This document shows positions 1 through 64,000 of a stretch of 64,000 nt of DNA, piece after piece. The stretch is from Micromonospora sp. ALFpr18c (GTDB taxonomy: Bacteria > Actinomycetota > Actinomycetes > Mycobacteriales > Micromonosporaceae), in the NCBI RefSeq assembly GCF_008868155.1, contig NZ_WBKR01000002.1:1-64000 (forward strand), written 5' to 3'. Each line of letters opens with the position of its first letter. Position 1 is the first letter of the stretch. The position numbers and the translations under genes are program-made. The notes under the pieces were generated by a model. That model was not told the DNA's origin and searched no databases. It saw nothing but the letters and a program-made list of their open reading frames with translations.

Positions 1-1
1 G

Positions 2-628
2 GCGTACACCGGGCAACCGGGGCCCCACCGTGGTGGTGACGGCCCCTACGGTGGCGCACCCACCTATCCCGGCGAGCAGTACCGGCCGGTCGAGGCGGCA
101 CCGGCGTACGGCGGGCAGCCGTACCGGCCCGACGACCGCCCGTACGGCGCGGATCCCGGGCCGCCGCCCCCGGTCCGCTCCGGCCGAAGGCCGCTGATCT
201 CGGTGCTCGCCGTCATCCTGCTGCTGGTGGTGGCCGGCGGTGGCGCGTTCTGGTTCTTCAGCGGTCGCGACGCCTCCACACCGACGGCCGCACCGACCGG
301 TTCGGCCCCGGCCGCGACCGGTGAGCCGAGCGTGGACGTGACCGAACCGGTGCCGAGCGCGGCGGCTCCGGAGTCGTCGGCCGACCCGAGGTTCGCGAAG
401 GTCGGCCAGTGCGTCCGCAACGACGGCGCGGCCGGCGGCAAGCCCAAGCTGTTGATCAGCGGCTGCGCGCCGAAGTCGTACGAGGTGCTGAGCCGGGTCG
501 ACGGCTCGACGAGTGGCGAGCGTGACGCCGAAGCCAAGTGCGCCAAGGTCGAGGGCTACACCAACTGGTACTTCTTCGACAGCGACCTGGACACCCTCGA
601 CTTCGTCCTCTGCCTCAAGCAGCGCTGA
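2..628 (+). CDS. Proline/tyrosine/glycine-rich single-pass membrane protein with C-terminal four-Cys domain (5' truncated)
   Basis: The reading frame is open from base 2, so the true start lies before the window. The visible N-terminal 60 residues are rich in Pro, Tyr, Gly and Arg and look disordered and cytoplasmic. One membrane segment follows (about residues 60-82), then an Ala/Pro/Thr/Ser linker and an external domain of about 75 residues with four cysteines (GQCVRND, SGCAPKSYEVL, AKCAKV, FVLCLKQ). The next gene has the same architecture and the same Cys pattern, so the two are tandem paralogues. The domain resembles the LppU/SCO3897-type family of actinobacteria, a recollection not tested by search. 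Function unknown; cell-envelope location inferred from the membrane anchor. Confidence 0.75.
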   Translation, partial: AYTGQPGPHRGGDGPYGGAPTYPGEQYRPVEAAPAYGGQPYRPDDRPYGADPGPPPPVRSGRRPLISVLAVILLLVVAGGGAFWFFSGRDASTPTAAPTGSAPAATGEPSVDVTEPVPSAAAPESSADPRFAKVGQCVRNDGAAGGKPKLLISGCAPKSYEVLSRVDGSTSGERDAEAKCAKVEGYTNWYFFDSDLDTLDFVLCLKQR

Positions 629-651
629 GCTCACCCACCCCTGGGGATGAC

Positions 652-1536
652 ATGACGACCTACGGTCCACCGGGTTCCGGGCAGCCGGACGACCCGTACC
701 AGCGCCCGCCGACCGGCTCCGACGGCCCGCCACCGGTGGACCCGACCCTGCCCCAGTGGGGTCCGCCGCCGGGTCAGCCTCCGCAGTCGGCTGCTCCGCC
801 GGGTCAGCCTCCGCAGTGGGGTGCCCCGCCGTCCGGCGACGACCCGACCCGGCAGCAGTGGGCTCCGCCGCCGCCTGGCGCGGAGCCGCCGACCGCGCCG
901 CTGTGGGGTCCGCCGCCGACCTCGGGGCCGGGCTACCCACCGCCACCGGGACCGTTCCCGCCGGCCGGGCCGACGCCGGGTCCGTTTCCACCGGCCGGGC
1001 CGGGACCGTATCCGCCGGCCGGGCCGATGCCGGGGCAGCCGGGGGGCCCGTGGGGTCCGCCGATGCCCGGCGGGTACGGCGCACCGCCCGCGCCGCCGAC
1101 GCCGAGGACCGGCCGCAAGGTAGCCCTGATCATCGCCCTGGTGGTGCTGCTCCTGCTCTGCCCGTGCCTCGGTCTGGCGGGTTGGGCGATCTGGAGAGCC
1201 GCCGACGGCGACGGTGGCGCCGCGTCCGCCCCGTCGGCGAGTGCGAGTGCGCCGGTCCTTCCGCCCGCCCTGCCCAGCGACGCGCCGAGCCCGAGTGCGG
1301 ACGAGGACGAGGACGAGTTCGCCAAGGGTGACTGCGTGGTGAACGACGGCACCGAGGACGACGCGGAGCTGCGCAAGGTGCCCTGCGCTCCGGGTGCCTA
1401 CCAGGTTCTGCTGCGGATTCCGGCGACCACCGACGGGGACCGGTGCGAGACGCTCGCGCCGCAGGCCACCGCGAACTACGTGCACGACAACTCGATCGAC
1501 CTGTTCGACTACGTGCTCTGCCTGAAGAAGCAGTAA
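652..1536 (+). CDS. Proline-rich single-pass membrane protein with four-Cys domain, paralogue of the upstream gene
   Basis: 294 residues. I chose the ATG at 652 (MTTYGPPGSGQPDD) over a longer frame that would overlap the upstream gene; GGGGA lies 5-10 bases before it. Residues 1-155 are a low-complexity Pro/Gly/Gln region with repeated PPGQPPQ and PPAGP units. A membrane segment (KVALIIALVVLLLLCPCLGL) follows, then an acidic Ser/Ala linker and a C-terminal domain with Cys at GDCVVND, VPCAPGAYQVL, DRCETL and YVLCLKK, matching the neighbour position for position. The gap to the upstream gene is 23 bases, so the pair is probably one transcript ended by the hairpin at 1547-1588. Function unknown. 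Confidence 0.8.
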   Translation: MTTYGPPGSGQPDDPYQRPPTGSDGPPPVDPTLPQWGPPPGQPPQSAAPPGQPPQWGAPPSGDDPTRQQWAPPPPGAEPPTAPLWGPPPTSGPGYPPPPGPFPPAGPTPGPFPPAGPGPYPPAGPMPGQPGGPWGPPMPGGYGAPPAPPTPRTGRKVALIIALVVLLLLCPCLGLAGWAIWRAADGDGGAASAPSASASAPVLPPALPSDAPSPSADEDEDEFAKGDCVVNDGTEDDAELRKVPCAPGAYQVLLRIPATTDGDRCETLAPQATANYVHDNSIDLFDYVLCLKKQ

Positions 1537-1546
1537 CCGGTAGCCA

Positions 1547-1588
1547 AAACTAGGGCTGTCTAGCGTGGACGCTAGACAGCCCTAGTTT
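1547..1588. terminator. Perfect 20-bp stem hairpin terminator
   Basis: Bases 1547-1566 and 1569-1588 are exact reverse complements separated by only two bases (GG), and T-rich sequence (TTTGTTGT) follows on the plus strand. The hairpin starts 11 bases after the stop of the preceding gene. It probably ends the tandem-paralogue transcript and also insulates the ATPase gene downstream. Confidence 0.8.
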
Positions 1589-1671
1589 GTTGTCGACGAA
1601 TCCCGACACGCCGGTAGCCCCATCTATCCATGTCTAGTCCCCGAGCTAGATGGCCCGATACTGTGCGATGC

Positions 1672-2913
1672 GTGGATCCGGTCCGCAACCCGTACGCACC
1701 GGGCGCCGGCCAGCGCCCGCCCGAACTCGCCGGGCGGGGGCGGGAACTGGACGTCTTCGACATCGTGCTGGAGCGCATCGCCCGCGGGCGCCCCGAGCGT
1801 AGCCTGATGCTCACCGGCCTGCGCGGCGTCGGCAAGACCGTCCTGCTGAACACCCTCCGGTCGCAGGCGATCAACCGGCTCTGGGGCAGCGGCAAGATCG
1901 AGGCCCGACCGGACCAGTCGCTGCGCCGCCCGGTCGCCGCGGCACTGCACATGGCCGTCCGGGAACTCGCCCCCCGACACCGCGCGCCGGACCGCATCGA
2001 CGCGTTCCTCGGCGTCCTCAAGGCGTTCGCCCAGCGGTCGGCCCCGACCGGTCGGGCCGGCGCGTCCCCGAAACTACGGGACCGGTGGCAGCCTGGCATC
2101 GACGTGCCCGCCGCCAGCGGCCGGGCCGACTCCGGCGACATCGAGATCGACCTGGTCGAGCTGCTCAGCGACGCCGCAGCCGTGGCCAGCGACGTGGGCA
2201 CCGGCATCGCCATCTTCATCGACGAGATGCAGGACCTCGGCCCGGAGGACGTGTCGGCGCTCTGCGCCGCCTGCCACGAGCTGTCCCAGCTCGGCGCGCC
2301 GCTCATCGTCGTCGGCGCCGGCCTGCCGCACCTGCCGGCCGTGCTGAGCGCCGCCAAGTCGTACTCCGAACGGTTGTTCCGCTACCAACGCATCGACCGG
2401 CTCGACCGGATCGCCGCCGACCAGGCGCTCTGCGCGCCGGCCGATCGGGAGGACGTGGAGTACGAGCAGAAGGCGCTCGACCTGCTCTACGAGAAGTCCG
2501 GCGGCTACCCGTACTTCGTCCAGGCGTACGGCAAGGCGACCTGGGACCATGCGCCGCGCTCCCCGATCACGGCAGCCGACGTGCGGGTCGCCGCACCGGA
2601 GGCGGAGGCAGAGCTGGCGGTCGGGTTCTTCGGTTCGCGGTTCGAGCGGGCCACCCCCGCCGAACGCGAGTACATGCGGGCGATGGCCACGATGTCTCTG
2701 GTGGAGGCCGAATCCGGGGGCGCGGTCCGCGACGACATGGACGCCGCGGTGCCGACGGCGGAGATCGCCCGAGCCCTCGGCCGCAAGCCGGCGAGCCTCT
2801 CCCCGGCCCGGGACGCCCTGATCAAGAAGGGGCTGATCTACTCCGGCGAGCGGGGCACGGTGGCGTTCACCGTCCCGCACTTCGGCCGGTACCTGCGCAC
2901 CCAGCCGGCCTGA
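1672..2913 (+). CDS. P-loop ATPase with C-terminal winged-helix-like region
   Basis: 413 residues from GTG 1672 (VDPVRNPYAPGAG). An ATG at 1630 would add 14 residues unlike the rest; neither start has a strong ribosome binding site, and I prefer 1672. Walker A is GLRGVGKT at residues 49-56 and Walker B is AIFIDEMQDL with the acidic pair at 184-185. The layout is that of AAA-type ATPases of the archaeal-ATPase/Orc1-like group: an RGRE-type N-terminal helix (LAGRGRELDVFDIVLERI), the AAA core, then a helical region that may bind DNA (residues about 330-410). Substrate unknown. It stands alone between a strong terminator and a convergent acetyltransferase gene. Confidence 0.75.
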   Translation: MDPVRNPYAPGAGQRPPELAGRGRELDVFDIVLERIARGRPERSLMLTGLRGVGKTVLLNTLRSQAINRLWGSGKIEARPDQSLRRPVAAALHMAVRELAPRHRAPDRIDAFLGVLKAFAQRSAPTGRAGASPKLRDRWQPGIDVPAASGRADSGDIEIDLVELLSDAAAVASDVGTGIAIFIDEMQDLGPEDVSALCAACHELSQLGAPLIVVGAGLPHLPAVLSAAKSYSERLFRYQRIDRLDRIAADQALCAPADREDVEYEQKALDLLYEKSGGYPYFVQAYGKATWDHAPRSPITAADVRVAAPEAEAELAVGFFGSRFERATPAEREYMRAMATMSLVEAESGGAVRDDMDAAVPTAEIARALGRKPASLSPARDALIKKGLIYSGERGTVAFTVPHFGRYLRTQPA

Positions 2914-2945
2914 CCGAGCCGCGCCCGATTCCGGGACCAGCCCGA

Positions 2946-3494
2946 TCAGACCCGGGACCAGGGGGCGGGGAAGAGCACCTCGCCGCGTGGCGGCGGCCCG
3001 TCCTCGCTGGTCGACGGCGGCAGCACCAGCGCCTGCCAGGGCTCACCGAGGCCGGCCCACGGACTGGTCAGCCCGAGGTCGCTGGCCGGCCCGAAGCCGA
3101 ACCGGCGGTAGAAGGCCGGATCGCCGAGGACCACAACCAGACGCTCACCCAGCTCGGTGGCAGCGTCCAGAGCGGCCTGCACGACCGCCGTACCGTGCCC
3201 GACGCGCTGTCGGTGCGGCGCCACCGCCACCGGGCCGAACGCCAACGCCTGCGCGGCGGGACCCCGCTCCGGCCGCACCCGTACCCGGCTGAGCAGCGCG
3301 TACCCGACCACCTCACCGCCGTACTCGGCGATCATCGCCAGCTCCGGCAGCCAGGCGTCGGTGTCGCGCAACTCGTCGACCAGGAACACCTCCGGCGGCG
3401 TCGTCACGTCCGGGCGGGCGAACGCCGCAGCGAGTACCCGACGTACCGGGCCGGCGTCAGCCGGATCCTCGGGTCGTAGCCGCAGCGTGGTCAC
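2946..3494 (-). CDS. GNAT family N-acetyltransferase
   Basis: 182 residues from GTG 3494 (VTTLRLRPEDPADAG). The frame extends further upstream, but that part reads like non-coding shadow and would run into the divergent DoxX gene. GNAT features: an N-terminal strand RLRPEDPADAGPVRRVL, the core strand EVVGYALLSRVRV, the acetyl-CoA loop region AFGPVAVAPHRQRVGHGTAVV (a Q/RxxGxG/A-type loop) and a C-terminal strand LVVVLGDPAFYRRFGFGPAS, typical of the small-molecule acetyltransferases related to YhbS. Acceptor substrate unknown. It is convergent with the ATPase gene (32-base gap). Confidence 0.8.
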   Translation of the reverse strand: MTTLRLRPEDPADAGPVRRVLAAAFARPDVTTPPEVFLVDELRDTDAWLPELAMIAEYGGEVVGYALLSRVRVRPERGPAAQALAFGPVAVAPHRQRVGHGTAVVQAALDAATELGERLVVVLGDPAFYRRFGFGPASDLGLTSPWAGLGEPWQALVLPPSTSEDGPPPRGEVLFPAPWSRV

Positions 3495-3627
3495 CCGCGC
3501 GACGTTACCCGCCACGGCCCGTCCATCAGCGATGGTCGCTCGAATCGGCGTGGCGACGTGCACGGTCACCAATCCGGATCCGGCGGTTGACGGGGTAGCA
3601 AACGCCCCGACGGGGTATGACTGATCC

Positions 3628-4173
3628 ATGACGCCCGTACGCTCCCTCGCCCGCGCCATGTTGAGCGGCATCTTCGTGGTGCAGGGGTATCGCAACTTCC
3701 GTAACCCCAGCCGGCTCGTGGTGGCGGCCAAACCGGTGACCGACAAGGTCGCACCGATCCTGCAGAGGGCTCACCCGAGCTTTCCCACCGACACCGAGAC
3801 GATGATCCGGATGAACGCGGCAGTGCAGGTCAGCGCCGGGCTGATGCTGGCCACCAACCGGTTCAGCCGACCCGCCGCGCTGGTCCTCGCCAGCACGCTG
3901 GTGCCGGTGACCATCGCCGGGCATCCCTTCTGGAAGAACGACGACCCCACCACCAAGAACAACAACGAGATCCACACGCTGAAGAACCTGGGCCTCCTCG
4001 GCGGTCTGCTGCTCGCCGCGGCGGACACCGGAGGCAAGCCGGGTCTGCGGTGGCGCACGGGTCATCGCATCGGCCACTCTCGACGTTCCATGCAACGTGC
4101 CGTCCGCACGGCCCGGCGGGAGGCCCGGATCGCCGTCCGGTCCGCCGCCACCGCACGCCGCCTCCCCGGCTGA
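3628..4173 (+). CDS. DoxX family membrane protein
   Basis: 181 residues with about four hydrophobic helices. DoxX-like traits are the N-terminal RAMLSGIFVVQGYRNFRNP, a central segment with the conserved polar run HPFWKNDDP, and EIHTLKNLGLLGGLLLAA near the end. The C-terminal 45 residues are basic and Arg-rich and probably cytoplasmic. DoxX proteins are poorly characterised integral membrane proteins, some linked to membrane redox or thiol-stress complexes. The gene is divergent from the acetyltransferase; the 133-base intergenic region should hold both promoters. Physiological role unknown. Confidence 0.8.
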   Translation: MTPVRSLARAMLSGIFVVQGYRNFRNPSRLVVAAKPVTDKVAPILQRAHPSFPTDTETMIRMNAAVQVSAGLMLATNRFSRPAALVLASTLVPVTIAGHPFWKNDDPTTKNNNEIHTLKNLGLLGGLLLAAADTGGKPGLRWRTGHRIGHSRRSMQRAVRTARREARIAVRSAATARRLPG

Positions 4174-4316
4174 CCTGCGTCGATCCCCCTCGGTGCCACC
4201 CCCGCCCCTCGCTAAGGCCACGAATTACCTGAACCACCCGGTAGGCGTTAACGCGGTGGAAATGTCAAAAACATGTGTGGGATCGGACACGGTCGCATAA
4301 CGCGGGAGGCACTGAC

Positions 4317-5834
4317 GTGAGGCGCCGTTCTAGGCTCCGTGCAGGACCTGGACGGGTAGGACGACCTTGGTACGGGGGTGGCCACGCCATGCCGACGGCT
4401 GTCGGTAGACGGGCGGACCGCCTCGCCCCAATCCAACGCATGACGCGCGGGATCGATCGCAGGAAAGTCGTACGTGGCGCCATCGTGGCTGCCGTCGCCT
4501 ACGCCGCATGGCTCGCCATCGGCACCTTCGGGCGTCCGTACAACTTCTTCGACATGAAGATCTACCACGGCGCGGTGGTGTGGTGGGCGAGCGGTCACGA
4601 GCTCTACGAGTTCATCGCGCCCGGCACCACACTCGGGTTCACCTACCCTCCGTTCGCCGGGCTGGTCATGCTGCCGATGGCGCAGCTGCCGATCGGCGCG
4701 GCCGGCATGGTCAACGCCCTCGGGAGCATCGCCGCGCTGGCCCTGGTGCTGGCCGGGCTGCTGCGGCCCATCGTGGACCGGCTGGGCTGGCCACTGTGGT
4801 TCACCGTGGCCGTGGCGGTGCCACTCGCGGTCGCCATCGAGCCGGGCCGGGAGACCCTCGGCTACGGCCAGGTCAACATCCTGCTCTTCGCGTTGATCAT
4901 GGCTGATCTGATCGGGCTGCGCTGGCGTTCCCGCCGGGGTACCCACTACGCCGCGACGGACGGCCCTCTGCTGCGCTTCATCTACGGCGGCGCCTGGGCG
5001 GGTGCCGGCATCGGTCTCGCCACCGCGGTCAAGCTCACCCCGGCGCTGTTCATCGCCTACCTGCTGATCACCCGCCAGTGGCGGGTGGCGGCCACCGCCA
5101 TCGGCACCACGATCGGCGTGACCCTGGGGACGTTCGCGATCGTCGGCGACGAGTCGCGGACGTACTTCGGCAGCGTGCTCTGGCAGACCGAGCGGGTCGG
5201 CGCGGCGGACATGACGCCGAACCAGTCGCTCGCCGGTCTGCTGGCCCGGCTGTACGACTCGATCGAGACCCCGGGGCTGCTCTGGTTCACCTTCTCGGTG
5301 CTGATCCTGGCGCTCGGCCTGTCCCGGGCCGCCAGTTCCCGCGCCGACGGTGACGAGCTGACCGCGTTCACCCTGGTCGGCCTCACCGCCAACGTGATCA
5401 GCCCGATCTCCTGGACGCACCACCTGGTCTGGGTCATCCCCGCGATCATCGTGCTGGCCGACGCCGCCGTACGCCGCCGCGAGGCGAGCCGAGGGGTGGC
5501 GCAGCGGGTCGGTCAGGGCCCGGCGTTCGGTGGGTTCCCCGGCCTCAACGGTCTCCGACCGCCGATCTGGTATCCCACGCTGACCGGGCTCCGGCACGGC
5601 GTCGCCGCGATTGGCCTCTACCTGCTGTTCCTGATCTCACCGATCTGGCCGTACGAGCACCAGCTACCCGAGATGTCGCACTACCAGGACGGTCTGTTCG
5701 GCGCGCTGATGGAGAACTCGCTGGCGCTGGCGCTGATCGTGCTGGTCGCCGCGCTGCCGTGGCGGCCGGGTGCCGAGCCGGCGTTCTACGGCGACCGGCT
5801 CGCCCGTGCCGTGGCGGTCAACGGCCGCCGCTGA
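4317..5834 (+). CDS. Glycosyltransferase family 87 (polyprenyl-phosphate-mannose-dependent) membrane protein
   Basis: 505 residues from GTG 4317, chosen because GGGAGG (about 4304-4309) lies at good spacing; an ATG at 4275 lacks this. The protein has 9-11 predicted membrane helices. The first external loop has the DMKIYHGAVVWW and GFTYPPFAGL motifs of the DUF2029/GT87 family, which use polyprenyl-phosphate mannose as donor and act on lipoglycans at the outer face of the membrane. Asp in FFDMKIYHG is the likely catalytic-type residue of this GT-C fold. A hydrophilic insert lies around residues 400-440. It is convergent with moaE: the two stop codons are 4 bases apart inside a 12-bp palindrome. 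Confidence 0.85.
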   Translation: MRRRSRLRAGPGRVGRPWYGGGHAMPTAVGRRADRLAPIQRMTRGIDRRKVVRGAIVAAVAYAAWLAIGTFGRPYNFFDMKIYHGAVVWWASGHELYEFIAPGTTLGFTYPPFAGLVMLPMAQLPIGAAGMVNALGSIAALALVLAGLLRPIVDRLGWPLWFTVAVAVPLAVAIEPGRETLGYGQVNILLFALIMADLIGLRWRSRRGTHYAATDGPLLRFIYGGAWAGAGIGLATAVKLTPALFIAYLLITRQWRVAATAIGTTIGVTLGTFAIVGDESRTYFGSVLWQTERVGAADMTPNQSLAGLLARLYDSIETPGLLWFTFSVLILALGLSRAASSRADGDELTAFTLVGLTANVISPISWTHHLVWVIPAIIVLADAAVRRREASRGVAQRVGQGPAFGGFPGLNGLRPPIWYPTLTGLRHGVAAIGLYLLFLISPIWPYEHQLPEMSHYQDGLFGALMENSLALALIVLVAALPWRPGAEPAFYGDRLARAVAVNGRR

Positions 5835-5838
5835 CCGG

Positions 5839-6267
5839 TCAGGGGCAGTTGACCCATTCCTCGGTGCCGTCGGCGAAGACCTGCCGCTTCCAGATCGGCA
5901 GCCGGGCCTTGGCCTCGTCGACGAGCCGCGCGCACGCGACGAAGGCCGCCGCACGGTGCGCCGTGCTCACCGCCGCGACCAGCGCCACGTCACCGATGGC
6001 CAGCGGCCCCACCCGGTGCGAGACCGCCACCGCGTAGACGTCGGGGTCGGCCGCGATCTCGGCGGCCACCTCGCGCAGCACCTGCACGGCGCTCGGGTGC
6101 CCCTCGTACTCCAGACTCACGACGGGACGGCCGTGGTCGTGGTCGCGGACCACGCCCTGGAAGGAGACCACCGCGCCGGCCCTGCGGTCGGCGACCGCCG
6201 CCTCATGCGCGGCGAGGTCGAGCGGCTGGTCGGTGACCTCGCTGATGGTGATGGCCGGCGCGATCAC
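5839..6267 (-). CDS. moaE: Molybdopterin synthase catalytic subunit MoaE
   Basis: 142 residues, usual length for MoaE. Visible motifs are GAVVSFQGVVRDHDHG, the conserved YEGHPSA block, SHRVGPLAIGDVALVAAVST and LPIWKRQVFADG, which holds the active-site lysine. MoaE with MoaD transfers sulfur to precursor Z (cPMP) to form molybdopterin. It is the last gene of a minus-strand operon moaC-mogA-moeA-moaE and its start overlaps the moeA stop by 4 bases (ATGA), which suggests translational coupling. No moaD or moaA is present in the window, so they must lie elsewhere if the pathway is complete. Confidence 0.93.
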   Translation of the reverse strand: MIAPAITISEVTDQPLDLAAHEAAVADRRAGAVVSFQGVVRDHDHGRPVVSLEYEGHPSAVQVLREVAAEIAADPDVYAVAVSHRVGPLAIGDVALVAAVSTAHRAAAFVACARLVDEAKARLPIWKRQVFADGTEEWVNCP

Positions 6268-7520
6268 GACGCCCGCTCCCCGGGCAGCAACGGCAGCGGA
6301 ACGATCGGCACCCGGTCACCCGGCGCACCGCTGGTGCCCGGCCGGATGACGGCGAACCCGTCCGCTCCGGCGAGCCCGCGCAGCATCGCCGAGCCGACGT
6401 GCCGCACCGGGTGCGCCGTGCCGGCGGCCCGGTCCACCCGGACCAGCGCGAGATGGGTGTGGTTACCGCGACCGGGCACCGCCTCGGCCAGGGTGACCTG
6501 CGGCAGCACCGGCATCGGACGACCCTGGAGTCCGGCGAGCAGCGGAGCAACCAGCGACACCAACGCGACGATCGCGGACTGCGGGTTACCCGGCAGCCCG
6601 GCCACGAACCGGACCCGCCCGTCGTGACCGACCAGGCGGGCCAGCAGCATCGGGAAGCCCGGCCGGACCGCCACCGTGTTGACCACGTAGTCGGCGCCGA
6701 GCGCCTCCAACGTCGGGTGCAGGTGGTCGACCGGGCCGTGCATCGTGCCGCCGGTGGTGCAGACCAGGTCGGCGGTGGCCAGCGCGGCGCGTACGGCCGC
6801 CACGTGCGCGGGCAGCGTGTCCGCCACCGGGCCGACCACGTCGGACGGACGCACCTGACAGCCGTACCGGCGCAGCCACGCCGGCACCGCCGGGCCCAGC
6901 GCGTCCCGGACCCGACCGGCGGCGGGCGGCCCCGCGGTGAGCAGCTCGTCGCCGAACACCAGCAGCGCGGCGCGCGGCGCGCGCCGGACCCGCAGCGTGT
7001 CGTGCCCACAGGAGGCGGCCAGGCCGATCACCGCCGGGTCGACCGGCGTGCCGACCGGCACCAGCTCCTCATCGGCGTACGCCTCCTCGCCCGGCTGCCG
7101 CCACTCCGGCGTCGGTCGGGGCGTGCCGCGAACCAGGCCGTCCGTGATGGTCGACTCCTCCACCCGGAGTACGGCGGTGGCGCCCTCGGGCACCATGGCA
7201 CCGGTCGCGATCTCGACGGTCGTGTTGTCGTCGGTGAGCGGGGCGGGGGTGTTTCCGGCCAGCACCCGACCGACGACCCGCCACGGACCGTCCCCGCGCA
7301 CCGCCCAGCCGTCCACGCTGGAGGTGGGGAAGGCGGGCAGGTCGGTGCGGGTGGCCAACGGCTCCGCCAGGGTCGACCCGTCGGTGTCGGCGAGCGATCG
7401 GGCGACCACCGGCAGCGCGGCCGCCAGGCCTACGGCGTACACCCGGGACCGCGCCTCCTCCCACCCGGCCGGCGGGGGTGCGGCGACCTGATCCGCGGTT
7501 GGTGCCGTTTCCGTGCTCAC
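6264..7520 (-). CDS. moeA: Molybdopterin molybdotransferase MoeA
   Basis: 418 residues, full length. N-terminal MoeA domain with the FPTSSVDGWAVRGDG block (S-x-[MV]-DGYA/WA type), GNTPAPLTDDNTTVEIATGAMVP (residues about 90-115), the MoCF-binding domain with CTTGGTMHGPVDHL, then GLPGNPQSAIVALVSLV and the small C-terminal domain. MoeA inserts molybdate into adenylylated molybdopterin. Start ATG at 7520; the C-terminus overlaps moaE by 4 bases. The 101-base gap to mogA contains part of a 24-bp tandem repeat that begins inside mogA. Operon membership supports the function. Confidence 0.93.
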   Translation of the reverse strand: MSTETAPTADQVAAPPPAGWEEARSRVYAVGLAAALPVVARSLADTDGSTLAEPLATRTDLPAFPTSSVDGWAVRGDGPWRVVGRVLAGNTPAPLTDDNTTVEIATGAMVPEGATAVLRVEESTITDGLVRGTPRPTPEWRQPGEEAYADEELVPVGTPVDPAVIGLAASCGHDTLRVRRAPRAALLVFGDELLTAGPPAAGRVRDALGPAVPAWLRRYGCQVRPSDVVGPVADTLPAHVAAVRAALATADLVCTTGGTMHGPVDHLHPTLEALGADYVVNTVAVRPGFPMLLARLVGHDGRVRFVAGLPGNPQSAIVALVSLVAPLLAGLQGRPMPVLPQVTLAEAVPGRGNHTHLALVRVDRAAGTAHPVRHVGSAMLRGLAGADGFAVIRPGTSGAPGDRVPIVPLPLLPGERAS

Positions 7521-7570
7521 CGGTCGAGCCTATCGGGACGCGCCATCCCCTGCCGGTGCCTGCCGCGGAC

Positions 7571-7642
7571 CGGTCAGTGGTCGCCGCCGCGAAGCGGTCA
7601 GTGCCCGCCGCCGCGAAGCGGTCAGTGGTCGCCGCCGCGAAG
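7571..7642. repeat. Three tandem copies of a 24-bp unit spanning the mogA stop codon
   Basis: Units at 7571-7594, 7595-7618 and 7619-7642. Units 1 and 3 are identical; unit 2 differs at two bases. On the minus strand the unit encodes the last residues of MogA and its TGA stop, so the gene end has been duplicated twice into the spacer. The period is a multiple of three, so the frame after the stop stays in phase. Confidence 0.9.
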
Positions 7643-8092
7643 CTGGTCGACGGTGTGGCCGAGGATCGGTCCGAGTACGGCCAACCCGTCGCGCGCGCCC
7701 CCCGTCGAGCCGGGCAGGTTGACCACCAGCATCCGGCCGGCCACCCCGGCCAGCCCTCGGGACAGCACCGAGGTGGGCACCCGGTCACGGCTGTGGGCGC
7801 GGATGGCCTCGGCGATGCCGGGGATCTCGTAGTCGAGCAGACCCCGGGTGACGTCCGGCGTCCGGTCCGACGGGGTCACCCCGGTGCCGCCGCTGGTCAC
7901 CACCACGTCGACGCCGTCGGCGAGGGCTGCCCGGATGGCCGCGCCGACCGGTTCACCGTCGGGCACCACCACCGGCTCGTCGACCTCGCAGCCCAGCTCA
8001 CGCAGGCCGGCGACGAGCAGCGGCCCGCTGGTGTCGGCGTAGACGCCGGCCGACGCCCGGTTGGACGCGACGACGACCCGGGCGCGGATCAC
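7622..8092 (-). CDS. mogA: Molybdenum cofactor biosynthesis protein MogA/MoaB (molybdopterin adenylyltransferase-type)
   Basis: 156 residues from GTG 8092, which overlaps the moaC stop as GTGA; a longer frame to 8116 would sit inside moaC. MoCF-biosynthesis fold: N-terminal strand VIRARVVVASNRASAG, the hallmark VVVTSGGTGVTPSDRTPDV (molybdopterin binding), LSRGLAGVAGRMLVVNLPGSTGGA. Enzymes of this family adenylylate molybdopterin before MoeA acts. The last residues (LRGGDH) and the stop lie in the first of three tandem 24-bp copies. MogA and MoaB are hard to separate by eye; the position beside moeA and moaC fits either name. Confidence 0.88.
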   Translation of the reverse strand: MIRARVVVASNRASAGVYADTSGPLLVAGLRELGCEVDEPVVVPDGEPVGAAIRAALADGVDVVVTSGGTGVTPSDRTPDVTRGLLDYEIPGIAEAIRAHSRDRVPTSVLSRGLAGVAGRMLVVNLPGSTGGARDGLAVLGPILGHTVDQLRGGDH

Positions 8093-8580
8093 GGGCGGTC
8101 CTCCGGTCGGACCCACTCGCCGGTCTTGCCACCCTCCTTGCGCAGCACCCGGACGGCCTCCACGGAGGCCGCCGGGTCGACCGCCTTGACCATGTCGATC
8201 AGGGCGAGACCGGCGACGGCGACCGCGGTGAGCGCCTCCATCTCGACCCCCGTCCGGTCCGCCGTGCGGGCGGTGGCCGTGATCTCGACCGTGTCGGCGG
8301 TCAGCAGCAGGTCGACGGTGACGCCGTGCAGGGCGATCGGGTGGCAGAGCGGAATCAGATCCGGGGTGCGCTTGGCACCCATGATCCCGGCCAGCCGGCC
8401 CACCGCCAGCGCGTCACCCTTCGGCAACCCGTCACGGTGCAGCAGGTCGATGACCTCGGACGTGGTGCGCAGACGGCCGGCCGCGACGGCCGTCCGGCCG
8501 CTCACCGGCTTGGCGGAGACATCGACCATGCGGGCCGCGCCGGCGCGGTCGACGTGGCTGAGCTGGGCGGATTCGGTCAC
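8089..8580 (-). CDS. moaC: Cyclic pyranopterin monophosphate synthase MoaC
   Basis: 163 residues from GTG 8580 (VTESAQLSHVDRAGAARMVDV); a longer frame to 8721 has no conserved content. MoaC motifs are the N-terminal LSHVDRAGAARMVDVSAK, KGDALAVGRLAGIMGAKRT, DLIPLCHPIALHGVTVD and TGVEMEALTAVAVAGLALIDMVKA, which include the His, Glu, Asp and Lys residues of the active site. It converts the MoaA product to cPMP, the first committed pterin of Moco synthesis. First gene of the four-gene operon. Its 5' leader contains a long inverted repeat (8625-8692). Confidence 0.93.
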   Translation of the reverse strand: MTESAQLSHVDRAGAARMVDVSAKPVSGRTAVAAGRLRTTSEVIDLLHRDGLPKGDALAVGRLAGIMGAKRTPDLIPLCHPIALHGVTVDLLLTADTVEITATARTADRTGVEMEALTAVAVAGLALIDMVKAVDPAASVEAVRVLRKEGGKTGEWVRPEDRP

Positions 8581-8624
8581 GGCCGTGAGCCTATCGGTGC
8601 GGCACGACCGACGGGTGTTTCGGA

Positions 8625-8692
8625 AGGAGCGGCGCCCGGCCCCCAACCGCGCCGGGTGCTGACGGCGCGATGCTGCTCCGGGTGCCGCTCCT
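8625..8692. other. Long imperfect inverted repeat in the moaC leader
   Basis: Arms 8625-8639 and 8678-8692 pair over 15 positions with one imperfect pair. The 38-base loop contains a second small stem (GCGCC/GGCGC). It lies about 45-112 bases upstream of the moaC start. It could be a terminator for transcription from the decayed regulator upstream, or a structured leader of the Moco operon; the sequence does not decide. I see no convincing Moco-riboswitch consensus. Confidence 0.45.
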
Positions 8693-8756
8693 CCCTCACC
8701 ACCACCCGCTGCCGAAGTCACTGGGGGACCTCGCGGCGGGCGTGTGTCGACGACCC

Positions 8757-8778
8757 GGTTCTGCCCGTGGGCAGAACC
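8757..8778. terminator. Small perfect hairpin between moaC and the SARP remnant
   Basis: GGTTCTGCCC (8757-8766) and its exact reverse complement (8769-8778) flank a 2-base loop. There is no T-tract on either side, so a terminator role is only possible. It lies just downstream of the decayed minus-strand regulator. Confidence 0.35.
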
Positions 8779-8853
8779 TCCCCCGTTCGCCGATACGGCG
8801 CAGAAGCTAGCGGACCCGGCGATAAGAAATCGATAAGCTCTGTCCGGGCAGGT

Positions 8854-9249
8854 CAGCGTCCCGGGTCAACCGCACGACCCAGTAGGTCCCGAGCCTTGTC
8901 CACGTGACCGGCCGCCAGCGCTTCGCGACCCGCGCTCCAGTCGAACTCGAAGCAGAAAACGTCGATCAGCTCGGGGCGCACGCGAGCCGATAGCCGTTCC
9001 GCTGCCGCACGATGACCGCTCGACCGGATGGGAAAGCCTCGAAGGTTCGGCGCAGATTGGCGGCATAGCTCAGCACATTCGCAACCGCTGATCGCGGTGG
9101 GCGATCAGCCCATAACTCGTCGACGAGATCGTCCACCGCCACCAGCCGGCCCGGCTGTACTGCGAGGATCGCCTGCTGTTTGGGTGTGCCAAGGCGCAAC
9201 ATGCGGGTAGGCAGTCGCACCGAAAGACCCCCAGAACCTGAATCTCCAC
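8854..9249 (-). pseudogene. Decayed SARP/AfsR-type transcriptional regulator (N-terminal fragment with two frameshifts)
   Basis: Reading the minus strand from GTG 9249, the frame starts as VEIQVLG, typical of SARP regulators. Near 9225-9232 the homology moves to another frame (SVRLPTRMLRLGTPKQQAIL ... LVAVDDLVDELWADRPPRS ... SYAANLRRTFEAF ... RQRNGYRLA), the classic OmpR-like winged-helix domain. Near 8985-8995 it shifts again (VRPELIDVFCFEFDWSAGRE ... ARDLLGRAV), resembling the start of the BTAD domain, and stops at 8854. A few residues also seem deleted after QQAILA. Intact SARP proteins continue for at least 150 more residues. SARPs activate secondary-metabolism clusters, and none is visible here. 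Clear remnant. Confidence 0.75.
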
Positions 9250-9936
9250 CCGCCCCCTGCTCCACCCGTCCCCACTTCGACCGTCGCCGGTATTCAGCCG
9301 ATCACCCAACGAAGTCTAGGTCCGGCTGCGGTGATACGCGTTCCTGCACCAAGCGACGATCGTCGACGGGCCGCAGAATGATGCGAGGAGCCCCTCCGAT
9401 TGCCGGCCCTGACCACAACGCCGCAGCCGCACGTTGCACCACTACCTGCCGCAACGCAACTGCCCACACGTTGTCACCGCCGCCGACCAACGCCGCGAAC
9501 CTGCGCCAACTCTGGCCAACCCGCCCTTACGCCTGGCCAAACTCGGGATGAGACAACTCCAGAAGGGCGGCCAGACTCAGCGAATAGCACTTCCGCGGAC
9601 CGGATAAGGTCCGCACTTGCGCACCCCGCCTCGGATCCGGCACCGCAAACCTCAAGCGCACTCCGTTTAGTCGTGATGGACAGAACGTAATAAAGCCACT
9701 CCAACTTGGCTAATGTTGCGCATACCGACATATATTTCTTTTAAGCTGCCCTTCCTCCTCTTAAGCTGCCATTCATAGGAAGACCCGCCCACGGCGGTAG
9801 GTCATCGAATGGCACGGCGGAGGAGAGGAGCATTGCGATGCGCGGCAGCGAGTGGGATTGATCAGCTGGCAGGGGACGTGCACGAGTCCAGAACGGTAGG
9901 CTACGAGCACGGCGGAGGCAGTCCCTCGGGGGTGGT
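9250..9936. other. Gene-poor region upstream of the GGDEF/EAL gene
   Basis: Open frames here (for example 9400-9690 plus and 9302-9490 minus) have no recognisable motif and atypical composition. Around 9690-9785 the GC content drops sharply, and TTAAGCTGCC occurs twice at 9741-9750 and 9761-9770, exactly 20 bases apart. The AT-rich stretch may hold the promoter of the gene at 9937 or be debris from the insertion/deletion that destroyed the SARP gene. GGAGG near 9913 is too far from the start to be its ribosome binding site. Confidence 0.5.
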
Positions 9937-12453
9937 GTGACCCTTCCTCAGCGACGAGAGATTGAGACCGATCGGCGGCTACGGCTGCTCGTCGGTCTCG
10001 TCGTCGTTGTGGCGACTGTCATCACGGCCACGTCACTACCGGTCGCAGCGCACACCGCGATGACCGCCTCGCAGAACGATGTCGCGGTCCTCGTCGTGCT
10101 CACCGTGACGATCGCCCTCGGCACGCTGGTCAAGGCACGGGTGCGGATCCGATCCACCACCCACTCGATCAGCTGGACCGAAACCGCGATCATCATCGGT
10201 CTCGCCATCGCTCCGGCTCCGGTGGTGGTGCTCTGCACCGCGGTCGGCATCGCCTGCACCGCGCGCCGGGTGCCGCCGATCAAGCTGGCGTTCAGCGTGG
10301 GCAAGAACGTCATCGTGGCCTGGGGCGCCGGCATCACGCTGGCCATGACAACGTGGACCTGGCCCCCAGCGGGCTTCGTCGCACTGATCGTGCCACTGGG
10401 GCTGGCCTACCTGGTCGCTGCCCTCCTGGACGACATCCTCGCCATCCCCGTCATCGCGCTGGCATCCGGGACCAAGATCTCCAAACAGTTCCGGAGCAAC
10501 CTCGACCTCCGGCTCGCCGGCTTCGCCGTACGGTTCATCGTGGCGGCCTGCACGCTGCTGATCCTCGACGCCAACCTCAAACTCCTGCTGGCCGTCCCGC
10601 CGCTCGTGCTCAGCCTGCACCTGGCCTACTCCACCAGAATCCGATCCAGGACCGAGCAGCAGGCGTGGCAGCGGCTCGCCCGCACCACCGACGCGCTCAA
10701 TGTGGTCGACCTCGACGAGGTCCTCACCACCGCCGTCACCCAGGCCGCCGAGCTGTTCTCCGCCGACGAGGTCGAGATCGAGCTGCGCGACGGCACCAGG
10801 ACCGTGCGCGGCGGCACCGGCGGCATCACCTTCGACGGGCCGACCGGCACACCCACCGACGTGGACGGCACCATCGTGCCCACGCCGCTGGAGGGTCACG
10901 ACCGTTCCGTCGACGTCGGCGTGCTGCGGTTGCGTTTCCGAGGGCCCGTCCAGCTCTCCGAACGGGAGCAGTACACGCTGCGCACGTTCGCCTCCGCCCT
11001 CTGTACGGCGGTCCGCAACGCCCAGGCGTACGCCGAGCTGGCCCGGGTGGCCGACGAGCACGCGTACGCCGCCGCGCACGACGCGCTCACCAACCTGGCC
11101 AACCGCCGGCACCTGCTCGACCAGGGCACCGAGCAGTTGAGTGCCCGGCACGCCGAAGGGGTGACCGCGCTGGTGCTGATCGACCTCAACCACTTCAAGG
11201 AGGTCAACGACACCCTCGGGCACGCCGCCGGTGACCAGGTGCTGGTGCAGGTCGCCGACCGGCTGAGCAGGGCCGCCCAGCCCAGCGATCTGGTGGCGCG
11301 TCTCGGCGGCGACGAGTTCGCCGTACTCCTGCGCGGGCTGCCGGCCCCGGCGGTGGCCGCGCACCGGGCCGAGGCGCTGCTCGCCGCCCTGCACGAGCCG
11401 TTCGAGTTGGACGGCATGCGGATCAGCGTCGAAGCCAGCGGCGGGATCTCCGTCGCCCCGACCAGCGGCGGCATGGCCGAGCTGCTGCGCCGCGCCGACG
11501 TGGCGATGTACCAGGCGAAGCGTGCCGGCCTCCGGATCTCCACGTACGCCCCGACCCGGGACACCGCCGATCTGGGTCGACTCACCCTCGGCGGTGACCT
11601 GCCACGGGCGGTCGCGGACCACGAGTTCGTCGTCAACTTCCAACCGATCGTCGACCTGGGCACCGGCGAGGTGACCAGCGTCGAGGCGCTGGCCCGCTGG
11701 CACCACCCCACCCACGGCATGATCGACCCGCTGCGCTTCCTGGAGGCGGTGGAACGCTCCGGACTGCTGCCCGCCTTCGCCGAGGCGATCCTCGACCAGG
11801 CGCTGATCGCGGCGGGCAGTTGGCGCGACGCCGGCTTCGACGTACCGGTCGCCGTCAACGTGTCCCCGCGCAGTCTGCTCGACGCGCGCTTCCCGGGCTC
11901 GGTGCTGGCCCGCCTGCGCGCCCACGACCTCCCACCGGACCGGCTGGTGCTGGAGTTGACCGAGACCCTGACGCTCAGTCAGCTCGACGTGGTCGACCAG
12001 GTGCTGAGCCGGCTGCGCGAAGAGGGCGTCCGGCTGGCGTTGGACGACTTCGGCACCGGCTACTCCTCGCTCTCCCTGCTCTCCCGGATCCCCGTGCACG
12101 AGCTGAAGATCGACCGCAGCTTCGTCACCACGATGGAGAGCTCGGCGGAAGCCGCCGCGGTCATCCGTTCCACCCTCGACCTGGGCCGCAGCCTCGACCT
12201 GGTCGTGGTCGCCGAGGGGGTGGAGAGCGAGCCGCAGCGCCGCGCCCTCTGGGAGCTGGGCTGCGTCGCCGGCCAGGGGCACCTGTTCGCCCGGCCGATG
12301 CCGGCCGGCACCCTCCTCGCGGCCCTGCAACGCGGCTCGGGCGGCCGCCCGGGCGCCCTGGCCGCGCCGCTGCACGACGCCGGCGCGGTGATCCGGCTGA
12401 GCCAGACCCGCCGCCAGGGCGGCCGCACCCGTCTCCCGCACCTCCCGGCCTGA
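9937..12453 (+). CDS. Membrane-bound GGDEF-EAL protein (cyclic-di-GMP synthesis/hydrolysis)
   Basis: 838 residues from GTG 9937. The N-terminal 230 residues form 6-8 membrane helices (MASE-like sensor), followed by a region of about 130 residues that reads as a degenerate GAF-like domain. GGDEF domain: AAHDALTNLANRRHLLDQ, DLNHFKEVNDTLGHAAGDQ and an intact LGGDEF at about 457-462. EAL domain: VVNFQPIVDLGTGEVTSVEA with EAL at 583-585, VNVSPRSLLD, LELTETL, LDDFGTGYSSLSLLSRIPV and LKIDRSFV, so the metal-binding residues of a phosphodiesterase are present. Both catalytic signatures look intact, so the net activity cannot be told. In actinomycetes c-di-GMP controls development. It is monocistronic in appearance. 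Confidence 0.92.
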   Translation: MTLPQRREIETDRRLRLLVGLVVVVATVITATSLPVAAHTAMTASQNDVAVLVVLTVTIALGTLVKARVRIRSTTHSISWTETAIIIGLAIAPAPVVVLCTAVGIACTARRVPPIKLAFSVGKNVIVAWGAGITLAMTTWTWPPAGFVALIVPLGLAYLVAALLDDILAIPVIALASGTKISKQFRSNLDLRLAGFAVRFIVAACTLLILDANLKLLLAVPPLVLSLHLAYSTRIRSRTEQQAWQRLARTTDALNVVDLDEVLTTAVTQAAELFSADEVEIELRDGTRTVRGGTGGITFDGPTGTPTDVDGTIVPTPLEGHDRSVDVGVLRLRFRGPVQLSEREQYTLRTFASALCTAVRNAQAYAELARVADEHAYAAAHDALTNLANRRHLLDQGTEQLSARHAEGVTALVLIDLNHFKEVNDTLGHAAGDQVLVQVADRLSRAAQPSDLVARLGGDEFAVLLRGLPAPAVAAHRAEALLAALHEPFELDGMRISVEASGGISVAPTSGGMAELLRRADVAMYQAKRAGLRISTYAPTRDTADLGRLTLGGDLPRAVADHEFVVNFQPIVDLGTGEVTSVEALARWHHPTHGMIDPLRFLEAVERSGLLPAFAEAILDQALIAAGSWRDAGFDVPVAVNVSPRSLLDARFPGSVLARLRAHDLPPDRLVLELTETLTLSQLDVVDQVLSRLREEGVRLALDDFGTGYSSLSLLSRIPVHELKIDRSFVTTMESSAEAAAVIRSTLDLGRSLDLVVVAEGVESEPQRRALWELGCVAGQGHLFARPMPAGTLLAALQRGSGGRPGALAAPLHDAGAVIRLSQTRRQGGRTRLPHLPA

Positions 12454-12585
12454 CCGGGCACCGACCAGCTCATTGATCACTTCACGCTGAGCAGTTGTCG
12501 GGGGACCATTCCGACTACTGAGCATGATGTGATCAAGGGGAGCAGAAGCGAAGCCGGAGCAACCCGGTCTGCCAGACTGACGGCC

Positions 12586-13917
12586 GTGATCGCCGACGAC
12601 CCCACCGACCGCCGTCGACGCTGGCACTGGCGGACCCTCGACACCGCCGCCGGCGGGCTCGCCCTCGACCTCGGCCTGTACGGCGTCTCGGCCATCTTCG
12701 CCGCGATCACCGCCGTCACCTCGACGCTACTGCCACACCGCGCCTGGGGCTCGGTCGCCGCCGTCGGTTACCTGGTCGCGACGCTGGCCGTGATCGTCCA
12801 GCTCCTGCTGCACCGCCGCAACCCGACCTCCCGACTGGCCGGCCTACCCGCCCGCTGGACGGTCACCGCCCTCACCTGGGGGAGCACCGCGCTGCTACCC
12901 GTCGTCTGGCAGAGCATCGAGCGCACCGCCGGGCGCACCGACCGGGCCCAGGAGGAGGTGCTGGTCGTGGAACACGCGGGCGCCCGCCTGGTGGAACACG
13001 GCACCCCGTACCTCGGCCCCGACGCCATCGCCGCCCTCCCGCCCGGCGAGCAACTGCTCGGGTACACCCCGTACCAGCCGGGCATGGCCCTGTTCGGCCT
13101 GCCCAGAGCCCTGATCGACACCTGGTGGACCGACGCCCGGGTCTGGTTCGCGGTGGGCACCGCACTGGCCCTCGCCCTCGCCGTGGCCGCCCTGCGCCGC
13201 ACACCTTCCACCGCCGGCCCCGCCACTGCGAACCCCCGTCGCGACGCCGCGCTGCTCCGCGGCGTGCAGGCCGCCACCGTCCTGCCCATCTGCGCCCTCA
13301 CGCTCGCCACCGGCGGCGACGACCTTCCCGTACTCGCGCTCTGTCTGCTGGCTCTCGCGCTCGCCGCCGCCGGCCGACCCGGCCGGGCCGGCCTCGCGGT
13401 CGGGCTGGCCGGCGCGCTGAAGCTGTTCGCCTGGCCGGTCGCCCTGGTCCTGATCGTCTGGGGTCTGACCCGGCGAGCCGGCACGCGCGTCGCCATCGGC
13501 GCGATCGGACTGCCCATCGCCGCACTGCTCCCGGCCCTGCTGGTCGACCGCGACGCCCTGACCGAGAACGTCCTCCGCTTCCCTCTCGGCCATGGCCTGG
13601 TGACCAGCCCCGCGCAGTCCCCGTTCCCCGGACACCTGATCGCCTCGGCGCTGCCCGCCGGCCGGCTCATCGCCGCCGCGTTGCTGGTCGCGGCCGGCGT
13701 GGCCATCGCCGTCCGGCTCGCCCGCCGACCGCCCCGCACCGCCGTCGCCGCCGCACTGATCTGCGGGTACGGACTGCTCGCCGCCATCGCCCTGATGCCC
13801 TCGACCCGCTTCGGCTACCTGCTGTACCCGCTGGCCCTGCTCACCTGGGTGCCCGCCCTGCACCGGCCGAGCGTCGCCACGCCCGCGGAGCTGTCCGGTC
13901 GGGCCAGTTCGGCGTAA
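12586..13917 (+). CDS. Polytopic membrane protein, GT87/DUF2029-like
   Basis: 443 residues from GTG 12586 (VIADDPTDRRRRW); a start at 12529 would add residues overlapping a possible promoter region. About ten hydrophobic helices are visible. The external-loop motif YTPYQPGMALFGLPRALIDT and the later KLFAWPVALVLIVWGL and MPSTRFGYLLYPLALLTW are in places where GT87 proteins have their acceptor/donor loops, but the DxK-type catalytic stretch is not obvious. It may be a glycosyltransferase of the GT-C fold or a family relative without activity. It lies 42 bases from the downstream phosphoribosyltransferase and may be co-transcribed. Confidence 0.7.
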   Translation: MIADDPTDRRRRWHWRTLDTAAGGLALDLGLYGVSAIFAAITAVTSTLLPHRAWGSVAAVGYLVATLAVIVQLLLHRRNPTSRLAGLPARWTVTALTWGSTALLPVVWQSIERTAGRTDRAQEEVLVVEHAGARLVEHGTPYLGPDAIAALPPGEQLLGYTPYQPGMALFGLPRALIDTWWTDARVWFAVGTALALALAVAALRRTPSTAGPATANPRRDAALLRGVQAATVLPICALTLATGGDDLPVLALCLLALALAAAGRPGRAGLAVGLAGALKLFAWPVALVLIVWGLTRRAGTRVAIGAIGLPIAALLPALLVDRDALTENVLRFPLGHGLVTSPAQSPFPGHLIASALPAGRLIAAALLVAAGVAIAVRLARRPPRTAVAAALICGYGLLAAIALMPSTRFGYLLYPLALLTWVPALHRPSVATPAELSGRASSA

Positions 13918-13958
13918 CTGTCCGGCGGAACCGCCCGCCAGGGCGTACACCTGGAGGC

Positions 13959-14591
13959 ATGACCACCTACCGCGACCGCGCCGAGGCGGGCCAGGTGCTC
14001 GCCGAGCGACTCACCGCACTCATCGGCGAACCCGACGTCGTCGTCCTCGGCCTGGTCCGCGGTGGTGTGCCGGTCGCCCGGGTTGTCGCCGAACGGCTCG
14101 GCGCCCGGCTCGACGTGCTGGTGGTCCGCAAGCTCGGCATGCCGTGGGCCCCGGAGGTCGCCTTCGGCGCACTCGGCCCGGACGGCGTGCAGGTCCTCAA
14201 CGACGCGGTGGCCAGCCGACTCAGCAGCGACGACATCACCGAGGTCAGCCACCGCGAACAGGCCGAGTTGGAACGCCGCGAACGTCTCTACCGCGCCGGC
14301 CGCCCCCCACTCGATCTCACCGGGCGGATCGCGGTCATCGTCGACGACGGCCTCGCCACCGGGGCCACCGCACGCGCCGCCGTGGAGGTCTCCCGCCAGC
14401 TCGGCGCCCGCCGCGTCGTGGTCGCGGTCCCGGTCGGCGCACAGGAGGCGTACGAGCTGCTGGCCGCCGAAGCCGACCAGGTCGTCTGCGCCCAACGCCC
14501 GGCCGACTTCGGCGCGGTCAGCGTCTACTACGACGACTTCCACGAGGTGTCCGACGAGGAGGTCACCGAGGCGCTCACAGCAACCGCATAG
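13959..14591 (+). CDS. Phosphoribosyltransferase family protein
   Basis: 210 residues from ATG 13959; the open frame continues upstream but that part is shadow of the preceding gene. GGAGG lies very close to the start. The PRPP-binding signature is VIVDDGLATGATARAAV (residues about 124-140) and the N-terminal half has VLGLVRGGVPVARVVAERLG, the loop typical of type I phosphoribosyltransferases. The arrangement matches the actinobacterial PRTase group often annotated as putative phosphoribosyl transferase, sometimes fused to dienelactone hydrolase. Base substrate unknown. Confidence 0.85.
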   Translation: MTTYRDRAEAGQVLAERLTALIGEPDVVVLGLVRGGVPVARVVAERLGARLDVLVVRKLGMPWAPEVAFGALGPDGVQVLNDAVASRLSSDDITEVSHREQAELERRERLYRAGRPPLDLTGRIAVIVDDGLATGATARAAVEVSRQLGARRVVVAVPVGAQEAYELLAAEADQVVCAQRPADFGAVSVYYDDFHEVSDEEVTEALTATA

Positions 14592-14613
14592 CTAGAGCGG
14601 GTACCGTCGGGCG

Positions 14614-14970
14614 ATGAATAGTCTCACCTGTCCCAAGTGCCACGGAGAAATGCGTCAGTACGAGCGCAGCGGTGTCGTCATCGACCAGTGCGGGGAGTGC
14701 CGGGGCATCTTCCTGGATCGCGGCGAGCTGGAGAAGCTGTTCGAGGCGGAGGCCAACTGGAGCCGCCAGCAGGCCGGCGTACGGCCAGCCGCAGCACCAG
14801 GGCTACCACGGGCACTACCGGCGCAAGAAGAAGAAGGGCTTCCTCGACGAGATGTTCGGCTGAACCGGGCCCGACATCCCGCCCGGGTCGACCCGCGCGT
14901 CGGCCCGGGCACTTCGTTCGCCGCCAGCGGTTGGCGGGTACGGCAGTCCGTGCGAGGCTGCATCGCATGA
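14614..14970 (+). CDS. TFIIB-type zinc-ribbon protein with frameshifted C-terminus
   Basis: The first 50 residues are a complete zf-TFIIB domain: CPKCHGEMRQYERSG, then VIDQCGECRGIFLDRGELEK, with CxxC pairs and the conserved GIFLDRGELE. After residue about 53 the frame becomes Ala/Pro/Arg-rich and runs to 14970. In the +1 frame the expected family ending appears (AYGQPQHQGYHGHYRRKKKK then GFLDEMFG) and stops at 14863. A one-base shift at about 14770-14780 therefore separates the domain from its native His/Lys tail. This is a real frameshift or a sequence error. The native product would be about 83 residues. The open frame shown ends overlapping the next start codon by 4 bases. Confidence 0.65.
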   Translation: MNSLTCPKCHGEMRQYERSGVVIDQCGECRGIFLDRGELEKLFEAEANWSRQQAGVRPAAAPGLPRALPAQEEEGLPRRDVRLNRARHPARVDPRVGPGTSFAASGWRVRQSVRGCIA

Positions 14971-15644
14971 CGGCGATCCGGCCGGAGCACGCGTTGGCTC
15001 AGGCGTACGACGGAATCACCGCAGTGGTCCGCGACCTGGACGACGCGGCCCTGCAACGCGCCACCCGATGTCGAGGGTGGCTCGTCGCGGACCTGCTCCT
15101 GCACGTCCTCGGCGACGCCCAGCGCGCCCTGGTGACGCTGGCCAGCCCCGTCGACGGCCCTGCCGACGTGGACGACGTGAGCTACTGGCGCGACTTTCCC
15201 GGCACCGGTGACGAGGGCGACCGCCACGCCTGGTGGGTCCGCCGGTCGGCCGCCGCGTTCGACCGCCCGAGCGGGATCGTCCGACTCTGGACGGACACCG
15301 CCCCCGCCGCCGTCCGCGCCGCCGCGGCAGCCGACCCGGCCGGGCACGTGACCACGCAGGGCCACGTGCTGCGCGTACCGGACTTCCTGGCCACCCTGAC
15401 CACCGAAGCCGTCGTGCACCATCTGGACCTCACGCCGGACCTGCCCGACGCGCCGCCGCCCGGCCCACTGGCGGTACGCGTCGCGGTGGCCACCATGGAC
15501 GGCCTGCTGAGCGATGACACGGTCCGCCCCGCCGCGTGGGACGACCACGAGTTCCTCCTGAAGGCCACCGGGCGAATCCCGCTCACCGACCGGGACCGGC
15601 TGGAGCTGGGCGAGTCGGCGGGTTGGTTTCCGCTGCTCGGTTGA
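14967..15644 (+). CDS. Maleylpyruvate isomerase/mycothiol-dependent family protein (DinB-like)
   Basis: 225 residues from ATG 14967. The N-terminal four-helix DinB-like domain of the TIGR03083 family is recognisable: RPEHALAQAYDGITAVVRDL, RATRCRGWLVADLLLHVLGD (the H in LLLHVLGD is the usual metal ligand), and a later TLTTEAVVHHLDLTPDLPDA with the second His pair (EAVVHHLDL). Such proteins use mycothiol as thiol cofactor in actinobacteria; substrate unknown. It is convergent with dnaB (24-base gap). Confidence 0.8.
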   Translation: MTAIRPEHALAQAYDGITAVVRDLDDAALQRATRCRGWLVADLLLHVLGDAQRALVTLASPVDGPADVDDVSYWRDFPGTGDEGDRHAWWVRRSAAAFDRPSGIVRLWTDTAPAAVRAAAAADPAGHVTTQGHVLRVPDFLATLTTEAVVHHLDLTPDLPDAPPPGPLAVRVAVATMDGLLSDDTVRPAAWDDHEFLLKATGRIPLTDRDRLELGESAGWFPLLG

Positions 15645-15668
15645 CCGGCTGGTGCTCAGTCGCGACGG

Positions 15669-18600
15669 TCAGCCGATGGCCATGTCGACGAACCGGGACA
15701 GATGCAGCTGCGCGGCGACTGTCACCGTGTCGGTGGGGCCATTTCGATGCTTGGCAACAATGAAATCCGCCTCCCCCGCCCGGGGCGACTCCTTGTCGTA
15801 GTAGTCGTCGCGGTGCAGCAGGATGACAACGTCGGCGTCCTGCTCAATCGAGTTGTGTGTGGCGATGCCGTTGGCGATGAAGTTGTGCGTCCCGAGAACG
15901 GTCGCGTCGAACACCTCCTGCTCACCGATCGACACGATCGACACGATCGAGTCCCAGAAGATGTCGTTGGTCGCGTGCAGGTCCAGATCGGCAGCGTCGA
16001 GTACGCCGGCGATCGCTGCCAGCCGGGAGCGACTCGGCGCACACTTCCAGAGGGCGCTGCCGCAAAACTGGGTGCCGATTGCCTTCGCGAACTCGCGGTG
16101 AGTCATTCCCTGCTCGACTAGGATCTCCCGGACCCTGCCCCACACCTCGCGCGGCACCGTGTCGACGTTGGTGTTGCTCTCCGCCGATTCCAGAGCGGCA
16201 AGAAGTGCCGTACATCCCTCCGACCGCTGCCCGTAGACGCCGATCTCGCGGAGGAACCTCAACTGGTCGTCCCGACCGGAGATATCGAGGGTGTACTGCG
16301 GACGATGATTCACCACCGGTACAACCTTCAGCCGGGCAGTGATGCCATACCTCAGCAGCAGCCGGGATATGTCCTCAAGCATCCGTCGGCTCGTGGACGC
16401 GAAATAGACGCGCCCTCCGCAGCCTGACTTGTTGACGGTCACCGACCCGTCCGTGGCCCACAGGTGTCGCAGGAACGCGGTGATCTGCTCCTTGGGCAGA
16501 CTGAAGAGAGGCGACGGAAGGAATTTCTCATGTGATCTGAGGCCGAAGAGTCCCAGGCCGTCCAGCCATTCCGCAATCGGGTTGCGCCGACCGCGAGCCA
16601 GTCGGTACGGAGCGGGCAGCCGGAGTGTGGTCACTCTCGCCGCTGTGTAATCGTCGCGGACGGCGGAGATCCCGAAATGCTTCGCCGCCTCCGTTACGGC
16701 CTGGAGGTTCAGCTCGTCGCAACTCGCGTACCGGATCGGCTGACGCCGCACGAAAGAACCGTCGCCGAGCAGGTGTGCCAACATGACGACCTCGGCGTCG
16801 GCCCACGGGCGGACGGCCATCGGGGGCGGCAGATGGCGAGGCGTAGCGATGCGATCCCCTGGTGAAAGCTCACCCAGAGGCACCCATCCGGTGAACGCGA
16901 GAAACGGGTGGTTGGCCGTCGCGTCAATCTGCTTGCCCGAGGCGAGGGTCAGGCGGAAGACCTCCCGAGTGCCACTGGGAAAGACATGGGTCATAGTGCG
17001 GGGGGTGTAGCGGAGACCCTCATCCAAGGCCCAGACCGGGATGTCCTTCGCCTTGTTGGTCAGCAGCTCACCGAGGGTGATTTCACTATTGTCGTCCGCT
17101 CGAATCAGCCGGGTCTCCGCCGTGAGGCAGCCAGACTCGCGCAGGTCGGACAGCTGGGGGCGCTTGTCGGTGCGCTGCTCGGGGCCACGGTTCAGCTGAC
17201 TGACCGCGATCACCGGGCACTCCACCTCCTTGGCCAGCAGCTTCAGGCCACGGGACAGGTCCGCGACCTCCTGCTGCCGGCTCTCGGTGCGCTTCGGTGA
17301 GGTCATCAGCTGGAGATAGTCGACGACGATCATCTTGAGGTCGTGCCGCTGCTTGAGCCGGCGGGCCTTGGCCCGGATCTCCATCAGGTTCATGCTCGGG
17401 GTGTCGTCGACGAAGAGCGGCGCCTCGCTGATCTCGCCCATGCACCGGGCCAGCTTGGTCCAGTCGTCGTCGGAGAGCTGCCCGCTGCGCAGCACGTGCA
17501 GCGGCACGCGTGCCTCGGCCGAGAGCAGTCGCATGACGATCTCGACCTTGCTCATTTCGAGCGAGAAGATGGCCGCCGCCTGGTTGGCGCGAATCGCAGC
17601 ATTTCGAGCGAAGTCCATGCTGGCCGTGCTGTTGTGAGTAGGAATCATCGACCGGCTCGCCAGGTAGAGATGCTCGGGGTTGTCCACCGTGACGCAGCGG
17701 ACCGGCACGCTCGGCACCGGTCGAACATCGACGATGAACCGCGAAGTCGTCCGGACGTCCGACGCGGTACGGCGGCGGTCGGCGTGCGCATCCCGCTTCC
17801 GTTTGAGTCGAAAGATGACATCCGGCGTGGAGAAGTTCAACGTGTACGCGATGGACGACTCCGGGGTGCGACCACGCACCGCCTTCGCGTTGACGGTGCA
17901 GCGGTATCCGAGGCTGACAATGAGCTCGTGTACGTCTTCTGCCAACCGCTTCGAGGTCGACGTGTACTGGAGGTTGCCCGCAGGAGCGACAGTGCCATCG
18001 GTGTCCATCAACCCAGCCAGCAAAGCCCGACGTTGAGCCTCGGAGGCGCGCAGATAGACGCCTGGGATGTGCTTGTCCGCCGCCACCCCGGCCTGACGTA
18101 GCAGCGCGAGGAAGGATCCGTTCTGGCGGTGGCAGGCGGCACACTTCCTGGTTGCTGGATTCTCGCGCAACGCCCGGGTGGAAACGCCGCAGTCCACGCA
18201 GGCACCGTTCCCTTGAGCGGCGGGCCTGGGCAGCAACACAATGGTGTACACCATTGGCCCGCTGGGCCGAACGACAAAGCCGTCCGCCTCGACCTGCGTG
18301 ACCATCTCCGGGTCTGCGGTGGTGAAGCGGCTGGCACCGGTGTGGCCATCACCGAGCCACGCCCCCAGCGTGTAGGGCGGTACCACCAAAGTCCGATCCG
18401 GAAGATGCAGGGGTGCGCTGTTGCGTACGGCGTGGTTGAGCCGTCGCTCGACGGTGTCAGTACGCAGCGTGGCCGCGATCTCAGCAGTAGTGACGAGACC
18501 GTCGTGGTCGACCCGACTATCGGCGTTGACCTCCCGCTCGGTTCGTGCGAGGAGGGAGGTCAGAAGAGGGCCGGCCGGATACCCGGGCGCAGTCCAGTTC

Positions 18601-19769
18601 TGCGTCCTGCCGTTCCGGACGATGGGACGGCTGATCCGGCCGACCGACCCGACCTCACGGGCAACGGTGTGCAGGACATGCCGGAACTCCGGCCCGACCT
18701 GCTCGATCTCGTCGAAGAGCGTGATCGGCTGGTTTCTCGCGGCGCCGAGCCTCTTGTCTGCCGCACGTACGCTGGCCAGCGACGACTCGGGCCAGCGTCG
18801 CCTTTGCCGCGCCGGCCCCTGGCGTCGACTGGCACGGCTGGTCGTCTTCCACAGGTGGTCCGCGTCGGCAACGATGACGGTGCCGTCGGAGAACTCCACC
18901 TCGTAACATGGCCGGTCGTGCATCACGTCGAAGGCGTGTGTGACCGTGGTGGGGCTGCCGTCCGCCGCCAATAGTTGATCGCCTACTTGGATCTCACCCA
19001 TGGTGGTCCAGCCATCCGGCGTCGGCAGCGGGGTGTCGAGCGCCAGCGCCTTTCCCAAACCGGGCCTGCCGGCCACAATGATCAACTGCCCTGCGTGCAG
19101 GCCGTTGAGCAGCCGGTCCAGGTCGCTGAAGCCGGTCGGGACGCCGGTCATGACGCCGCCCTGCGCGCCCACCGCCTCAATCTCGTCCAGCGTCGGCTGC
19201 AACATGTCGGCCAGGACCGCGAAGTCCTCGCTGACCCGCCGTTCGGTGACGTCGTAGACGGCCTGCTGGGCGAGGTCCACGATGTCGTCGACATCGCGGC
19301 TGCCACCATTGGCGGTGCCGTAGCCCAGCTGCACGATCTTGGTGCCGGCCTCGACCAATCGACGCAGCACCGCCCGCTCGCTGACGATCCGCGCGTAGTA
19401 GGCGGCGTTGGCCGCCGTGGGCACGCTGGCGATGAGGGTGTGCAGGTAGGGGGCGCCGCCGATGCGGGCCAGATCGCCCGAGTCGGTCAGGGCTGCGGCC
19501 ACGGTGATCGGGTCGGCCGGCTCACCCCGGCCGTAGATGTCCAGGATGGTGTCGAAGATGGTGGCGTGCACCGGCCGGTAGAAGTCGTTGGTCTTGAGGA
19601 TCTCGACGACGTCGGCGATGGCGTCCTTGGAGAGCAGCATGCCGCCGAGGACGCACTGCTCGGCGGCGACATCCTGGGGCGGGGTCTTGTCGAACTGGCC
19701 GTCCCGCTGCGCGGGCGGCTGGCCGCCGCTGGACCGTGACTCCGCCCGCATGTCATCGGTGACCGACAC
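15669..19769 (-). CDS. dnaB: Replicative DNA helicase DnaB carrying two in-frame inteins
   Basis: 1366 residues from GTG 19769, chosen because GGAGG lies about 7 bases before it; the same frame is open to 20909 without homology. The predicted mature helicase is 467 residues, the usual DnaB length: residues 1-240, 714-880 and 1307-1366. N-terminal domain QDVAAEQCVLGGMLLSKDAI; RecA-type domain with GRPGLGK at 234-240 completed by STASMDF after splicing (Walker A), FSLEMSK, MIVVDYLQLM (Walker B), AVSQLNRGPEQR, SDLRESG then SIEQDADVVILLHR. Both insertions lie in nucleotide-binding or DNA-translocation motifs, so splicing is needed for activity. DnaB unwinds DNA at the fork as a hexamer. The gene is transcribed away from the origin. 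Confidence 0.95.
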   Translation of the reverse strand: MSVTDDMRAESRSSGGQPPAQRDGQFDKTPPQDVAAEQCVLGGMLLSKDAIADVVEILKTNDFYRPVHATIFDTILDIYGRGEPADPITVAAALTDSGDLARIGGAPYLHTLIASVPTAANAAYYARIVSERAVLRRLVEAGTKIVQLGYGTANGGSRDVDDIVDLAQQAVYDVTERRVSEDFAVLADMLQPTLDEIEAVGAQGGVMTGVPTGFSDLDRLLNGLHAGQLIIVAGRPGLGKALALDTPLPTPDGWTTMGEIQVGDQLLAADGSPTTVTHAFDVMHDRPCYEVEFSDGTVIVADADHLWKTTSRASRRQGPARQRRRWPESSLASVRAADKRLGAARNQPITLFDEIEQVGPEFRHVLHTVAREVGSVGRISRPIVRNGRTQNWTAPGYPAGPLLTSLLARTEREVNADSRVDHDGLVTTAEIAATLRTDTVERRLNHAVRNSAPLHLPDRTLVVPPYTLGAWLGDGHTGASRFTTADPEMVTQVEADGFVVRPSGPMVYTIVLLPRPAAQGNGACVDCGVSTRALRENPATRKCAACHRQNGSFLALLRQAGVAADKHIPGVYLRASEAQRRALLAGLMDTDGTVAPAGNLQYTSTSKRLAEDVHELIVSLGYRCTVNAKAVRGRTPESSIAYTLNFSTPDVIFRLKRKRDAHADRRRTASDVRTTSRFIVDVRPVPSVPVRCVTVDNPEHLYLASRSMIPTHNSTASMDFARNAAIRANQAAAIFSLEMSKVEIVMRLLSAEARVPLHVLRSGQLSDDDWTKLARCMGEISEAPLFVDDTPSMNLMEIRAKARRLKQRHDLKMIVVDYLQLMTSPKRTESRQQEVADLSRGLKLLAKEVECPVIAVSQLNRGPEQRTDKRPQLSDLRESGCLTAETRLIRADDNSEITLGELLTNKAKDIPVWALDEGLRYTPRTMTHVFPSGTREVFRLTLASGKQIDATANHPFLAFTGWVPLGELSPGDRIATPRHLPPPMAVRPWADAEVVMLAHLLGDGSFVRRQPIRYASCDELNLQAVTEAAKHFGISAVRDDYTAARVTTLRLPAPYRLARGRRNPIAEWLDGLGLFGLRSHEKFLPSPLFSLPKEQITAFLRHLWATDGSVTVNKSGCGGRVYFASTSRRMLEDISRLLLRYGITARLKVVPVVNHRPQYTLDISGRDDQLRFLREIGVYGQRSEGCTALLAALESAESNTNVDTVPREVWGRVREILVEQGMTHREFAKAIGTQFCGSALWKCAPSRSRLAAIAGVLDAADLDLHATNDIFWDSIVSIVSIGEQEVFDATVLGTHNFIANGIATHNSIEQDADVVILLHRDDYYDKESPRAGEADFIVAKHRNGPTDTVTVAAQLHLSRFVDMAIG
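15852..17129 (-). other. DnaB intein 2 (Cys1-type with LAGLIDADG endonuclease)
   Basis: 426 residues, DnaB positions 881-1306, inserted between DLRESG and SIEQDAD. It begins CLTAETRL (Cys1 nucleophile), has block B DATANHPFLAF, and ends with the block F region VFDATVLGTHNFIANG and ATHN before Ser1307 (His-Asn at the end, Ser as +1 nucleophile), so standard class 1 splicing is predicted. Two LAGLIDADG-like motifs (VMLAHLLGDGSF and FLRHLWATDGSV) indicate a homing endonuclease. Between endonuclease and block F lies an extra segment with a helix-turn-helix look (ILVEQGMTHREFAKAIGTQF). The insertion site is the same as that of the Synechocystis DnaB intein (established family knowledge). Confidence 0.92.
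17631..19049 (-). other. DnaB intein 1 in the Walker A motif, predicted class 3 (WCT) intein
   Basis: 473 residues, DnaB positions 241-713, inserted between GRPGLGK and STASMDF. The first residue is Ala (ALALDTPLPTPDGW), so the normal Cys1/Ser1 nucleophile is missing. Instead Trp307 follows the block B His (DADHLWKT), Cys692 is in block F (VPVRCVTVDNPEHLYL), Thr711 is in the terminal PTHN, and Ser714 is +1. This W-C-T set defines class 3 inteins, first shown for the mycobacteriophage Bethlehem DnaB intein. LAGLIDADG motifs LGAWLGDGHT and LLAGLMDTDGTV show an endonuclease domain, with two CxxC pairs between them (CVDC, CAAC). Codons checked: Ala 19047-19049, Trp 18849-18851, Cys 17694-17696, Thr 17637-17639. 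Confidence 0.92.
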
Positions 19770-20168
19770 CGGGCCCCCCTCCACTGCGTCGGATCCGGAC
19801 CCAGCTCTACCGCCGGGGTACGACACTTCTCTTCCGACCAGGCCGGTCGATCGGGGGTCATCGCACCGGCGGTCGAGGGCCAACCATACGGACCACGAGG
19901 TCAGCCACTCAACAAGGCCGGTGGACGAGCCTCGGGACAACCTGTGGACGCCGGTGGACGAGCATGTGCGCAGCGTGTGCACAGGGTGTGGATAACCGCT
20001 GGGGAATTCTCGGCCGCACGCCGCTGACCTGCGGCTTCGTGGTCCCCAGCCTGTGGAGGAGAATATTTCGGTCGGGCCGGACGCCCGATCGTCCCGTACT
20101 ATCTCCAGCGAACGGCTACACCTGGACAGCGGATTACGCTTTCGGTTCAGAAGGGTCACAATCCGGCC
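19770..20168. other. Divergent intergenic region upstream of dnaB with DnaA-box-like sequences
   Basis: No gene. Between about 19918 and 19995 there are several GTGGAC and CTGTGGAC sequences and one exact TGTGGATAA (19987-19995, the complement of TTATCCACA). The region must hold promoters for dnaB and the divergent gene at 20169. Confidence 0.55.
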
Positions 20169-21710
20169 GTGAGTTACCGGGACTGGGGACGCGGGGAGGG
20201 CAGCCCGCGCGAGGGCCAGCCGACCGCCTCGTGGGGTGAGCGCACGCCGTCCCTTCCGGTCGACCCGTACGACGAGGACGGTCGCTACCGCACCTCCAGT
20301 CGGCGGCGCGCGTTGGATCGGGGGCAGGACGAGCCGGTCGACGCCTATCTGCCGAGGTGGGCGCTCGAGTCGGGGGTTCGGCACGCCGACGGCGGTGGCC
20401 GGCACGCGGCACCCGATGACGACGAGGATGCGGCCGCACCGGAGCGCCCGAGTTCCGGAGCTGGCTGGCGGCGCGCCGAGACGACGGGCACGCGGCGGCA
20501 GGTCAGCGAGACCAGTTGGCGGGAGCGACCGGCGATCGGTGCCGCGCCGGAATCGGACCACACCCGGGAGTGGACGCTCGACCGTCCGCAGGAGCAGGGG
20601 TACGCCGGCCGCCGGCGCGCCGACGCGGCGGAGGAGGAACCGGTCTCGGGAGCGGTCTCGGACAGTCGCCCCCGTCGTGCGCCCGCTGGTCGTCCTCAGG
20701 TGATCTGGTCCGGTGGTGATCTGGAGGCGGCACCCGCCGATGAGACGCCTCGTCGGGATGCGAGCCGGCGCACTCGACGCAGCCGTCGTGCGGCGGAAGA
20801 GTCCTGGGCCCGCCCGGTCGATCCGTGGGAGCGCGGGTCGGAGCGGGCGGCGGAGCCCGAGCCGTCGTACGCGCCGGCGGTTGACCCGTGGGACGCGTCG
20901 GGCGTGCACGCGTGGCCGTCGATCGCGGACGCGGACAGCACGGAGCTGAGCGGGCAGTGGGCACAGGTGGAGGGTGTCGGGGGTTGGGAGCGGTCCGACC
21001 GCACCGGGCAGTGGGAGCGGTCCGCGGTCGCGGACGACCAGTGGGATCGGACGGTCCCGCCGCGCGCCGACCGGCAGGTGGCGGCGGAGGGTTGGCCCAG
21101 TCGGGACGACGGCTTCTGGTCCGGTACGCGGCTGGCCGGGGACGATCCGCGCTGGATGGATCCACCGACGTCGGCGCCACGGTCGCCGGTGGTGGGCTAC
21201 ACCGCTCCGCGTCCTCGCACCGCACCCGTGCAGCGGGACGGGGGCACCCGACGTCGGGCGGTCCCGTCTCCGGTCGGAACGGCGTCGGTGCGCCGACGCG
21301 TGGAGTCGGTGGCCACGGGTGGTTGGGCTCGGCGCCTGGAGGACGACCTTCTCGACCCGGATCCGGGTGGATCGTTCCGGCCGTTGCTGTACACCGCCGC
21401 CTGTTACCTGGTGCCGGCCGTCCTGATCTTCGTCTGGCTGTTGACTCTGGACGGTCAGGCACCGGCCGGCTGTGTCACCGACATCAGTGGGGGCGGGTGT
21501 GATTCGCCTCGGTCGCGGGCATTGGAGTCGCTGCTCGCGGGCTCGCCGCGCTTCGGGCTGGCGCTGGTGAGCAGTCTGGTGGTGGCGGCGCTGCTGCGTC
21601 GGGTCGGCACGACGTGGCGTTCGGCGACCATCGCTCTTGCCGCCGCGGTCGTGGGTGGTGGCCTCTCCACCGTGCTGATCAGCGCGGTGACCGGGCAGCC
21701 GATCGGTTGA
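20169..21710 (+). CDS. Large disordered protein with C-terminal membrane helices
   Basis: 513 residues from GTG 20169 (VSYRDWGRGEG). About residues 1-400 are low-complexity, rich in Arg, Asp, Ser, Ala and Trp, with repeated short WERS/DRTGQWERS-type and PVDPWE/AVDPWD-type elements and no fold I recognise. The last 110 residues contain three or four hydrophobic helices (LLYTAACYLVPAVLIFVWLL, GLALVSSLVVAALL, ATIALAAAVVGGGLSTVLIS) separated by a short loop with two cysteines (GCVTDISGGGCDS). Membrane location with a long cytoplasmic N-terminal tail is inferred. Its position beside dnaB and rplI suggests a lineage-conserved gene of unknown role. Confidence 0.75.
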   Translation: MSYRDWGRGEGSPREGQPTASWGERTPSLPVDPYDEDGRYRTSSRRRALDRGQDEPVDAYLPRWALESGVRHADGGGRHAAPDDDEDAAAPERPSSGAGWRRAETTGTRRQVSETSWRERPAIGAAPESDHTREWTLDRPQEQGYAGRRRADAAEEEPVSGAVSDSRPRRAPAGRPQVIWSGGDLEAAPADETPRRDASRRTRRSRRAAEESWARPVDPWERGSERAAEPEPSYAPAVDPWDASGVHAWPSIADADSTELSGQWAQVEGVGGWERSDRTGQWERSAVADDQWDRTVPPRADRQVAAEGWPSRDDGFWSGTRLAGDDPRWMDPPTSAPRSPVVGYTAPRPRTAPVQRDGGTRRRAVPSPVGTASVRRRVESVATGGWARRLEDDLLDPDPGGSFRPLLYTAACYLVPAVLIFVWLLTLDGQAPAGCVTDISGGGCDSPRSRALESLLAGSPRFGLALVSSLVVAALLRRVGTTWRSATIALAAAVVGGGLSTVLISAVTGQPIG

Positions 21711-21738
21711 CCGGGCGCGGGCCGGCGCACGAAACGCG

Positions 21739-21774
21739 CGAGGGCCCGCACCGATCGCTCGGTACGGGCCCTCG
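21739..21774. terminator. Bidirectional hairpin terminator between the disordered-protein gene and rplI
   Basis: CGAGGGCCCG (21739-21748) pairs with CGGGCCCTCG (21765-21774), and an inner ACCGA/TCGGT stem closes on a TCGC loop. It lies between two convergent genes and can end both transcripts. Confidence 0.8.
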
Positions 21775-21791
21775 TGGTGCTGTTGCCGACG

Positions 21792-22238
21792 TCAGCCCTG
21801 AACGACGTTCAGGTTGAACGAGGCGGTCACCTCGGGGTGCAGCTTGATCTTCACCGGGTAGCTGCCGGTCGACTTGATGTGACCGGGCACCTCCAGCCGG
21901 CGGCGGTCCAGGACCGGACCGCCAGCGCCCTTGACGGCGTCGACGATCTCGGCCGGGGTGACCGAGCCGAAGAGCCGGCCGCCGTCGCCGGCGCGGGCCT
22001 TCAGGCTGACCTTGAGGCCCTCGAGCTGACCCTTGACCTCGTTGGCGTGGTCGAGGTCGCGGATCTCACGGGCCGAACGGGCCCGCTTGATGACCGTGAC
22101 CTGCTTTTCCGCGCCCTTGGTCCAGGCGATCGCGAAGCCCTGCGGCAGCAGGTAGTTACGGCCGTAGCCGTCCTTGACCTCGACGATGTCGCCCGGGGCA
22201 CCGAGGCCGGAAACTTCCTGAGTCAGGATGATCTTCAT
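21792..22238 (-). CDS. rplI: 50S ribosomal protein L9
   Basis: 148 residues, normal L9 length. N-terminal rRNA-binding domain MKIILTQEVSGLG, GDIVEVKDGYGRNYLLPQG (signature), then the long connecting helix and the C-terminal domain GRLFGSVTPAEIVDAV and KSTGSYPVKIKLHPEV. L9 binds the base of the L1 stalk and helps reading-frame maintenance. Last gene of the operon rpsF-ssb-rpsR-rplI; GAGGAGGCACC lies before its start. Confidence 0.97.
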   Translation of the reverse strand: MKIILTQEVSGLGAPGDIVEVKDGYGRNYLLPQGFAIAWTKGAEKQVTVIKRARSAREIRDLDHANEVKGQLEGLKVSLKARAGDGGRLFGSVTPAEIVDAVKGAGGPVLDRRRLEVPGHIKSTGSYPVKIKLHPEVTASFNLNVVQG

Positions 22239-22252
22239 ATCGGTGCCTCCTC

Positions 22253-22492
22253 TCAGCGGGTGGTGGCCGTGTACGGCAGGAGCGCCATCTCGCGGGCGTT
22301 CTTGACCGCACGGGCGATCTGCCGCTGCTGCTGCGAGGTCACGCCGGTCACCCGTCGAGCGCGGATCTTGCCGCGGTCGGAGATGAACTTGCGCAGCAGC
22401 GCGGTGTCCTTGTAATCGATATAGGTGATCCCGTCCTTGTCGAGCGGGTTCACCTTCTTCTTCGGCTTACGAAGTGCCGCAGCCTTGGCCAT
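22253..22492 (-). CDS. rpsR: 30S ribosomal protein S18
   Basis: 79 residues from ATG 22492 ([20 protein letters not shown]); an ATG further upstream at 22534 adds residues outside the family. S18 core: [51 protein letters not shown]. There is no N-terminal CxxC motif, so this is a zinc-independent (C-minus) form, even though it is the copy in the main operon. It forms the S6-S18 pair of the 30S platform. It lies between ssb and rplI. Confidence 0.95.
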
Positions 22493-22533
22493 TGCACGTG
22501 CTCCTGGTTTGCGATCGCGGGCGCTCGGCGCCA

Positions 22534-23049
22534 TTAGAACGGAGGCTCCTCATCGAAGTTGGCGCCCGAACCGGCACGCGCGGGAGAGGGTGCAGCCGAG
22601 GCCCAGGGGTCGTCGAAGTTGCCTCCGCCGCCACCCTGGTTGCCACCGCCACCGCCACCGAAGCCGCCGCCACCGCCACCGGAGCGGGACATCTTCTGCA
22701 CCTTCGCCGTGGCGTAGCGCAGCGATGGGCCGATCTCGTCGACCTCAAGCTCGATGACGGTGCGCTTCTCACCCTCGCGGGTCTCGTACGACCGCTGACG
22801 CAGTCGACCCGAGACGATCACGCGGGCGCCCCGCTGGAGCGACTCGGCGACGTGCTCCGCCGCCTGACGCCACACGGTGCAGGCCAGGAAGAGCGGCTCG
22901 CCGTCCTTCCACTCGTTGGTGGTCTTGTCCATGAACCGGGGCGTCGAAGCGACCCGGAACTTGGCGACCGCCGCACCGGACGGGGTGAACCGCAACTCGG
23001 GGTCATCGGTCAGGTTGCCGATGACCGTGATGGTGGTGTCTCCTGCCAT
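22534..23049 (-). CDS. ssb: Single-stranded DNA-binding protein
   Basis: 171 residues from ATG 23049 ([20 protein letters not shown]), chosen because GAGGAG lies 6 bases before it. The OB-fold covers about residues 1-110 ([48 protein letters not shown]). A Gly/Asn-rich linker follows and the acidic tip DEEPPF, the site where replication and repair partners dock. Its place between rpsF and rpsR is the standard bacterial arrangement. SSB coats single strands opened by DnaB, encoded close by. Confidence 0.96.
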
Positions 23050-23146
23050 GACCATCTCCTCGCGCACTCAGCGTCTCGACGTACAGGCTCGCAGAGCAGT
23101 ACGACAGAGCCGCGGAGGCTGATCCGGGCGAACCGGGGTTGAATGC

Positions 23147-23437
23147 TTAGCGCATCTCCGGCCGGATGACCTTGGTGCGCAGCACGGACTCGTTGAGGCG
23201 GAGCTGACGGTCCAGCTCGGCCACGGCAGCAGGGGTGGCCTGCAGGTCGACGACGGCGTAGATGCCCTCGGCCTTTTTGTTGATCTCGTACGCGAGGCGC
23301 CGGCGGCCCCACACGTCCGTCTTCTCAACGGAGCCACCCGCGGTCCGGATCACGTTCAGGTACGTGTCGAGCGACGGGGCGACGGTGCGTTCCTCGAGGC
23401 TGGGGTCGAGGATCACCATGATCTCGTAATGACGCAA
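23147..23437 (-). CDS. rpsF: 30S ribosomal protein S6
   Basis: 96 residues. [40 protein letters not shown] and [13 protein letters not shown] are typical of S6. GGAGGTGAG lies about 10 bases upstream of ATG 23437. First gene of the rpsF-ssb-rpsR-rplI operon. In many bacteria the S6-S18 complex controls this operon through a leader RNA; the 640-base upstream region could hold it but I could not identify the motif with confidence. Confidence 0.96.
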
Positions 23438-24077
23438 GACGTGCTCACCTCCTGTGGGCTAGGCGGCCACGGTCCTTCCGTGGCAGGAGGTCGTGCGTCG
23501 CTGCCCGCACGTGCCGGGGGAACCCGGCCGGACGCGGACAACCTGACCAGGATACCCGGTCCGGACGATCATGCCCGGGGTGGTCGGGTCGTGGGCCGGG
23601 CATGCCGACGGGGGCCCACCGTCCGACCGCCATTGGTCGGTGATGAGCCCCCGTCAACGAGGCCGCGGGGCGTCCCGTCCGCATTCCTTGGGTGGGACCT
23701 GGGGAGGAACGACCACACCGATGAGGTTGGACCGAAGACGCCCCGCGGAGCTTTATCGTGTTGTTACCTGACGATACAACGGCTCTCGTACCTTCTCGGG
23801 GGAAAAAGCACAAATTTCCGAGATTGTTCATCGGTGAGAGTCGGGTCTGCCACGTGGGCCGCCCCCGCCTCGCCGGGCCGCGCGGCGGGGGTGACCTCGC
23901 TGTCGGTCCGTCGGTCACCGGCTGCCGTACGCGGCGCTCGCGCCGTCGGCGGTACCGGGCGTCGACCGCCGGCTCCATCCCATCAACGATCGTCGGTCCG
24001 TCCGGTGACGCGACCCCTCCCCGACACCACCCCGACCGTCGCTCCGCCTGTCGGGCTCGCGACGTAGGCTCGCTCGC
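23438..24077. other. Intergenic region between rpsF and nfo
   Basis: Divergent promoters for rpsF and nfo must lie here. CGGGGCGTCC (23666-23675) and its near-complement around 23733-23743 could form a long-range stem. The 23750-23830 stretch is relatively AT-rich (TTATCGTGTTGTTACC) and a plausible promoter area for the ribosomal operon on the minus strand. Frames in this region read like random high-GC sequence; I see no gene. Confidence 0.5.
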
Positions 24078-24869
24078 ATGCGTATCGGAGCCCACGTCGA
24101 TTCGACCGACCCGCTGGCGGAGGCAGTCGCCCGGTCCGCCGACACCGTGCAGTTCTTCCTCTCCGACCCACAGGGGTGGAAGGCCCCCAAGCCGCGGGAG
24201 GACGCCGAGCGGCTGCGCACGGCCGAAGTGGATCTGTACGTGCACGCGCCGTACGTGATCAACGTGGCGACCCTGAACAACCGCATCCGGATCCCCAGCC
24301 GCAAGCTGCTGCTCGGGCACGCCACCGCGGCCGCCGAGATCGGCGCCAAGGGTCTGATCGTCCACGGTGGGCACGTCAACGCCGGGGACGACCTGGCCGT
24401 CGGCTTCGACAACTGGCGCAAGACCTTCGCGTACGCCGCCGACTCCGGCGGCTTCGGCGTCCCCGTCCTGATCGAGAACACGGCCGGCGGTGACAACGCG
24501 TGCGCCCGACGGCTGGATGCGCTCGCCCGACTCTGGGACGCCATCGGTGACCACGAGGTGGGCTTCTGCCTGGATACCTGCCACGCGTTCGCGGGCGGCG
24601 AGGAACTGCTCGGTCTGGTCGACCGGGTCAAGGCGATCACCGGACGGATCGACCTGGTGCACGCCAACAACTCCAAGGGTGCGTTCAACTCCGGCCAGGA
24701 TCGCCACGACAACCTGGGCGGCGGGACGATCGACCCGGAGCTGGTGGTCGCGGTGATCCGGGCGGCCGGCGCGCCGGTGGTCGTCGAGACCCCGGGCGGT
24801 GTCACCGGTCAGGCCGCCGACATCGACTTCCTGCGTCAGCAGCTCGGCGCGGAGAGCACGGCGGCATGA
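24078..24869 (+). CDS. nfo: Deoxyribonuclease IV (endonuclease IV-type AP endonuclease)
   Basis: 263 residues. TIM-barrel AP endonuclease 2 motifs with metal ligands in order: [76 protein letters not shown] (LGGG follows) and VVVETPGG. This set fits the three-zinc Nfo family that cuts 5' to abasic sites in base-excision repair. The stop overlaps the next gene by 4 bases (ATGA), so the two are probably co-translated. Confidence 0.93.
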
Positions 24870-27028
24870 CGACCGGACAGCCCGGGACCGGGAACGCCCG
24901 GCCCACCCCCGTCGGCGAATCGGACATCCCTGAGGACGCCGCAGCCACGGACGTCGGCCCCACGGCTACCGCAACCAAGGACGACACAGCCAAGGACGAC
25001 ACAGCCAAGGACGACACGGCCAAGGACGACACGGCCGAGGCCGCGACGCCTGCCGCCCACCTGACCAAGGACAAGGCGGCCAAGGGCTGGTTCGGCAGGC
25101 GGAGGACCGCGAAGGGCAAGGGCGCTGCTGGCCTGTCCGCCGAAGGCGGTGCCCCGAAGGCGGACGCCGCCAAGGGCGGCGACCCGACCGACGGCGCGAC
25201 GCCCGGCGACGACGCCGACGGGAAGACGGGCGCCGACGGAAAGACGGCGGAGGGTTCCGACCGCTGGGTGGCCTTCGCGTCCGCACCCGAACCCGTGCCC
25301 TCCCGACTCGCCCGCGCGGGCCGGGCAGTGGGCCGGTCCCTGATCCACGAGTGGACGCTGGCGAGCCTCGCTGCGCTGGCCCTGGCCGTGCTGATGACGT
25401 GGCCGACGCTGCGCTACCCGCGCTACACCCTTCCGCAGGACTACTGGGATCCGAGCCTGCAGGCGTGGCAGATGGCCTGGTCCGGGCACATCCTGCTGGC
25501 CGACCCGGCGCGCCTGTGGCAGTCCAACACGTTCTTTCCCGAGCTGTGGAGCTTCGCGTTCTCCGACACGCTGCTCGGCTACGCGCCGGCCGGGATGCTC
25601 GGCAGTGGCCCCGAGGACGCGGTCCTGCGCTACAACATCATGTTCGTGCTGGCGCACGCGCTCGCGACGCTCGGGGCGTACGCGCTGGCCCGGCAGCTCG
25701 GCTCGGGTCGGATCGGTGCCGCGGTCGCCGGTGTCGGATACGCCTACGCGCCGTGGCTGCTGGCCCAGGCCGGGCACCTGCACGTGCTGTCGAACGGCGG
25801 CATCCCGTTGGCGCTGGCCATGCTCGCCCGTGGGCACGGCTGGTCGCTGCGGCACGGCTACCGGCCCGAACGCCGGCACGACGGCTGGGTGTACGCCGGT
25901 TGGCTGGTCGCGGCCTGGCAGCTCAGCCTCGGCTTCGGCATCGGTCTGCCGTTCGCGTACTTCCTCGCCGGTGCGGTGCTCGTCGCCGCGGTCCTGTTCC
26001 TCGTTCGCCGGCTCCGGACCGGTGAGGCCCTGCCGTTCGGCCGCCGGCTGCTCGTGGCCGACGTGCTCGGCGGGATCTTCTTCGCCGCGGTGGGTCTGCT
26101 CCTGGCGTACCCGTACTTCAGGGTGACCGAGCTGCACCCGTACGCCGAGCGCACCATCGGTGACATCAGCATCTTCTCGCCGCCGGCGTCCGGTTTCGTG
26201 ACCGCGCCCGCCGAGTCCCGGATCTGGGGCGGACTGCACGAGGGTGCCCGCGCGGCGCTGCCGTGGCACCCGGAGATGACGCTGCTGCCGGGCTTCGTGC
26301 TCTACGCGCTGGCCGCCGGCGGGCTGTTCTTCTCGGTGTGGCGGCTGCGGCACCGGCTGCTGCTGCTCGCCGGGGTGCTGGTGACCATGGTCCTCGCGAT
26401 GGGCACCCGCTTCTTCGACGGCACCTTCACATACCTGCCACTCTTCGAGCACGCACCGGGCTGGAACGCGCTGCGTACCCCGGGCCGGTTGATGTTGTGG
26501 GCCACGCTGCTGCTGGCCCTGCTCGCCGCGGGCGCGGTCACCGCGCTCACCGAACGGGTGCGTGACCTGGCCGCCCAGCGGATCCCGTCCTGGCCGGGGC
26601 CGTGGCTGCGGCTGGCCACCCTGCTGCCGCTGCTGCTGGTGACCGTCGAGGGTCTGAACACCACCCCGCATCCGGTGGTGCCGACCCAGCCGGCGGCTAT
26701 GCGCACGGTGGCGGGGCCGCTGCTGGTGCTGCCCAGCAACCAGAGCCTGGACCAGCACGTGATGCTCTGGTCGACCAGCGGATTCCCGGACGTGGTGAAC
26801 GGTGGCAGCGGCTTCACGCCGCGACAGCTCGACGACGTCCGCCGGCTGAGCCAGTCGTTCCCCGACCAGACCAGCGTCGACTACCTGCGTACGCTCGGCG
26901 TCCGCGCGGTGGTGCTGCTGCGCGGTCAGGTGCCCGGCACGCCATGGGAGATCACCATCGACGCGCCGGTCGAGTCGCTCGGCATCACGCGGCAGGATGT
27001 GGGCGACGCTGTGGTGTATCGGCTCTGA
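24866..27028 (+). CDS. Large polytopic membrane protein with disordered repeat-bearing N-terminus
   Basis: 720 residues. Residues 1-150 are hydrophilic and repetitive, with four perfect copies of a KDDTA pentapeptide (nucleotides 24977-25036). About ten membrane helices follow from residue 165. The first external loop has [19 protein letters not shown], which recalls GT-C glycosyltransferases and YfhO-like proteins whose first loop carries acidic residues. The C-terminal 150 residues are a soluble external domain ([38 protein letters not shown]). A lipid-linked sugar transferase function is possible but not proven. It is translationally coupled to nfo and convergent with the GT87 gene (33-base gap). 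Confidence 0.8.
24977..25036 (+). repeat. Four tandem 15-bp units coding KDDTA
   Basis: Four adjacent 15-base copies of AAGGACGACACAGCC with single-base third-position changes in copies 3 and 4. They lie inside the disordered N-terminus of the downstream membrane protein and keep frame. Confidence 0.9.
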
Positions 27029-27061
27029 GGCCTTTGGTCAGGCTGCGTCCGTGGCTTGGTG

Positions 27062-28567
27062 TCAGCTGGTGCTGATCGCGGGCTCCGGTTCGGGGTTGTC
27101 TGCTCGGCGGCGCCAGCGGTCCAGCCAGGGGGCATCCGGTGCGCCGTCGAGGACCCCGCCGTCCGGGTCGTCCGGGTAGTTGGTCCGTACCGCGTCCCGC
27201 TCGGGGTGCAGGATCTCCTTGCCGACCAGCACACACAGCACCACCACGGTGGCCAGTCGCAACGTCGACGCCAGCACGAACACGCCCTCCGGGAAGACCG
27301 GACGGCTGGTGGCCGCGCCGAGCAGTTCGCCGTAGAAGGCGACGAAGTAGCAGACCTCGGCGATCTGCCAGGCCAGGAAGGCACCCCACTTCGGCCGGGC
27401 CAGCACCACCAGCGGCAGCAGCCAGAGCACGAACTGCTGGGACCAGACCTTGCTGAAGATGAGGAACGCGGCGACCACGAGGAACGCGAGCTGCGCCAGC
27501 CGCGGCCGGCGCGGCGCCCGCAACGCCAGCACGGCAATGCCGAGGCAGGCCAGCCCGAAGAGGGCGTACGAGATGGTGTTGAGGGTGGGAATGTTGACGT
27601 TCAGCCACTCGAACGGGCCGAGCCGGGTGGGGTCGCCGCCGACCTTGCCGTCCAGGTAGCGCCCGATGTACCAGAGCGTCCCCCAGTCGATGGGCCGGGT
27701 GGTGTTCAGCTCGAAGAACCGGTCCCAGTTCTCCGGGTACCACCGGGCCGCCGGCAGGTTCACCAGCACCACCGCCGTGATCGCCGTGCCGATGGCGACG
27801 AGTGCCGCGCGGATCCGGTCGGCGCGCAGCGCCAGGATGAGGATCGGGCCGAGCAGGAACAGCGGCCAGAGTTTCGCCGCTCCCGCGAGACCCAGCAGTA
27901 CGCCGGCCACCGCTGGTCGTCGCCGTGCCCAGGCCAGCAGGCCGAAGGCGGCCAACCCGATGGCGAGCAGGTCCCAGTTGACGGTGGCGGTGAGCAGCAG
28001 GGCCGGGGCGAGCGCGAACAGCGCGGCGTCCCAGGGTCGTCGGCGGCGCAGGGCGAGGATCACCGCCACGGTGGCCACCGCGAGCGCGCCCAGCACCAGC
28101 GCGTTGAGGTTGTAGAACCACTGGCCCTGGTTGATGCTCGGGTCGCCGTCGCCCACGGCGTGCACGGGCAGGCCCAGTGCCCCCATGAAATAGCCGGTGA
28201 GCACCGGGTACTCCACCGGGTGGTCGCGGTAGGGCACCTTGCCCTCGTTGAGCCCTTCGGCGTAGTAGAGGGCGAGGACGTCGGTGTAGCAGAACCGGGT
28301 GTACTGGACGTTGTTCTGCCAGGCACCGTCCTGGCAGGGAGACTTCTGCACCCAGTGCAGGGCGAGCGTGAGGCAGGCCAGCGCCAGCACGATCCGGACG
28401 GCCGTCCAGAACCGGTGTTCCCCGCCGGCCGGTCGGTTCAGTGCCGTCGCGTGGTCGCCCAGCGGTCCGCCGATCGCGCCGGAGATGCCGCGAACGAACC
28501 CGTCGGAGCGGGACGGGTGGTCGGTGGTTCCGGCGTCGTCGATGCCGGGCGTCGACTGGGTGCTCAT
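27062..28567 (-). CDS. Glycosyltransferase family 87 membrane protein
   Basis: 501 residues from ATG 28567. About ten membrane helices; the first external loop has CYTDVLALYYAEGLNEGKVP and YRDHPVEYPVLTGYFMG, the GT87/DUF2029 pattern of an acidic residue early in the loop and a proline-rich EYP. Later NWDLLAIGLAAFGLLAWARR, GAAKLWPLFLLGPILIL and WSQQFVLWLLPL agree. A homologue of the mycobacterial Rv0051, which sits next to ponA1 as here. It probably transfers mannose or another sugar from a polyprenyl-phosphate donor to a cell-envelope lipoglycan. The hairpin at 28635-28675 separates it from the PBP gene. Confidence 0.87.
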   Translation of the reverse strand: MSTQSTPGIDDAGTTDHPSRSDGFVRGISGAIGGPLGDHATALNRPAGGEHRFWTAVRIVLALACLTLALHWVQKSPCQDGAWQNNVQYTRFCYTDVLALYYAEGLNEGKVPYRDHPVEYPVLTGYFMGALGLPVHAVGDGDPSINQGQWFYNLNALVLGALAVATVAVILALRRRRPWDAALFALAPALLLTATVNWDLLAIGLAAFGLLAWARRRPAVAGVLLGLAGAAKLWPLFLLGPILILALRADRIRAALVAIGTAITAVVLVNLPAARWYPENWDRFFELNTTRPIDWGTLWYIGRYLDGKVGGDPTRLGPFEWLNVNIPTLNTISYALFGLACLGIAVLALRAPRRPRLAQLAFLVVAAFLIFSKVWSQQFVLWLLPLVVLARPKWGAFLAWQIAEVCYFVAFYGELLGAATSRPVFPEGVFVLASTLRLATVVVLCVLVGKEILHPERDAVRTNYPDDPDGGVLDGAPDAPWLDRWRRRADNPEPEPAISTS

Positions 28568-28634
28568 GACAAGGCATCCTGCCGTACGGCGGGGGTGCGC
28601 GTCCCGGCGCGGCGCGGAGATCCGGGTACGGAAA

Positions 28635-28675
28635 CGCCGCAGCCGGTCGGACAGGTCGTCCGGCCGGCTGCGGCG
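28635..28675. terminator. Hairpin downstream of the PBP gene
   Basis: Arms 28635-28652 and 28658-28675 (18 bases each, one imperfect pair) with a 5-base loop AGGTC, 19 bases after the PBP stop codon on the minus strand. Confidence 0.75.
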
Positions 28676-28694
28676 TCGGTTCCACGAGTGCGGG

Positions 28695-31532
28695 TCAGTC
28701 CCGGGTTGTCGGTGTCAGGCCGGGCAGCAGCCCACCACCGGCGCCGCCATTTCCACCGCCGCCGGGACCGCCGGGACCACCCGGACCGCCGGGACCACCC
28801 GGACCGCCGCCACCGGGGTTCGGGCAGAACGGGTCGGTCAGCGGGTTACAGGGCTGCCCGCCGGGCAGGCCCGGAATGGTCGGCGGCGGCGCTGCCGGCT
28901 CCTTGCCGTTGCCCCTTGTGGTGTCGCCCTCGCCGGTGACGCTGGGCAGGGAGATCTCATCCTGCCCCTTGAGGGCGGCGTTCAAGTACTTCTCCCAGAT
29001 CAGGCCGGGCAGCGTTGCGCCACTGATGTGCTTACCGTTGGCGAGGCGGATCTGGGGCTTCTTCGGATCCCGACTGCCCACCCAGACGACGGTGGCGTTC
29101 TGCGGCGTGTAGCCGACCGTCCACGCGTGGGCGTTGTCATTGCTGTCGTACTCCCAGGTGCCGGTCTTGGCGGCGGCCTGGCGGCCGCCCTCGAGCGTCA
29201 GGCCGTTGGGCTTCGGGATCTGCTTCAGGACACCGGTGACCTCATCGGTGATCCTCTTGTCGATCCGCTGCTCCGGCTTGATGCGCTCGCTGCCGACGAC
29301 CTTCCACTTGCCGGTGTCCTTGTCCTGCTGCTCCACCTTGATGACGAAGTGCGCCTTGATGTACTTGCCGTCATTGGCGAAGGTGGCCATGGCGTTGGCG
29401 TGGTCGAACACGGTGATCGGGTACTTGCCGAAACCGGTGTAGTTGTCGAAGGGGTTCGGCTCCTTCTTCGACAGGTCAAAGGCCTTCGGCGGGTCGACAC
29501 CCCACATGGTGGTCACGCCGGCCTTACGGGCCATGTCGACCACCTTCCCGGCGCCGATCTCCTTGGTGACCCAGTAGAAGGGCACGTTGTACGACTGGAT
29601 CGTCGACTCTTCGAGCGTGCAGTACTTGCCGCACTTGAGGTTGGTACGACCGGCGTTGCCGATCGCCACCGCGGAACCCTCGGGCTTGTACGGCGTGGGG
29701 TCCCAGTGCGACTTCACCGAGATGCCGGCCTCGATCGCGGCGGCCAGGGTGTACACCTTCATCGACGAGCCCGGCTGGTGGCCACCGGCCAGGTCGCCGT
29801 ACTGGTCGAGGTTCTTGCCGGCGTAGTCGAAGTCCGTGCCGCTGTCACCGCCGTAGTAGGCGAGCACGCGGCCCTTCTTCGGGTCGATCGAGACCATGGC
29901 CGCCATCAGGTTCTTCGGCTGCTCGTTGAGCTCGGAGCCCTTCTTCGACTGCATTGCGAGGTTTTCGGCAGTCGCCTGGAGCTTCGGATCGATGGTGGTG
30001 GTGATCCGGTAGCCGCCGTCCCGCAGGGCGTCGAAGCAGCTCGTCTTGCCGTCCGCGCCGCTGTTGGAGCAGAGACCCATCTGGTCCATCTCCCTGCGGA
30101 CGTAGTTGATGACGTTGCCGCGCGGGCTGTCGACGCCGAACCCGTTGCCGCCCTTCTTCGGCGGCAGGACCTTGGGGTACTCGGTGGGCGCCGGCGGGTG
30201 GTTGGCGGAGTCCAGCCAGCCCTCCTGCTTCATGCCACCGATCACGTAGTCCCAGCGGGTCTTGGCGTCGGTCGGGTTGACCGCCGGGTCGTAGCCTTTG
30301 TGGGTGTTGGTCGCCGAGGGCTGCTTGATCAGCGCGGCCAGGACCGCACCCTCGGCGGGGCTGAGCTTCACCGCCGACTTGCCGAAATAGGTCTGCGCCG
30401 CCGCCTCGATGCCGTACGCGCCGCGTCCGAAGTAGATCACGTTCAGGTAATGCTGCATGATCTCTGGCTTGCTGTACCTCTCGTTCAGCTTGGAGGCGAG
30501 GATCGCCTCCTTGACCTTCCGACCGTACGTGTCGTCCTTGAGGTTCTCGAACGCGTTGCGGGCGTACTGCTGGGTGATCGTCGAGGCGCCCTGCTTGTCG
30601 CCGTTGGAGACGTTGTTCCAGGCGGCCCGGACGATGCCCTTGTAGTCGACACCCGAGTGCCGGTAGAAGTTCCGGTCCTCGGCGGCGGCGACCGCGTCCT
30701 GCACGTGCTGCGGGATCTGGTCGATGGTGACGAAGGTGCGGTTCTCGCTGCCCAGCTTGGCGAGCTGGGTCTTGCCGTCCTTGGCGTACACGGTGGTGGA
30801 CAGCGGCAGCGGCATCTCGTCGGGCATGACCACGTTGGTCGAGTAGTAGGTGAACCCGACCACACCGATGCCGGCGAGCATGATGAAGACGGCGAAACCG
30901 GCGATCAGCAGGTTCATCCGCTTGCGCTTCTTGGCGCGGGCCGCCCCGGCCGGATCACCCGGGCCACGACCGCCACGACCACCGCGCCCCGGACCGTTCG
31001 GTCCGCCGGGGCCACCTGGGCCGCCGGAGACCGGGGAGACACTCGCCCTGGCGACGGCGGCCCGACCACCGACCGACGCCGAGCCGACACTGGCCCGACC
31101 GGCCGAGGCGGCGCCCACCGCGGCGGCGCCGACCGTGGCCCGACCCGCCGGCGCGCCGGGCGCCGGGGACACCGGCACCGAGGCCCGGCCCGCTCCGGCA
31201 CGACCGGCGGCCACACCGGGCGCCGGTGACACCGGCACCGAGGCACGGCCGCTGCGGCCCGGCGTGGCCGACCCCACCGAGGCGGACCCGGCCGCACCAC
31301 CGCGCGGCGGCACCGCGGCGGAACCACCCACCGACGCGCGACCGCCTGCGGGCCGTGGTGTCACCGAGGCACGGCCCGGGGGCGCCGCGCCCTCCTGGGC
31401 CGACCAGCCGCTCCCGCCGGAGTCACCGCCGGTCTGGCGGTGCGCGTCGTTCGCGCCCGGTCCGGGGTCACCGTCGAGGCCCGGGTACTGGGCCCGTCCG
31501 CGCACAGAACTGGGATCGCCGTACGAGTTCAT
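28695..31532 (-). CDS. ponA: Bifunctional class A penicillin-binding protein (PBP1, PonA-type)
   Basis: 945 residues. The first 200 residues are Ala/Gly/Pro/Ser-rich and cytoplasmic with many repeated VSPAPG and ASVGSA-type units; one membrane helix at about 210-235. Glycosyltransferase domain (GT51) with the catalytic Glu285 in AAEDRNFYRHSGVD and STITQQYARNAFENL. Transpeptidase domain with SSMK (Ser589 acyl site), SYN (ESTIQSYNVP) and KTGT (Lys789). The C-terminal 80 residues are Gly/Pro-rich. It polymerises and cross-links peptidoglycan at the outer face. The partner DUF5318 gene lies upstream, as Rv0049 does with ponA1 in mycobacteria. Confidence 0.93.
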   Translation of the reverse strand: MNSYGDPSSVRGRAQYPGLDGDPGPGANDAHRQTGGDSGGSGWSAQEGAAPPGRASVTPRPAGGRASVGGSAAVPPRGGAAGSASVGSATPGRSGRASVPVSPAPGVAAGRAGAGRASVPVSPAPGAPAGRATVGAAAVGAASAGRASVGSASVGGRAAVARASVSPVSGGPGGPGGPNGPGRGGRGGRGPGDPAGAARAKKRKRMNLLIAGFAVFIMLAGIGVVGFTYYSTNVVMPDEMPLPLSTTVYAKDGKTQLAKLGSENRTFVTIDQIPQHVQDAVAAAEDRNFYRHSGVDYKGIVRAAWNNVSNGDKQGASTITQQYARNAFENLKDDTYGRKVKEAILASKLNERYSKPEIMQHYLNVIYFGRGAYGIEAAAQTYFGKSAVKLSPAEGAVLAALIKQPSATNTHKGYDPAVNPTDAKTRWDYVIGGMKQEGWLDSANHPPAPTEYPKVLPPKKGGNGFGVDSPRGNVINYVRREMDQMGLCSNSGADGKTSCFDALRDGGYRITTTIDPKLQATAENLAMQSKKGSELNEQPKNLMAAMVSIDPKKGRVLAYYGGDSGTDFDYAGKNLDQYGDLAGGHQPGSSMKVYTLAAAIEAGISVKSHWDPTPYKPEGSAVAIGNAGRTNLKCGKYCTLEESTIQSYNVPFYWVTKEIGAGKVVDMARKAGVTTMWGVDPPKAFDLSKKEPNPFDNYTGFGKYPITVFDHANAMATFANDGKYIKAHFVIKVEQQDKDTGKWKVVGSERIKPEQRIDKRITDEVTGVLKQIPKPNGLTLEGGRQAAAKTGTWEYDSNDNAHAWTVGYTPQNATVVWVGSRDPKKPQIRLANGKHISGATLPGLIWEKYLNAALKGQDEISLPSVTGEGDTTRGNGKEPAAPPPTIPGLPGGQPCNPLTDPFCPNPGGGGPGGPGGPGGPGGPGGGGNGGAGGGLLPGLTPTTRD

Positions 31533-31729
31533 TCCTCACACCCTGCCGGTCGCGGTGGGGCGCGACTGCGCCGCCACCGGGTTGCCGTGAGTTGCTTCAC
31601 CCGGGACGACGGCACGGGGGTGCCGACCCTCCGGGGTCATTGCTGGATCAATCGGGCCAATCAGAACAACGGGCGGTCGGCCGTCCCGGTTCATGTCTGC
31701 GGCCCCGGGGCCGGTCGATCCAGCTGAGA

Positions 31730-32179
31730 TCACCGTTGCGCCTCTCGCCTCCGCCGACCCGTGCCCTCGGCGCCCGCCGCGTCCTGCTCGCCGGCGCTGT
31801 CGCCGTCGGCAGTGAGACCGTCCCGGCCGAGCAGGTACTGCTCGACGAGATGGTTCCAGTCACAGCCGAGGCACACCTCCACCACGAAGACCTGAAACTC
31901 ACGCAGCGTCATCGCCAGCACGGGCAGCTCGGACAGTGTCCGAGCCTGGCCGGCGGACTGCTTGAGTTCGTCACCGTAAATGTAGTGGACGAGCGTCAGA
32001 TTCTCGCTGCGGCAGATGGGGCAGCGCCGGTCGGTCGGCTCGCCGTGGAACCGAGCCGCGTTCTTCAGGTACGGCGACGCGTCACACACGTCGTACGTGC
32101 CGACCCGGCCGGCCAGGAGCTCACGCAGCACCGCTCGCTTCTGAAGCGAGTAGTCGACGACCTGGCGCTGCGTACGCAT
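31730..32179 (-). CDS. DUF5318-type zinc-ribbon-like protein
   Basis: 149 residues. Two cysteine pairs, CPICRSENL and CLGCDWNHLV, suggest a zinc site; YDVCDASPYLKNAARFHGEP and REFQVFVVEVCLGC are typical of the actinobacterial family that includes Rv0049. The last 30 residues are a charged, probably disordered tail. It lies just upstream of ponA, with a 197-base spacer holding the ponA promoter, and is divergent from padR. Function unknown; a cell-wall link is inferred from its constant neighbour. Confidence 0.82.
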   Translation of the reverse strand: MRTQRQVVDYSLQKRAVLRELLAGRVGTYDVCDASPYLKNAARFHGEPTDRRCPICRSENLTLVHYIYGDELKQSAGQARTLSELPVLAMTLREFQVFVVEVCLGCDWNHLVEQYLLGRDGLTADGDSAGEQDAAGAEGTGRRRREAQR

Positions 32180-32286
32180 GCGGAGAAGGGTACGCGGTCC
32201 GGCCCGACCAGGCGACCATGGTCACGATCCGTGACGGAAGCGTCTCGGAACGCGGGTTTGCCCTGGCCCCCGCGACCCGCTAACGT

Positions 32287-32311
32287 GCGATGTATCGGTC
32301 CGATACATCGC
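32287..32311. promoter_or_regulatory. 25-bp perfect palindrome, probable PadR operator
   Basis: GCGATGTATCGG (32287-32298) and its exact complement (32300-32311) with one central base. The ATGTAT/ATACAT half sites resemble PadR-family operators. It lies 45 bases upstream of the padR start, between divergent genes, so PadR could repress itself, ino1 and perhaps the DUF5318 gene. Confidence 0.75.
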
Positions 32312-32355
32312 GGCGGTTACCAATCCGCGCCGGAGGGTGATAGAGAGGGTGGCCA

Positions 32356-32994
32356 GTGCTCGAATTCGCCATCCTCGGCCTCCTGCAGGAGTCTCCGATG
32401 CACGGCTATGAGCTGCGCAAGGAGCTGACCGCCAAACTCGGTGCGATCCGGGCGGCGATCAGCTACGGCTCGCTCTACCCAACCCTGCGCAGGTTGCAGG
32501 CGGCGGGATGGATCACCGAAGCCGCCGAGACACCCGCCACCGCCGAGGAGGTTCCCGCGCTGACCAGCCGACGAGGTCGGGTGGTCTACAAAATCACCGC
32601 GGAGGGCAAGGAACGCTTCGCCCAGCTGATCGCACAGGCCGGGCCCGAGACGTACGACGACACGGGCTTCGGGGTGCACTTCGCGTTCTTCGCCCGGACC
32701 GACCAGGCGACCCGACTCCGCATCCTGGAGGGTCGCCGCCGCAAGATCGAGGAGCGTCGCGAAGGACTTCGTGACGTGCTGGGCCGGGCGGCCGAGCGCC
32801 TCGACGCTTACACCTTGGAACTGCAGCGCCACGGCCTTGACGCCTGTGAGCGTGAGGTCCGCTGGCTGGAGGAGCTCATCGCCAACGAGCGCTCCGGCCG
32901 AGCCCCGACGGCCCCGCACCTGGGGTCGGCCGGTGGCCGACGAGAAGACAACAGCCCGCCTCCGCCTGGAGAGACCAGGAAAGAGCGGCCGTGA
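32356..32994 (+). CDS. PadR family transcriptional regulator
   Basis: 212 residues from GTG 32356. N-terminal winged helix with [38 protein letters not shown] and [13 protein letters not shown] (the conserved wing), then a C-terminal helical Vir-type dimerisation domain (about residues 100-190). The acidic/proline-rich tail runs to ERP. PadR proteins sense small molecules and bind palindromes such as the one just upstream. Its stop overlaps a GTG of the ino1 frame and ino1 starts 23 bases on; the pair padR-ino1 is conserved in mycobacteria (Rv0047c-Rv0046c). Confidence 0.92.
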
Positions 32995-33017
32995 CAGAAA
33001 AGAAGGAGGCAGACGCT

Positions 33018-34097
33018 ATGGGCTCCGTCCGCGTCGCCATCGTCGGTGTGGGTAACTGCGCCTCGTCCCTGGTTCAGGGCGTCGAGTACTACCGGAATGC
33101 CGACCCGAACGACCGCGTCCCGGGTCTCATGCACGTCGCCTTCGGCGACTACCACGTCAACGCCGTGGAGTTCGTCGCGGCATTCGACGTGGACGCCAAG
33201 AAGGTGGGCATGGACCTCGCGGAGGCGATCGTCGCCAGCGAGAACAACACCATCAAGCTCTGCGACGTGCCGCCGACCGGCGTGTCCGTGCAGCGCGGTC
33301 CGACCTTCGACGGTCTGGGCCAGTACTACCGCGAGATCGTCGAGGAGTCCGACGCCACCCCCGTCGACGTGGCGCAGGCGCTGCGTGACGCGCAGGTCGA
33401 CGTCGTCGTCTGCTACCTCCCGGTCGGTTCCGAGCAGGCCGCCAAGTTCTACGCCCAGGCCGCGATCGACGCCGGCTGCGCGTTCGTCAACGCCCTGCCG
33501 GTCTTCATCGCCTCCGACCCCGAGTGGGCCCAGAAGTTCACCGACGCCGGCCTGCCGATCGTCGGTGACGACATCAAGAGCCAGGTCGGCGCCACCATCG
33601 TGCACCGCGCCCTGGCGAAGCTCTTCGAGGACCGCGGTGTCGAGCTGCTGCGCACGTACCAGCTCAACTTCGGCGGCAACATGGACTTCATGAACATGCT
33701 GGAGCGCAAGCGGCTGGTCTCGAAGAAGATCTCGAAGACCCAGTCGGTCACCTCGCAGATCCCGCACGAGATGAGCAAGAGCGACGTGCACATCGGCCCG
33801 TCGGACCACGTGCCGTGGCTGGACGACCGCAAGTGGGCGTACATCCGCCTGGAGGGCCGCTCGTTCGGTGACACCCCGCTCAACGCCGAGCTCAAGCTCG
33901 AGGTGTGGGACTCGCCGAACTCGGCCGGCGTCATCATCGACGCGGTCCGGGCCGCGAAGATCGCGCTGGACCGGAAGATCGGCGGCCCGATCCTGTCGGC
34001 CTCGTCGTACTTCATGAAGTCCCCGCCGGTGCAGTACGCCGACCACGACGCCCACCAGGCCGTGGAGGAGTTCATCGCCGGCGAGGTCGAGCGCTGA
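33018..34097 (+). CDS. ino1: Inositol-3-phosphate synthase
   Basis: 359 residues. I chose ATG 33018 ([20 protein letters not shown]) because AAGGAGG at 33003-33009 is ideally spaced; GTG 32991 is open but would lie ahead of that site. NAD-binding [86 protein letters not shown] and [13 protein letters not shown] are the family signatures. It makes inositol-1-phosphate (now 1L-myo-inositol 3-phosphate), the precursor of phosphatidylinositol and mycothiol. It is preceded by padR and followed by a strong terminator. Confidence 0.96.
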
Positions 34098-34120
34098 CGC
34101 GCTGAACACCACGCACGACC

Positions 34121-34150
34121 GAGGGCCGGGTCCGAAAGGACCCGGCCCTC
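34121..34150. terminator. Hairpin with 13-bp perfect stem and GAAA loop after ino1
   Basis: GAGGGCCGGGTCC (34121-34133) and its reverse complement (34138-34150) with a GAAA tetraloop. It lies between convergent genes and can end both. Confidence 0.88.
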
Positions 34151-34186
34151 GCCGCGTTCAGTGCCGCCGTGGGTACGGCGACCGCA

Positions 34187-35131
34187 TCACTTCCAGCTCG
34201 GCGTCCCCTGCTTGGCCGCCGCGGCCCGCTTCGCCCGGCGGTCCTCGGCCGACTCGGCGCTACGCGCCGACGCGCCGGCGGAGAACGGCAGGATGTCCGG
34301 GTAGACCTGTCCGACGCCGATCACGAACGCCACCACGTCGATGATGATGTGGGTGGTCCGGGCGGCGTAGACGGAGATGACGTCGCTGAAGTCCTCGTCG
34401 TAGCCGACACCCGACATGAACGAGTTCGAGATCACCTGGTTGGGCAGGTAGTTGATCGTCGAGAAGTTCGCCGGACGCGGGCTGCCGTACGGGAAGATCT
34501 GCACGAAGCCCGAGGCGACCGCGGTCGTCACGGTGAGGTTGCCGAAGAGGGCGTCGCTGAAGAAGACGAAGTCGCTCAGGTCGAGGTGGATGGTCTGCCC
34601 GTCGCGCAGGCGCCCCGAGCTGTCCAGGGTGGTCGACGAGGCGTTGAGGATCCGAGCGCGCGACCCGGCCGAACGGGTGTCCACGACCCGCTGCGGCACG
34701 ATCGACACGATCTGGTTCGAGTTGCCGGTCGTGTGCACGTACTCCAGGTACTTGCCGCCGCCGTACTCGGCGACCACCTGAAGGTTGCTGGCGCTGTCCA
34801 TGCCGATCGAGCCACCGGGCGAGTCCGGGTGCAGGTAATCCCCACTGGGCGTGAGCCGCAGCGCCGGTCGGGCCAGCACCGCGCCATCCGAGGTGGCGGT
34901 GCTCGTGTTCGCCAGCTGCAGCGTCGGCCCGGCCGCGGTGCTGGTCAGCGTGGTGATGGTGGCGCCGGCGGCGTTGGTGCCGCCCTGGACCACCGGGTCG
35001 CCGGGCGCGGCCTGGGCCGGCGCGGCGACAGCGGCGCCCACCACGGTGGTGCCGGCGACGCCCGCCGCCACGGTGCCGGCGCGGCGCAGCAGCCGGCGGC
35101 GGTTCACGGTCTTGTCCTCGTGCTCGGTCAT
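34187..35131 (-). CDS. Tat-exported protein of unknown function
   Basis: 314 residues from ATG 35131, preceded by GGGGG. The N-terminus MTEHEDKTVNRRRLLRRAGT continues to a hydrophobic Ala/Val stretch and PAQAAPGD, a twin-arginine signal with an AQA cleavage site (about residue 41). The mature part has Thr/Ser/Gly-rich sequence and the motif PQRVVDTRSAGSRAR (residues about 147-161), seen in many secreted actinobacterial proteins, followed by a beta-rich domain (LTVTTAVASGFVQIFPYGSP). The last 25 residues are charged. Secreted or wall-associated; function unknown. Convergent with ino1. Confidence 0.8.
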   Translation of the reverse strand: MTEHEDKTVNRRRLLRRAGTVAAGVAGTTVVGAAVAAPAQAAPGDPVVQGGTNAAGATITTLTSTAAGPTLQLANTSTATSDGAVLARPALRLTPSGDYLHPDSPGGSIGMDSASNLQVVAEYGGGKYLEYVHTTGNSNQIVSIVPQRVVDTRSAGSRARILNASSTTLDSSGRLRDGQTIHLDLSDFVFFSDALFGNLTVTTAVASGFVQIFPYGSPRPANFSTINYLPNQVISNSFMSGVGYDEDFSDVISVYAARTTHIIIDVVAFVIGVGQVYPDILPFSAGASARSAESAEDRRAKRAAAAKQGTPSWK

Positions 35132-35243
35132 CGGTCCCCCGCAGAGTCGGTTAAATGACGCCCGATCATGACGGTTGTCGCGGGGTGTCCACATCGACCG
35201 ATCGGTCGATAAACGAGAGACCTTCCCGAGGGGGGCGGACCGG

Positions 35244-35723
35244 TCAGGACCACGCCTGCTGGAGGGCCACCCGGGCCTCCAGCTCCAGCAGGTGCACCTT
35301 GCGCGGCAGGCCGCCTCCGAACCCGACGAGCCGCCCACCGGCCCCGACGATGCGGTGGCACGGCACGATGACCGGGATCGGGTTGCGGTTGCAGGCGACA
35401 CCCACGGCCCGGGCGGCGCCCGGATCGCCGACCCGACGCGCGACCTCGCCATAGGTCAGCGTCTCGCCGTACGGGATGAGGGTCATCTCCCGCCACACGG
35501 CCCGCTCGAAATCCGAGCCGCGGGAGATCGCCACCGGCACGGTGAACCCGGTCAGCTCACCGGCGAAGTACGCCCGCAGCTCGGCGACGACCTGCCGGGA
35601 CGGCGTGTCGTCCGGCTCGTCGGCGGCCCCGTCGACCCGGCCGAAGTGCGCGCCACAGACGCTCACGCCGTCGCTGGCCACGGAGAACTCGCCGATCGGC
35701 GAGTCGAGCACAGTCCAGCGCAT
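35244..35723 (-). CDS. ogt: Methylated-DNA-protein cysteine methyltransferase
   Basis: 159 residues from ATG 35723. Active site VPVIVPCHRIVGAGGRLVGF with the acceptor Cys in PCHR; FERAVWREMTLIPYGETLTY and ARAVGVACNRNPIPV are the DNA-binding helix-turn-helix and the neighbouring Asn hinge. The N-terminal 60 residues are the usual small domain. It removes alkyl groups from O6-alkylguanine by suicide transfer to Cys. Ogt against Ada-C cannot be told by eye; no AraC-type domain is present. Confidence 0.93.
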   Translation of the reverse strand: MRWTVLDSPIGEFSVASDGVSVCGAHFGRVDGAADEPDDTPSRQVVAELRAYFAGELTGFTVPVAISRGSDFERAVWREMTLIPYGETLTYGEVARRVGDPGAARAVGVACNRNPIPVIVPCHRIVGAGGRLVGFGGGLPRKVHLLELEARVALQQAWS

Positions 35724-35789
35724 CCACCCATTGTCCCCGACCCCGCGACCGTTGCCGACTCCCGCCCTGCGTTGCGTCACGTCGATACC

Positions 35790-36311
35790 GTGCAGGTCGT
35801 GGCCACGGGGACGCTCATCTTTCTCATCATCGGCGGTGCCGGTGTGGCGGTGCTGGCGCTCGCCCTGCTCGGCACCGAGCTGCTCCACTTCGGGCACGTC
35901 GACGTGGACGGGCCGATCTCGGTCGAGACGGTCGCCGGCTTCGCGGGTGCGTTCGGGTTCGGCGGTGCCATCGTCAACGAACTGCTCGGCGCGCGTACCC
36001 CTGCCATGATCGCGGGCGCGGTGGCCGGCGGCCTGCTCGCGGCCGTGCCCACCGGGTGGCTGGCCTCGCGGTTCAGCCGCGCGGCCCGGAACATGCGCAC
36101 CGACCCCACCCCCACCCGGGACGACCTGGTGGGCGCGCTCGGCCTGGTCGTCACGCCGGTGCCGGTCAACGGCTACGGCGAGGTCCGGGTACGGGTCGCC
36201 GGCCAACCGGTCAAGCTCAACGCCCGCGCCGACCAGCCGATCCCGATCGGTGCCCAGGTCTTCGTCGTGCAGGCGCTCAGCGAGACCAGCGTGCACGTCG
36301 AGACCTACTGA
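35790..36311 (+). CDS. NfeD-like membrane protein paired with flotillin
   Basis: 173 residues from GTG 35790; the frame is open far upstream, and a GTG three codons later is also possible. Two or three membrane helices (TLIFLIIGGAGVAVLALALL, VETVAGFAGAFGFGGAIVNE, AMIAGAVAGGLLAAVPTGWL) are followed by a soluble domain of about 70 residues, DLVGALGLVVTPVPVNGYGE and QPVKLNARADQPIPIGAQVF, with the G-x-a-x-T-x-x-x-x-x-G-x-V pattern of the NfeD OB-fold. Such proteins are commonly encoded next to a flotillin; the flotillin gene starts 27 bases downstream, so they are almost certainly one operon. Confidence 0.82.
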   Translation: MQVVATGTLIFLIIGGAGVAVLALALLGTELLHFGHVDVDGPISVETVAGFAGAFGFGGAIVNELLGARTPAMIAGAVAGGLLAAVPTGWLASRFSRAARNMRTDPTPTRDDLVGALGLVVTPVPVNGYGEVRVRVAGQPVKLNARADQPIPIGAQVFVVQALSETSVHVETY

Positions 36312-36338
36312 ACTCCTCTCACAGACGGGACGTCATCC

Positions 36339-37874
36339 ATGCCCCTGCTGATCGCCATCGGCGGCGCGGTCCTCCTCGTACTCATCCTGGTGTTGTTCGT
36401 GCTCTCCCGGATCAAGGTGGCCGGGCCGAACGAGGCGTTCATCGTCACCGGCCGCAAGGGCCGCACCACGCAGACCGCCGACGGCGCCCGATCCACCGAC
36501 AACTCCGGGCAGAAGGTCGTGCTGGGCGCCTCGGTGTTCGTGCTACCGGTGGTGCAGAAACTCCAGTCTCTGGACCTGTCCAGCCGGCGGATCGACGTCG
36601 GCATCCGGGGCGCGGTGAGCAAGCAGGGCATCCGCGCCGACCTGCACGGCGTGGCGATCGTCAAGGTCGGCGGCACCGAGGACGCGATCCGGGCCGCCGC
36701 CCAGCGGTTCCTGCACCAGCAGGACGAGATCGACAACTTCACCCGGGAGGTGCTGGCCGGCGCGCTGCGCTCGATCGTCGGCCGGCTCACCGTCGAGGAG
36801 GTCATCCGGGACCGGGCGGCGTTCGCCAGCGCGGTCGCCGAGGAAGCCGAACACTCGATGACCAACCAGGGTCTGGTGCTGGACACCTTCCAACTCCAGG
36901 ACATCCTCGCCGAGGGCTCCTACCTGCAGGACCTGGGCCGGCCGGAGGCCGCCCGTGTCCTCAAGGACGCGGCGATCGCCGAGGCGCGGGCCCGGCAGCA
37001 GGCCGAGCAGGAGCGGCTGCTCGCCGAGGAGGCCATCGCCGAGGCGAACCGGAACCTGGCCCTCAAGCAGGCCGGCATCCAGGCGGAGATCGACGCGGCG
37101 AAGGCGAAGTCCGCCGCGGCCGGGCCACTCGCCCAGGCGGAGCGGGACCAGGCGATCCTCTCCGAGCAGCAGAAGGTCGCCGAGCGCAACGCCGAACTCA
37201 AGCAGCGCCAACTGGACACCGAGGTGCGCAAGCCGGCCGACGCGGCCCGGTACAAGGTGGAGCAGGAGGCCGAGGCATCCCGCAACGCGGCCGTGCTGAA
37301 CGCCGACGCGCAGCGCCAGGCCGTGATCGCCGCCGCGCAGGCCTCCGCCGAGCAGGCCCGGCTCACCGGTGAGGGCGAGCGGGCGCGACGGGCCGCGCTC
37401 GCCGAGGCCAACGCCATCGAGGGCGCCAAGGAAGGTGAGGCCGAGCAGCGGCGGCGCTCCGCCATCGCCGAGGCCGTGGAGCGGGAGGGTCAGGCCGAAG
37501 CGGCGGCCATCCTGGCCAAGGGTGAGGCCGAGGCCGACGCGATGGCGCGCAAGGCCGAGGCGTTCGCCGCGTACGGCGAGGCGGCGGTCCTGGACCTGCT
37601 GGTCAAGGTGCTGCCGCAGGTCGTCGAAGCGGCCAGCGCCCCGATCGGGGCGATCGACAAGATGACCGTCATCTCCACCGACGGCGCGTCGTCGCTGACG
37701 AAGTCGGTGGCCGGCAACGTGGCCCAGGGGCTCCAGCTCGGCAGCGACCTCACCGGCATCGACCTGGCCGGTCTGCTCGCCCGGCTCGGCTCGGCGTCCA
37801 CCCCCGGTGGCAACGGCACCTCGACCGGCAAGGGCGTTGCCTCCGTCGACGGGACGGCCGTCGAGACGCGCTGA
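36339..37874 (+). CDS. Flotillin/SPFH domain protein
   Basis: 511 residues. N-terminal membrane segment MPLLIAIGGAVLLVLILVLF, then the SPFH domain (PNEAFIVTGRKGRTTQTADG ... FVLPVVQKLQSLDLSSRRID ... LHGVAIVKVGGTEDAIRAAA), then a long Ala/Glu/Arg coiled coil (about residues 200-400, AEARARQQAEQERLLAEEAI and similar) and a C-terminal region ending in Gly/Ser/Thr-rich sequence. This is the flotillin arrangement (YuaG/FloT type): scaffold proteins for membrane microdomains. Operon with the NfeD-like gene; terminated at 37879-37930. Confidence 0.9.
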   Translation: MPLLIAIGGAVLLVLILVLFVLSRIKVAGPNEAFIVTGRKGRTTQTADGARSTDNSGQKVVLGASVFVLPVVQKLQSLDLSSRRIDVGIRGAVSKQGIRADLHGVAIVKVGGTEDAIRAAAQRFLHQQDEIDNFTREVLAGALRSIVGRLTVEEVIRDRAAFASAVAEEAEHSMTNQGLVLDTFQLQDILAEGSYLQDLGRPEAARVLKDAAIAEARARQQAEQERLLAEEAIAEANRNLALKQAGIQAEIDAAKAKSAAAGPLAQAERDQAILSEQQKVAERNAELKQRQLDTEVRKPADAARYKVEQEAEASRNAAVLNADAQRQAVIAAAQASAEQARLTGEGERARRAALAEANAIEGAKEGEAEQRRRSAIAEAVEREGQAEAAAILAKGEAEADAMARKAEAFAAYGEAAVLDLLVKVLPQVVEAASAPIGAIDKMTVISTDGASSLTKSVAGNVAQGLQLGSDLTGIDLAGLLARLGSASTPGGNGTSTGKGVASVDGTAVETR

Positions 37875-37878
37875 CGCC

Positions 37879-37930
37879 GTACGCCGACGGGCGCCGCTCC
37901 CGGGGTCGGGGGTGGTGCCCGTCGGCGTAC
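37879..37930. terminator. 14-bp perfect inverted repeat between convergent flotillin and pcnA genes
   Basis: Bases 37879-37892 and 37917-37930 are exact reverse complements, with a 24-base loop. It lies 5 bases after the flotillin stop and 20 bases after the pcnA stop, so it can serve both convergent transcripts. Confidence 0.7.
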
Positions 37931-37971
37931 TCGATCAGGCCCTCGGCGGGCTACTCGATCAGGCCCTCGGC
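37928..37971. repeat. 24-bp duplication across the pcnA stop codon
   Basis: TACTCGATCAGGCCCTCGGC occurs at 37928-37947 and again at 37952-37971, a 24-base period. On the minus strand it codes AEGLIE plus the TAG stop; after the stop the copy is in frame (PAEGLIEYADG). Same kind of event as in mogA. Confidence 0.88.
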
Positions 37972-39411
37972 ACGCGCCCAGCGCAGCAGCTCCGCCTCGG
38001 CGGCGTCGCGGTCCAGCGGGCCGTGCTCGAGGCGCTGCTCCTTGAGGTGCTTCCAGGCCCGTCCGACGACCGGCCCCGGCGGTACGCCGAGCAGCTCCAT
38101 GATCGCGTTGCCGTCCAGGTCGGGGCGGACCCGCGCCAGGTCCTCCTCGGCCGCGATCCGGGCGATCCGGTCCTCCAACGCGTCGTAGTCGGCGGCGAGC
38201 TGAGCCGCCTTACGCCGGTTGCGGGTGGTGCAGTCCGAGCGGGTCAGCTTGTGCAGCCGGGGCAGCAGGTCACCCGCGTCGGCGACGTAGCGGCGCACCG
38301 CGGAGTCGGTCCACTCGCCCCGCCCGTACCCGTAGAAGCGCAGGTGCAGCGCGACCAGCGCGGTCACCTTCGCGGTGATCTCCTTGGGGTAGCGCATCGC
38401 CTTCATCCGGGCCTTGGTCAGCCGGGCGCCCACCACCTCGTGGTGGTGGAAGCTGACCCGGCCGTCGGACCCGACGGCCTTCGTCGCCGGCTTGCCCACG
38501 TCGTGCATGAGGGCCGCCATCCGCAGGATGAAGTCGCAGCCCTCCTCCTCGAAGGAGACCGCGTTCTCGACGACCGTCAGCGTGTGCTCATAGACGTCCT
38601 TGTGCTGGGCGTGCTCGTCGATCTCCAGCTTCAGCCCGGTGAGCTCCGGTAGGAACCGCTCGGCCAGCCCCGTGTCGACCAGCAGCCGCAGGCCGGTGAT
38701 CGGGTCGGCGCCGCAGAGCAGCTTGGTGAACTCGTCACGGATCCGCTCGGCGGTGATCCGGTCCAGGTCCGCCGCCATCTCACTCATCGCCCGGTGCGCG
38801 TCGAGGTGGACGACGAAGCCAAGCTGGGCGGCGAAGCGCGCGGCCCGGAGCATCCGCAGCGGATCGTCACCGAACGACTCACGCGGCGTGCTGGGGGTAC
38901 GGATCAGCTTGGCCGAGATGTCCTCCAGCCCGCCGTGCGGATCGGCGAACCGGTGATCGGGGAGGCTGACCGCCATCGCGTTGATCGTGAAGTCGCGCCG
39001 CTTCAGGTCCTCGTCGAGGCTGGTGCCGTACACCACCACCGGGTTGCGGCTGACCTGGTCGTACGACTCGGCCCGGAAGGTGGTGATCTCCAGCCGGAGG
39101 CCGTCGCGCTGGGCGCCGATGGTGCCGAACTCGCGGCCGGTATCCCAGATCGACTCGGCCCAGCCCTTGAGGATCCGCAACGTCTCGTCAGGGTGAGCGT
39201 TTGTACAGAAGTCGAGGTCGTCGCCGAGCCGACCGAGCAGCGCGTCCCGGACCGAACCGCCCACCAGGTGCAGCTCGTAACCGGCACGGACGAAACGACG
39301 GCCCAGCTCGTCGGCGACCGGGGAGACCCGGAGCAGTTCGGCGACGGCGTTGCGCTGCGCGGCGGTGAGATCGCGGCGGGCGGCGGCGTGGGGAGCGGAG
39401 GCTTCGGACAT
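37951..39411 (-). CDS. pcnA: CCA tRNA nucleotidyltransferase (CCA-adding enzyme)
   Basis: 486 residues. Nucleotidyltransferase core with LHLVGGSVRDALLGR and DDLDFCTNAHP (metal-binding DxD) and the RRDFTINAMAVSL motif; ADPHGGLEDISAKLIRTP, DDPLRMLRAARFAAQLGF (nucleotide selection). After the catalytic head comes an HD domain (AALMHDVGKPATK with the HD pair), typical of the actinobacterial enzymes. It adds or repairs the 3' CCA end of tRNAs. ATG 39411; divergent from murJ, leaving 121 bases for two promoters. The tail has been duplicated past its stop codon. Confidence 0.94.
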   Translation of the reverse strand: MSEASAPHAAARRDLTAAQRNAVAELLRVSPVADELGRRFVRAGYELHLVGGSVRDALLGRLGDDLDFCTNAHPDETLRILKGWAESIWDTGREFGTIGAQRDGLRLEITTFRAESYDQVSRNPVVVYGTSLDEDLKRRDFTINAMAVSLPDHRFADPHGGLEDISAKLIRTPSTPRESFGDDPLRMLRAARFAAQLGFVVHLDAHRAMSEMAADLDRITAERIRDEFTKLLCGADPITGLRLLVDTGLAERFLPELTGLKLEIDEHAQHKDVYEHTLTVVENAVSFEEEGCDFILRMAALMHDVGKPATKAVGSDGRVSFHHHEVVGARLTKARMKAMRYPKEITAKVTALVALHLRFYGYGRGEWTDSAVRRYVADAGDLLPRLHKLTRSDCTTRNRRKAAQLAADYDALEDRIARIAAEEDLARVRPDLDGNAIMELLGVPPGPVVGRAWKHLKEQRLEHGPLDRDAAEAELLRWARAEGLIE

Positions 39412-39532
39412 GGGATCGCCAGCTTATCGGGCCCGGTCAGCATCGCGTTCGCCGGACGCCGTAACGACCGATTGACTATAATTTGTCCCATTCGGGTCGA
39501 TGCCCGGCTCGTGTACCTCTGGGAGGCTGGAG

Positions 39533-41290
39533 ATGAGCGGCGGGCTCGACCGCAGCGCGGACGCCCTGCGGGACGGCGGTGCGGAAGCCGAGGTCCGCCC
39601 CTCCGACAGCGCCACCTTCATCTCCGCCGAGCCGCTGAACCAGCCGGCCATGGAGTCGACCGCCCCTCCGCAGGAGCAGGTGGACGAGGCGAGCGCGGCG
39701 ACCAACAGCGCGGTGATGGCGATCGGCAGCCTGGTCAGCCGGGGCACGGGCTTCCTGCGTACGTTGGCGTTGACCGCCGCGCTGGGTGGCGCGCTGGTCG
39801 GCGACGCGTACACGACGGCGCAGATCCTGCCCGGCATGGTGTACGAGTTCCTACTCGGCGGCATCCTCACCAGTGTCCTGATCCCGGTGCTGGTCCGCCG
39901 CCGGAAGTGCGACAGCGACGGCGGCCAGGCGTACGCCCAGCGGTTGTTGACCCTCGCGGTGCTGACCCTGGGGGCGGCGACCCTGCTGGCGGTGCTGTCG
40001 GCGGGCCTGCTGACCAAGCTCTACGCCGGCGACGACACCGGGAAGAACTTCCGGGATCTGGTCACGGCCCTGTCCTACCTGATGTTGCCGATGATCTTCT
40101 TCACCGGCCTCAGCGCGTTGATCAGCGCGGTGCTCAACACCCGGGGGCACTTCGCCGCCCCGATGTGGGCGCCGATCCTGAACAACATCGTGGTGATCGG
40201 CACGGCCGGGCTCTACATCGCGATTTTCGGCGCGGAGATCGTCCGGCCCGACGAGATGACCACCGGCCGGATCGTGTTGATCGGCGGCGGCACCCTGCTC
40301 GGTGTCGCCATCCAGGCCGCCGGGCTGCTGCCGGCACTACGCAAGGTCGGCTTCCGCTGGAAGCTGCGGTTCGATTTCCGCACCCTGGGGCTGCGCGAGC
40401 TGGGCCGGCTCGGTGGCTGGATGGTCTGCTACGTCGCGGTGAGCCAGGTCGGCCTGATCGTGCTGTTCAACCTGCTCAACCGGGCCGGCAAGGAGAACGC
40501 CGCCGGCCCACTGATCTACAACAACGTGTTCCTGCTGCTGATGATGGCGCACGGCATCATCGCCGTCTCGATCATCACGGCGCTGATGCCCCGGATGAGC
40601 GCGGCCGCCGCCGACGGCCGGTACACCGACGTCGCCGACGACCTGTCGCAGGGCACCCGGACCGTCTCGGCGGTGCTCGCCCCCATCGCGGTCTGCTACG
40701 CGGTGCTGGCCACCCCGCTGTCGGTGACGCTGTTCCGCTACGGCGCGTTCACCGACGAGAACACGGCCGACACCTCGCTGGTGCTGCTGCTGGCCGCGCT
40801 GGCACTGGTGCCGTTCGCGATCAGCCAACTCTTCATCTTCGCCTTCTACGCCCTGCCGGACACCCGCACCCCGGCACTGATCAACATTCCGGTGGTGGCG
40901 TTGCGGATCGGCGTGCAGGTGGTGCTCTACGTCGCCTTCGCCGCCCACTTCGCCGCGGCCGGAATGATGATCGGCAACGCGGTGTCCTACCTGGCTGCGG
41001 CATTCGCCTCGGCCTGGCTGCTGCGACCCCGGGTCGGCCGGATCGGGATGGGTGCCATCCTGCGCACGCTCGGACGGGTGGCGGTCGCCGCGCTGGGTGC
41101 CGCCCTGGTCGGGCTGCTCGTGGTGAGTCTGCTGCCCGGCGGCGACACGCCGAGCCGGATGCAGGCCGTGCTCCAGCTCGTGATCGGCGGCGTGGTGATC
41201 GGCGGGACGTACCTGGGCCTGGCCGTGGTGCTGCGGATCGGGGAGATCACCGAGGTGGTCGGTATGGTCCGCCGCCGCTTGAGTCACTGA
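39533..41290 (+). CDS. murJ: Lipid II flippase MurJ (MviN)
   Basis: 585 residues from ATG 39533 (MSGGLDRSADALRDGG) with GGGAGG six bases upstream. A 60-residue acidic disordered N-terminus precedes about 14 membrane helices. Motifs: NSAVMAIGSLVSRGTGFLRT, GLIVLFNLLNRAGKENAAGP, LMMAHGIIAVSIITALMPRM, TRTPALINIPVVALRIGVQV. MurJ moves lipid II across the membrane for peptidoglycan synthesis. The pseudokinase gene just downstream (492-base gap) is fused to MurJ in mycobacteria, so the two probably act together. Confidence 0.93.
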   Translation: MSGGLDRSADALRDGGAEAEVRPSDSATFISAEPLNQPAMESTAPPQEQVDEASAATNSAVMAIGSLVSRGTGFLRTLALTAALGGALVGDAYTTAQILPGMVYEFLLGGILTSVLIPVLVRRRKCDSDGGQAYAQRLLTLAVLTLGAATLLAVLSAGLLTKLYAGDDTGKNFRDLVTALSYLMLPMIFFTGLSALISAVLNTRGHFAAPMWAPILNNIVVIGTAGLYIAIFGAEIVRPDEMTTGRIVLIGGGTLLGVAIQAAGLLPALRKVGFRWKLRFDFRTLGLRELGRLGGWMVCYVAVSQVGLIVLFNLLNRAGKENAAGPLIYNNVFLLLMMAHGIIAVSIITALMPRMSAAAADGRYTDVADDLSQGTRTVSAVLAPIAVCYAVLATPLSVTLFRYGAFTDENTADTSLVLLLAALALVPFAISQLFIFAFYALPDTRTPALINIPVVALRIGVQVVLYVAFAAHFAAAGMMIGNAVSYLAAAFASAWLLRPRVGRIGMGAILRTLGRVAVAALGAALVGLLVVSLLPGGDTPSRMQAVLQLVIGGVVIGGTYLGLAVVLRIGEITEVVGMVRRRLSH

Positions 41291-41782
41291 CCGCCAGCAT
41301 CCGATCACACGGTGGCCCACCACGGAACGTGACCGCAGATCACCAGCCTGGGGATGCACCTGTGGATAACTCCGCGATTCGCCGGTCAACAACCGGATCG
41401 TCCTGTGGATAACCAACCGTACGGATGAGCGTGGTCCCCCGATCGGTGGGAACATGCCGGTGAGCGAAGGTGCCATTCAGGGTCGGCCCCGACGTCGGCC
41501 GCTTGCGATGAAGCCGTAGATTAGCTAGTACATGTGCCAGCAACGTGGCTGACAACGGTAGTAATCGGACGACTTCCCCGACTCCCGGCACCCCGCCGGG
41601 TACGGCGGGAAGATGACATGTCGGGGAGACGGGCAACCCGGGTAAGGTCGCTCTCGACGGGTACGGCAGGCGCCGACGCTGGGCGTCGGCATCGGTCGGC
41701 CGGTTCCTTCGACGGCAGAGCGGGAAGCCACATGCCCAGCAGTTCGGGTCCATCGATCGACACGATCACCGAGGGAGGACGG
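41291..41782. other. murJ-pseudokinase intergenic region with two DnaA boxes
   Basis: TGTGGATAA (complement of the TTATCCACA DnaA-box consensus) occurs exactly at 41361-41369 and 41404-41412. Otherwise no gene; the end of this stretch holds upstream candidates for the start of the next gene (ATG 41618, ATG 41732). Confidence 0.6.
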
Positions 41783-43339
41783 GTGACCCAGGTCGGCGAG
41801 GGTCAGGAGGCGGACGAGAGCGCTCCGCCGGTCATGACCTTCGGTGCTCCCACGGCCGGTGAAATCCTCGCCGAGCGTTACGAGCTGGTCGAGCACATCA
41901 ACAACGACAGCGCGGGTCGGCTGGTCTGGCGCGGGGTCGACGTCATCCTGCGCCGTCCCGTCGCGGTCGTGCTGCGCTACCCGGGTGGCGACTCCGCCAC
42001 CGAGATGCTTCAGGCCGCCGTCGCGGCGAGCCGTGTCATCCATCCCAACCTGGTCGGCGTCTACGACGCGATCGACGAGGCCGAGCGGGCGTACGTGGTC
42101 CGCGAGTGGGTGGACGGGCAGTCGCTGCGCGACCTGGCGACCGAGGGACCCCTGGACCCGGCTCGCGCCACCGCGATCGGCAACGCCGCCGCGAGCGCGC
42201 TCGCCGCGGTGCACGCCACCGGGATGGTGCACGGCAACGTCCACCCCGGCACCGTCATGATCAGCGACGAGGGCCGTGTGGTGCTGGCCGACGCGCGCAC
42301 CGACGGCGCCGACAGCCAGGAGAACGACATCCGGGCGGTCGGCGGCATCCTCTACTTCGCCCTGACCGGTCACTGGCCGCACGCCGAGGCACCACTACGC
42401 GGTGCCACCGCGGGCCACGGCCGGGCCGCCATCCCGGACGCTGTCCGGGACGCCGCCGGCGCCATCGCGGCACCTCGCCAGGTCCGGGCCGGTGTGCCCG
42501 CATACCTGGACGACCTGACCATGGATCTGCTCGACGCCGAGATCGCCCCGCCCTCGTCAGACGTGCTCGCTGCCGAGCTGGCCCGCCTGGACGTGCCGGC
42601 CGAGGATGAGCACTACCTCGACAACAGCGGCCCGCTGCGGTTCGCCGCCGACACCGAGGAGGAGCCGTCGCCGCTGGCCGCGGCCGGCGGTCGCAAGGTC
42701 GCCGTGGGCATCGCCAGCCTGTTGGTGGTCGCCCTGGTCGGTCTGCTGATCGGGATCAGCGCCCTCGGCGGTGACGACAAGGAGCAGCAGGCCAACCCGG
42801 TCGCCACGCCCACCTCCGGCGCGCCGACCGGTGACGCCACTCCGGCCGCCGCCACGGCGCACAAGCTGACCGTGAAGAGCGTGCGGATCATCGACCCGTA
42901 CAGCAAGGACCGCAGCGAGGTCGACGGCGCCGACAAGGTCATCGACGGTGACGATGACAAGGGCTGGGAGACCGAGACCTATCGGGGCTGGCCCAACTTC
43001 GGCAACCTGAAGAAGGGCATGGGCGTCTGGATCGACCTGGGCCAGCCGCGCAACGTCAAGTCGGTCCAGGCGGTGCTCTCGGCCACTGGCGCGTCCGCGC
43101 AGCTCCTCGCCGGCACCACCAACCCGCCGTCCAGCTTCAGCGGCGACAAGCAGCTGGTCGGCAGCTACAAGACCGCGATCGGCCAGCCGTTCGAGGACCA
43201 CGACGGCACCACCATGACGTTCAACGGCTTCGACGCCGACACGAAATACCGGTACCTGCTGTTCTGGATCACCGAGCTGCCCCCGGCCGAGGGTGGTTTC
43301 AAGCTGGGGGTGCAGGAGATCACGGTCCAGGGGTCGTGA
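41783..43339 (+). CDS. Membrane-anchored pseudokinase with external discoidin-like domain
   Basis: 518 residues from GTG 41783, chosen because GAGGGAGG lies 4 bases before it; ATG 41732 would add 17 residues. The kinase-like domain (about 25-260) lacks catalytic residues: the strand-3 Lys is lost (RPVAVVLRYPG), HRD is replaced by HGN (VHGNVHPGTVMIS) and DFG by DAR (VVLADAR), so no phosphotransfer is expected. A membrane helix at about 305-327 (VAVGIASLLVVALVGLLIG) leads to an external F5/8 type C-like beta domain (KSVRIIDPYSKDRSEVDGAD, WETETYRGWPNFGNLKKGMG, GFKLGVQEITVQ). The same domains are the C-terminal part of mycobacterial MviN (Rv3910), which recruits a forkhead-associated partner. Confidence 0.88.
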   Translation: MTQVGEGQEADESAPPVMTFGAPTAGEILAERYELVEHINNDSAGRLVWRGVDVILRRPVAVVLRYPGGDSATEMLQAAVAASRVIHPNLVGVYDAIDEAERAYVVREWVDGQSLRDLATEGPLDPARATAIGNAAASALAAVHATGMVHGNVHPGTVMISDEGRVVLADARTDGADSQENDIRAVGGILYFALTGHWPHAEAPLRGATAGHGRAAIPDAVRDAAGAIAAPRQVRAGVPAYLDDLTMDLLDAEIAPPSSDVLAAELARLDVPAEDEHYLDNSGPLRFAADTEEEPSPLAAAGGRKVAVGIASLLVVALVGLLIGISALGGDDKEQQANPVATPTSGAPTGDATPAAATAHKLTVKSVRIIDPYSKDRSEVDGADKVIDGDDDKGWETETYRGWPNFGNLKKGMGVWIDLGQPRNVKSVQAVLSATGASAQLLAGTTNPPSSFSGDKQLVGSYKTAIGQPFEDHDGTTMTFNGFDADTKYRYLLFWITELPPAEGGFKLGVQEITVQGS

Positions 43340-43382
43340 GCCCGGCACCTCCGCCGTGGCACCACATCCGTAGGACGTGGTG

Positions 43383-44078
43383 ATGGACGGGCGCGACGCC
43401 GCAACGGATCTGGAGCTGCTGCGCGCCCACGTCGACGGCGACCGGGACGCCTTCGCCGAGTTGTTCCACCGGCACCGCGACCGGCTGTGGGCGGTGGCCC
43501 TGCGGACGCTCGGCGACCGCGAGGAGGCGGCGGACGCCCTCCAGGACGCCCTGCTGTCCGCGCACCGGGCCGCCGGGCGCTTCCGCGGCGACTCGGCTGT
43601 CACCACCTGGCTGCACCGGATCGTGGTCAACGCCTGCCTCGACCGGATCCGGCGCCGCCAGGCACACCCGACCGTGCCGCTGCCCGACGGCGACCGGGCC
43701 GGGGACGGCTCCGGCACCAGGGGCGTGGAGCCGGCCGCACCGGTGCAGGACCACGACACCGCGCTGGTGGTCCGCGACGCTCTCGCCACCCTGCCCGTCG
43801 AACAACGCGCCGCCCTGGTGCTGGTGGACGTGCAGGGCTACCCCGTCGCCGAGGTGGCCCGCATCCTCGGCGTCGCGGAGGGCACGGTGAAGAGCCGCTG
43901 CGCGCGGGGCCGCGCCCGGCTCGCGGTGGTGCTCGGGCATCTCCGCCCGACCCGGTCGGGTCCGCCCGGCCCGATCGCGGACGTGCCGGACGTCACCCCG
44001 GGGAACCCCCGCCCGGTAGAGGGCGTCGGATCGGGGCCGGGCCGTTACCGGCGGGACGCCAACCAGGAGGACACGTGA
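43383..44078 (+). CDS. sigM: ECF RNA polymerase sigma factor, SigM-type
   Basis: 231 residues; I chose ATG 43383 over two GTGs immediately upstream. Region 2 is AFAELFHRHRDRLWAVALRT and DREEAADALQDALLSAHRAA; region 4 is LPVEQRAALVLVDVQGYPVA and RILGVAEGTVKSRCARGRAR. The 55-residue tail is Pro/Gly-rich. Position between the MurJ/pseudokinase genes, an anti-sigma-like gene and trxBA matches sigM of mycobacteria and Streptomyces. ECF sigma factors of this group answer envelope or redox stress. The stop overlaps the next start (GTGA), so anti-sigma and sigma are translationally coupled. Confidence 0.9.
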   Translation: MDGRDAATDLELLRAHVDGDRDAFAELFHRHRDRLWAVALRTLGDREEAADALQDALLSAHRAAGRFRGDSAVTTWLHRIVVNACLDRIRRRQAHPTVPLPDGDRAGDGSGTRGVEPAAPVQDHDTALVVRDALATLPVEQRAALVLVDVQGYPVAEVARILGVAEGTVKSRCARGRARLAVVLGHLRPTRSGPPGPIADVPDVTPGNPRPVEGVGSGPGRYRRDANQEDT

Positions 44079-45082
44079 CGACCGAGGGGTTCCGGGAGGT
44101 CGACGACGACCTGCTCGCTGACTACCTCGGCGGGGCGCTGGACGGCACGCCACAGCAGACCGAGGTCGCCCGGCTGGTGGACGAGGACCCGGCGTGGGCC
44201 GAGGCGCACGCCCGGCTGAGCGGCGCGCTGACGCAGGTGCACGCCGACCTGGCCGCCTGGGCCGACCCGTCCCCGGAGATGCCGTCGGAGATCGCCGACC
44301 GGCTGTCCGCGGCACTGGCCGCCGCACACGATTCGCCGGACGGGGCCTCGGCCGGCACGGACACCACGAACACCCCGGTTGTCGTGCCGTCCCAGGTCGG
44401 CTCCGGCCGCCGGCCGGCCGGATCGGCACCGTCCGAGCCGGATCGCGCCGCAGCCACCGGCCCGGGTCGCCGCCGACGCCGCTGGGCGCGGCGCGGTGCA
44501 CCGGTGGCCCTCGCGGCGGCCGCGGTCATCACGGTCGCGCTGGGCCTCAACCAGCTCTCGACGGACACCTCGGACTCCGCCGGCACCAGCGCCCTGGACC
44601 GGCCGGCCAGCGCGCCCGAGGGCGCGGCGGCGGCCGGAGCGGTCCGCACCACAGGGCCGGCACTACGCAGCGGTACGAACTACGACCCGCAGACCTTCGG
44701 CGACGCGCAGAGCGGACCGGTGCCCTACCGGGCCACCGACATCTCCAGCCGCACGCCCACCGGCGCCTCCGGCGACGCCCCCGCCGAGCAGCCCGAGGTG
44801 GATGCCGAGGGCGGCCGGCGACCCGCGCCGGACGGCCTCAACCAGCTGGCCCGCCTGACCGACGAGACCGCGCTGACCGCCTGCCTGGCCGACATCGCGG
44901 CGGAGCACGGTTCCGCACCGCTGGTGGTCGAGGTGATCGACTACGCGCAGTTCCAGGGCGAGCAGGCGTTGATCGTCCGGTTCACCGACTCGACCGGGGC
45001 CCGCTGGGCCTGGGTGAGCGGCCCGGAGTGCGGCGTCCCCGGGTCCGCCTCGGACACGCGGTATTCGACGCGGGTAGGGTGA
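44075..45082 (+). CDS. Anti-sigma factor, single-pass membrane protein
   Basis: 335 residues from GTG 44075, overlapping sigM by four bases with AGGAGG 4 bases upstream. The N-terminal 100 residues (DDDLLADYLGGALDGTPQQT and helices up to about 100) look like an anti-sigma domain without the CxxC zinc site. A membrane helix (PVALAAAAVITVALGLNQLS) at about 145-165 is followed by an external domain ending in CLADIAAEHGSAPLVVEVID and GARWAWVSGPECG with two cysteines. By position it corresponds to the mycobacterial RsmA (Rv3912). It probably holds SigM at the membrane until a signal arrives. Confidence 0.82.
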   Translation: MTTEGFREVDDDLLADYLGGALDGTPQQTEVARLVDEDPAWAEAHARLSGALTQVHADLAAWADPSPEMPSEIADRLSAALAAAHDSPDGASAGTDTTNTPVVVPSQVGSGRRPAGSAPSEPDRAAATGPGRRRRRWARRGAPVALAAAAVITVALGLNQLSTDTSDSAGTSALDRPASAPEGAAAAGAVRTTGPALRSGTNYDPQTFGDAQSGPVPYRATDISSRTPTGASGDAPAEQPEVDAEGGRRPAPDGLNQLARLTDETALTACLADIAAEHGSAPLVVEVIDYAQFQGEQALIVRFTDSTGARWAWVSGPECGVPGSASDTRYSTRVG

Positions 45083-45141
45083 ATCCACGGTCACCGGTGT
45101 GATGACCCTCTACGTGACCTGACCCACCGGATGCCCGGCTC

Positions 45142-45169
45142 GGGAATCCCCGGTTCGTACGATGACGTT
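45142..45169 (+). promoter_or_regulatory. Predicted SigR/SigH-type promoter of trxBA
   Basis: GGGAAT at 45142-45147 and CGTT at 45166-45169, separated by 18 bases, fit the GGGAAY-N17/18-cGTT pattern of SigR/SigH-type ECF promoters. It lies about 94 bases upstream of the trxB start. In Streptomyces coelicolor trxBA is under SigR control (established knowledge). Confidence 0.65.
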
Positions 45170-45262
45170 CTGGAAGTCAGCTGCCGGCACCCTCCAGGCG
45201 TCGGCACTCGGATCGGCGTCGGTGCGCACCAACGCCGAACACACACAACGCGGGAGACGGCA

Positions 45263-46213
45263 GTGGACGAGGTCCGCAACCTGATCATCATCGGCTCCGG
45301 GCCGGCCGGTTACACGGCGGCGGTCTACGCCGCACGCGCCAACCTGAAGCCGCTGATCATCGAGGGCGTCCAGTCCGGTGGCGCGCTGATGACCACCACC
45401 GAGGTGGAAAACTTCCCCGGCTTCGCCGACGGCATCCTCGGCCCCGAGCTGATGGACAACATGCGCAAGCAGGCCGAGCGGTTCGGCGCCGAGTTCCTCA
45501 CCGACGACGTGACCCGGGTCGAGCTGGTGGACACCGGCGACGCCGGTTCCGGCGCGGTGAGCACCGTCTGGGTCGGCGAGACCGCGTACCGGGCCCGTTC
45601 GATCATCCTCTCCACCGGTTCGGCCTGGCGTCCGCTGGGCGTGCCCGGCGAGCAGGAGTACCTGGGCCACGGTGTTTCCGCGTGCGCCACCTGTGACGGG
45701 TTCTTCTTCCGTAACCAGCACATCGTGGTTGTCGGCGGCGGTGACTCGGCGATGGAGGAGGCCACGTTCCTCACCCGTTTCGCCGACACGGTCACCATCA
45801 TCCACCGGCGTGACTCGTTCCGGGCCAGCAAGATCATGGCCGACCGGGCGCTGAGCAACGAGAAGATCAAGGTCGAGTGGAACAGCACCGTCGAGGAGAT
45901 CCTCGGCGATGACGGCAAGGTCACCGGCGTACGGGTTCGCAACGTGCACACCGGCGAGACCAAGGTGATGGACGTGACCGGCGTGTTCGTCGCCATCGGT
46001 CACGACCCGCGCAGTGAGCTGTTCCGGGACCAGGTCGAGCTGGACGACGAGGGCTACGTGAAGGTCCAGGCGCCGAGCACCCGCACCAACGTGCCCGGTG
46101 TCTTCGCCGCCGGCGACGTGGTCGACCACACCTACCGCCAGGCGATCACCGCGGCCGGCACCGGCTGTGCCGCCGCGCTCGACGCCGAGCGGTTCATCGC
46201 GACGCTCAGCTGA
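45263..46213 (+). CDS. trxB: Thioredoxin reductase
   Basis: 316 residues from GTG 45263 with GGGAGA upstream; an ATG at 45131 is open but lies over the predicted promoter. FAD site [20 protein letters not shown], redox-active CATC (Cys141/Cys144, [11 protein letters not shown]), NADPH site [20 protein letters not shown] with [10 protein letters not shown], and the C-terminal FAD contact [20 protein letters not shown]. It reduces thioredoxin with NADPH in the cytoplasm. Operon with trxA (32-base gap). Confidence 0.96.
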
Positions 46214-46245
46214 AACAGGAAACACATCCCGGAGGAGGGGCAATA

Positions 46246-46569
46246 GTGGGAAATACCAAGGCTGTCACGGACAAGAGCTTCGTCGCCGACGTGCTGCAGG
46301 CCGACAAGCCGGTTCTGGTGGACTTCTGGGCCGAGTGGTGCGGCCCCTGCCGCAAGGTGTCGCCGCTCCTTGAGGAGATCGCCGGCGAGATGGGCGACCG
46401 GGTCAGCATCGTCAAGCTCAACATCGACGAGAACCCGGAGACCGCCCGTGCCTACCGGGTCATGTCGGTGCCGACGCTCACCGTGTTCAAGAACGGCCAG
46501 CCGGTGCAGTCGATCGCCGGTGCCAAGCCGAAGGGCGAGCTGGTCCGACTCATCGAATCGGCGCTCTGA
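46246..46569 (+). CDS. trxA: Thioredoxin
   Basis: 107 residues from GTG 46246 with GGAGGAGG about 10 bases before. Active site FWAEWCGPCRKVSPLLEEIA with Cys32 and Cys35, cis-Pro in MSVPTLTVFKNGQPV, normal thioredoxin length. Substrate of TrxB encoded directly upstream. A strong T-tailed terminator follows. Confidence 0.96.
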   Translation: MGNTKAVTDKSFVADVLQADKPVLVDFWAEWCGPCRKVSPLLEEIAGEMGDRVSIVKLNIDENPETARAYRVMSVPTLTVFKNGQPVQSIAGAKPKGELVRLIESAL

Positions 46570-46583
46570 CCAGTAGAAACAGC

Positions 46584-46626
46584 ACCGGACCCCGTACCCG
46601 TCAAGGGGTGCGGGGTTCGGTCTTTT
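46584..46626 (+). terminator. Rho-independent terminator of trxBA
   Basis: ACCGGACCCCGTACCC (46584-46599) pairs with GGGGTGCGGGGTTCGGT (46605-46621) with one unpaired base and G-T pairs; CTTTTTC follows. It lies 15 bases after the trxA stop. Confidence 0.85.
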
Positions 46627-46742
46627 TCGGGTCGGAGCCGGCGGCGTTTTTCCCGGCCCGCGCCCCCTCACCGCCGGAGAACGCATAGCCTCAAGCCGAG
46701 GCCGCCGCCCGGCCAGCCACCGTCGTGCAGAGGGGGTCGTGC

Positions 46743-47909
46743 GTGCGTCCGATCCGACCCGGTGACCGGGGACCAGCGGTCACGGAGATCCGTACCATCC
46801 TCACCGGCCTCGACCTGCTCGCGTCCACCGCCGGTCCGGACGCCGACGAGTTCGACCTCGACACCGAACGGGCCGTCCGCGCGTTCCAGCAGTCCCGGGG
46901 GCTCAGCGTCGACGGCCGGGTCGGAACGGAAACCTGGGGTGCGCTGGACGCCGCCCGCTGGCGGCTCGGCGCCCGCACCCTCTACCACGCGGTGCCCGAC
47001 CCGCTCACCGGCGAGGACGTCCGGTCGCTCCAGGAGCGACTGCTGGAAATGGGGTACGACGTGGGTCGCGCGGACGCCATCTACGGCATCCGGACCTCCC
47101 GTGCGGTGGCCCAGTTCCAGCGGGAGGTCGGGCTCACCCCCGACGGGTCCTGCGGGCCGCACACGATGAACGCGCTGCGTCGGATCGGCCGCAAGGTCGT
47201 CGGTGGCCGCCCCCAGTGGCTCCGCGAATCCGACGCCATCCGGCAGTCCGGGCCGGCGCTGGTCGGCAAGACCGTCGTCATCGACCCCGGGCACGGCGGC
47301 ACCGACCCGGGCATGGTGGTGCCGGACGGGCCGCTGCGCTGGACGGAGGCGGACCTGGTGCACGACCTGGCCAGCCGGCTGGAGGGGCGGCTCGCCGCGG
47401 CTGGGGTGCGGGTGCAGCTGACCCGGGGTCCGTCGCCCGACAGCTGCCTGCCGGACACCGACCGGGCGCTGCTGGCCAACTCGCTCGGCGCCGACGTGTT
47501 CATCTCGCTGCACCTCGACGGGCACGCCAACCCGGACGCGGAGGGGGTGGCGACCTACCACTACGGCACCGACAACGGCGTGACCTCGGCGACCGGCGAA
47601 CGGTTGGCCGGGCTGGTGCAGCGGGAGATCGTCGCGCGGACCGGGCTACGGGACTGCCGTACGCACGCCAAGGCGTGGGACCTGCTGCGGTTGACGCGGA
47701 TGCCGGCCGTACGCGTCGAGGTCGGCTACCTCACCTCGCCGACCGACCGCGCCCGGCTGGTCGACCCCCGGTTCCGCGACCGGGTGGTCGAGGCGATCGT
47801 GGCCGCGGTGCAGCGGATGTACTACCCGATCGAGCGGGACGTGCCGACCGGCTCGCTCGACGTCAGCGAACTGCGTGCGGTGGTGACCGCCGCCACGGTG
47901 GTCACCTGA
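46743..47909 (+). CDS. cwlM: N-acetylmuramoyl-L-alanine amidase-like protein CwlM
   Basis: 388 residues from GTG 46743. Two N-terminal peptidoglycan-binding domains (about 10-80, RAFQQSRGLSVDGRVGTETW; 95-165, VAQFQREVGLTPDGSCG) precede an amidase_3 domain (about 180-365): VVIDPGHGGTDPG, RWTEADLVHDLASRLEGRL, FISLHLDGHANPDAEG, VRVEVGYLTSPTDRARL. The two His and the Glu that bind zinc and the catalytic Glu all look present. The mycobacterial CwlM at this position regulates peptidoglycan precursor synthesis (via MurA) instead of cutting wall; whether this one is active cannot be told. Conserved place between trxA and the GNAT/par genes. Confidence 0.88.
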   Translation: MRPIRPGDRGPAVTEIRTILTGLDLLASTAGPDADEFDLDTERAVRAFQQSRGLSVDGRVGTETWGALDAARWRLGARTLYHAVPDPLTGEDVRSLQERLLEMGYDVGRADAIYGIRTSRAVAQFQREVGLTPDGSCGPHTMNALRRIGRKVVGGRPQWLRESDAIRQSGPALVGKTVVIDPGHGGTDPGMVVPDGPLRWTEADLVHDLASRLEGRLAAAGVRVQLTRGPSPDSCLPDTDRALLANSLGADVFISLHLDGHANPDAEGVATYHYGTDNGVTSATGERLAGLVQREIVARTGLRDCRTHAKAWDLLRLTRMPAVRVEVGYLTSPTDRARLVDPRFRDRVVEAIVAAVQRMYYPIERDVPTGSLDVSELRAVVTAATVVT

Positions 47910-47927
47910 TCTGCCGCGAGGCGTCGG

Positions 47928-48593
47928 TCAGCCGCCGGTGGCACGGGTCGCAGGAGCGGGACGGACCGGACGGAGCAGGGTTTCCGGGCTCATCGAGCCG
48001 AGCAGCTTCTCCAACGCGTACTCGACGTCGGATTTCCAGCTCAACGCGGTCCGCAGTTCAAGTCGCAGCCGGGGAAACCGGGGATGCGGACGGACGGTCT
48101 TGAACCCGACGGAGAGGAAGAAGTCGGCCGGCGCGACGCAGCCACCCGCAGGGTCGTCCGCGTCGCCGAACTTCGCGTCACCGAACGCCTCGATCGCCTT
48201 GATCCCCCGCTTGGTCAGGTCCCGTGCGACGCCCTGCACCAGCATCCGGCCCAACCCACCACCGGCGAAGGCGGCCACCACGTTCGCCGTCATCAGCAGC
48301 GCCGCGTCGGCGGAGACCGGCGACGTCGGGAAGGCCATCGAGCGGGGCACGTAGGCCGGCGGGGCGTACATCACGAAACCCGCCGGCATGCCGTCGACGT
48401 ACGCGAGCTTGCCGCAGGAACCCCACTCCAGCAGGGTCTGGGAGACCCACGCCTCCTTCTCCAGACCCGGGTCACCGGCGGCGCAGGCCCGGTCGGCGGA
48501 GACCGGATCAAGCTCCCAGTAGACGCACTGCCGGCAGGGGCGAGGAAGGTCCTCAAGCGTGTCGAGGGTCAGGCTGACCAGACGTCGCGACAT
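47928..48593 (-). CDS. GNAT-like acetyltransferase family protein
   Basis: 221 residues from ATG 48593 (MSRRLVSLTLDTLEDLPRPC); ATG 48602 is an alternative. The motif CRQCVYWELDPVSADRACAA near the N-terminus with three Cys, then a GNAT fold: YVDGMPAGFVMYAPPAYVPR, LLMTANVVAAFAGGGLGRML (acetyl-CoA loop), KAIEAFGDAKFGDADDPAG, VGFKTVRPHPRFPRLRLEL. It matches the conserved gene next to cwlM in mycobacteria (Rv3916c). Substrate unknown. The gene is convergent with cwlM. Confidence 0.8.
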   Translation of the reverse strand: MSRRLVSLTLDTLEDLPRPCRQCVYWELDPVSADRACAAGDPGLEKEAWVSQTLLEWGSCGKLAYVDGMPAGFVMYAPPAYVPRSMAFPTSPVSADAALLMTANVVAAFAGGGLGRMLVQGVARDLTKRGIKAIEAFGDAKFGDADDPAGGCVAPADFFLSVGFKTVRPHPRFPRLRLELRTALSWKSDVEYALEKLLGSMSPETLLRPVRPAPATRATGG

Positions 48594-48878
48594 ATGGCGC
48601 ATCCCCACAATAGGCTCGGTGGTGAGGCCGGCACGCAACGACAGCGCCGCCTTCCTGTCCCCGACGAGCGATCGTACGCCGCCGATCGGCGGTACGGGAG
48701 GGGACGCGCAGATCGCCACCGCACCGAGGGATGGTCCGGGATGTGGACGATCCGTCACGGAGGGCCAGCACCCTGGCCAGAGGCGACTAGGATCGACAAT
48801 CGGTGTCCCGACCGCCATGGTCGCCCGCGTGCGGGGTACCCGGACGGGAGCCACCCGAGCAGTGATCGAGGTGAGGTC

Positions 48879-50192
48879 ATGACCGGCACGACACTCGACG
48901 ACTACACCGACCGGTACGCCCGGCGGGTACGCGGGATGACCGCCTCGGAGATCCGAGCACTCTTCGCGGTGGCCAGCAGGCCGGAGGTCGTCTCACTCGC
49001 CGGCGGGGCCCCGTACATCGCCGCCCTGCCGCTCGACGCGGTCGGCGAGATGCTCGGCCGGCTCGGCTCCGAGCACGGCGTCACCACCCTTCAGTACGGC
49101 ATCGGCCAGGGCACCCTGGAGCTGCGCGAGCGGATCTGCGAGGTGATGGCGCTCTCCGGGATCGACGCCGGATGCGGCGCCTCCCCGGAGGACGTGGTGG
49201 TCACCGTCGGCGGGCAGCAGGCACTGGACCTGGTGGCCCGACTCTTCCTCGACCCGGGTGACGTGGTGCTCGCCGAGGGGCCGACCTACGTCGGCGCGCT
49301 CGGAGTGTTCCAGGCTGCCCAGGCCCAGGTCGTGCACGTACCCATGGATGCCGACGGGCTGATCCCGGAGGCGCTGGAGACGGCCATCGCCGACCTGGCG
49401 CGCGCGGGCCGTCGGGTGAAGTTCCTCTACACGATCCCCACCTACCAGAACCCGACCGGCGTGACCCTCAGCGAGGAGCGCCGCGAACGGGTGCTCGACA
49501 TCTGCGAGCGCGCCGGTCTGCTCGTCGTCGAGGACGACCCGTACGGCCAGCTGGGGTTCGAGGGTGAGGCGCCGGCACCGTTGCGCGCCCGCCGCCGCGA
49601 CGGGGTGTTCTACCTGAGCACCTTCTCCAAGACCTTCGCGCCGGGTCTGCGGGTGGGCTGGATCCTGGCGCCGCACGCGGTCCGCGACAAGCTGGTCATC
49701 GCCAGCGAGGCGCAGATCCTCTGCCCCAGCGGCTACGCCCAGGCGGCGGTGGCCACCTACCTCGGCACGATGCCGTGGCGGCAGCAGCTCAAGGTCTACC
49801 GCGAGGTCTACCGGGAGCGGCGCGACGCGCTGCTCGACGCGATGGCGGACCTGATGCCCGAGGGCACCAGCTGGACGACACCGGCCGGCGGCCTCTTCGT
49901 CTGGGCCACCCTGCCCGACGGGCTCGACTCGAAGGCGATGATGCCGCGCGCGGTCGCCGCCCGGGTCGCCTACGTGCCCGGCACCGGCTTCTACGCGGAC
50001 GGCACCGGCACGAGCACCATGCGACTGAACTTCAGCTTCCCGCCGCCGGAGCGGATCCGCGAGGGCGTCCGCCGGCTGGCCGGCGTCATGGAGCAAGAGA
50101 TCGCGATGCGCCGCGTCTTCGGTGCCGTGGGCGGCGCCGCGGGTCGGCGCGGCCAGGCCGGCTCCGACGTGCCAGGTCCTGACTTGGCATGA
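48879..50192 (+). CDS. PLP-dependent aminotransferase (MocR/2-aminoadipate aminotransferase-like)
   Basis: 437 residues from ATG 48879 (MTGTTLDDYTDRYARRVRGM), GAGGTGAGG upstream. Fold type I motifs: EVVSLAGGAPYIAALPLDAV, QYGIGQGTLELRERI, VTVGGQQALDLVARLFLDPG, LYTIPTYQNPTGVTLSEERR, VVEDDPYGQLGF and the PLP lysine in YLSTFSKTFAPGLRVGW. No N-terminal GntR domain, so an enzyme, not a MocR regulator. Closest in architecture to LysN/2-aminoadipate or kynurenine aminotransferases; substrate unknown. The last 25 residues lack homology. Seven bases separate its stop from the ligase start, so likely one operon. Confidence 0.88.
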   Translation: MTGTTLDDYTDRYARRVRGMTASEIRALFAVASRPEVVSLAGGAPYIAALPLDAVGEMLGRLGSEHGVTTLQYGIGQGTLELRERICEVMALSGIDAGCGASPEDVVVTVGGQQALDLVARLFLDPGDVVLAEGPTYVGALGVFQAAQAQVVHVPMDADGLIPEALETAIADLARAGRRVKFLYTIPTYQNPTGVTLSEERRERVLDICERAGLLVVEDDPYGQLGFEGEAPAPLRARRRDGVFYLSTFSKTFAPGLRVGWILAPHAVRDKLVIASEAQILCPSGYAQAAVATYLGTMPWRQQLKVYREVYRERRDALLDAMADLMPEGTSWTTPAGGLFVWATLPDGLDSKAMMPRAVAARVAYVPGTGFYADGTGTSTMRLNFSFPPPERIREGVRRLAGVMEQEIAMRRVFGAVGGAAGRRGQAGSDVPGPDLA

Positions 50193-50199
50193 TGCCGGC

Positions 50200-51204
50200 A
50201 TGGGTACGACAGCTGCCGAGCGCCTCCTCGTGACCGATCCCGCCGTCTCGGCCGACCTGCGTGTGCTGGTCCTCGCCGGCGGGCTCTCCTACGAGCGGGA
50301 CGTGTCGCTGCGCTCGGGCCGCCGGGTGCTCGACGCGCTGCGTGCCGTCGGTGTCGAGGCGGAACTGCGGGACGCCGATGTCGCACTGCTGCCAGCCCTC
50401 ACCGCCGACCCGCCGGACGCCGTGGTGATCGCACTGCACGGCGCGACCGGCGAGGACGGCTCGCTGCGCGGTGTGTTGGATCTGTGCGACGTCCCGTACG
50501 TCGGCTGTGACGCGCGCGCCTCCCGGCTGGCCTGGGACAAACCGTCGGCCAAGGCGGTGCTCCGCGAGGCCGGCATTCCCACTCCCGACTGGGTGGCTCT
50601 CCCGCACGACCGTTTCTCCGAGCTTGGCGCGGTGGCCGTCCTGGACCGGATCGCCGACCGTCTCGGCCTGCCCCTGATGGTCAAGCCGGCGCAGGGCGGG
50701 TCGGGGCTGGGCGGTGCGGTGGTTCGGGAGGCCGCGGCGCTGCCCGCCGCGATGGTGGGCTGCTTCGCGTACCACTCGACGGCGCTCGTGGAGCGGTACG
50801 TGCCCGGCATGGACGTGGCGGTCTCCGTAATCGACCTCGGCGACGGCCCGCAGGCGCTGCCGCCGGTGGAGATCGTGCCCCGCAACGGCGTGTACGACTA
50901 CGCCGCCCGCTACACCGCCGGGCGGACCACCTGGCACGCTCCGGCCCGGCTGGATCCGGAGGTGGCCGCCGCCGTGGCGGACGTGGCACTCGCCGCGCAC
51001 ACCGCTCTCGGACTACGGGACCTGTCCCGGGTCGACGTGATCGTGGACGCTGCGGGTCAACCGCACGTTCTGGAGGTCAACGTCTCACCCGGGATGACCG
51101 AGACGTCGCTGCTGCCGCTCGCCGTGCAGGCGGCGGGCCTGGACTTTGGCCGGCTCATCGGTTCCCTGGTGACCCGGGCCGCCGCCCGCATCGCCACGTC
51201 CTGA
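50200..51204 (+). CDS. ddl: D-alanine-D-alanine ligase family ATP-grasp protein
   Basis: 334 residues from ATG 50200 (MGTTAAERLLVTDPAVSADL). RVLVLAGGLSYERDVSLRSG (Ddl N-terminal GG-S-E-x-x-VS motif), VIALHGATGEDGSLRGVLDL, VPYVGCDARASRLAWDKPSA, PLMVKPAQGGSGLG (ATP-grasp Lys and Gly loop), VERYVPGMDVAVSVIDLG, RVDVIVDAAGQPHVLEVNVS (metal ligands E and N), PGMTETSLLPLAVQAAGL. Typical length for Ddl. It may be the housekeeping ligase or a second copy with other substrate preference; the position downstream of an aminotransferase suggests an accessory role. Symbol tentative. Confidence 0.85.
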   Translation: MGTTAAERLLVTDPAVSADLRVLVLAGGLSYERDVSLRSGRRVLDALRAVGVEAELRDADVALLPALTADPPDAVVIALHGATGEDGSLRGVLDLCDVPYVGCDARASRLAWDKPSAKAVLREAGIPTPDWVALPHDRFSELGAVAVLDRIADRLGLPLMVKPAQGGSGLGGAVVREAAALPAAMVGCFAYHSTALVERYVPGMDVAVSVIDLGDGPQALPPVEIVPRNGVYDYAARYTAGRTTWHAPARLDPEVAAAVADVALAAHTALGLRDLSRVDVIVDAAGQPHVLEVNVSPGMTETSLLPLAVQAAGLDFGRLIGSLVTRAAARIATS

Positions 51205-51283
51205 CCCGCTCGGCGTACCCGGCACCGTCTGCCGACGTCGAGGTTGGCGGCCGCACATCCGGTGCCACCGCCAACCTCATTGC

Positions 51284-52426
51284 TCAGCGACCGGACGGCG
51301 CGTCCTCCGGTGCCTCTCGACCGCTGCCGACCTGGGCGTCGTCCGCTCCTGCCGCGCGGGTACGGCGGTGGTGGGCGGCCGAGCTCTGGGTCTCGTCGGC
51401 GTCGGGATCGAAGTCGGCGTCGGCGTGTTCGGCGTCGGCGTGTTCGGCGGCCGTGGCGTCGGCGTTGGCGGGTTCGCTGGTTGGGTCGTCGGCGTTGGCG
51501 CGTTCGGCGGGGATGTGCCCGAGGTTGGCCTCTGCACCGGCGGCGGCGTCGGTGTCCGGTGGTGGACCGGCGCCGGCCTTCTTCTCCGGCTCGACGGCTG
51601 TGGGCAGGGTCGCCGAGTCGGCGTGTGCGGTGGTGCCCATGGTCGGCGATTCGCGCTCGGCGTGGGCGGTGGCCCCGGTCGCGGGGACACCATCGGTGAC
51701 CGCGTCGCCGCCGCTGTCGCTGTCGGTTCCGATCGTGGAGTCGGACGTCGGCTCTGGGATCTCCTCGGCCGCCTCGATCACCGACACGGCTTCCGCCTCG
51801 GCGGCGGCGTGCGCCGCAGCGGACTGGGCCAGCAGGCTGGACGGCGCCTGCCACTGGATGCGGGGCGGCTCGGCAAGCGGCCGGCCGCCGAACTCCGCGA
51901 GCCACGCGGCGACGAGCGCCAGATTTTCCCGCCACTGCGCCTCGGAGATCGGCGGCAGGATCGAGTCCCACAGGGACAGGAACGTGCCGCGCAACTGAAG
52001 CCGGCCGTAGGGCCGGGCCAGGAACCACATGTGCAGGTGCGCGGAGCCGTCGCCCCACCGGTTGACGTGCACCCGGGCGACGCCGTCCAGGGAGCGGATG
52101 GCCCGCTCCAGACGTACGGTCATCACGCCCAGTTCGGCGGCGAGCAGGTTCGGTAGGTCGCCCAGGTCGAGGTGGGTCCGCGATTCGAGGATGAGCACCA
52201 TGGGCAGGCCGGTGGGCCGGTCCATGGCGCGTACCCGCCAACGCTCCCCGACCCAGATGTAGGCGTCGTCTGGCGCGTTGCAGGCCGTGCATTCCCGGAG
52301 GCCCTCGCCCTTGCGTGGCGGTTCGACCGGGACCGGGTCGTCGAGCTGCTTCACCCGCAGGTCACCCTCGAAGGGGAACGAGGGCCACTGGGTGAAGTCC
52401 GGGACTGAGGGAGGGGTGTCGTGCAC
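51284..52426 (-). CDS. HIT-like domain protein with Ala/Asp-rich tail
   Basis: 380 residues from GTG 52426; GTG 52453 is also possible. A CxxC pair (ECTACNAPDDAYIWVGERWR) and HVNRWGDGSAHLHMWFLARP recall the HIT superfamily (H-x-H in SAHLHMW), with LPMVLILESRTHLDLGDLPN as the strand before it. Residues about 200-380 are a low-complexity Ala/Asp/Thr/His tail (HADAEHADADFD and similar) encoded by short GC-rich repeats. A conserved actinobacterial family of unknown role. Convergent with ddl; beyond its start lies the parS/DnaA-box region. Confidence 0.7.
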   Translation of the reverse strand: MHDTPPSVPDFTQWPSFPFEGDLRVKQLDDPVPVEPPRKGEGLRECTACNAPDDAYIWVGERWRVRAMDRPTGLPMVLILESRTHLDLGDLPNLLAAELGVMTVRLERAIRSLDGVARVHVNRWGDGSAHLHMWFLARPYGRLQLRGTFLSLWDSILPPISEAQWRENLALVAAWLAEFGGRPLAEPPRIQWQAPSSLLAQSAAAHAAAEAEAVSVIEAAEEIPEPTSDSTIGTDSDSGGDAVTDGVPATGATAHAERESPTMGTTAHADSATLPTAVEPEKKAGAGPPPDTDAAAGAEANLGHIPAERANADDPTSEPANADATAAEHADAEHADADFDPDADETQSSAAHHRRTRAAGADDAQVGSGREAPEDAPSGR

Positions 52427-52612
52427 GACGCTGACCCTAACCGAGTCTGGCACCGCTGTCCCTACCCGATTGAACGCTCCCGACCGACCAGGTCAGCGTC
52501 CACCGTCGATCGGTTCCCGGGTTCTGCGACGCCCGGTGGACGGATATCCACAGGCTGCCGAGATCCCCGACACAGGCCGTCATCCACAGGCTGGCACCCG
52601 CTTTCACGCGGC

Positions 52613-52626
52613 GTTTCACGTGAAAC
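52613..52626. promoter_or_regulatory. parS site 1 (GTTTCACGTGAAAC)
   Basis: Exact 14-base core of the chromosomal ParB-binding palindrome, 11 bases from a TGTGGACAA box. The core matches the parS consensus TGTTTCACGTGAAACA. Confidence 0.93.
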
Positions 52627-53256
52627 GGGGGGTGCCTGTGGACAACCGGTGTGGATAACTTTTCCGGCCCTCGTTCGTTGCGTCCGGACGGCCGATCCGG
52701 TGCGTCGAGTCTCCTGCGGACCGCTGGCGGGGGCGGCTCGGGGACGTGTGATGGCCAGCCCTGCGCCTCGACAGCCCCGGTCATCTCCCCGCGCGGCTCT
52801 CGCGAGGGTCGGGTGAACCATCCCCGGCCGCCGCGATCGCCCGGCACACGGGCAACGTCAGCAGTTCACCGCCGGCACCTTCGATCCGCTGTCGGTACCC
52901 CGGCGACCGAGTCGGGCTGTTGCGGCCGGGCCGAACCCCGCCACCCGGTTCCCGGCGACAATCGGCCGGCGGGTCGAGGCGCGCGACGCCGACTCGGCAC
53001 TCTCACCCGCCGAGTCAGACCCGATCGACCGGCGGGTCCAGGCGGGGGCGGGGGCCCTCGAAGCCGGTCCGGCGAAACGTGGGGCCCGGACGCACGAACG
53101 CGCAAGGCGACCAAGAGGCCGCGACTCGACGTGCTCAGACACCAGCCCTCGCGACCGGTCTACGGGCTGGCAGGAGGCTACTGAGCGGGCGCACGGGGCC
53201 CCTCCATGATGATCCCCGGGCAACCGCATCCGCCCGGGGGCCCCGACGAGCGCTCG

Positions 53257-53270
53257 GTTTCACGTGAAAC
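53257..53270. promoter_or_regulatory. parS site 2 (GTTTCACGTGAAAC)
   Basis: Exact parS core in the non-coding stretch downstream of parB. Confidence 0.93.
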
Positions 53271-53365
53271 GAGCGCGGCGCGGATCACCACAGCCGCCGG
53301 TCGGGCGCGTTCGGGTCGGCTGCGGAGGCGGTCCACGGGCACGCGCCGACCCACCGCCGGTCCCC

Positions 53366-53379
53366 GTTTCACGTGAAAC
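53366..53379. promoter_or_regulatory. parS site 3 inside a 36-bp perfect palindrome
   Basis: The parS core lies at the centre of a perfect palindrome spanning 53355-53390 (arms of 18 bases, no loop). In RNA it would form a long hairpin, and it sits 59 bases beyond the parB stop. Confidence 0.93.
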
Positions 53380-53404
53380 GGGGACCGGCGCGGCAGACGC
53401 AGAA

Positions 53405-53431
53405 CGGCCGCGCCCCGAGGGAGCGCGGCCG
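53405..53431. terminator. Hairpin downstream of parB
   Basis: CGGCCGCGC (53405-53413) pairs with GCGCGGCCG (53423-53431), 9 bp with a 9-base loop, located 18 bases past the parB stop on the minus strand. Confidence 0.65.
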
Positions 53432-53448
53432 CGAGCGACGGAGAGCGG

Positions 53449-54465
53449 TCAGTCTCCGCTCTCCTCCTCCTGCTGCACTCCGATGATTCCGACGATCCGC
53501 TCAAGGTCGTCGACCGTGGCGAACTCGATCGTGATCTTGCCCTTGCTCCGGCCGATGTCGACCTTCACCCGGGTGTCGAACCGGTCGGACAGGCGGTCGG
53601 CGAGATCGGAGAGGGCCGGCGCGTGTGGCTTCGGACGCCGCTTCGCCGCCTGCCCCTTCGCCGGGCCGTCGTTCAGCGTCAGCGCCACGATCTCCTCGGT
53701 CGCGCGGACCGAGAGGCCCTCGGCCACGATCCGCAACGCCAACTGCTCCTGGGCCTCCGACTCGTCGAGGCTCAGCAGCGCGCGGGCGTGACCCGCCGAA
53801 AGGATTCCGGCGGCGACCCGGCGTTGCACCTGCGCCGGCAGGTTCAGCAGTCGGATGGTGTTGGAGATCTGCGGACGGCTCCGGCCGATCCGGCGAGCGA
53901 GTTCCTCGTGGGTGGCACCGAACTCCTCCAGCAGCTGCTGGTAGGCGGCGGCCTCTTCCAACGGGTTCAGGTTGGCCCGGTGGATGTTCTCCAGCAACGC
54001 GTCGCGGAGCATGGCGTCGTCGCGGGTGTCCCGGACGATCGCGGGAATGTTCTCCCGCCCCACGGCCTGAGCGGCGCGCCAACGCCGCTCGCCCATCACC
54101 AGTTCGTACTTCTCGTCGTCGAGCTGCCGGACGACGATCGGCTGAAGGAAGCCGACCTCCTGGATCGAGGTCTTCAGCTCCTCCAGCGCCTCCTCGTCGA
54201 AGACCTGGCGGGGCTGCTTCGGGTTCGGCACGATCGCGTCGACCGGGATCTCGGCGAACCGGGCGCCGGGCACCGGGCTGAGCGCCAGCTCGGTCTCCGC
54301 CAGCGGGGCGACCGAGGCCGTCGCCGGTGTCGGTTCGGTGGTCCCCTCGTCATCGACGGACCCGTTCTCCGGCTCGGCCGTCACGGCGCCGACGCCGTTC
54401 ACCGGCCCGGTCGGGATGAGCGCCCCCAGGCCCCGACCCAGACCGCCCCGAGGACGGTTCTTCAT
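53449..54465 (-). CDS. parB: Chromosome-partitioning protein ParB
   Basis: 338 residues. N-terminal [12 protein letters not shown] (the conserved ParA-stimulating arm), an acidic linker, then the CTP-binding ParB/Spo0J domain [36 protein letters not shown] (catalytic GERRxRA) and [20 protein letters not shown]; the helix-turn-helix [20 protein letters not shown]; the C-terminal dimerisation domain ([20 protein letters not shown]). It binds parS, five copies of which lie within about 3 kb, and loads SMC. Downstream of parA on the minus strand (27-base gap). Confidence 0.96.
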
Positions 54466-54492
54466 GCCACGCCTCCCAGCGACTCTTCCGCA

Positions 54493-55812
54493 CTACGCAT
54501 TCCGGCCCACCGGCTCCTTGACGCCCCGCTCGGCGATCTCCTGGGCGGCCTCGAAGTAACTCGTGGCTCCCCGCGATCCGGGATCGTAGGTCATCACCGA
54601 CTGGCCGTAGCTGGGTGCCTCGGAGACCCGGACGTTGCGGGGGATGACCGCCTGGAGGACCTTGTCGCCGAAGTGGTTCCGGACGTCCTGCTCGACCGCG
54701 TCCGCCAACCGGGTACGGCGGTCGTACATCGTCAACAGGATCGTGGAGACGTCGAGCTTCGGGTTGAGGTGCTGCCGTACCAGGTTGATGTTGTTGATCA
54801 GCTGGTTGAGCCCCTCCAGGGCGTAGTACTCGCACTGGATGGGGATCAGCACCTCCTGCGCGGCGACCAGGGCGTTGACCGTGAGCAGGCCGAGCGAGGG
54901 CGGGCAGTCGATGAAGACGTAGTCGAACTGGCCCGGATAGGCGGCGATGGCCCGATCCAGACGCGATTCGCGAGCGACGACGGACACCAGCTCGATCTCC
55001 GCGCCGGCGAGGTCGATCGTCGCCGGTACGCACCACAGGTTGGGGATGCCCTCGACCGCCTGCGCGACCTCGGACAGCGGCACGCTGTTGATAAGGCAGT
55101 CGTAGACGTCCGGGATGCCGGTGTGGTGCGGGACGTTGAGCCCGGTGGAGGCGTTGCCCTGCGGGTCGAGGTCGACGACGAGCACCCGGTTGCCGTGCAG
55201 GGCGAGTGCCACCGCAAGGTTGACCGTGGTCGTGGTCTTGCCCACGCCGCCCTTCTGGTTGGCGACGCACATGACCCGGGTCCGGTCCGGCCGAGGCATG
55301 GTCACCTCGCCACTGGGATTCAGGATCTGCACGGCGCGCATCGCCTCCATAGCCAACGGTGGGTCATCCTCTTCGCGCGTCGGGGTTTCACGTGAAACGT
55401 ACGTGGGATCGGCCGCCATAGCAGCCAGCGACTCGGCCGACCCGACCGGCGCGTCGGCGACCACCGGCGCGGCGTCCCGAGCGACCGCCGCGGTGGGTTG
55501 GTGCGGGACCGCCGGCTCGAAACGCACCGCCGCTGCGGTGTTCCGCCGTCCGACCGTCTGCCGCACGTCGACGGCGTTGACCGGTCGGGTGAGCCCTTCG
55601 GACGCCCGTCGAGTAGTCATCGGATCCGGGCTCTCCGGTCCGACCGGCTGGCCCGCCGGATCGTCGCTCGACACCAGCGGATCGCTGTCCGCTGGTCGGG
55701 GCGACGGCCCGGGCTCGCCGGGCGACCAGCTCGGGTAGTCGGTTTCACGTGAAACAGGGTCGCTGGTTGACCCGGTCACGCGTGGATCGTCGTACCTGCC
55801 GTCGTCATGCAC
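54493..55812 (-). CDS. parA: Chromosome-partitioning ATPase ParA (Soj)
   Basis: 439 residues from ATG 55812. The first 170 residues are hydrophilic and disordered and contain two parS sequences in frame, each read as VSRET (residues 20-24 and 139-143). The ATPase starts at MPRPDRTRVMCVANQKGGVG: Walker A KGGVGKTT at 187-194, VVDLDPQGNASTGLNV, FDYVFIDCPPSLGLLTVNAL, MYDRRTRLADAVEQDV. The long N-terminal extension exceeds most Soj proteins (about 250-300 residues). It moves ParB-parS complexes in chromosome segregation. Operon with parB. Confidence 0.95.
   Translation of the reverse strand: MHDDGRYDDPRVTGSTSDPVSRETDYPSWSPGEPGPSPRPADSDPLVSSDDPAGQPVGPESPDPMTTRRASEGLTRPVNAVDVRQTVGRRNTAAAVRFEPAVPHQPTAAVARDAAPVVADAPVGSAESLAAMAADPTYVSRETPTREEDDPPLAMEAMRAVQILNPSGEVTMPRPDRTRVMCVANQKGGVGKTTTTVNLAVALALHGNRVLVVDLDPQGNASTGLNVPHHTGIPDVYDCLINSVPLSEVAQAVEGIPNLWCVPATIDLAGAEIELVSVVARESRLDRAIAAYPGQFDYVFIDCPPSLGLLTVNALVAAQEVLIPIQCEYYALEGLNQLINNINLVRQHLNPKLDVSTILLTMYDRRTRLADAVEQDVRNHFGDKVLQAVIPRNVRVSEAPSYGQSVMTYDPGSRGATSYFEAAQEIAERGVKEPVGRNA
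55385..55398. promoter_or_regulatory. parS site 4, inside parA
   Basis: Exact parS core within the coding sequence of parA, read as VSRET on the minus strand (YVSRETPTREE). Confidence 0.92.
55742..55755. promoter_or_regulatory. parS site 5, inside parA near its start
   Basis: Exact parS core within codons 20-24 of parA, read as VSRET (DPVSRETDYPS), about 60 bases after the start codon. Confidence 0.92.
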
Positions 55813-56070
55813 CTGTCATCCCTGCCCGCTTCGGATGGTCGGTCCGCGCCCCGGTCAACTTGGCCGCACCCGCGCTCGCACCCCGGAGCGTACGGCCCCT
55901 CGGGAGCGGTCGGAGACCTACGACGTCCGTCGCCCGCTCCACACTATCGACGCGCGGTCAGCCTACGGCGGACGGGCGTGGCCGGTCCACGTCGGGTTCT
56001 CATACCCTCGTTCCATCCGTACCGGTACAACGAGGCAACCCGTCGGCCGGACGCCCGATGGCGCACAGGG

Positions 56071-56919
56071 TCAGCGGCGGCGGGCCCGTCCGCCCCGGGT
56101 CCGCTTGCTGGCGGTGGGGCGGGCCGGGCCGACCATCCGCTCGCGCACGATCTCCACGACGGTCGTGGGCGGGTCGATGACTCCGACACCGCAGAGGTGC
56201 ACGGTGGGCTCCCCTCCGCCGACCCGCGCCACCACGTCGGCGTGCTCCTCGATCTCCGCGGCGGCGGATGATCCCTTGAGGGCCAGGAGCCGGCCGCCGC
56301 GCACCGCCAGTGGCAGGCTCCAGGTCGCCAGGCGGTCCAGTGGTGCGACCGCGCGGGAGGTCACGACGTCGCCGCTGATCGGCTCCCGTCCGCTCGACCC
56401 ACTGGCGGCCTCGTCGGCCCGACCCCGGAACACCCGTACCGATCTGGTCAGGCCGAGCCGCTCGACGACCTCGATGAGGAACGACGTCCGTCGCGCGAGC
56501 GGTTCGATCAGCGTGACCGTCAGGTCGGGGCGCGCGATGGCCAGGACCAGGCCGGGCAGGCCGGCGCCGGAGCCGACGTCGAGCACGGTCGCCGCGGTCG
56601 GGATCCGCTCGGCGACCGCGGCGCAGTTGAGCAGGTGCCGGTCCCAGATCCGGGGCGCCTCGCGGGGGCCGATCAGGCCGCGGACCACCCCGTCGGTGGC
56701 GAGCAGTTCGGCGTACGCGGCGGCCAGGTCGAGCCGGTCGCCGAAGAGGGTCAGTGCCGCCGGGGCGAGCTCGGCCGGGAGAGCCGCGTCGACCGGGGAC
56801 GGGGCGGCGTCGTCCTGCGCCGGGGCGTTGCCGGTGTGGTCGGGGCGGACAGCGGACGGCCCGGGCGGCGTGCCGCCCGGGCCGGTCACGGCGTCGGCCG
56901 TGGCGTCGTCGTGTGTCAC
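56071..56919 (-). CDS. rsmG: 16S rRNA (guanine527-N7)-methyltransferase RsmG (GidB)
   Basis: 282 residues from GTG 56919. The methyltransferase starts after a 50-residue Asp/Ala/Pro-rich extension: [60 protein letters not shown] (SAM-binding motif I), [20 protein letters not shown] and [20 protein letters not shown]. The basic C-terminal tail is short. Usual place between parA and jag. Loss of RsmG gives low-level streptomycin resistance in actinomycetes (established knowledge). Start lies 5 bases beyond the jag stop. Confidence 0.93.
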
Positions 56920-56923
56920 CCGA

Positions 56924-57520
56924 TCAGTCCGCCGGCCGTACGACGATGCGCCGGTTCGGCTCGACACCCTCGGACTCGCTCTCCACGCCGGACATGGCGT
57001 TCACCACGTCGTGCACGCACTTGCGCTCGAACGCGGACATCGGCTCCAGCCGGACCGGCTCGCCGTACTCCTTGACCTTCTCGACGGCGTTCTTGGCGAC
57101 CGCGGCCAGTTCCTTGCGGCGGTTCGCCCGGTAGCCGCCGACGTCGAGCAGCAGGCGGCTCGGAGTCCCGGTCTGCCGGAAGACGGCGAGCCGGGTCAGC
57201 TCCTGGAGTGCCTCCAGGGTGGCCCCGCGCTGACCCACCAGGTTCTGCAGGCGCGCGCCGACCACCTCGACCACCGGGCGGCCGCCGGCCACCAACTCGT
57301 CGATGTCACCGTCGTAGTCGAGGATGTCGAGGAGCCCTTCGACGTAGTCGGCTGCGATCTCGCTCTGCCGGAACAGGTCGCCCTCGCCCGTGGCCTTCTT
57401 CGCCCGGCCGCCGGCGGTGGTCTCGGTGTCGTCGGTCTCGGCGTCGTCGTCCACCGCGAGCGGTGCGGTCTCCTCCTCGTCCAGGGACTGCTCGGCGCGG
57501 GGCATGCTGGTCTCGGTCAC
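56924..57520 (-). CDS. jag: Jag/KhpB RNA-binding protein (KH and R3H domains)
   Basis: 198 residues from GTG 57520 ([17 protein letters not shown]) with GGAGATGAG upstream; the frame runs on to 58105 without homology. An acidic N-terminus, a KH domain ([40 protein letters not shown] with its GQRG loop) and an R3H domain ([20 protein letters not shown], with Arg and His of R3H) are visible. No separate Jag-N domain, as usual in actinobacteria. Jag binds RNA and lies between yidC and rsmG in most genomes of this phylum. Confidence 0.92.
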
Positions 57521-57732
57521 GGTCTCATCTCCGTACTCGCTCGGCCGGACCGTCGGGTCCGACTGGTTTCCCGGGGCCGGCTGGAGGTCGCCGGTGCCCG
57601 CGGGCACGTCTGTACGGGCAGTGTCGCCCGTGGCCGCGTCAAGCGCGGTCGGTTCCGTCCGGCGCCGACCGTACGGCGGCTGCGCGGTGCGGAACGGGCC
57701 GCCGCCGGTTGCCCGACGACGGCCCGGACGAG

Positions 57733-58725
57733 TCAGCCCTGCCGCTTGGCGGGGCGGCTCTTCTTCGGGTTGGTGGGCTTGGCACCCGGCTTCGGGCCCG
57801 CCACCTTGGGCGCGGTGGCCTTCACCGGCGCCGGCGGGGCGGCCTTGGAGCGCCCGAACAGACCGGCGGACTTGGCGGGCTGGACCGGGTTGCGGCTGGC
57901 GGCCGGGGCGGTGGCCTTCTTGGCGGTCACCGGCGGCGGGAACTTGCGGAGCACCCACTGCTGCTGGCCCAGCGTGAAGAGGTTGTTGGTGACCCAGTAG
58001 ATGATCACGCCGATCGGGAAGATCGCACCGGAGATCAGCAGCGACGCGGGGATGCCGTAGAGCATCAGTCGCTGGATCATCCGCTGCTGCGGGTCCTCGG
58101 CCCAACCGGTCTTGAGGATCATCTGACGGCTGGTCAGGTAGGTGGTCGCGATCATCACCAGGACGAGGACACCAGCAATGATCTTGACGGTGGTGCCGTT
58201 GGCGCCGAGGCTGGCCAGCTCGTCGGCCGTGGAGCCGAACTTGCCGGCGATCGGGGCGGTGAAGAGCTTCGCCTGCGAGGCGCTCTGGAACTGGTCGACG
58301 GTCCAGCCGTACAGGGTCTTGTTCTGCTTGTCCGGGTCGAGCCGGCGCAGCACGTGGAAGAGGCCGAGGAAGACCGGGATCTGGAGGAACATCGGAAGGC
58401 AGCCCATCAGCGGGTTGGCCTTTTCCTTCCGGTAGAGCTCCATCATCTCCTTCTGGAGCGTCTCCCGGTCACCCTTGTGCTTCTCCTGTAGCTCCTTGAC
58501 CTTGGGCTGGAGCGCCTGCATCGCCCGCTGCGACTTGATCTGCTTGACGAAGACCGGGAACAGGATCACCCGGACGGTGACCACCAGGAAGATGATGGAC
58601 AGGATCCAGGCGAAGTTCGTGCCGATCACCGCGCCGACGGGCACCCCGATGGCGTCCCACGCCGAGTGCCAGGTCAGCAGGATCCACGAAATCGCGTAGT
58701 AGATCCAGTCGAGACTCAGACTCAA
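57733..58725 (-). CDS. yidC: Membrane protein insertase YidC
   Basis: 330 residues from TTG 58725, the only plausible start; its TTGA overlaps the yidD stop. Gram-positive type with five membrane helices and no large external domain: [40 protein letters not shown] (conserved Arg in the groove), the cytoplasmic hairpin [60 protein letters not shown]. The Lys/Pro/Ala-rich 70-residue C-terminal tail is basic, suitable for ribosome contact. It inserts membrane proteins alone or with SecYEG. Confidence 0.95.
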
Positions 58726-59009
58726 TTCGGGGCTCCAGTCACATCAGCACGACGGCGGCTGCCCGGCTCCGGCACCGGGTCATGTCCACCAGGGTGAAAG
58801 GGGTGGCAGCGCAGCAGCCGCCGGACCGCGAGGGCGGCTCCCCGGAGCGCGCCGTGGCGGGCGACGGCCTCCTGGGCGTACGCACTGCACGACGGGTAGA
58901 ACCGACAGCGGGCCGGCAGCGCCGGACTTATCCACCGACGGTACGCGATGATGGGTGCGATCAGCACCCTGGCCGCACCGGTTGGCGCCGTGCCCGGGTC
59001 ACCGCTCAT
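58722..59009 (-). CDS. yidD: Membrane protein insertion efficiency factor YidD
   Basis: 95 residues. Family pattern [40 protein letters not shown] and [16 protein letters not shown] with the three cysteines. ATG 59009 overlaps the rnpA stop by 4 bases (ATGA) and its own stop overlaps the yidC TTG start, so rnpA, yidD and yidC form a chain of overlapping genes. Confidence 0.95.
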
Positions 59010-59422
59010 CGGGACCGCCGTTGTCGGGGCGAACGCGCGACCGCGATGGCGGCGTCCAGGTCGGCGGCGAGCCGGGGGTACGACGCCTCGGCCGCCGCGG
59101 GCAGCGCCCGTACGACGAGGGTGCTGCCGGCCGGAAGTGCGGCCAGTCGGTCCCGGGTCAACGCCCGCAGTCGACGGCGCACCTGGTTGCGGACCACCGC
59201 GTTACCGACGGCCTTGGACACGACGAAGCCGGCGCGGGTCGACGCGGAGGACTGCTCCGCGTCAGCGTCCCGCGCCGGCTCCGGCGAGGTCACTGTGCTG
59301 GGGTCGATGGTCGCCGGCACGGTCAGATGGACCACGACGGCGCCTCGTCCGGCGCGTCGGCCACCGCGGACCGCTGCGGCGAAGTCAGTGCTGCGCCGCA
59401 GTCGCTGTGCGGCGGCCAGCAC
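59006..59422 (-). CDS. rnpA: Ribonuclease P protein component
   Basis: 138 residues from GTG 59422 ([20 protein letters not shown]). RNP motif: [20 protein letters not shown], which binds P RNA and the tRNA leader, preceded by [11 protein letters not shown] central Glu/Asp/Ser insert (residues about 45-62) is longer than in E. coli RnpA. It overlaps yidD by 4 bases and lies downstream of rpmH. Confidence 0.94.
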
Positions 59423-59456
59423 GACTGCCCACGTTCCCCGGACCGGCCCGGTCGGC

Positions 59457-59594
59457 TCAGGCCGACAGGGTGGTGCGACCCTTGGCGCGGCGGCTCGAGA
59501 GGATGGCACGGCCGGCACGGGTGCGCATGCGCAGCCGGAAGCCGTGGGTCTTCGCGCGCCGGCGGTTGTTCGGCTGGTAGGTGCGCTTGCTCAC
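59457..59594 (-). CDS. rpmH: 50S ribosomal protein L34
   Basis: 45 residues from GTG 59594 ([20 protein letters not shown]) with GGAGAG upstream. [20 protein letters not shown] and AKGRTTLSA complete the family sequence. First gene of the rpmH-rnpA-yidD-yidC-jag-rsmG-parA-parB run, all on the minus strand, transcribed away from dnaA. Confidence 0.96.
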
Positions 59595-60233
59595 GTCAGG
59601 CTCTCCGTTTTCGTACGCGCCCCGGGCGACGGGATCGCCGGGGTCGTGGGGTGGTCCAGGCCACCTCGACGGTGGCCACCGATCGGTGCTGCCCGGCGGA
59701 GCGGGACCTCGGCGATGCGGGGATGCGGCCGCGGACAGCAAGCACCCATCACCCTAGCAGAGGGCGAGAGAGCAGCCGCTCCAGCCTACGCAGGGGGGCA
59801 ATGACCGTCAAACACCCCGCTGCGGCGGACAACGGGTCCGGGCCGGGACTCGCCCGGGACCGAAGGGGCGGTTTTCGCTGATGCCGACAAGGGTGCCTTC
59901 GCGCCGCCGGTTGATGGCGCAGGGACAACGCTGTTACCGTGCCCGATTGCGGTGAGCGTCGGAAGCTCCGGTCGTCGCACAGGCAAGACCGGACAAGGTA
60001 GTGAATCGTTCGGCACGGTGAACCCGCTTCAGCGCCCGTTCAGGCAGGGGGCAGGTCCCACCCGCGTCCGACGGGCGGCCACCATCGGTCTGCACACAGG
60101 TTGTGGATAACCTGTGGACGACCACCGGTTGACGTCCGGGTGGGTGATGTTCCACCCGCGCACGCGGCGGGCCCGGGACGGCCGGCTGGCAGACAGCGGC
60201 GGCCGGGAGCAGAGGCGAGGGGGTGGCACGACG
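59595..60233. other. Divergent rpmH-dnaA intergenic region
   Basis: About 640 bases without a gene. Near the dnaA side TGTGGATAA (60102-60110) and TGTGGACGA (60113-60121) lie 11 bases apart, which may let DnaA control its own gene. Promoters for both genes should lie here; I could not place them. Confidence 0.6.
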
Positions 60234-62063
60234 GTGGCCGGTACGACCGACCTTGCCGCGGTGTGGTTGGCGGCGACCGACGAACTCGCCGACGAGATCA
60301 TCTCCGCTCAGCAACGCGCCTACCTCCGACTGACGCGGCTACGGGCGATCGTCGAGGACACCGCGCTGCTCTCCGTTCCGGACGCGTTCACGCGGGACGT
60401 GATCGAATCGCGGCTGCGCCCGGCCATCACCGAGGCGCTGACCCGCCGGCTCGGCCGACCGATCCAGGTGGCGGTCACCGTGCGGGTGGCCGAGGATGCC
60501 AGCGGCCGCCCGGCCGGCACCGTCTACCGCAGCACACCGGAGCCGGGGTCGATCGACGTCGAGGGTCCGCCCGCCGGACCGTTCGACGTCGAGCACCCTG
60601 GACGGCCGACAAACGACCCGGTCATCCCCGACCAGCAGCGCGTGCCGTACGCCCCGGAGTCCGGCGCCCCGCCGGCACCCGTCGGGCAGCCCCTCGCGCC
60701 GACGGCCGACGGGCACCGGTCGGGGCTGATCCCGGCCAGCCGTGACGGGCAGGAGGCGCTCTTCAGCGCGTCGTTCGTGGAGCCGTTGCGGTCGCCCCAC
60801 CAGGGGCCGGACCGGCGCGGCTACGACGAGCAGGCCGCCCGCCTGGATCCGCCCGGCCCGGACACCCGGCCGTACGAGCCCCGCTACCGCGAGGAGGCGG
60901 CGACGCCGCGGGACCAGCACGTGATCCGCGCGCTGCCCCGGGACAGCGGAACGGACAGCGGCCCGGGTCGCAGCGGGGTGGACCACCGGGCGGGGGGTCG
61001 TGACGACCGCCGGCTGCCCGGCGCGGACACCGGCGGCAACCGGCTCAACCCGAAGTACATGTTCGAGACGTTCGTCATCGGCTCGTCCAACCGGTTCGCG
61101 CACGCGGCGAGCGTGGCGGTGGCGGAGTCACCGGCGAAGGCGTACAACCCGCTGTTCATCTACGGTCACTCCGGGCTGGGCAAGACCCACCTGCTGCACG
61201 CCATCGGGCACTACGCCACGACGCTCGGCAACGCCCGCTCGGTCCGGTACGTCTCGACCGAGGAGTTCACCAACGACTTCATCAACTCGCTCCGGGACGA
61301 CAAGACCAGCGCGTTCCAGCGGCGCTACCGCGACGTCGACATCCTGCTGATCGACGACATTCAGTTCCTGGAGAACCGCGAGCGCACGCAGGAGGAGTTC
61401 TTCCACACCTTCAATACCCTGCACAACGCCAACAAGCAGATCGTGATCACCTCCGACCGGTCGCCGCGCCAGCTCGCCACTCTGGAGGACCGGATGCGCA
61501 CCCGGTTCGAGTGGGGGCTGCTGGCCGACATCCAGCCGCCGGACCTGGAGACGCGGATCGCGATCCTGCAGAAGAAGGCAGCGCAGGAGCGGATGTACGC
61601 CCCGCCGGACGTGCTGGAGTTCATCGCCTCCCGGGTGTCGAACTCGATCCGGGAGTTGGAGGGGGCGCTGATCCGGGTGACCGCGTTCGCCAGCCTCACC
61701 CGGTCGACCGTCGAGTTGTCCCTGGCCGAGGAGGTGCTCCGGGACTTCATGCCCGACGGCGCCGGCCCGGAGATCAACGCCGACCAGATCATGGCGTCGA
61801 CCGCCGACTACTTCGGGGTGAGCCTGGAGGACCTGCGTGGTCAGTCCCGCTCCCGGGTGCTGGTCAACGCCCGGCAGGTGGCCATGTATCTGTGTCGGGA
61901 GCTGACCGAGTTGTCGCTGCCGCGGATCGGGCAGGCGTTCGGCGGTCGGGACCACACCACGGTCATGCACGCCGACCGCAAGATCCGTCAGCAGATGGCG
62001 GAGCGGCGGTCGCTCTACAACCAGATCGCCGAGCTGACCAACCGGATCAAGCAGAACACCTGA
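60234..62063 (+). CDS. dnaA: Chromosomal replication initiator protein DnaA
   Basis: 609 residues from GTG 60234 ([20 protein letters not shown]); an ATG at 60114 extends into the DnaA-box area. GAGGGGG lies about 11 bases upstream. Domain I about 1-90; domain II is a long Pro/Asp/Arg-rich linker to about 275, longer than in E. coli as usual for Streptomyces and relatives. AAA+ domain: [28 protein letters not shown] (311-318), [20 protein letters not shown] with the DD pair 374-375, [20 protein letters not shown]. Domain IV holds the DnaA-box reader [20 protein letters not shown]. It opens oriC just downstream. Confidence 0.97.
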
Positions 62064-62106
62064 GCGGTACGCCCGCCGCCTCGGCGGCACGTTGCCCGGG
62101 ACGGAC

Positions 62107-62143
62107 ACGCCCGGCCGGATCTCCGGCCGGGCGTTGTTTTTTT
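62107..62143 (+). terminator. Rho-independent terminator of dnaA
   Basis: ACGCCCGGCCGGA (62107-62119) pairs perfectly with TCCGGCCGGGCGT (62122-62134) and is followed by TGTTTTTTT. It lies 44 bases after the dnaA stop. Confidence 0.9.
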
Positions 62144-62220
62144 CCTTCTTCTGAGGGCTGCCCGCTTGACCCTCGACATGGTGCAGACCACAGCATCGAA
62201 GCCGTGTCCGCCTCGATTGC

Positions 62221-62665
62221 CGCTCGTTGTCCACAACTCGTTGTCCACCGGCTGTGGATAACTACAGTCGGCCCGCCGCCGGTTACCCACAGGTTGTGGA
62301 AAAACCCTGTGCACGACGCTGTGGACGCTTGGGGACAACCGTCGCGTTGTCCACCGATGACCACTGCCCTGTGCACGACCTGTTGAAGGTTCTGGGGATG
62401 ACGACAATGATGATCTTCGTGGCCGTCCACAGGCTTGGGGAGAAAGTCGGTGGATTACCGGTGGACAACCGGTGGACAACGGTGGACAACCGACCGCCGA
62501 AGCCGGGCTGTGGACACACGAGCCGGTTGTACCCCCGGTTATCCACAGTCAAATCACCGGTGGATAACCTGCCTGAGCTGCGCGAACCCGGGTTCTCCAC
62601 AGTTTGCACAGGTGCGATGAAGACGATGAGTTATCTCTTCTAAGAGAACAAAAACCAATCATCAC
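62221..62665. other. oriC: Chromosomal origin of replication oriC
   Basis: Clustered DnaA boxes between dnaA and dnaN in both orientations. Exact or one-mismatch boxes include TTGTCCACA 62227, TTGTCCACC 62241, TGTGGATAA 62253, TTACCCACA 62283, TTGTCCACC 62347, three GGTGGACAA at 62460/62471/62481, TGTGGACAC 62509, TTATCCACA 62539, GGTGGATAA 62559 and TTCTCCACA 62593. The AT-rich stretch 62625-62665 (with TCTCTTCTAAGAGA) at the dnaN end is the most likely unwinding region. Confidence 0.92.
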
Positions 62666-62854
62666 CGTTGGGCTTTCTGTGGATCGGGCCGAACGCTGCC
62701 GGAGCAGACGTCAGCAGCGACACGATCCACGGGGTCGGGCGCACAGCCGATGTCCCCGCGCCCTAAGGTGCGATGGGTACCCGCACGGTCGGGCGGGACG
62801 GTAGGCAGCGGTCGGCATGAGAGAGTTGTCGCTGACGTCGACGCGGAGGCATTG

Positions 62855-63988
62855 ATGAAGTTCCGAGTGGAGCGCGACGCGCTCGCCGAGGCCGTGGCGT
62901 GGACCGCGAAGAGCCTGCCGAACCGGCCATCCGTACCGGTACTCGCCGGGGTGATGCTCCGCGTCACCGATGGCAACCTGCGGGTCTCCGGGTTCGACTA
63001 CGAGGTCTCCAGCCAGGTCACCGTCGAGGTGCAGGGTGACGCCGACGGCGCCGCGCTGGTCTCCGGTCGCCTGCTCGCCGAGATCACCAAGGCGCTGCCG
63101 GCCAAGCCGGTGGACATCGCCGCGGTCGGCGCGCACCTGGAGCTGGTCTGCGGCAGCGCCCGGTTCACCCTGCCCACCATGCCGGTGGAGGACTACCCGG
63201 CGCTGCCCGAGATGCCGCAGAGCGCCGGCACGGTCGACGCCGCCGCGTTCGCCACGGCGGTCGCCCAGGTGGCCATCGCCGCCGGTCGTGACGAGACGCT
63301 GCCGATGATGACCGGCGTCCGCGTCGAGCTGTCCGGCAGCACCCTGTCGATGCTCGCCACCGACCGTTACCGCCTCGCGCTGCGGGAGATCCAGTGGCGG
63401 CCGGACGACCCCGAGGTGAGCATCAACGCCCTGGTGCCGGCCCGCACCCTGAACGACACCGCCAAGGCGCTCGGCCCGCTGGGCGGCGAGGTCACCCTCG
63501 CGCTCGCGCAGGGCGCCGCCGGTGAGGGCATGGTGGGTCTTGCTGGTGGCACCCGGCGTACCACCAGCCGGCTGTTGGACGGCGCCAACTACCCGCCGGT
63601 GCGCTCGCTCTTCCCGGCCACCCACAACGCCGAGGCCCGCGTGCCGGTCAGCACCCTGATCGAGGTGGTCAAGCGGGTCGCCCTGGTCGCCGAGCGCGCC
63701 ACGCCGGTGCTGCTGAGCTTCAGCGCGGACGGCCTGGTCGTCGAGGCCGGCGGCTCCGAGGAGGCCCGGGCCAGCGAGGCGATGGAGGCCACCTTCACCG
63801 GGGACGCGCTGACCATCGGCTTCAATCCCCAGTACCTCATCGACGGCCTCGCGAACCTCGGCTCACAGACCGCCGTGCTCTCGTTCGTCGACGCCTTCAA
63901 ACCCGCGGTGATCTCACCGGCCAGCGAGGATGGCGAAGTCATTCCGGGGTACCGGTACCTCATCATGCCGATCCGCGTGTCTCGCTGA
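62855..63988 (+). CDS. dnaN: DNA polymerase III beta subunit (sliding clamp)
   Basis: 377 residues from ATG 62855 (MKFRVERDALAEAVAWTAKS) with GGAGG 5 bases before. Three repeated clamp domains are visible: VLAGVMLRVTDGNLRVSGFD, DYPALPEMPQSAGTVDAAAF, TGVRVELSGSTLSMLATDRY and VVKRVALVAERATPVLLSFS; the C-terminus PGYRYLIMPIR is the hydrophobic-pocket strand that binds polymerase and DnaA-regulating partners. The coding sequence is complete, ending 12 bases before the window edge; the usual recF would follow. Confidence 0.97.
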   Translation: MKFRVERDALAEAVAWTAKSLPNRPSVPVLAGVMLRVTDGNLRVSGFDYEVSSQVTVEVQGDADGAALVSGRLLAEITKALPAKPVDIAAVGAHLELVCGSARFTLPTMPVEDYPALPEMPQSAGTVDAAAFATAVAQVAIAAGRDETLPMMTGVRVELSGSTLSMLATDRYRLALREIQWRPDDPEVSINALVPARTLNDTAKALGPLGGEVTLALAQGAAGEGMVGLAGGTRRTTSRLLDGANYPPVRSLFPATHNAEARVPVSTLIEVVKRVALVAERATPVLLSFSADGLVVEAGGSEEARASEAMEATFTGDALTIGFNPQYLIDGLANLGSQTAVLSFVDAFKPAVISPASEDGEVIPGYRYLIMPIRVSR

Positions 63989-64000
63989 TCGAGCCCAGCA

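Follow-up and report, generated by a model that had tools for sequence, protein, structure and literature searches.

Mycobacterial MviN (Rv3910 in Mycobacterium tuberculosis) carries, fused to its MurJ portion, a C-terminal half comprising a pseudokinase with lost catalytic residues, one transmembrane helix and an outer domain of sugar-binding type; in M. tuberculosis, PknB acts on T947 of this protein, and this site recruits FhaA. Structures 3otv, 3ouk, 3oun and 3uqc represent the C-terminal half, which belongs to the ActPs3 pseudokinases, described as having complete degradation of catalytic motifs (PMC12599244). A linker in the MurJ portion, E541-F680, binds CwlM and is essential, according to excerpts of PMC6180346. 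The excerpted text of PMC10166564 describes the pseudokinase half as dispensable in mycobacteria and apparently essential in Corynebacterium diphtheriae, while excerpts of PMC11898655 report that FhaA has been proposed both as an inhibitor and as a promoter of wall synthesis. The legend of S6 Fig in PMC10166564 also notes that unextended mviN orthologues are frequently followed by a "protein kinase family protein"; its position and description match those of the gene analyzed here and make it one of the same kind, which that paper, as far as its excerpted text goes, does not treat as a detached pseudokinase.

We analyzed 64,000 nucleotides of DNA from Micromonospora sp. ALFpr18c (contig NZ_WBKR01000002.1, positions 1 to 64,000; hereafter, the window), in which, as the original prediction had it, murJ and its pseudokinase/discoidin partner are two genes, occupying open reading frames 39533-41290 and 41783-43339 on the forward strand. 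The first encodes a 585-residue putative lipid II flippase, its flipping activity predicted from matches to Pfam MurJ and to TIGR01695 (murJ_mviN), for which the score of 267.9 bits exceeds the equivalog cutoff of 235.55. It ends 9 residues past the end of the TIGR01695 match and has neither a long C-terminal linker nor a counterpart of the CwlM-binding segment. Two more MurJ homologues are encoded in the genome. The pair is flanked by a CwlM-like gene (Amidase_3 and PG_binding_1 domains), a sigma factor gene and a poly(A)-polymerase-like gene, and a thioredoxin reductase/thioredoxin pair was also read from the neighboring sequence. We take the order around mycobacterial mviN, with CwlM-like, sigma factor, poly(A)-polymerase-like and thioredoxin reductase/thioredoxin genes, to be similar.

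The downstream gene encodes a protein of 518 amino acids from a GTG at 41783, just 5' of which lies a Shine-Dalgarno-like gggagga. In an alignment of the window with 78 of 80 Micromonosporaceae loci (all but L098 and L118), the start column was GTG in 79/79 sequences. Extension of the N terminus to in-frame starts at 41534, 41618 or 41732 is disfavored because codon periodicity is absent from the upstream sequence and, in 15 of the 78 relatives, the frame closes within 3 to 24 codons upstream of the GTG. The pseudokinase domain, delimited by alignments, spans about residues 26 to 270 (41858-42592) and has a short activation segment; it is followed by a single likely transmembrane helix at residues 304 to 327 (42692-42763), placed by a hydrophobic sequence and a model helix of modest confidence (pLDDT about 40 to 67), and by a C-terminal CBM32/discoidin-like domain at residues 361 to 518 (42863-43336). 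The last of these was predicted as a block with pLDDT of 86 to 97, while the kinase half was modeled poorly in the full-length prediction (pLDDT below 50 over most of residues 1 to 307). A Pfam sequence search gave no match for the C-terminal domain, and a structure search with residues 361 to 518 retrieved CBM32/discoidin folds, led by 4a42 (CBM32; E = 1.4e-6) and including 4zxe (target TM score, 0.79; E = 3.3e-6). This domain would lie outside the membrane and the pseudokinase in the cytoplasm.

By sequence, the closest relatives in the PDB are structures of the M. tuberculosis MviN/Rv3910 kinase-homology domain (3otv, 3uqc and 3oun; E about 2.6e-17), followed by PknB (E = 3.3e-15). The pseudokinase had been predicted to lack the β3 Lys, the HRD Asp and the DFG Asp. 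Alignments with phmmer and MAFFT bear out the first two losses, to Val and Asn, respectively, but not the third, since phmmer against PknB and MAFFT against Rv3910 both place D170 (in ADAR; codon 42290-42292) at the DFG-Asp position. What has been lost is the DFG Phe and Gly, along with most of the activation segment. Kinship to the Rv3910 domain is thus supported, and the ActPs3 features are present in part: the activation loop is deleted and a transmembrane helix appears to follow the kinase domain, while the retained DFG-position Asp, a difference from MviN/Rv3910, falls short of complete motif degradation. That D170 is invariant across 23 aligned Micromonosporaceae proteins, and that Lys occupies the β3 column in 6 of 76 aligned rows (L034, L043, L143, L144, L151 and L173), might be read as signs of a catalytically active, atypical kinase. 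We consider this highly improbable, as the window protein has neither the Lys nor the catalytic Asp, the HRD column holds Asp in just one of the 76 rows (L195), and little of the activation segment remains.

Comparison across the Micromonosporaceae confirmed the modules as stable separate genes. We scanned named genomes with the window protein, and the best 80 loci, nearly all of them from named Micromonosporaceae genera, were all split (80/80); among 37 genomes of the same genus, including that of the window, the pseudokinase gene lay in frames of at most 752 amino acids (the match in G014 is partial). In a hand-picked class sample of 80 loci, 75 had both genes and could be scored: 54 were split and 21, from four families, were fused. 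On a quickly built tree with 76 rows, four changes were needed to account for the fused ones, at least three of these being forced by the starred branches. A single fused clade was rejected (p-AU = 1.4e-5), as was one uniting families f4 and f8 (p = 9.6e-8), while one uniting f34 and f29 was not (p = 0.35), in an AU test that is the weaker for using 26 hand-picked rows of the 76, a simpler model and groupings chosen after the tree had been seen. The split state is thus common and probably ancestral, and the mycobacterial fusion is most likely derived, fusion seeming to have arisen more than once. The early reading of this locus missed this, although the frequency of the split was already in print, in the S6 Fig legend of PMC10166564.

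Alternatively, an ancestral fused gene like that of mycobacteria broke in two in this lineage. The two open reading frames of the window do share a frame, as do those of 9 of the 30 loci examined in f15, a family that clusters with the fused f8; however, a shared frame is expected by chance one time in three, and in the majority of the 80 Micromonosporaceae loci the two genes lie in different frames. A recent frameshift joining the two frames does not explain the arrangement either, since 492 bp separate the genes (41291-41782), four in-frame stops, the first being that of murJ itself, precede the GTG (41288, 41330, 41426 and 41522), and every family locus examined is split. With a midpoint root, fusion alone requires 4 gains and fission alone 10 losses; over 74 rootings, the ranges are 4 to 11 and 10 to 18 events, respectively. 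We therefore regard descent from a fused ancestor as quite unlikely.

The excerpted text of PMC10166564 states that the extension appears only in arabinogalactan-bearing organisms, but here fused genomes without an arabinosyltransferase exist. PF04602, which marks the arabinosyltransferases, was absent from the fused genomes of f34 (10/10), f4 (2/2) and f29 (1/1, a genome that is 72% complete), so a restriction of fusion to arabinogalactan organisms is not supported. PF04602 was present in all seven fused f8 genomes and in two of three split f15 genomes tested, and was absent from the other five split genomes tested.

We think it rather probable that the gene after murJ is a detached orthologue of the MviN C-terminal half, whose product is a conserved accessory to peptidoglycan synthesis and most likely acts in trans. 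Its outer domain would bind wall glycan or a lipid II-linked sugar, and its inner pseudokinase would serve as a docking scaffold for MurJ, for Ser/Thr-kinase signaling proteins or for both. The original prediction took the split itself to show action in trans; the 80 loci substantiate stable separate proteins, but to read trans action from separation alone was an overstatement. When two adjoining genes fuse repeatedly, this is classically taken as evidence that they serve one task. The fusions on separate branches and the lasting adjacency of the two genes thus point, indirectly, to a shared task. The flanking genes, similar to those around mycobacterial mviN, and the NlpC/P60 genes that lie between the pair in other families also count in favor of this reading. 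On the other side, in many lineages 1.3 to 4 kb separates murJ from the pseudokinase gene, and strict co-expression is therefore not required.

The detached protein might instead act apart from MurJ, for example with an NlpC/P60 hydrolase or the divisome, its position being inherited gene order. NlpC/P60 wall hydrolase genes lie between the two genes in several families (6 of 9 intervening open reading frames tested in other families), and this locus lacks both the phosphosite and the linker known from the mycobacterial complex (excerpts of PMC6180346), which also tells against a partnership in trans with MurJ. Since fusion is to MurJ specifically, and on separate branches, we hold independence from MurJ to be rather doubtful and retain the reading as an accessory of MurJ.

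In the 76-row alignment the window protein has no T947 counterpart; T[DE]x[ILV] occurs at that column in all eight f8 rows and in L039 only. Without the FhaA phosphosite, the window pseudokinase may not report directly on the FhaA pathway. The genome does encode an FhaA homologue (PF12401 match, contig C152). The gene is of a known kind, and its comparative leads are useful: the class offers a natural set of fused and detached proteins, some bearing the FhaA phosphosite and some lacking it, in genomes that either have or lack arabinosyltransferases, in which the roles of the MviN pseudokinase half and FhaA are separable in soil bacteria that are harmless. Family f15 is the sharpest case, with the pseudokinase detached in 30/30 loci examined and a T947-like Thr, with Ile, Leu or Val at +3, in 14 of the 30.

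The intergenic gap holds, as predicted, perfect DnaA boxes: TTATCCACA on the reverse strand at 41361-41369 and again at 41404-41412, 43 bp from the first, each within a copy of the forward-strand 12-mer CCTGTGGATAAC. The box 9-mer, allowing at most one mismatch, has 18 matches in the window, against 1.5 expected from shuffles, and the pair is conserved, with a spacing of 42 to 45 bp, in the gaps of 55 of the 80 Micromonosporaceae loci. About 140 bp 5' of the pseudokinase start lies a promoter-like motif, GTAWGGTC (41642-41649, forward strand; -10-like TAAGGT), proposed from its conservation in 80/80 Micromonosporaceae gaps, and the gene probably has a promoter of its own. The conserved leader (41605-41782, forward strand) appears noncoding, given the missing codon periodicity and the upstream frame closure. 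A riboswitch or other structured RNA gained no support, as an Rfam search of the window gave no match at the gathering score and just weak, unrelated ones within 41200-41900 (E = 0.65 to 8); a promoter is preferred because some relatives have a leader of only about 40 nt yet keep the -10-like motif. That the boxes belong to this promoter is made less likely by L092, L093 and L101, in which they sit 1.35 to 1.6 kb from the motif; in L093 an opposite-strand open reading frame matching HerA_C lies between.

DnaA-box clusters near oriC, likewise several boxes outside oriC and within tens of kilobases of it, repress untimely initiation in Bacillus subtilis and Streptomyces coelicolor (excerpts of PMC4585315); here, in contrast, there is a box pair of fixed spacing in the murJ-pseudokinase gap. 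The boxes and their conservation make a datA- or DBC-like DnaA titration site a candidate. A broader and tentative possibility is that the Micromonosporaceae spacer, which lies about 21 kb from oriC, is a site dedicated to DnaA binding and serves either to titrate or regulate DnaA or to couple flippase-module expression with replication, and that the detached protein, having undergone independent fusions in lineages whose walls are quite unlike, is therefore a general MurJ partner rather than an invention of the mycolata. The conserved box pair and the promoter-like motif in this gap were an unexpected finding.

The lipid II flippase gene murJ (39533-41290), whose product matched the curated model TIGR01695 over its cut-off, is the first gene of a pair in the window, and the pseudokinase gene (41783-43339, with a GTG start at 41783) follows it after a spacer of 492 bp. 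The two ORFs thus bear out the original prediction that MurJ and its pseudokinase/discoidin partner are separate in this 6.7-Mb genome, of whose contig C2 the window covers positions 1-64000. The pseudokinase shares up to 94% identity with proteins of named Micromonospora loci, which are close relatives of the window genome. Its nearest solved structure is the kinase-homology domain of Mycobacterium tuberculosis MviN/Rv3910 (E about 2.6e-17), with PknB ranking behind (E 3.3e-15). Residues 361-518, for which the structure prediction gave a block pLDDT of 86-97, resemble CBM32/discoidin domains by fold comparison; a Pfam sequence search of the window protein returned no match for that domain. 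Two further MurJ homologues in the genome, at 8821-10167 on contig C56 and 11279-12475 on contig C62, are unfused, since their frames span only 596 and 580 aa.

The catalytic residues were predicted to be lost at three positions. This was right for the beta3 Lys, replaced by Val, and for the HRD Asp, replaced by Asn (HGN), but wrong for the DFG position, where Asp is present (ADAR), the single residue on which an otherwise sound observation erred. N152 and D170 are invariant in 23 aligned Micromonosporaceae proteins. Across 76 aligned rows from the class the motif residues vary widely, the beta3 Lys being present in six and the HRD Asp in one.

All 80 named Micromonosporaceae loci carry the two genes separately; the gaps measure 172-1883 bp, and the reading frames stand in every possible relation to each other. 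In 37 coded genomes of the same genus, including that of the window, no frame holding the pseudokinase gene exceeded 752 aa, one of the matches being partial. Both window ORFs occupy the same frame, and four in-frame stops intervene, so that neither a recent frameshift joining the frames, for which we checked, nor a single stop accounts for the split. A profile search covered 148 genomes of the class, 147 of which gave some match, many to ordinary kinases only. From the matches listed there and in the same-genus genomes, 80 loci were selected manually; most families contributed one to three, with larger shares for f31 (five), f8 (eight of the nine genomes listed) and f34 (all ten listed). Both genes were present in 75, the other five being pieces without MurJ; 54 were split and 21 fused (f8, 8; f34, 10; f4, 2; f29, 1), a proportion that is not a frequency because the loci were hand-picked. 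In six loci (L142, L145, L151, L153, L186, and L189) an NlpC/P60 wall hydrolase ORF sits between the two genes, and a PcsB coiled coil was also matched in four of these ORFs, once over the cut-off. The murJ-pseudokinase region occurs twice, in opposite orientations, on one contig of Plantactinospora alkalitolerans (L097 and L098, NZ_JADPUN010000144.1), either by duplication or as an assembly artefact.

The split arrangement is known already, since the S6 legend of PMC10166564 describes a “protein kinase family protein” as frequent 3' of mviN orthologues lacking the extension. Literature searches on the topic, mostly judged without full texts, found no further paper on the detached gene. PMC12599244 describes other members of this pseudokinase family as lacking a carbohydrate-binding domain; here, each of the 75 loci with a stated match range reached position 473 or beyond in the 488-position profile that includes the domain.

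A quick tree of 76 rows (the 75 loci and the window) requires four changes to explain the fused rows, and its starred branches force at least three. In an AU test on 26 rows, run under a simpler model with groups picked after the tree was seen, a single fused clade was rejected (p-AU 1.4e-5), as was a clade of f4 and f8 (p 9.6e-8); a clade of f34 and f29 was not (p 0.35). The root was assumed rather than inferred: the midpoint gave 4 gains under fusion only versus 10 losses under fission only, and 74 rootings gave 4-11 and 10-18 events, respectively. Taken together, the tree, the AU test, and these counts lead to the conclusion that the detached state is most likely the older one and that fusion arose at least twice. 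PMC10166564 confines the mviN extension to arabinogalactan organisms. The arabinosyltransferase family PF04602 was present in 7/7 fused f8 genomes and in 2 of 8 split genomes tested, both from f15; its absence from fused genomes of f34 (10/10), f4 (2/2), and f29 (1/1, 72% complete) speaks against that restriction.

In M. tuberculosis, according to PMC10166564 and PMC6180346, T947 is phosphorylated by PknB and then bound by FhaA, and the stretch E541-F680, an essential linker that joins TM14 to the pseudokinase, is the binding site of nonphosphorylated CwlM. The window pair differs in both respects. No T947-like site is present in the window protein at the corresponding column of the 76-row alignment, and the linker is missing, since MurJ stops 9 residues past its TIGR01695 match. 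At the T947 column, T[DE]x[ILV] occurs in 8/8 f8 rows and in L039, the sole f15 row, which groups with f8, and in no others; relaxing the pattern over the neighbouring tail added L029 and L031, off the column. Of 40 f15 genomes searched, 30 gave loci (G239, with a frame of 1176 aa, is among those left out), and all 30 are split. Thr occupies the T947 column in 19 of them, with Ile, Leu, or Val at +3 in 14, so its presence does not depend on fusion. Of 28 genomes screened for FhaA_N, 26 contain it, the window's among them; the misses were an incomplete genome (G073) and G050, the source of L039, and the latter weighs against a simple FhaA reading. Gene proximity and repeated fusion argue for joint action of MurJ and the pseudokinase, and the detached protein may be a trans partner of MurJ, although without the exact mycobacterial contacts, given that the site and linker are missing. 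The interpretation originally placed on the separation is half right.

The main value of the locus lies in this comparative system and in conserved DnaA boxes. The window spacer holds two 12-mers, CCTGTGGATAAC, each containing a perfect box (41361-41412). Counting TTRTCCACA on either strand in the gaps of the 80 Micromonosporaceae loci (L044-L123) gave two boxes in 57, one in 3, and none in 20; in 55 of these 57 pairs the boxes stand 42-45 bp apart, and in 46 the spacing is exactly 43. Outside the genus, gap boxes occurred in 2 of 52 other split loci listed (one in L024, two in L027). In an alignment of 56 rows (the window and those loci that bear boxes and have a gap shorter than 700 bp, leaving out L098 and L118), box conservation was 0.978 and 0.915 against a mean of 0.635 over 41291-41599, which is not an independent-sample test because the rows are related and were selected for boxes. 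Box 1 is the top 9-mer, and box 2 stands behind one nonbox 9-mer (41338, 0.938). Nine of the 18 perfect boxes in the genome lie on contig C2, 1.6% of the assembly; a reversed control pattern had five matches genome-wide. Searches combining DnaA boxes with mviN or Micromonospora, mostly without full texts, found no report of the murJ-pseudokinase boxes. The gap also carries a conserved, apparently noncoding leader and, in 80/80 loci, a promoter-like motif, GTAWGGTC. A direct promoter role for the boxes is disfavored, since they lie 1.35-1.6 kb from this motif in L092, L093, and L101.

Other boxes were observed toward the putative oriC, a box cluster between dnaA and dnaN (62227-62601). Four DnaA-like boxes, one perfect and three with one mismatch, lie about 10 kb from it (52544-52658), and a perfect box (60102-60110) directly precedes the dnaA ORF start at 60114. 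Beyond the window, in L227, three boxes, two perfect and the third a near match (10578-10617; C2 70577-70616), follow the apparent end of a putative gyrB and stand directly 5' of gyrA, whose frame (10654-14433) continues through an intein-like insert that matched LAGLIDADG_3 over the cut-off and Intein_splicing below it.
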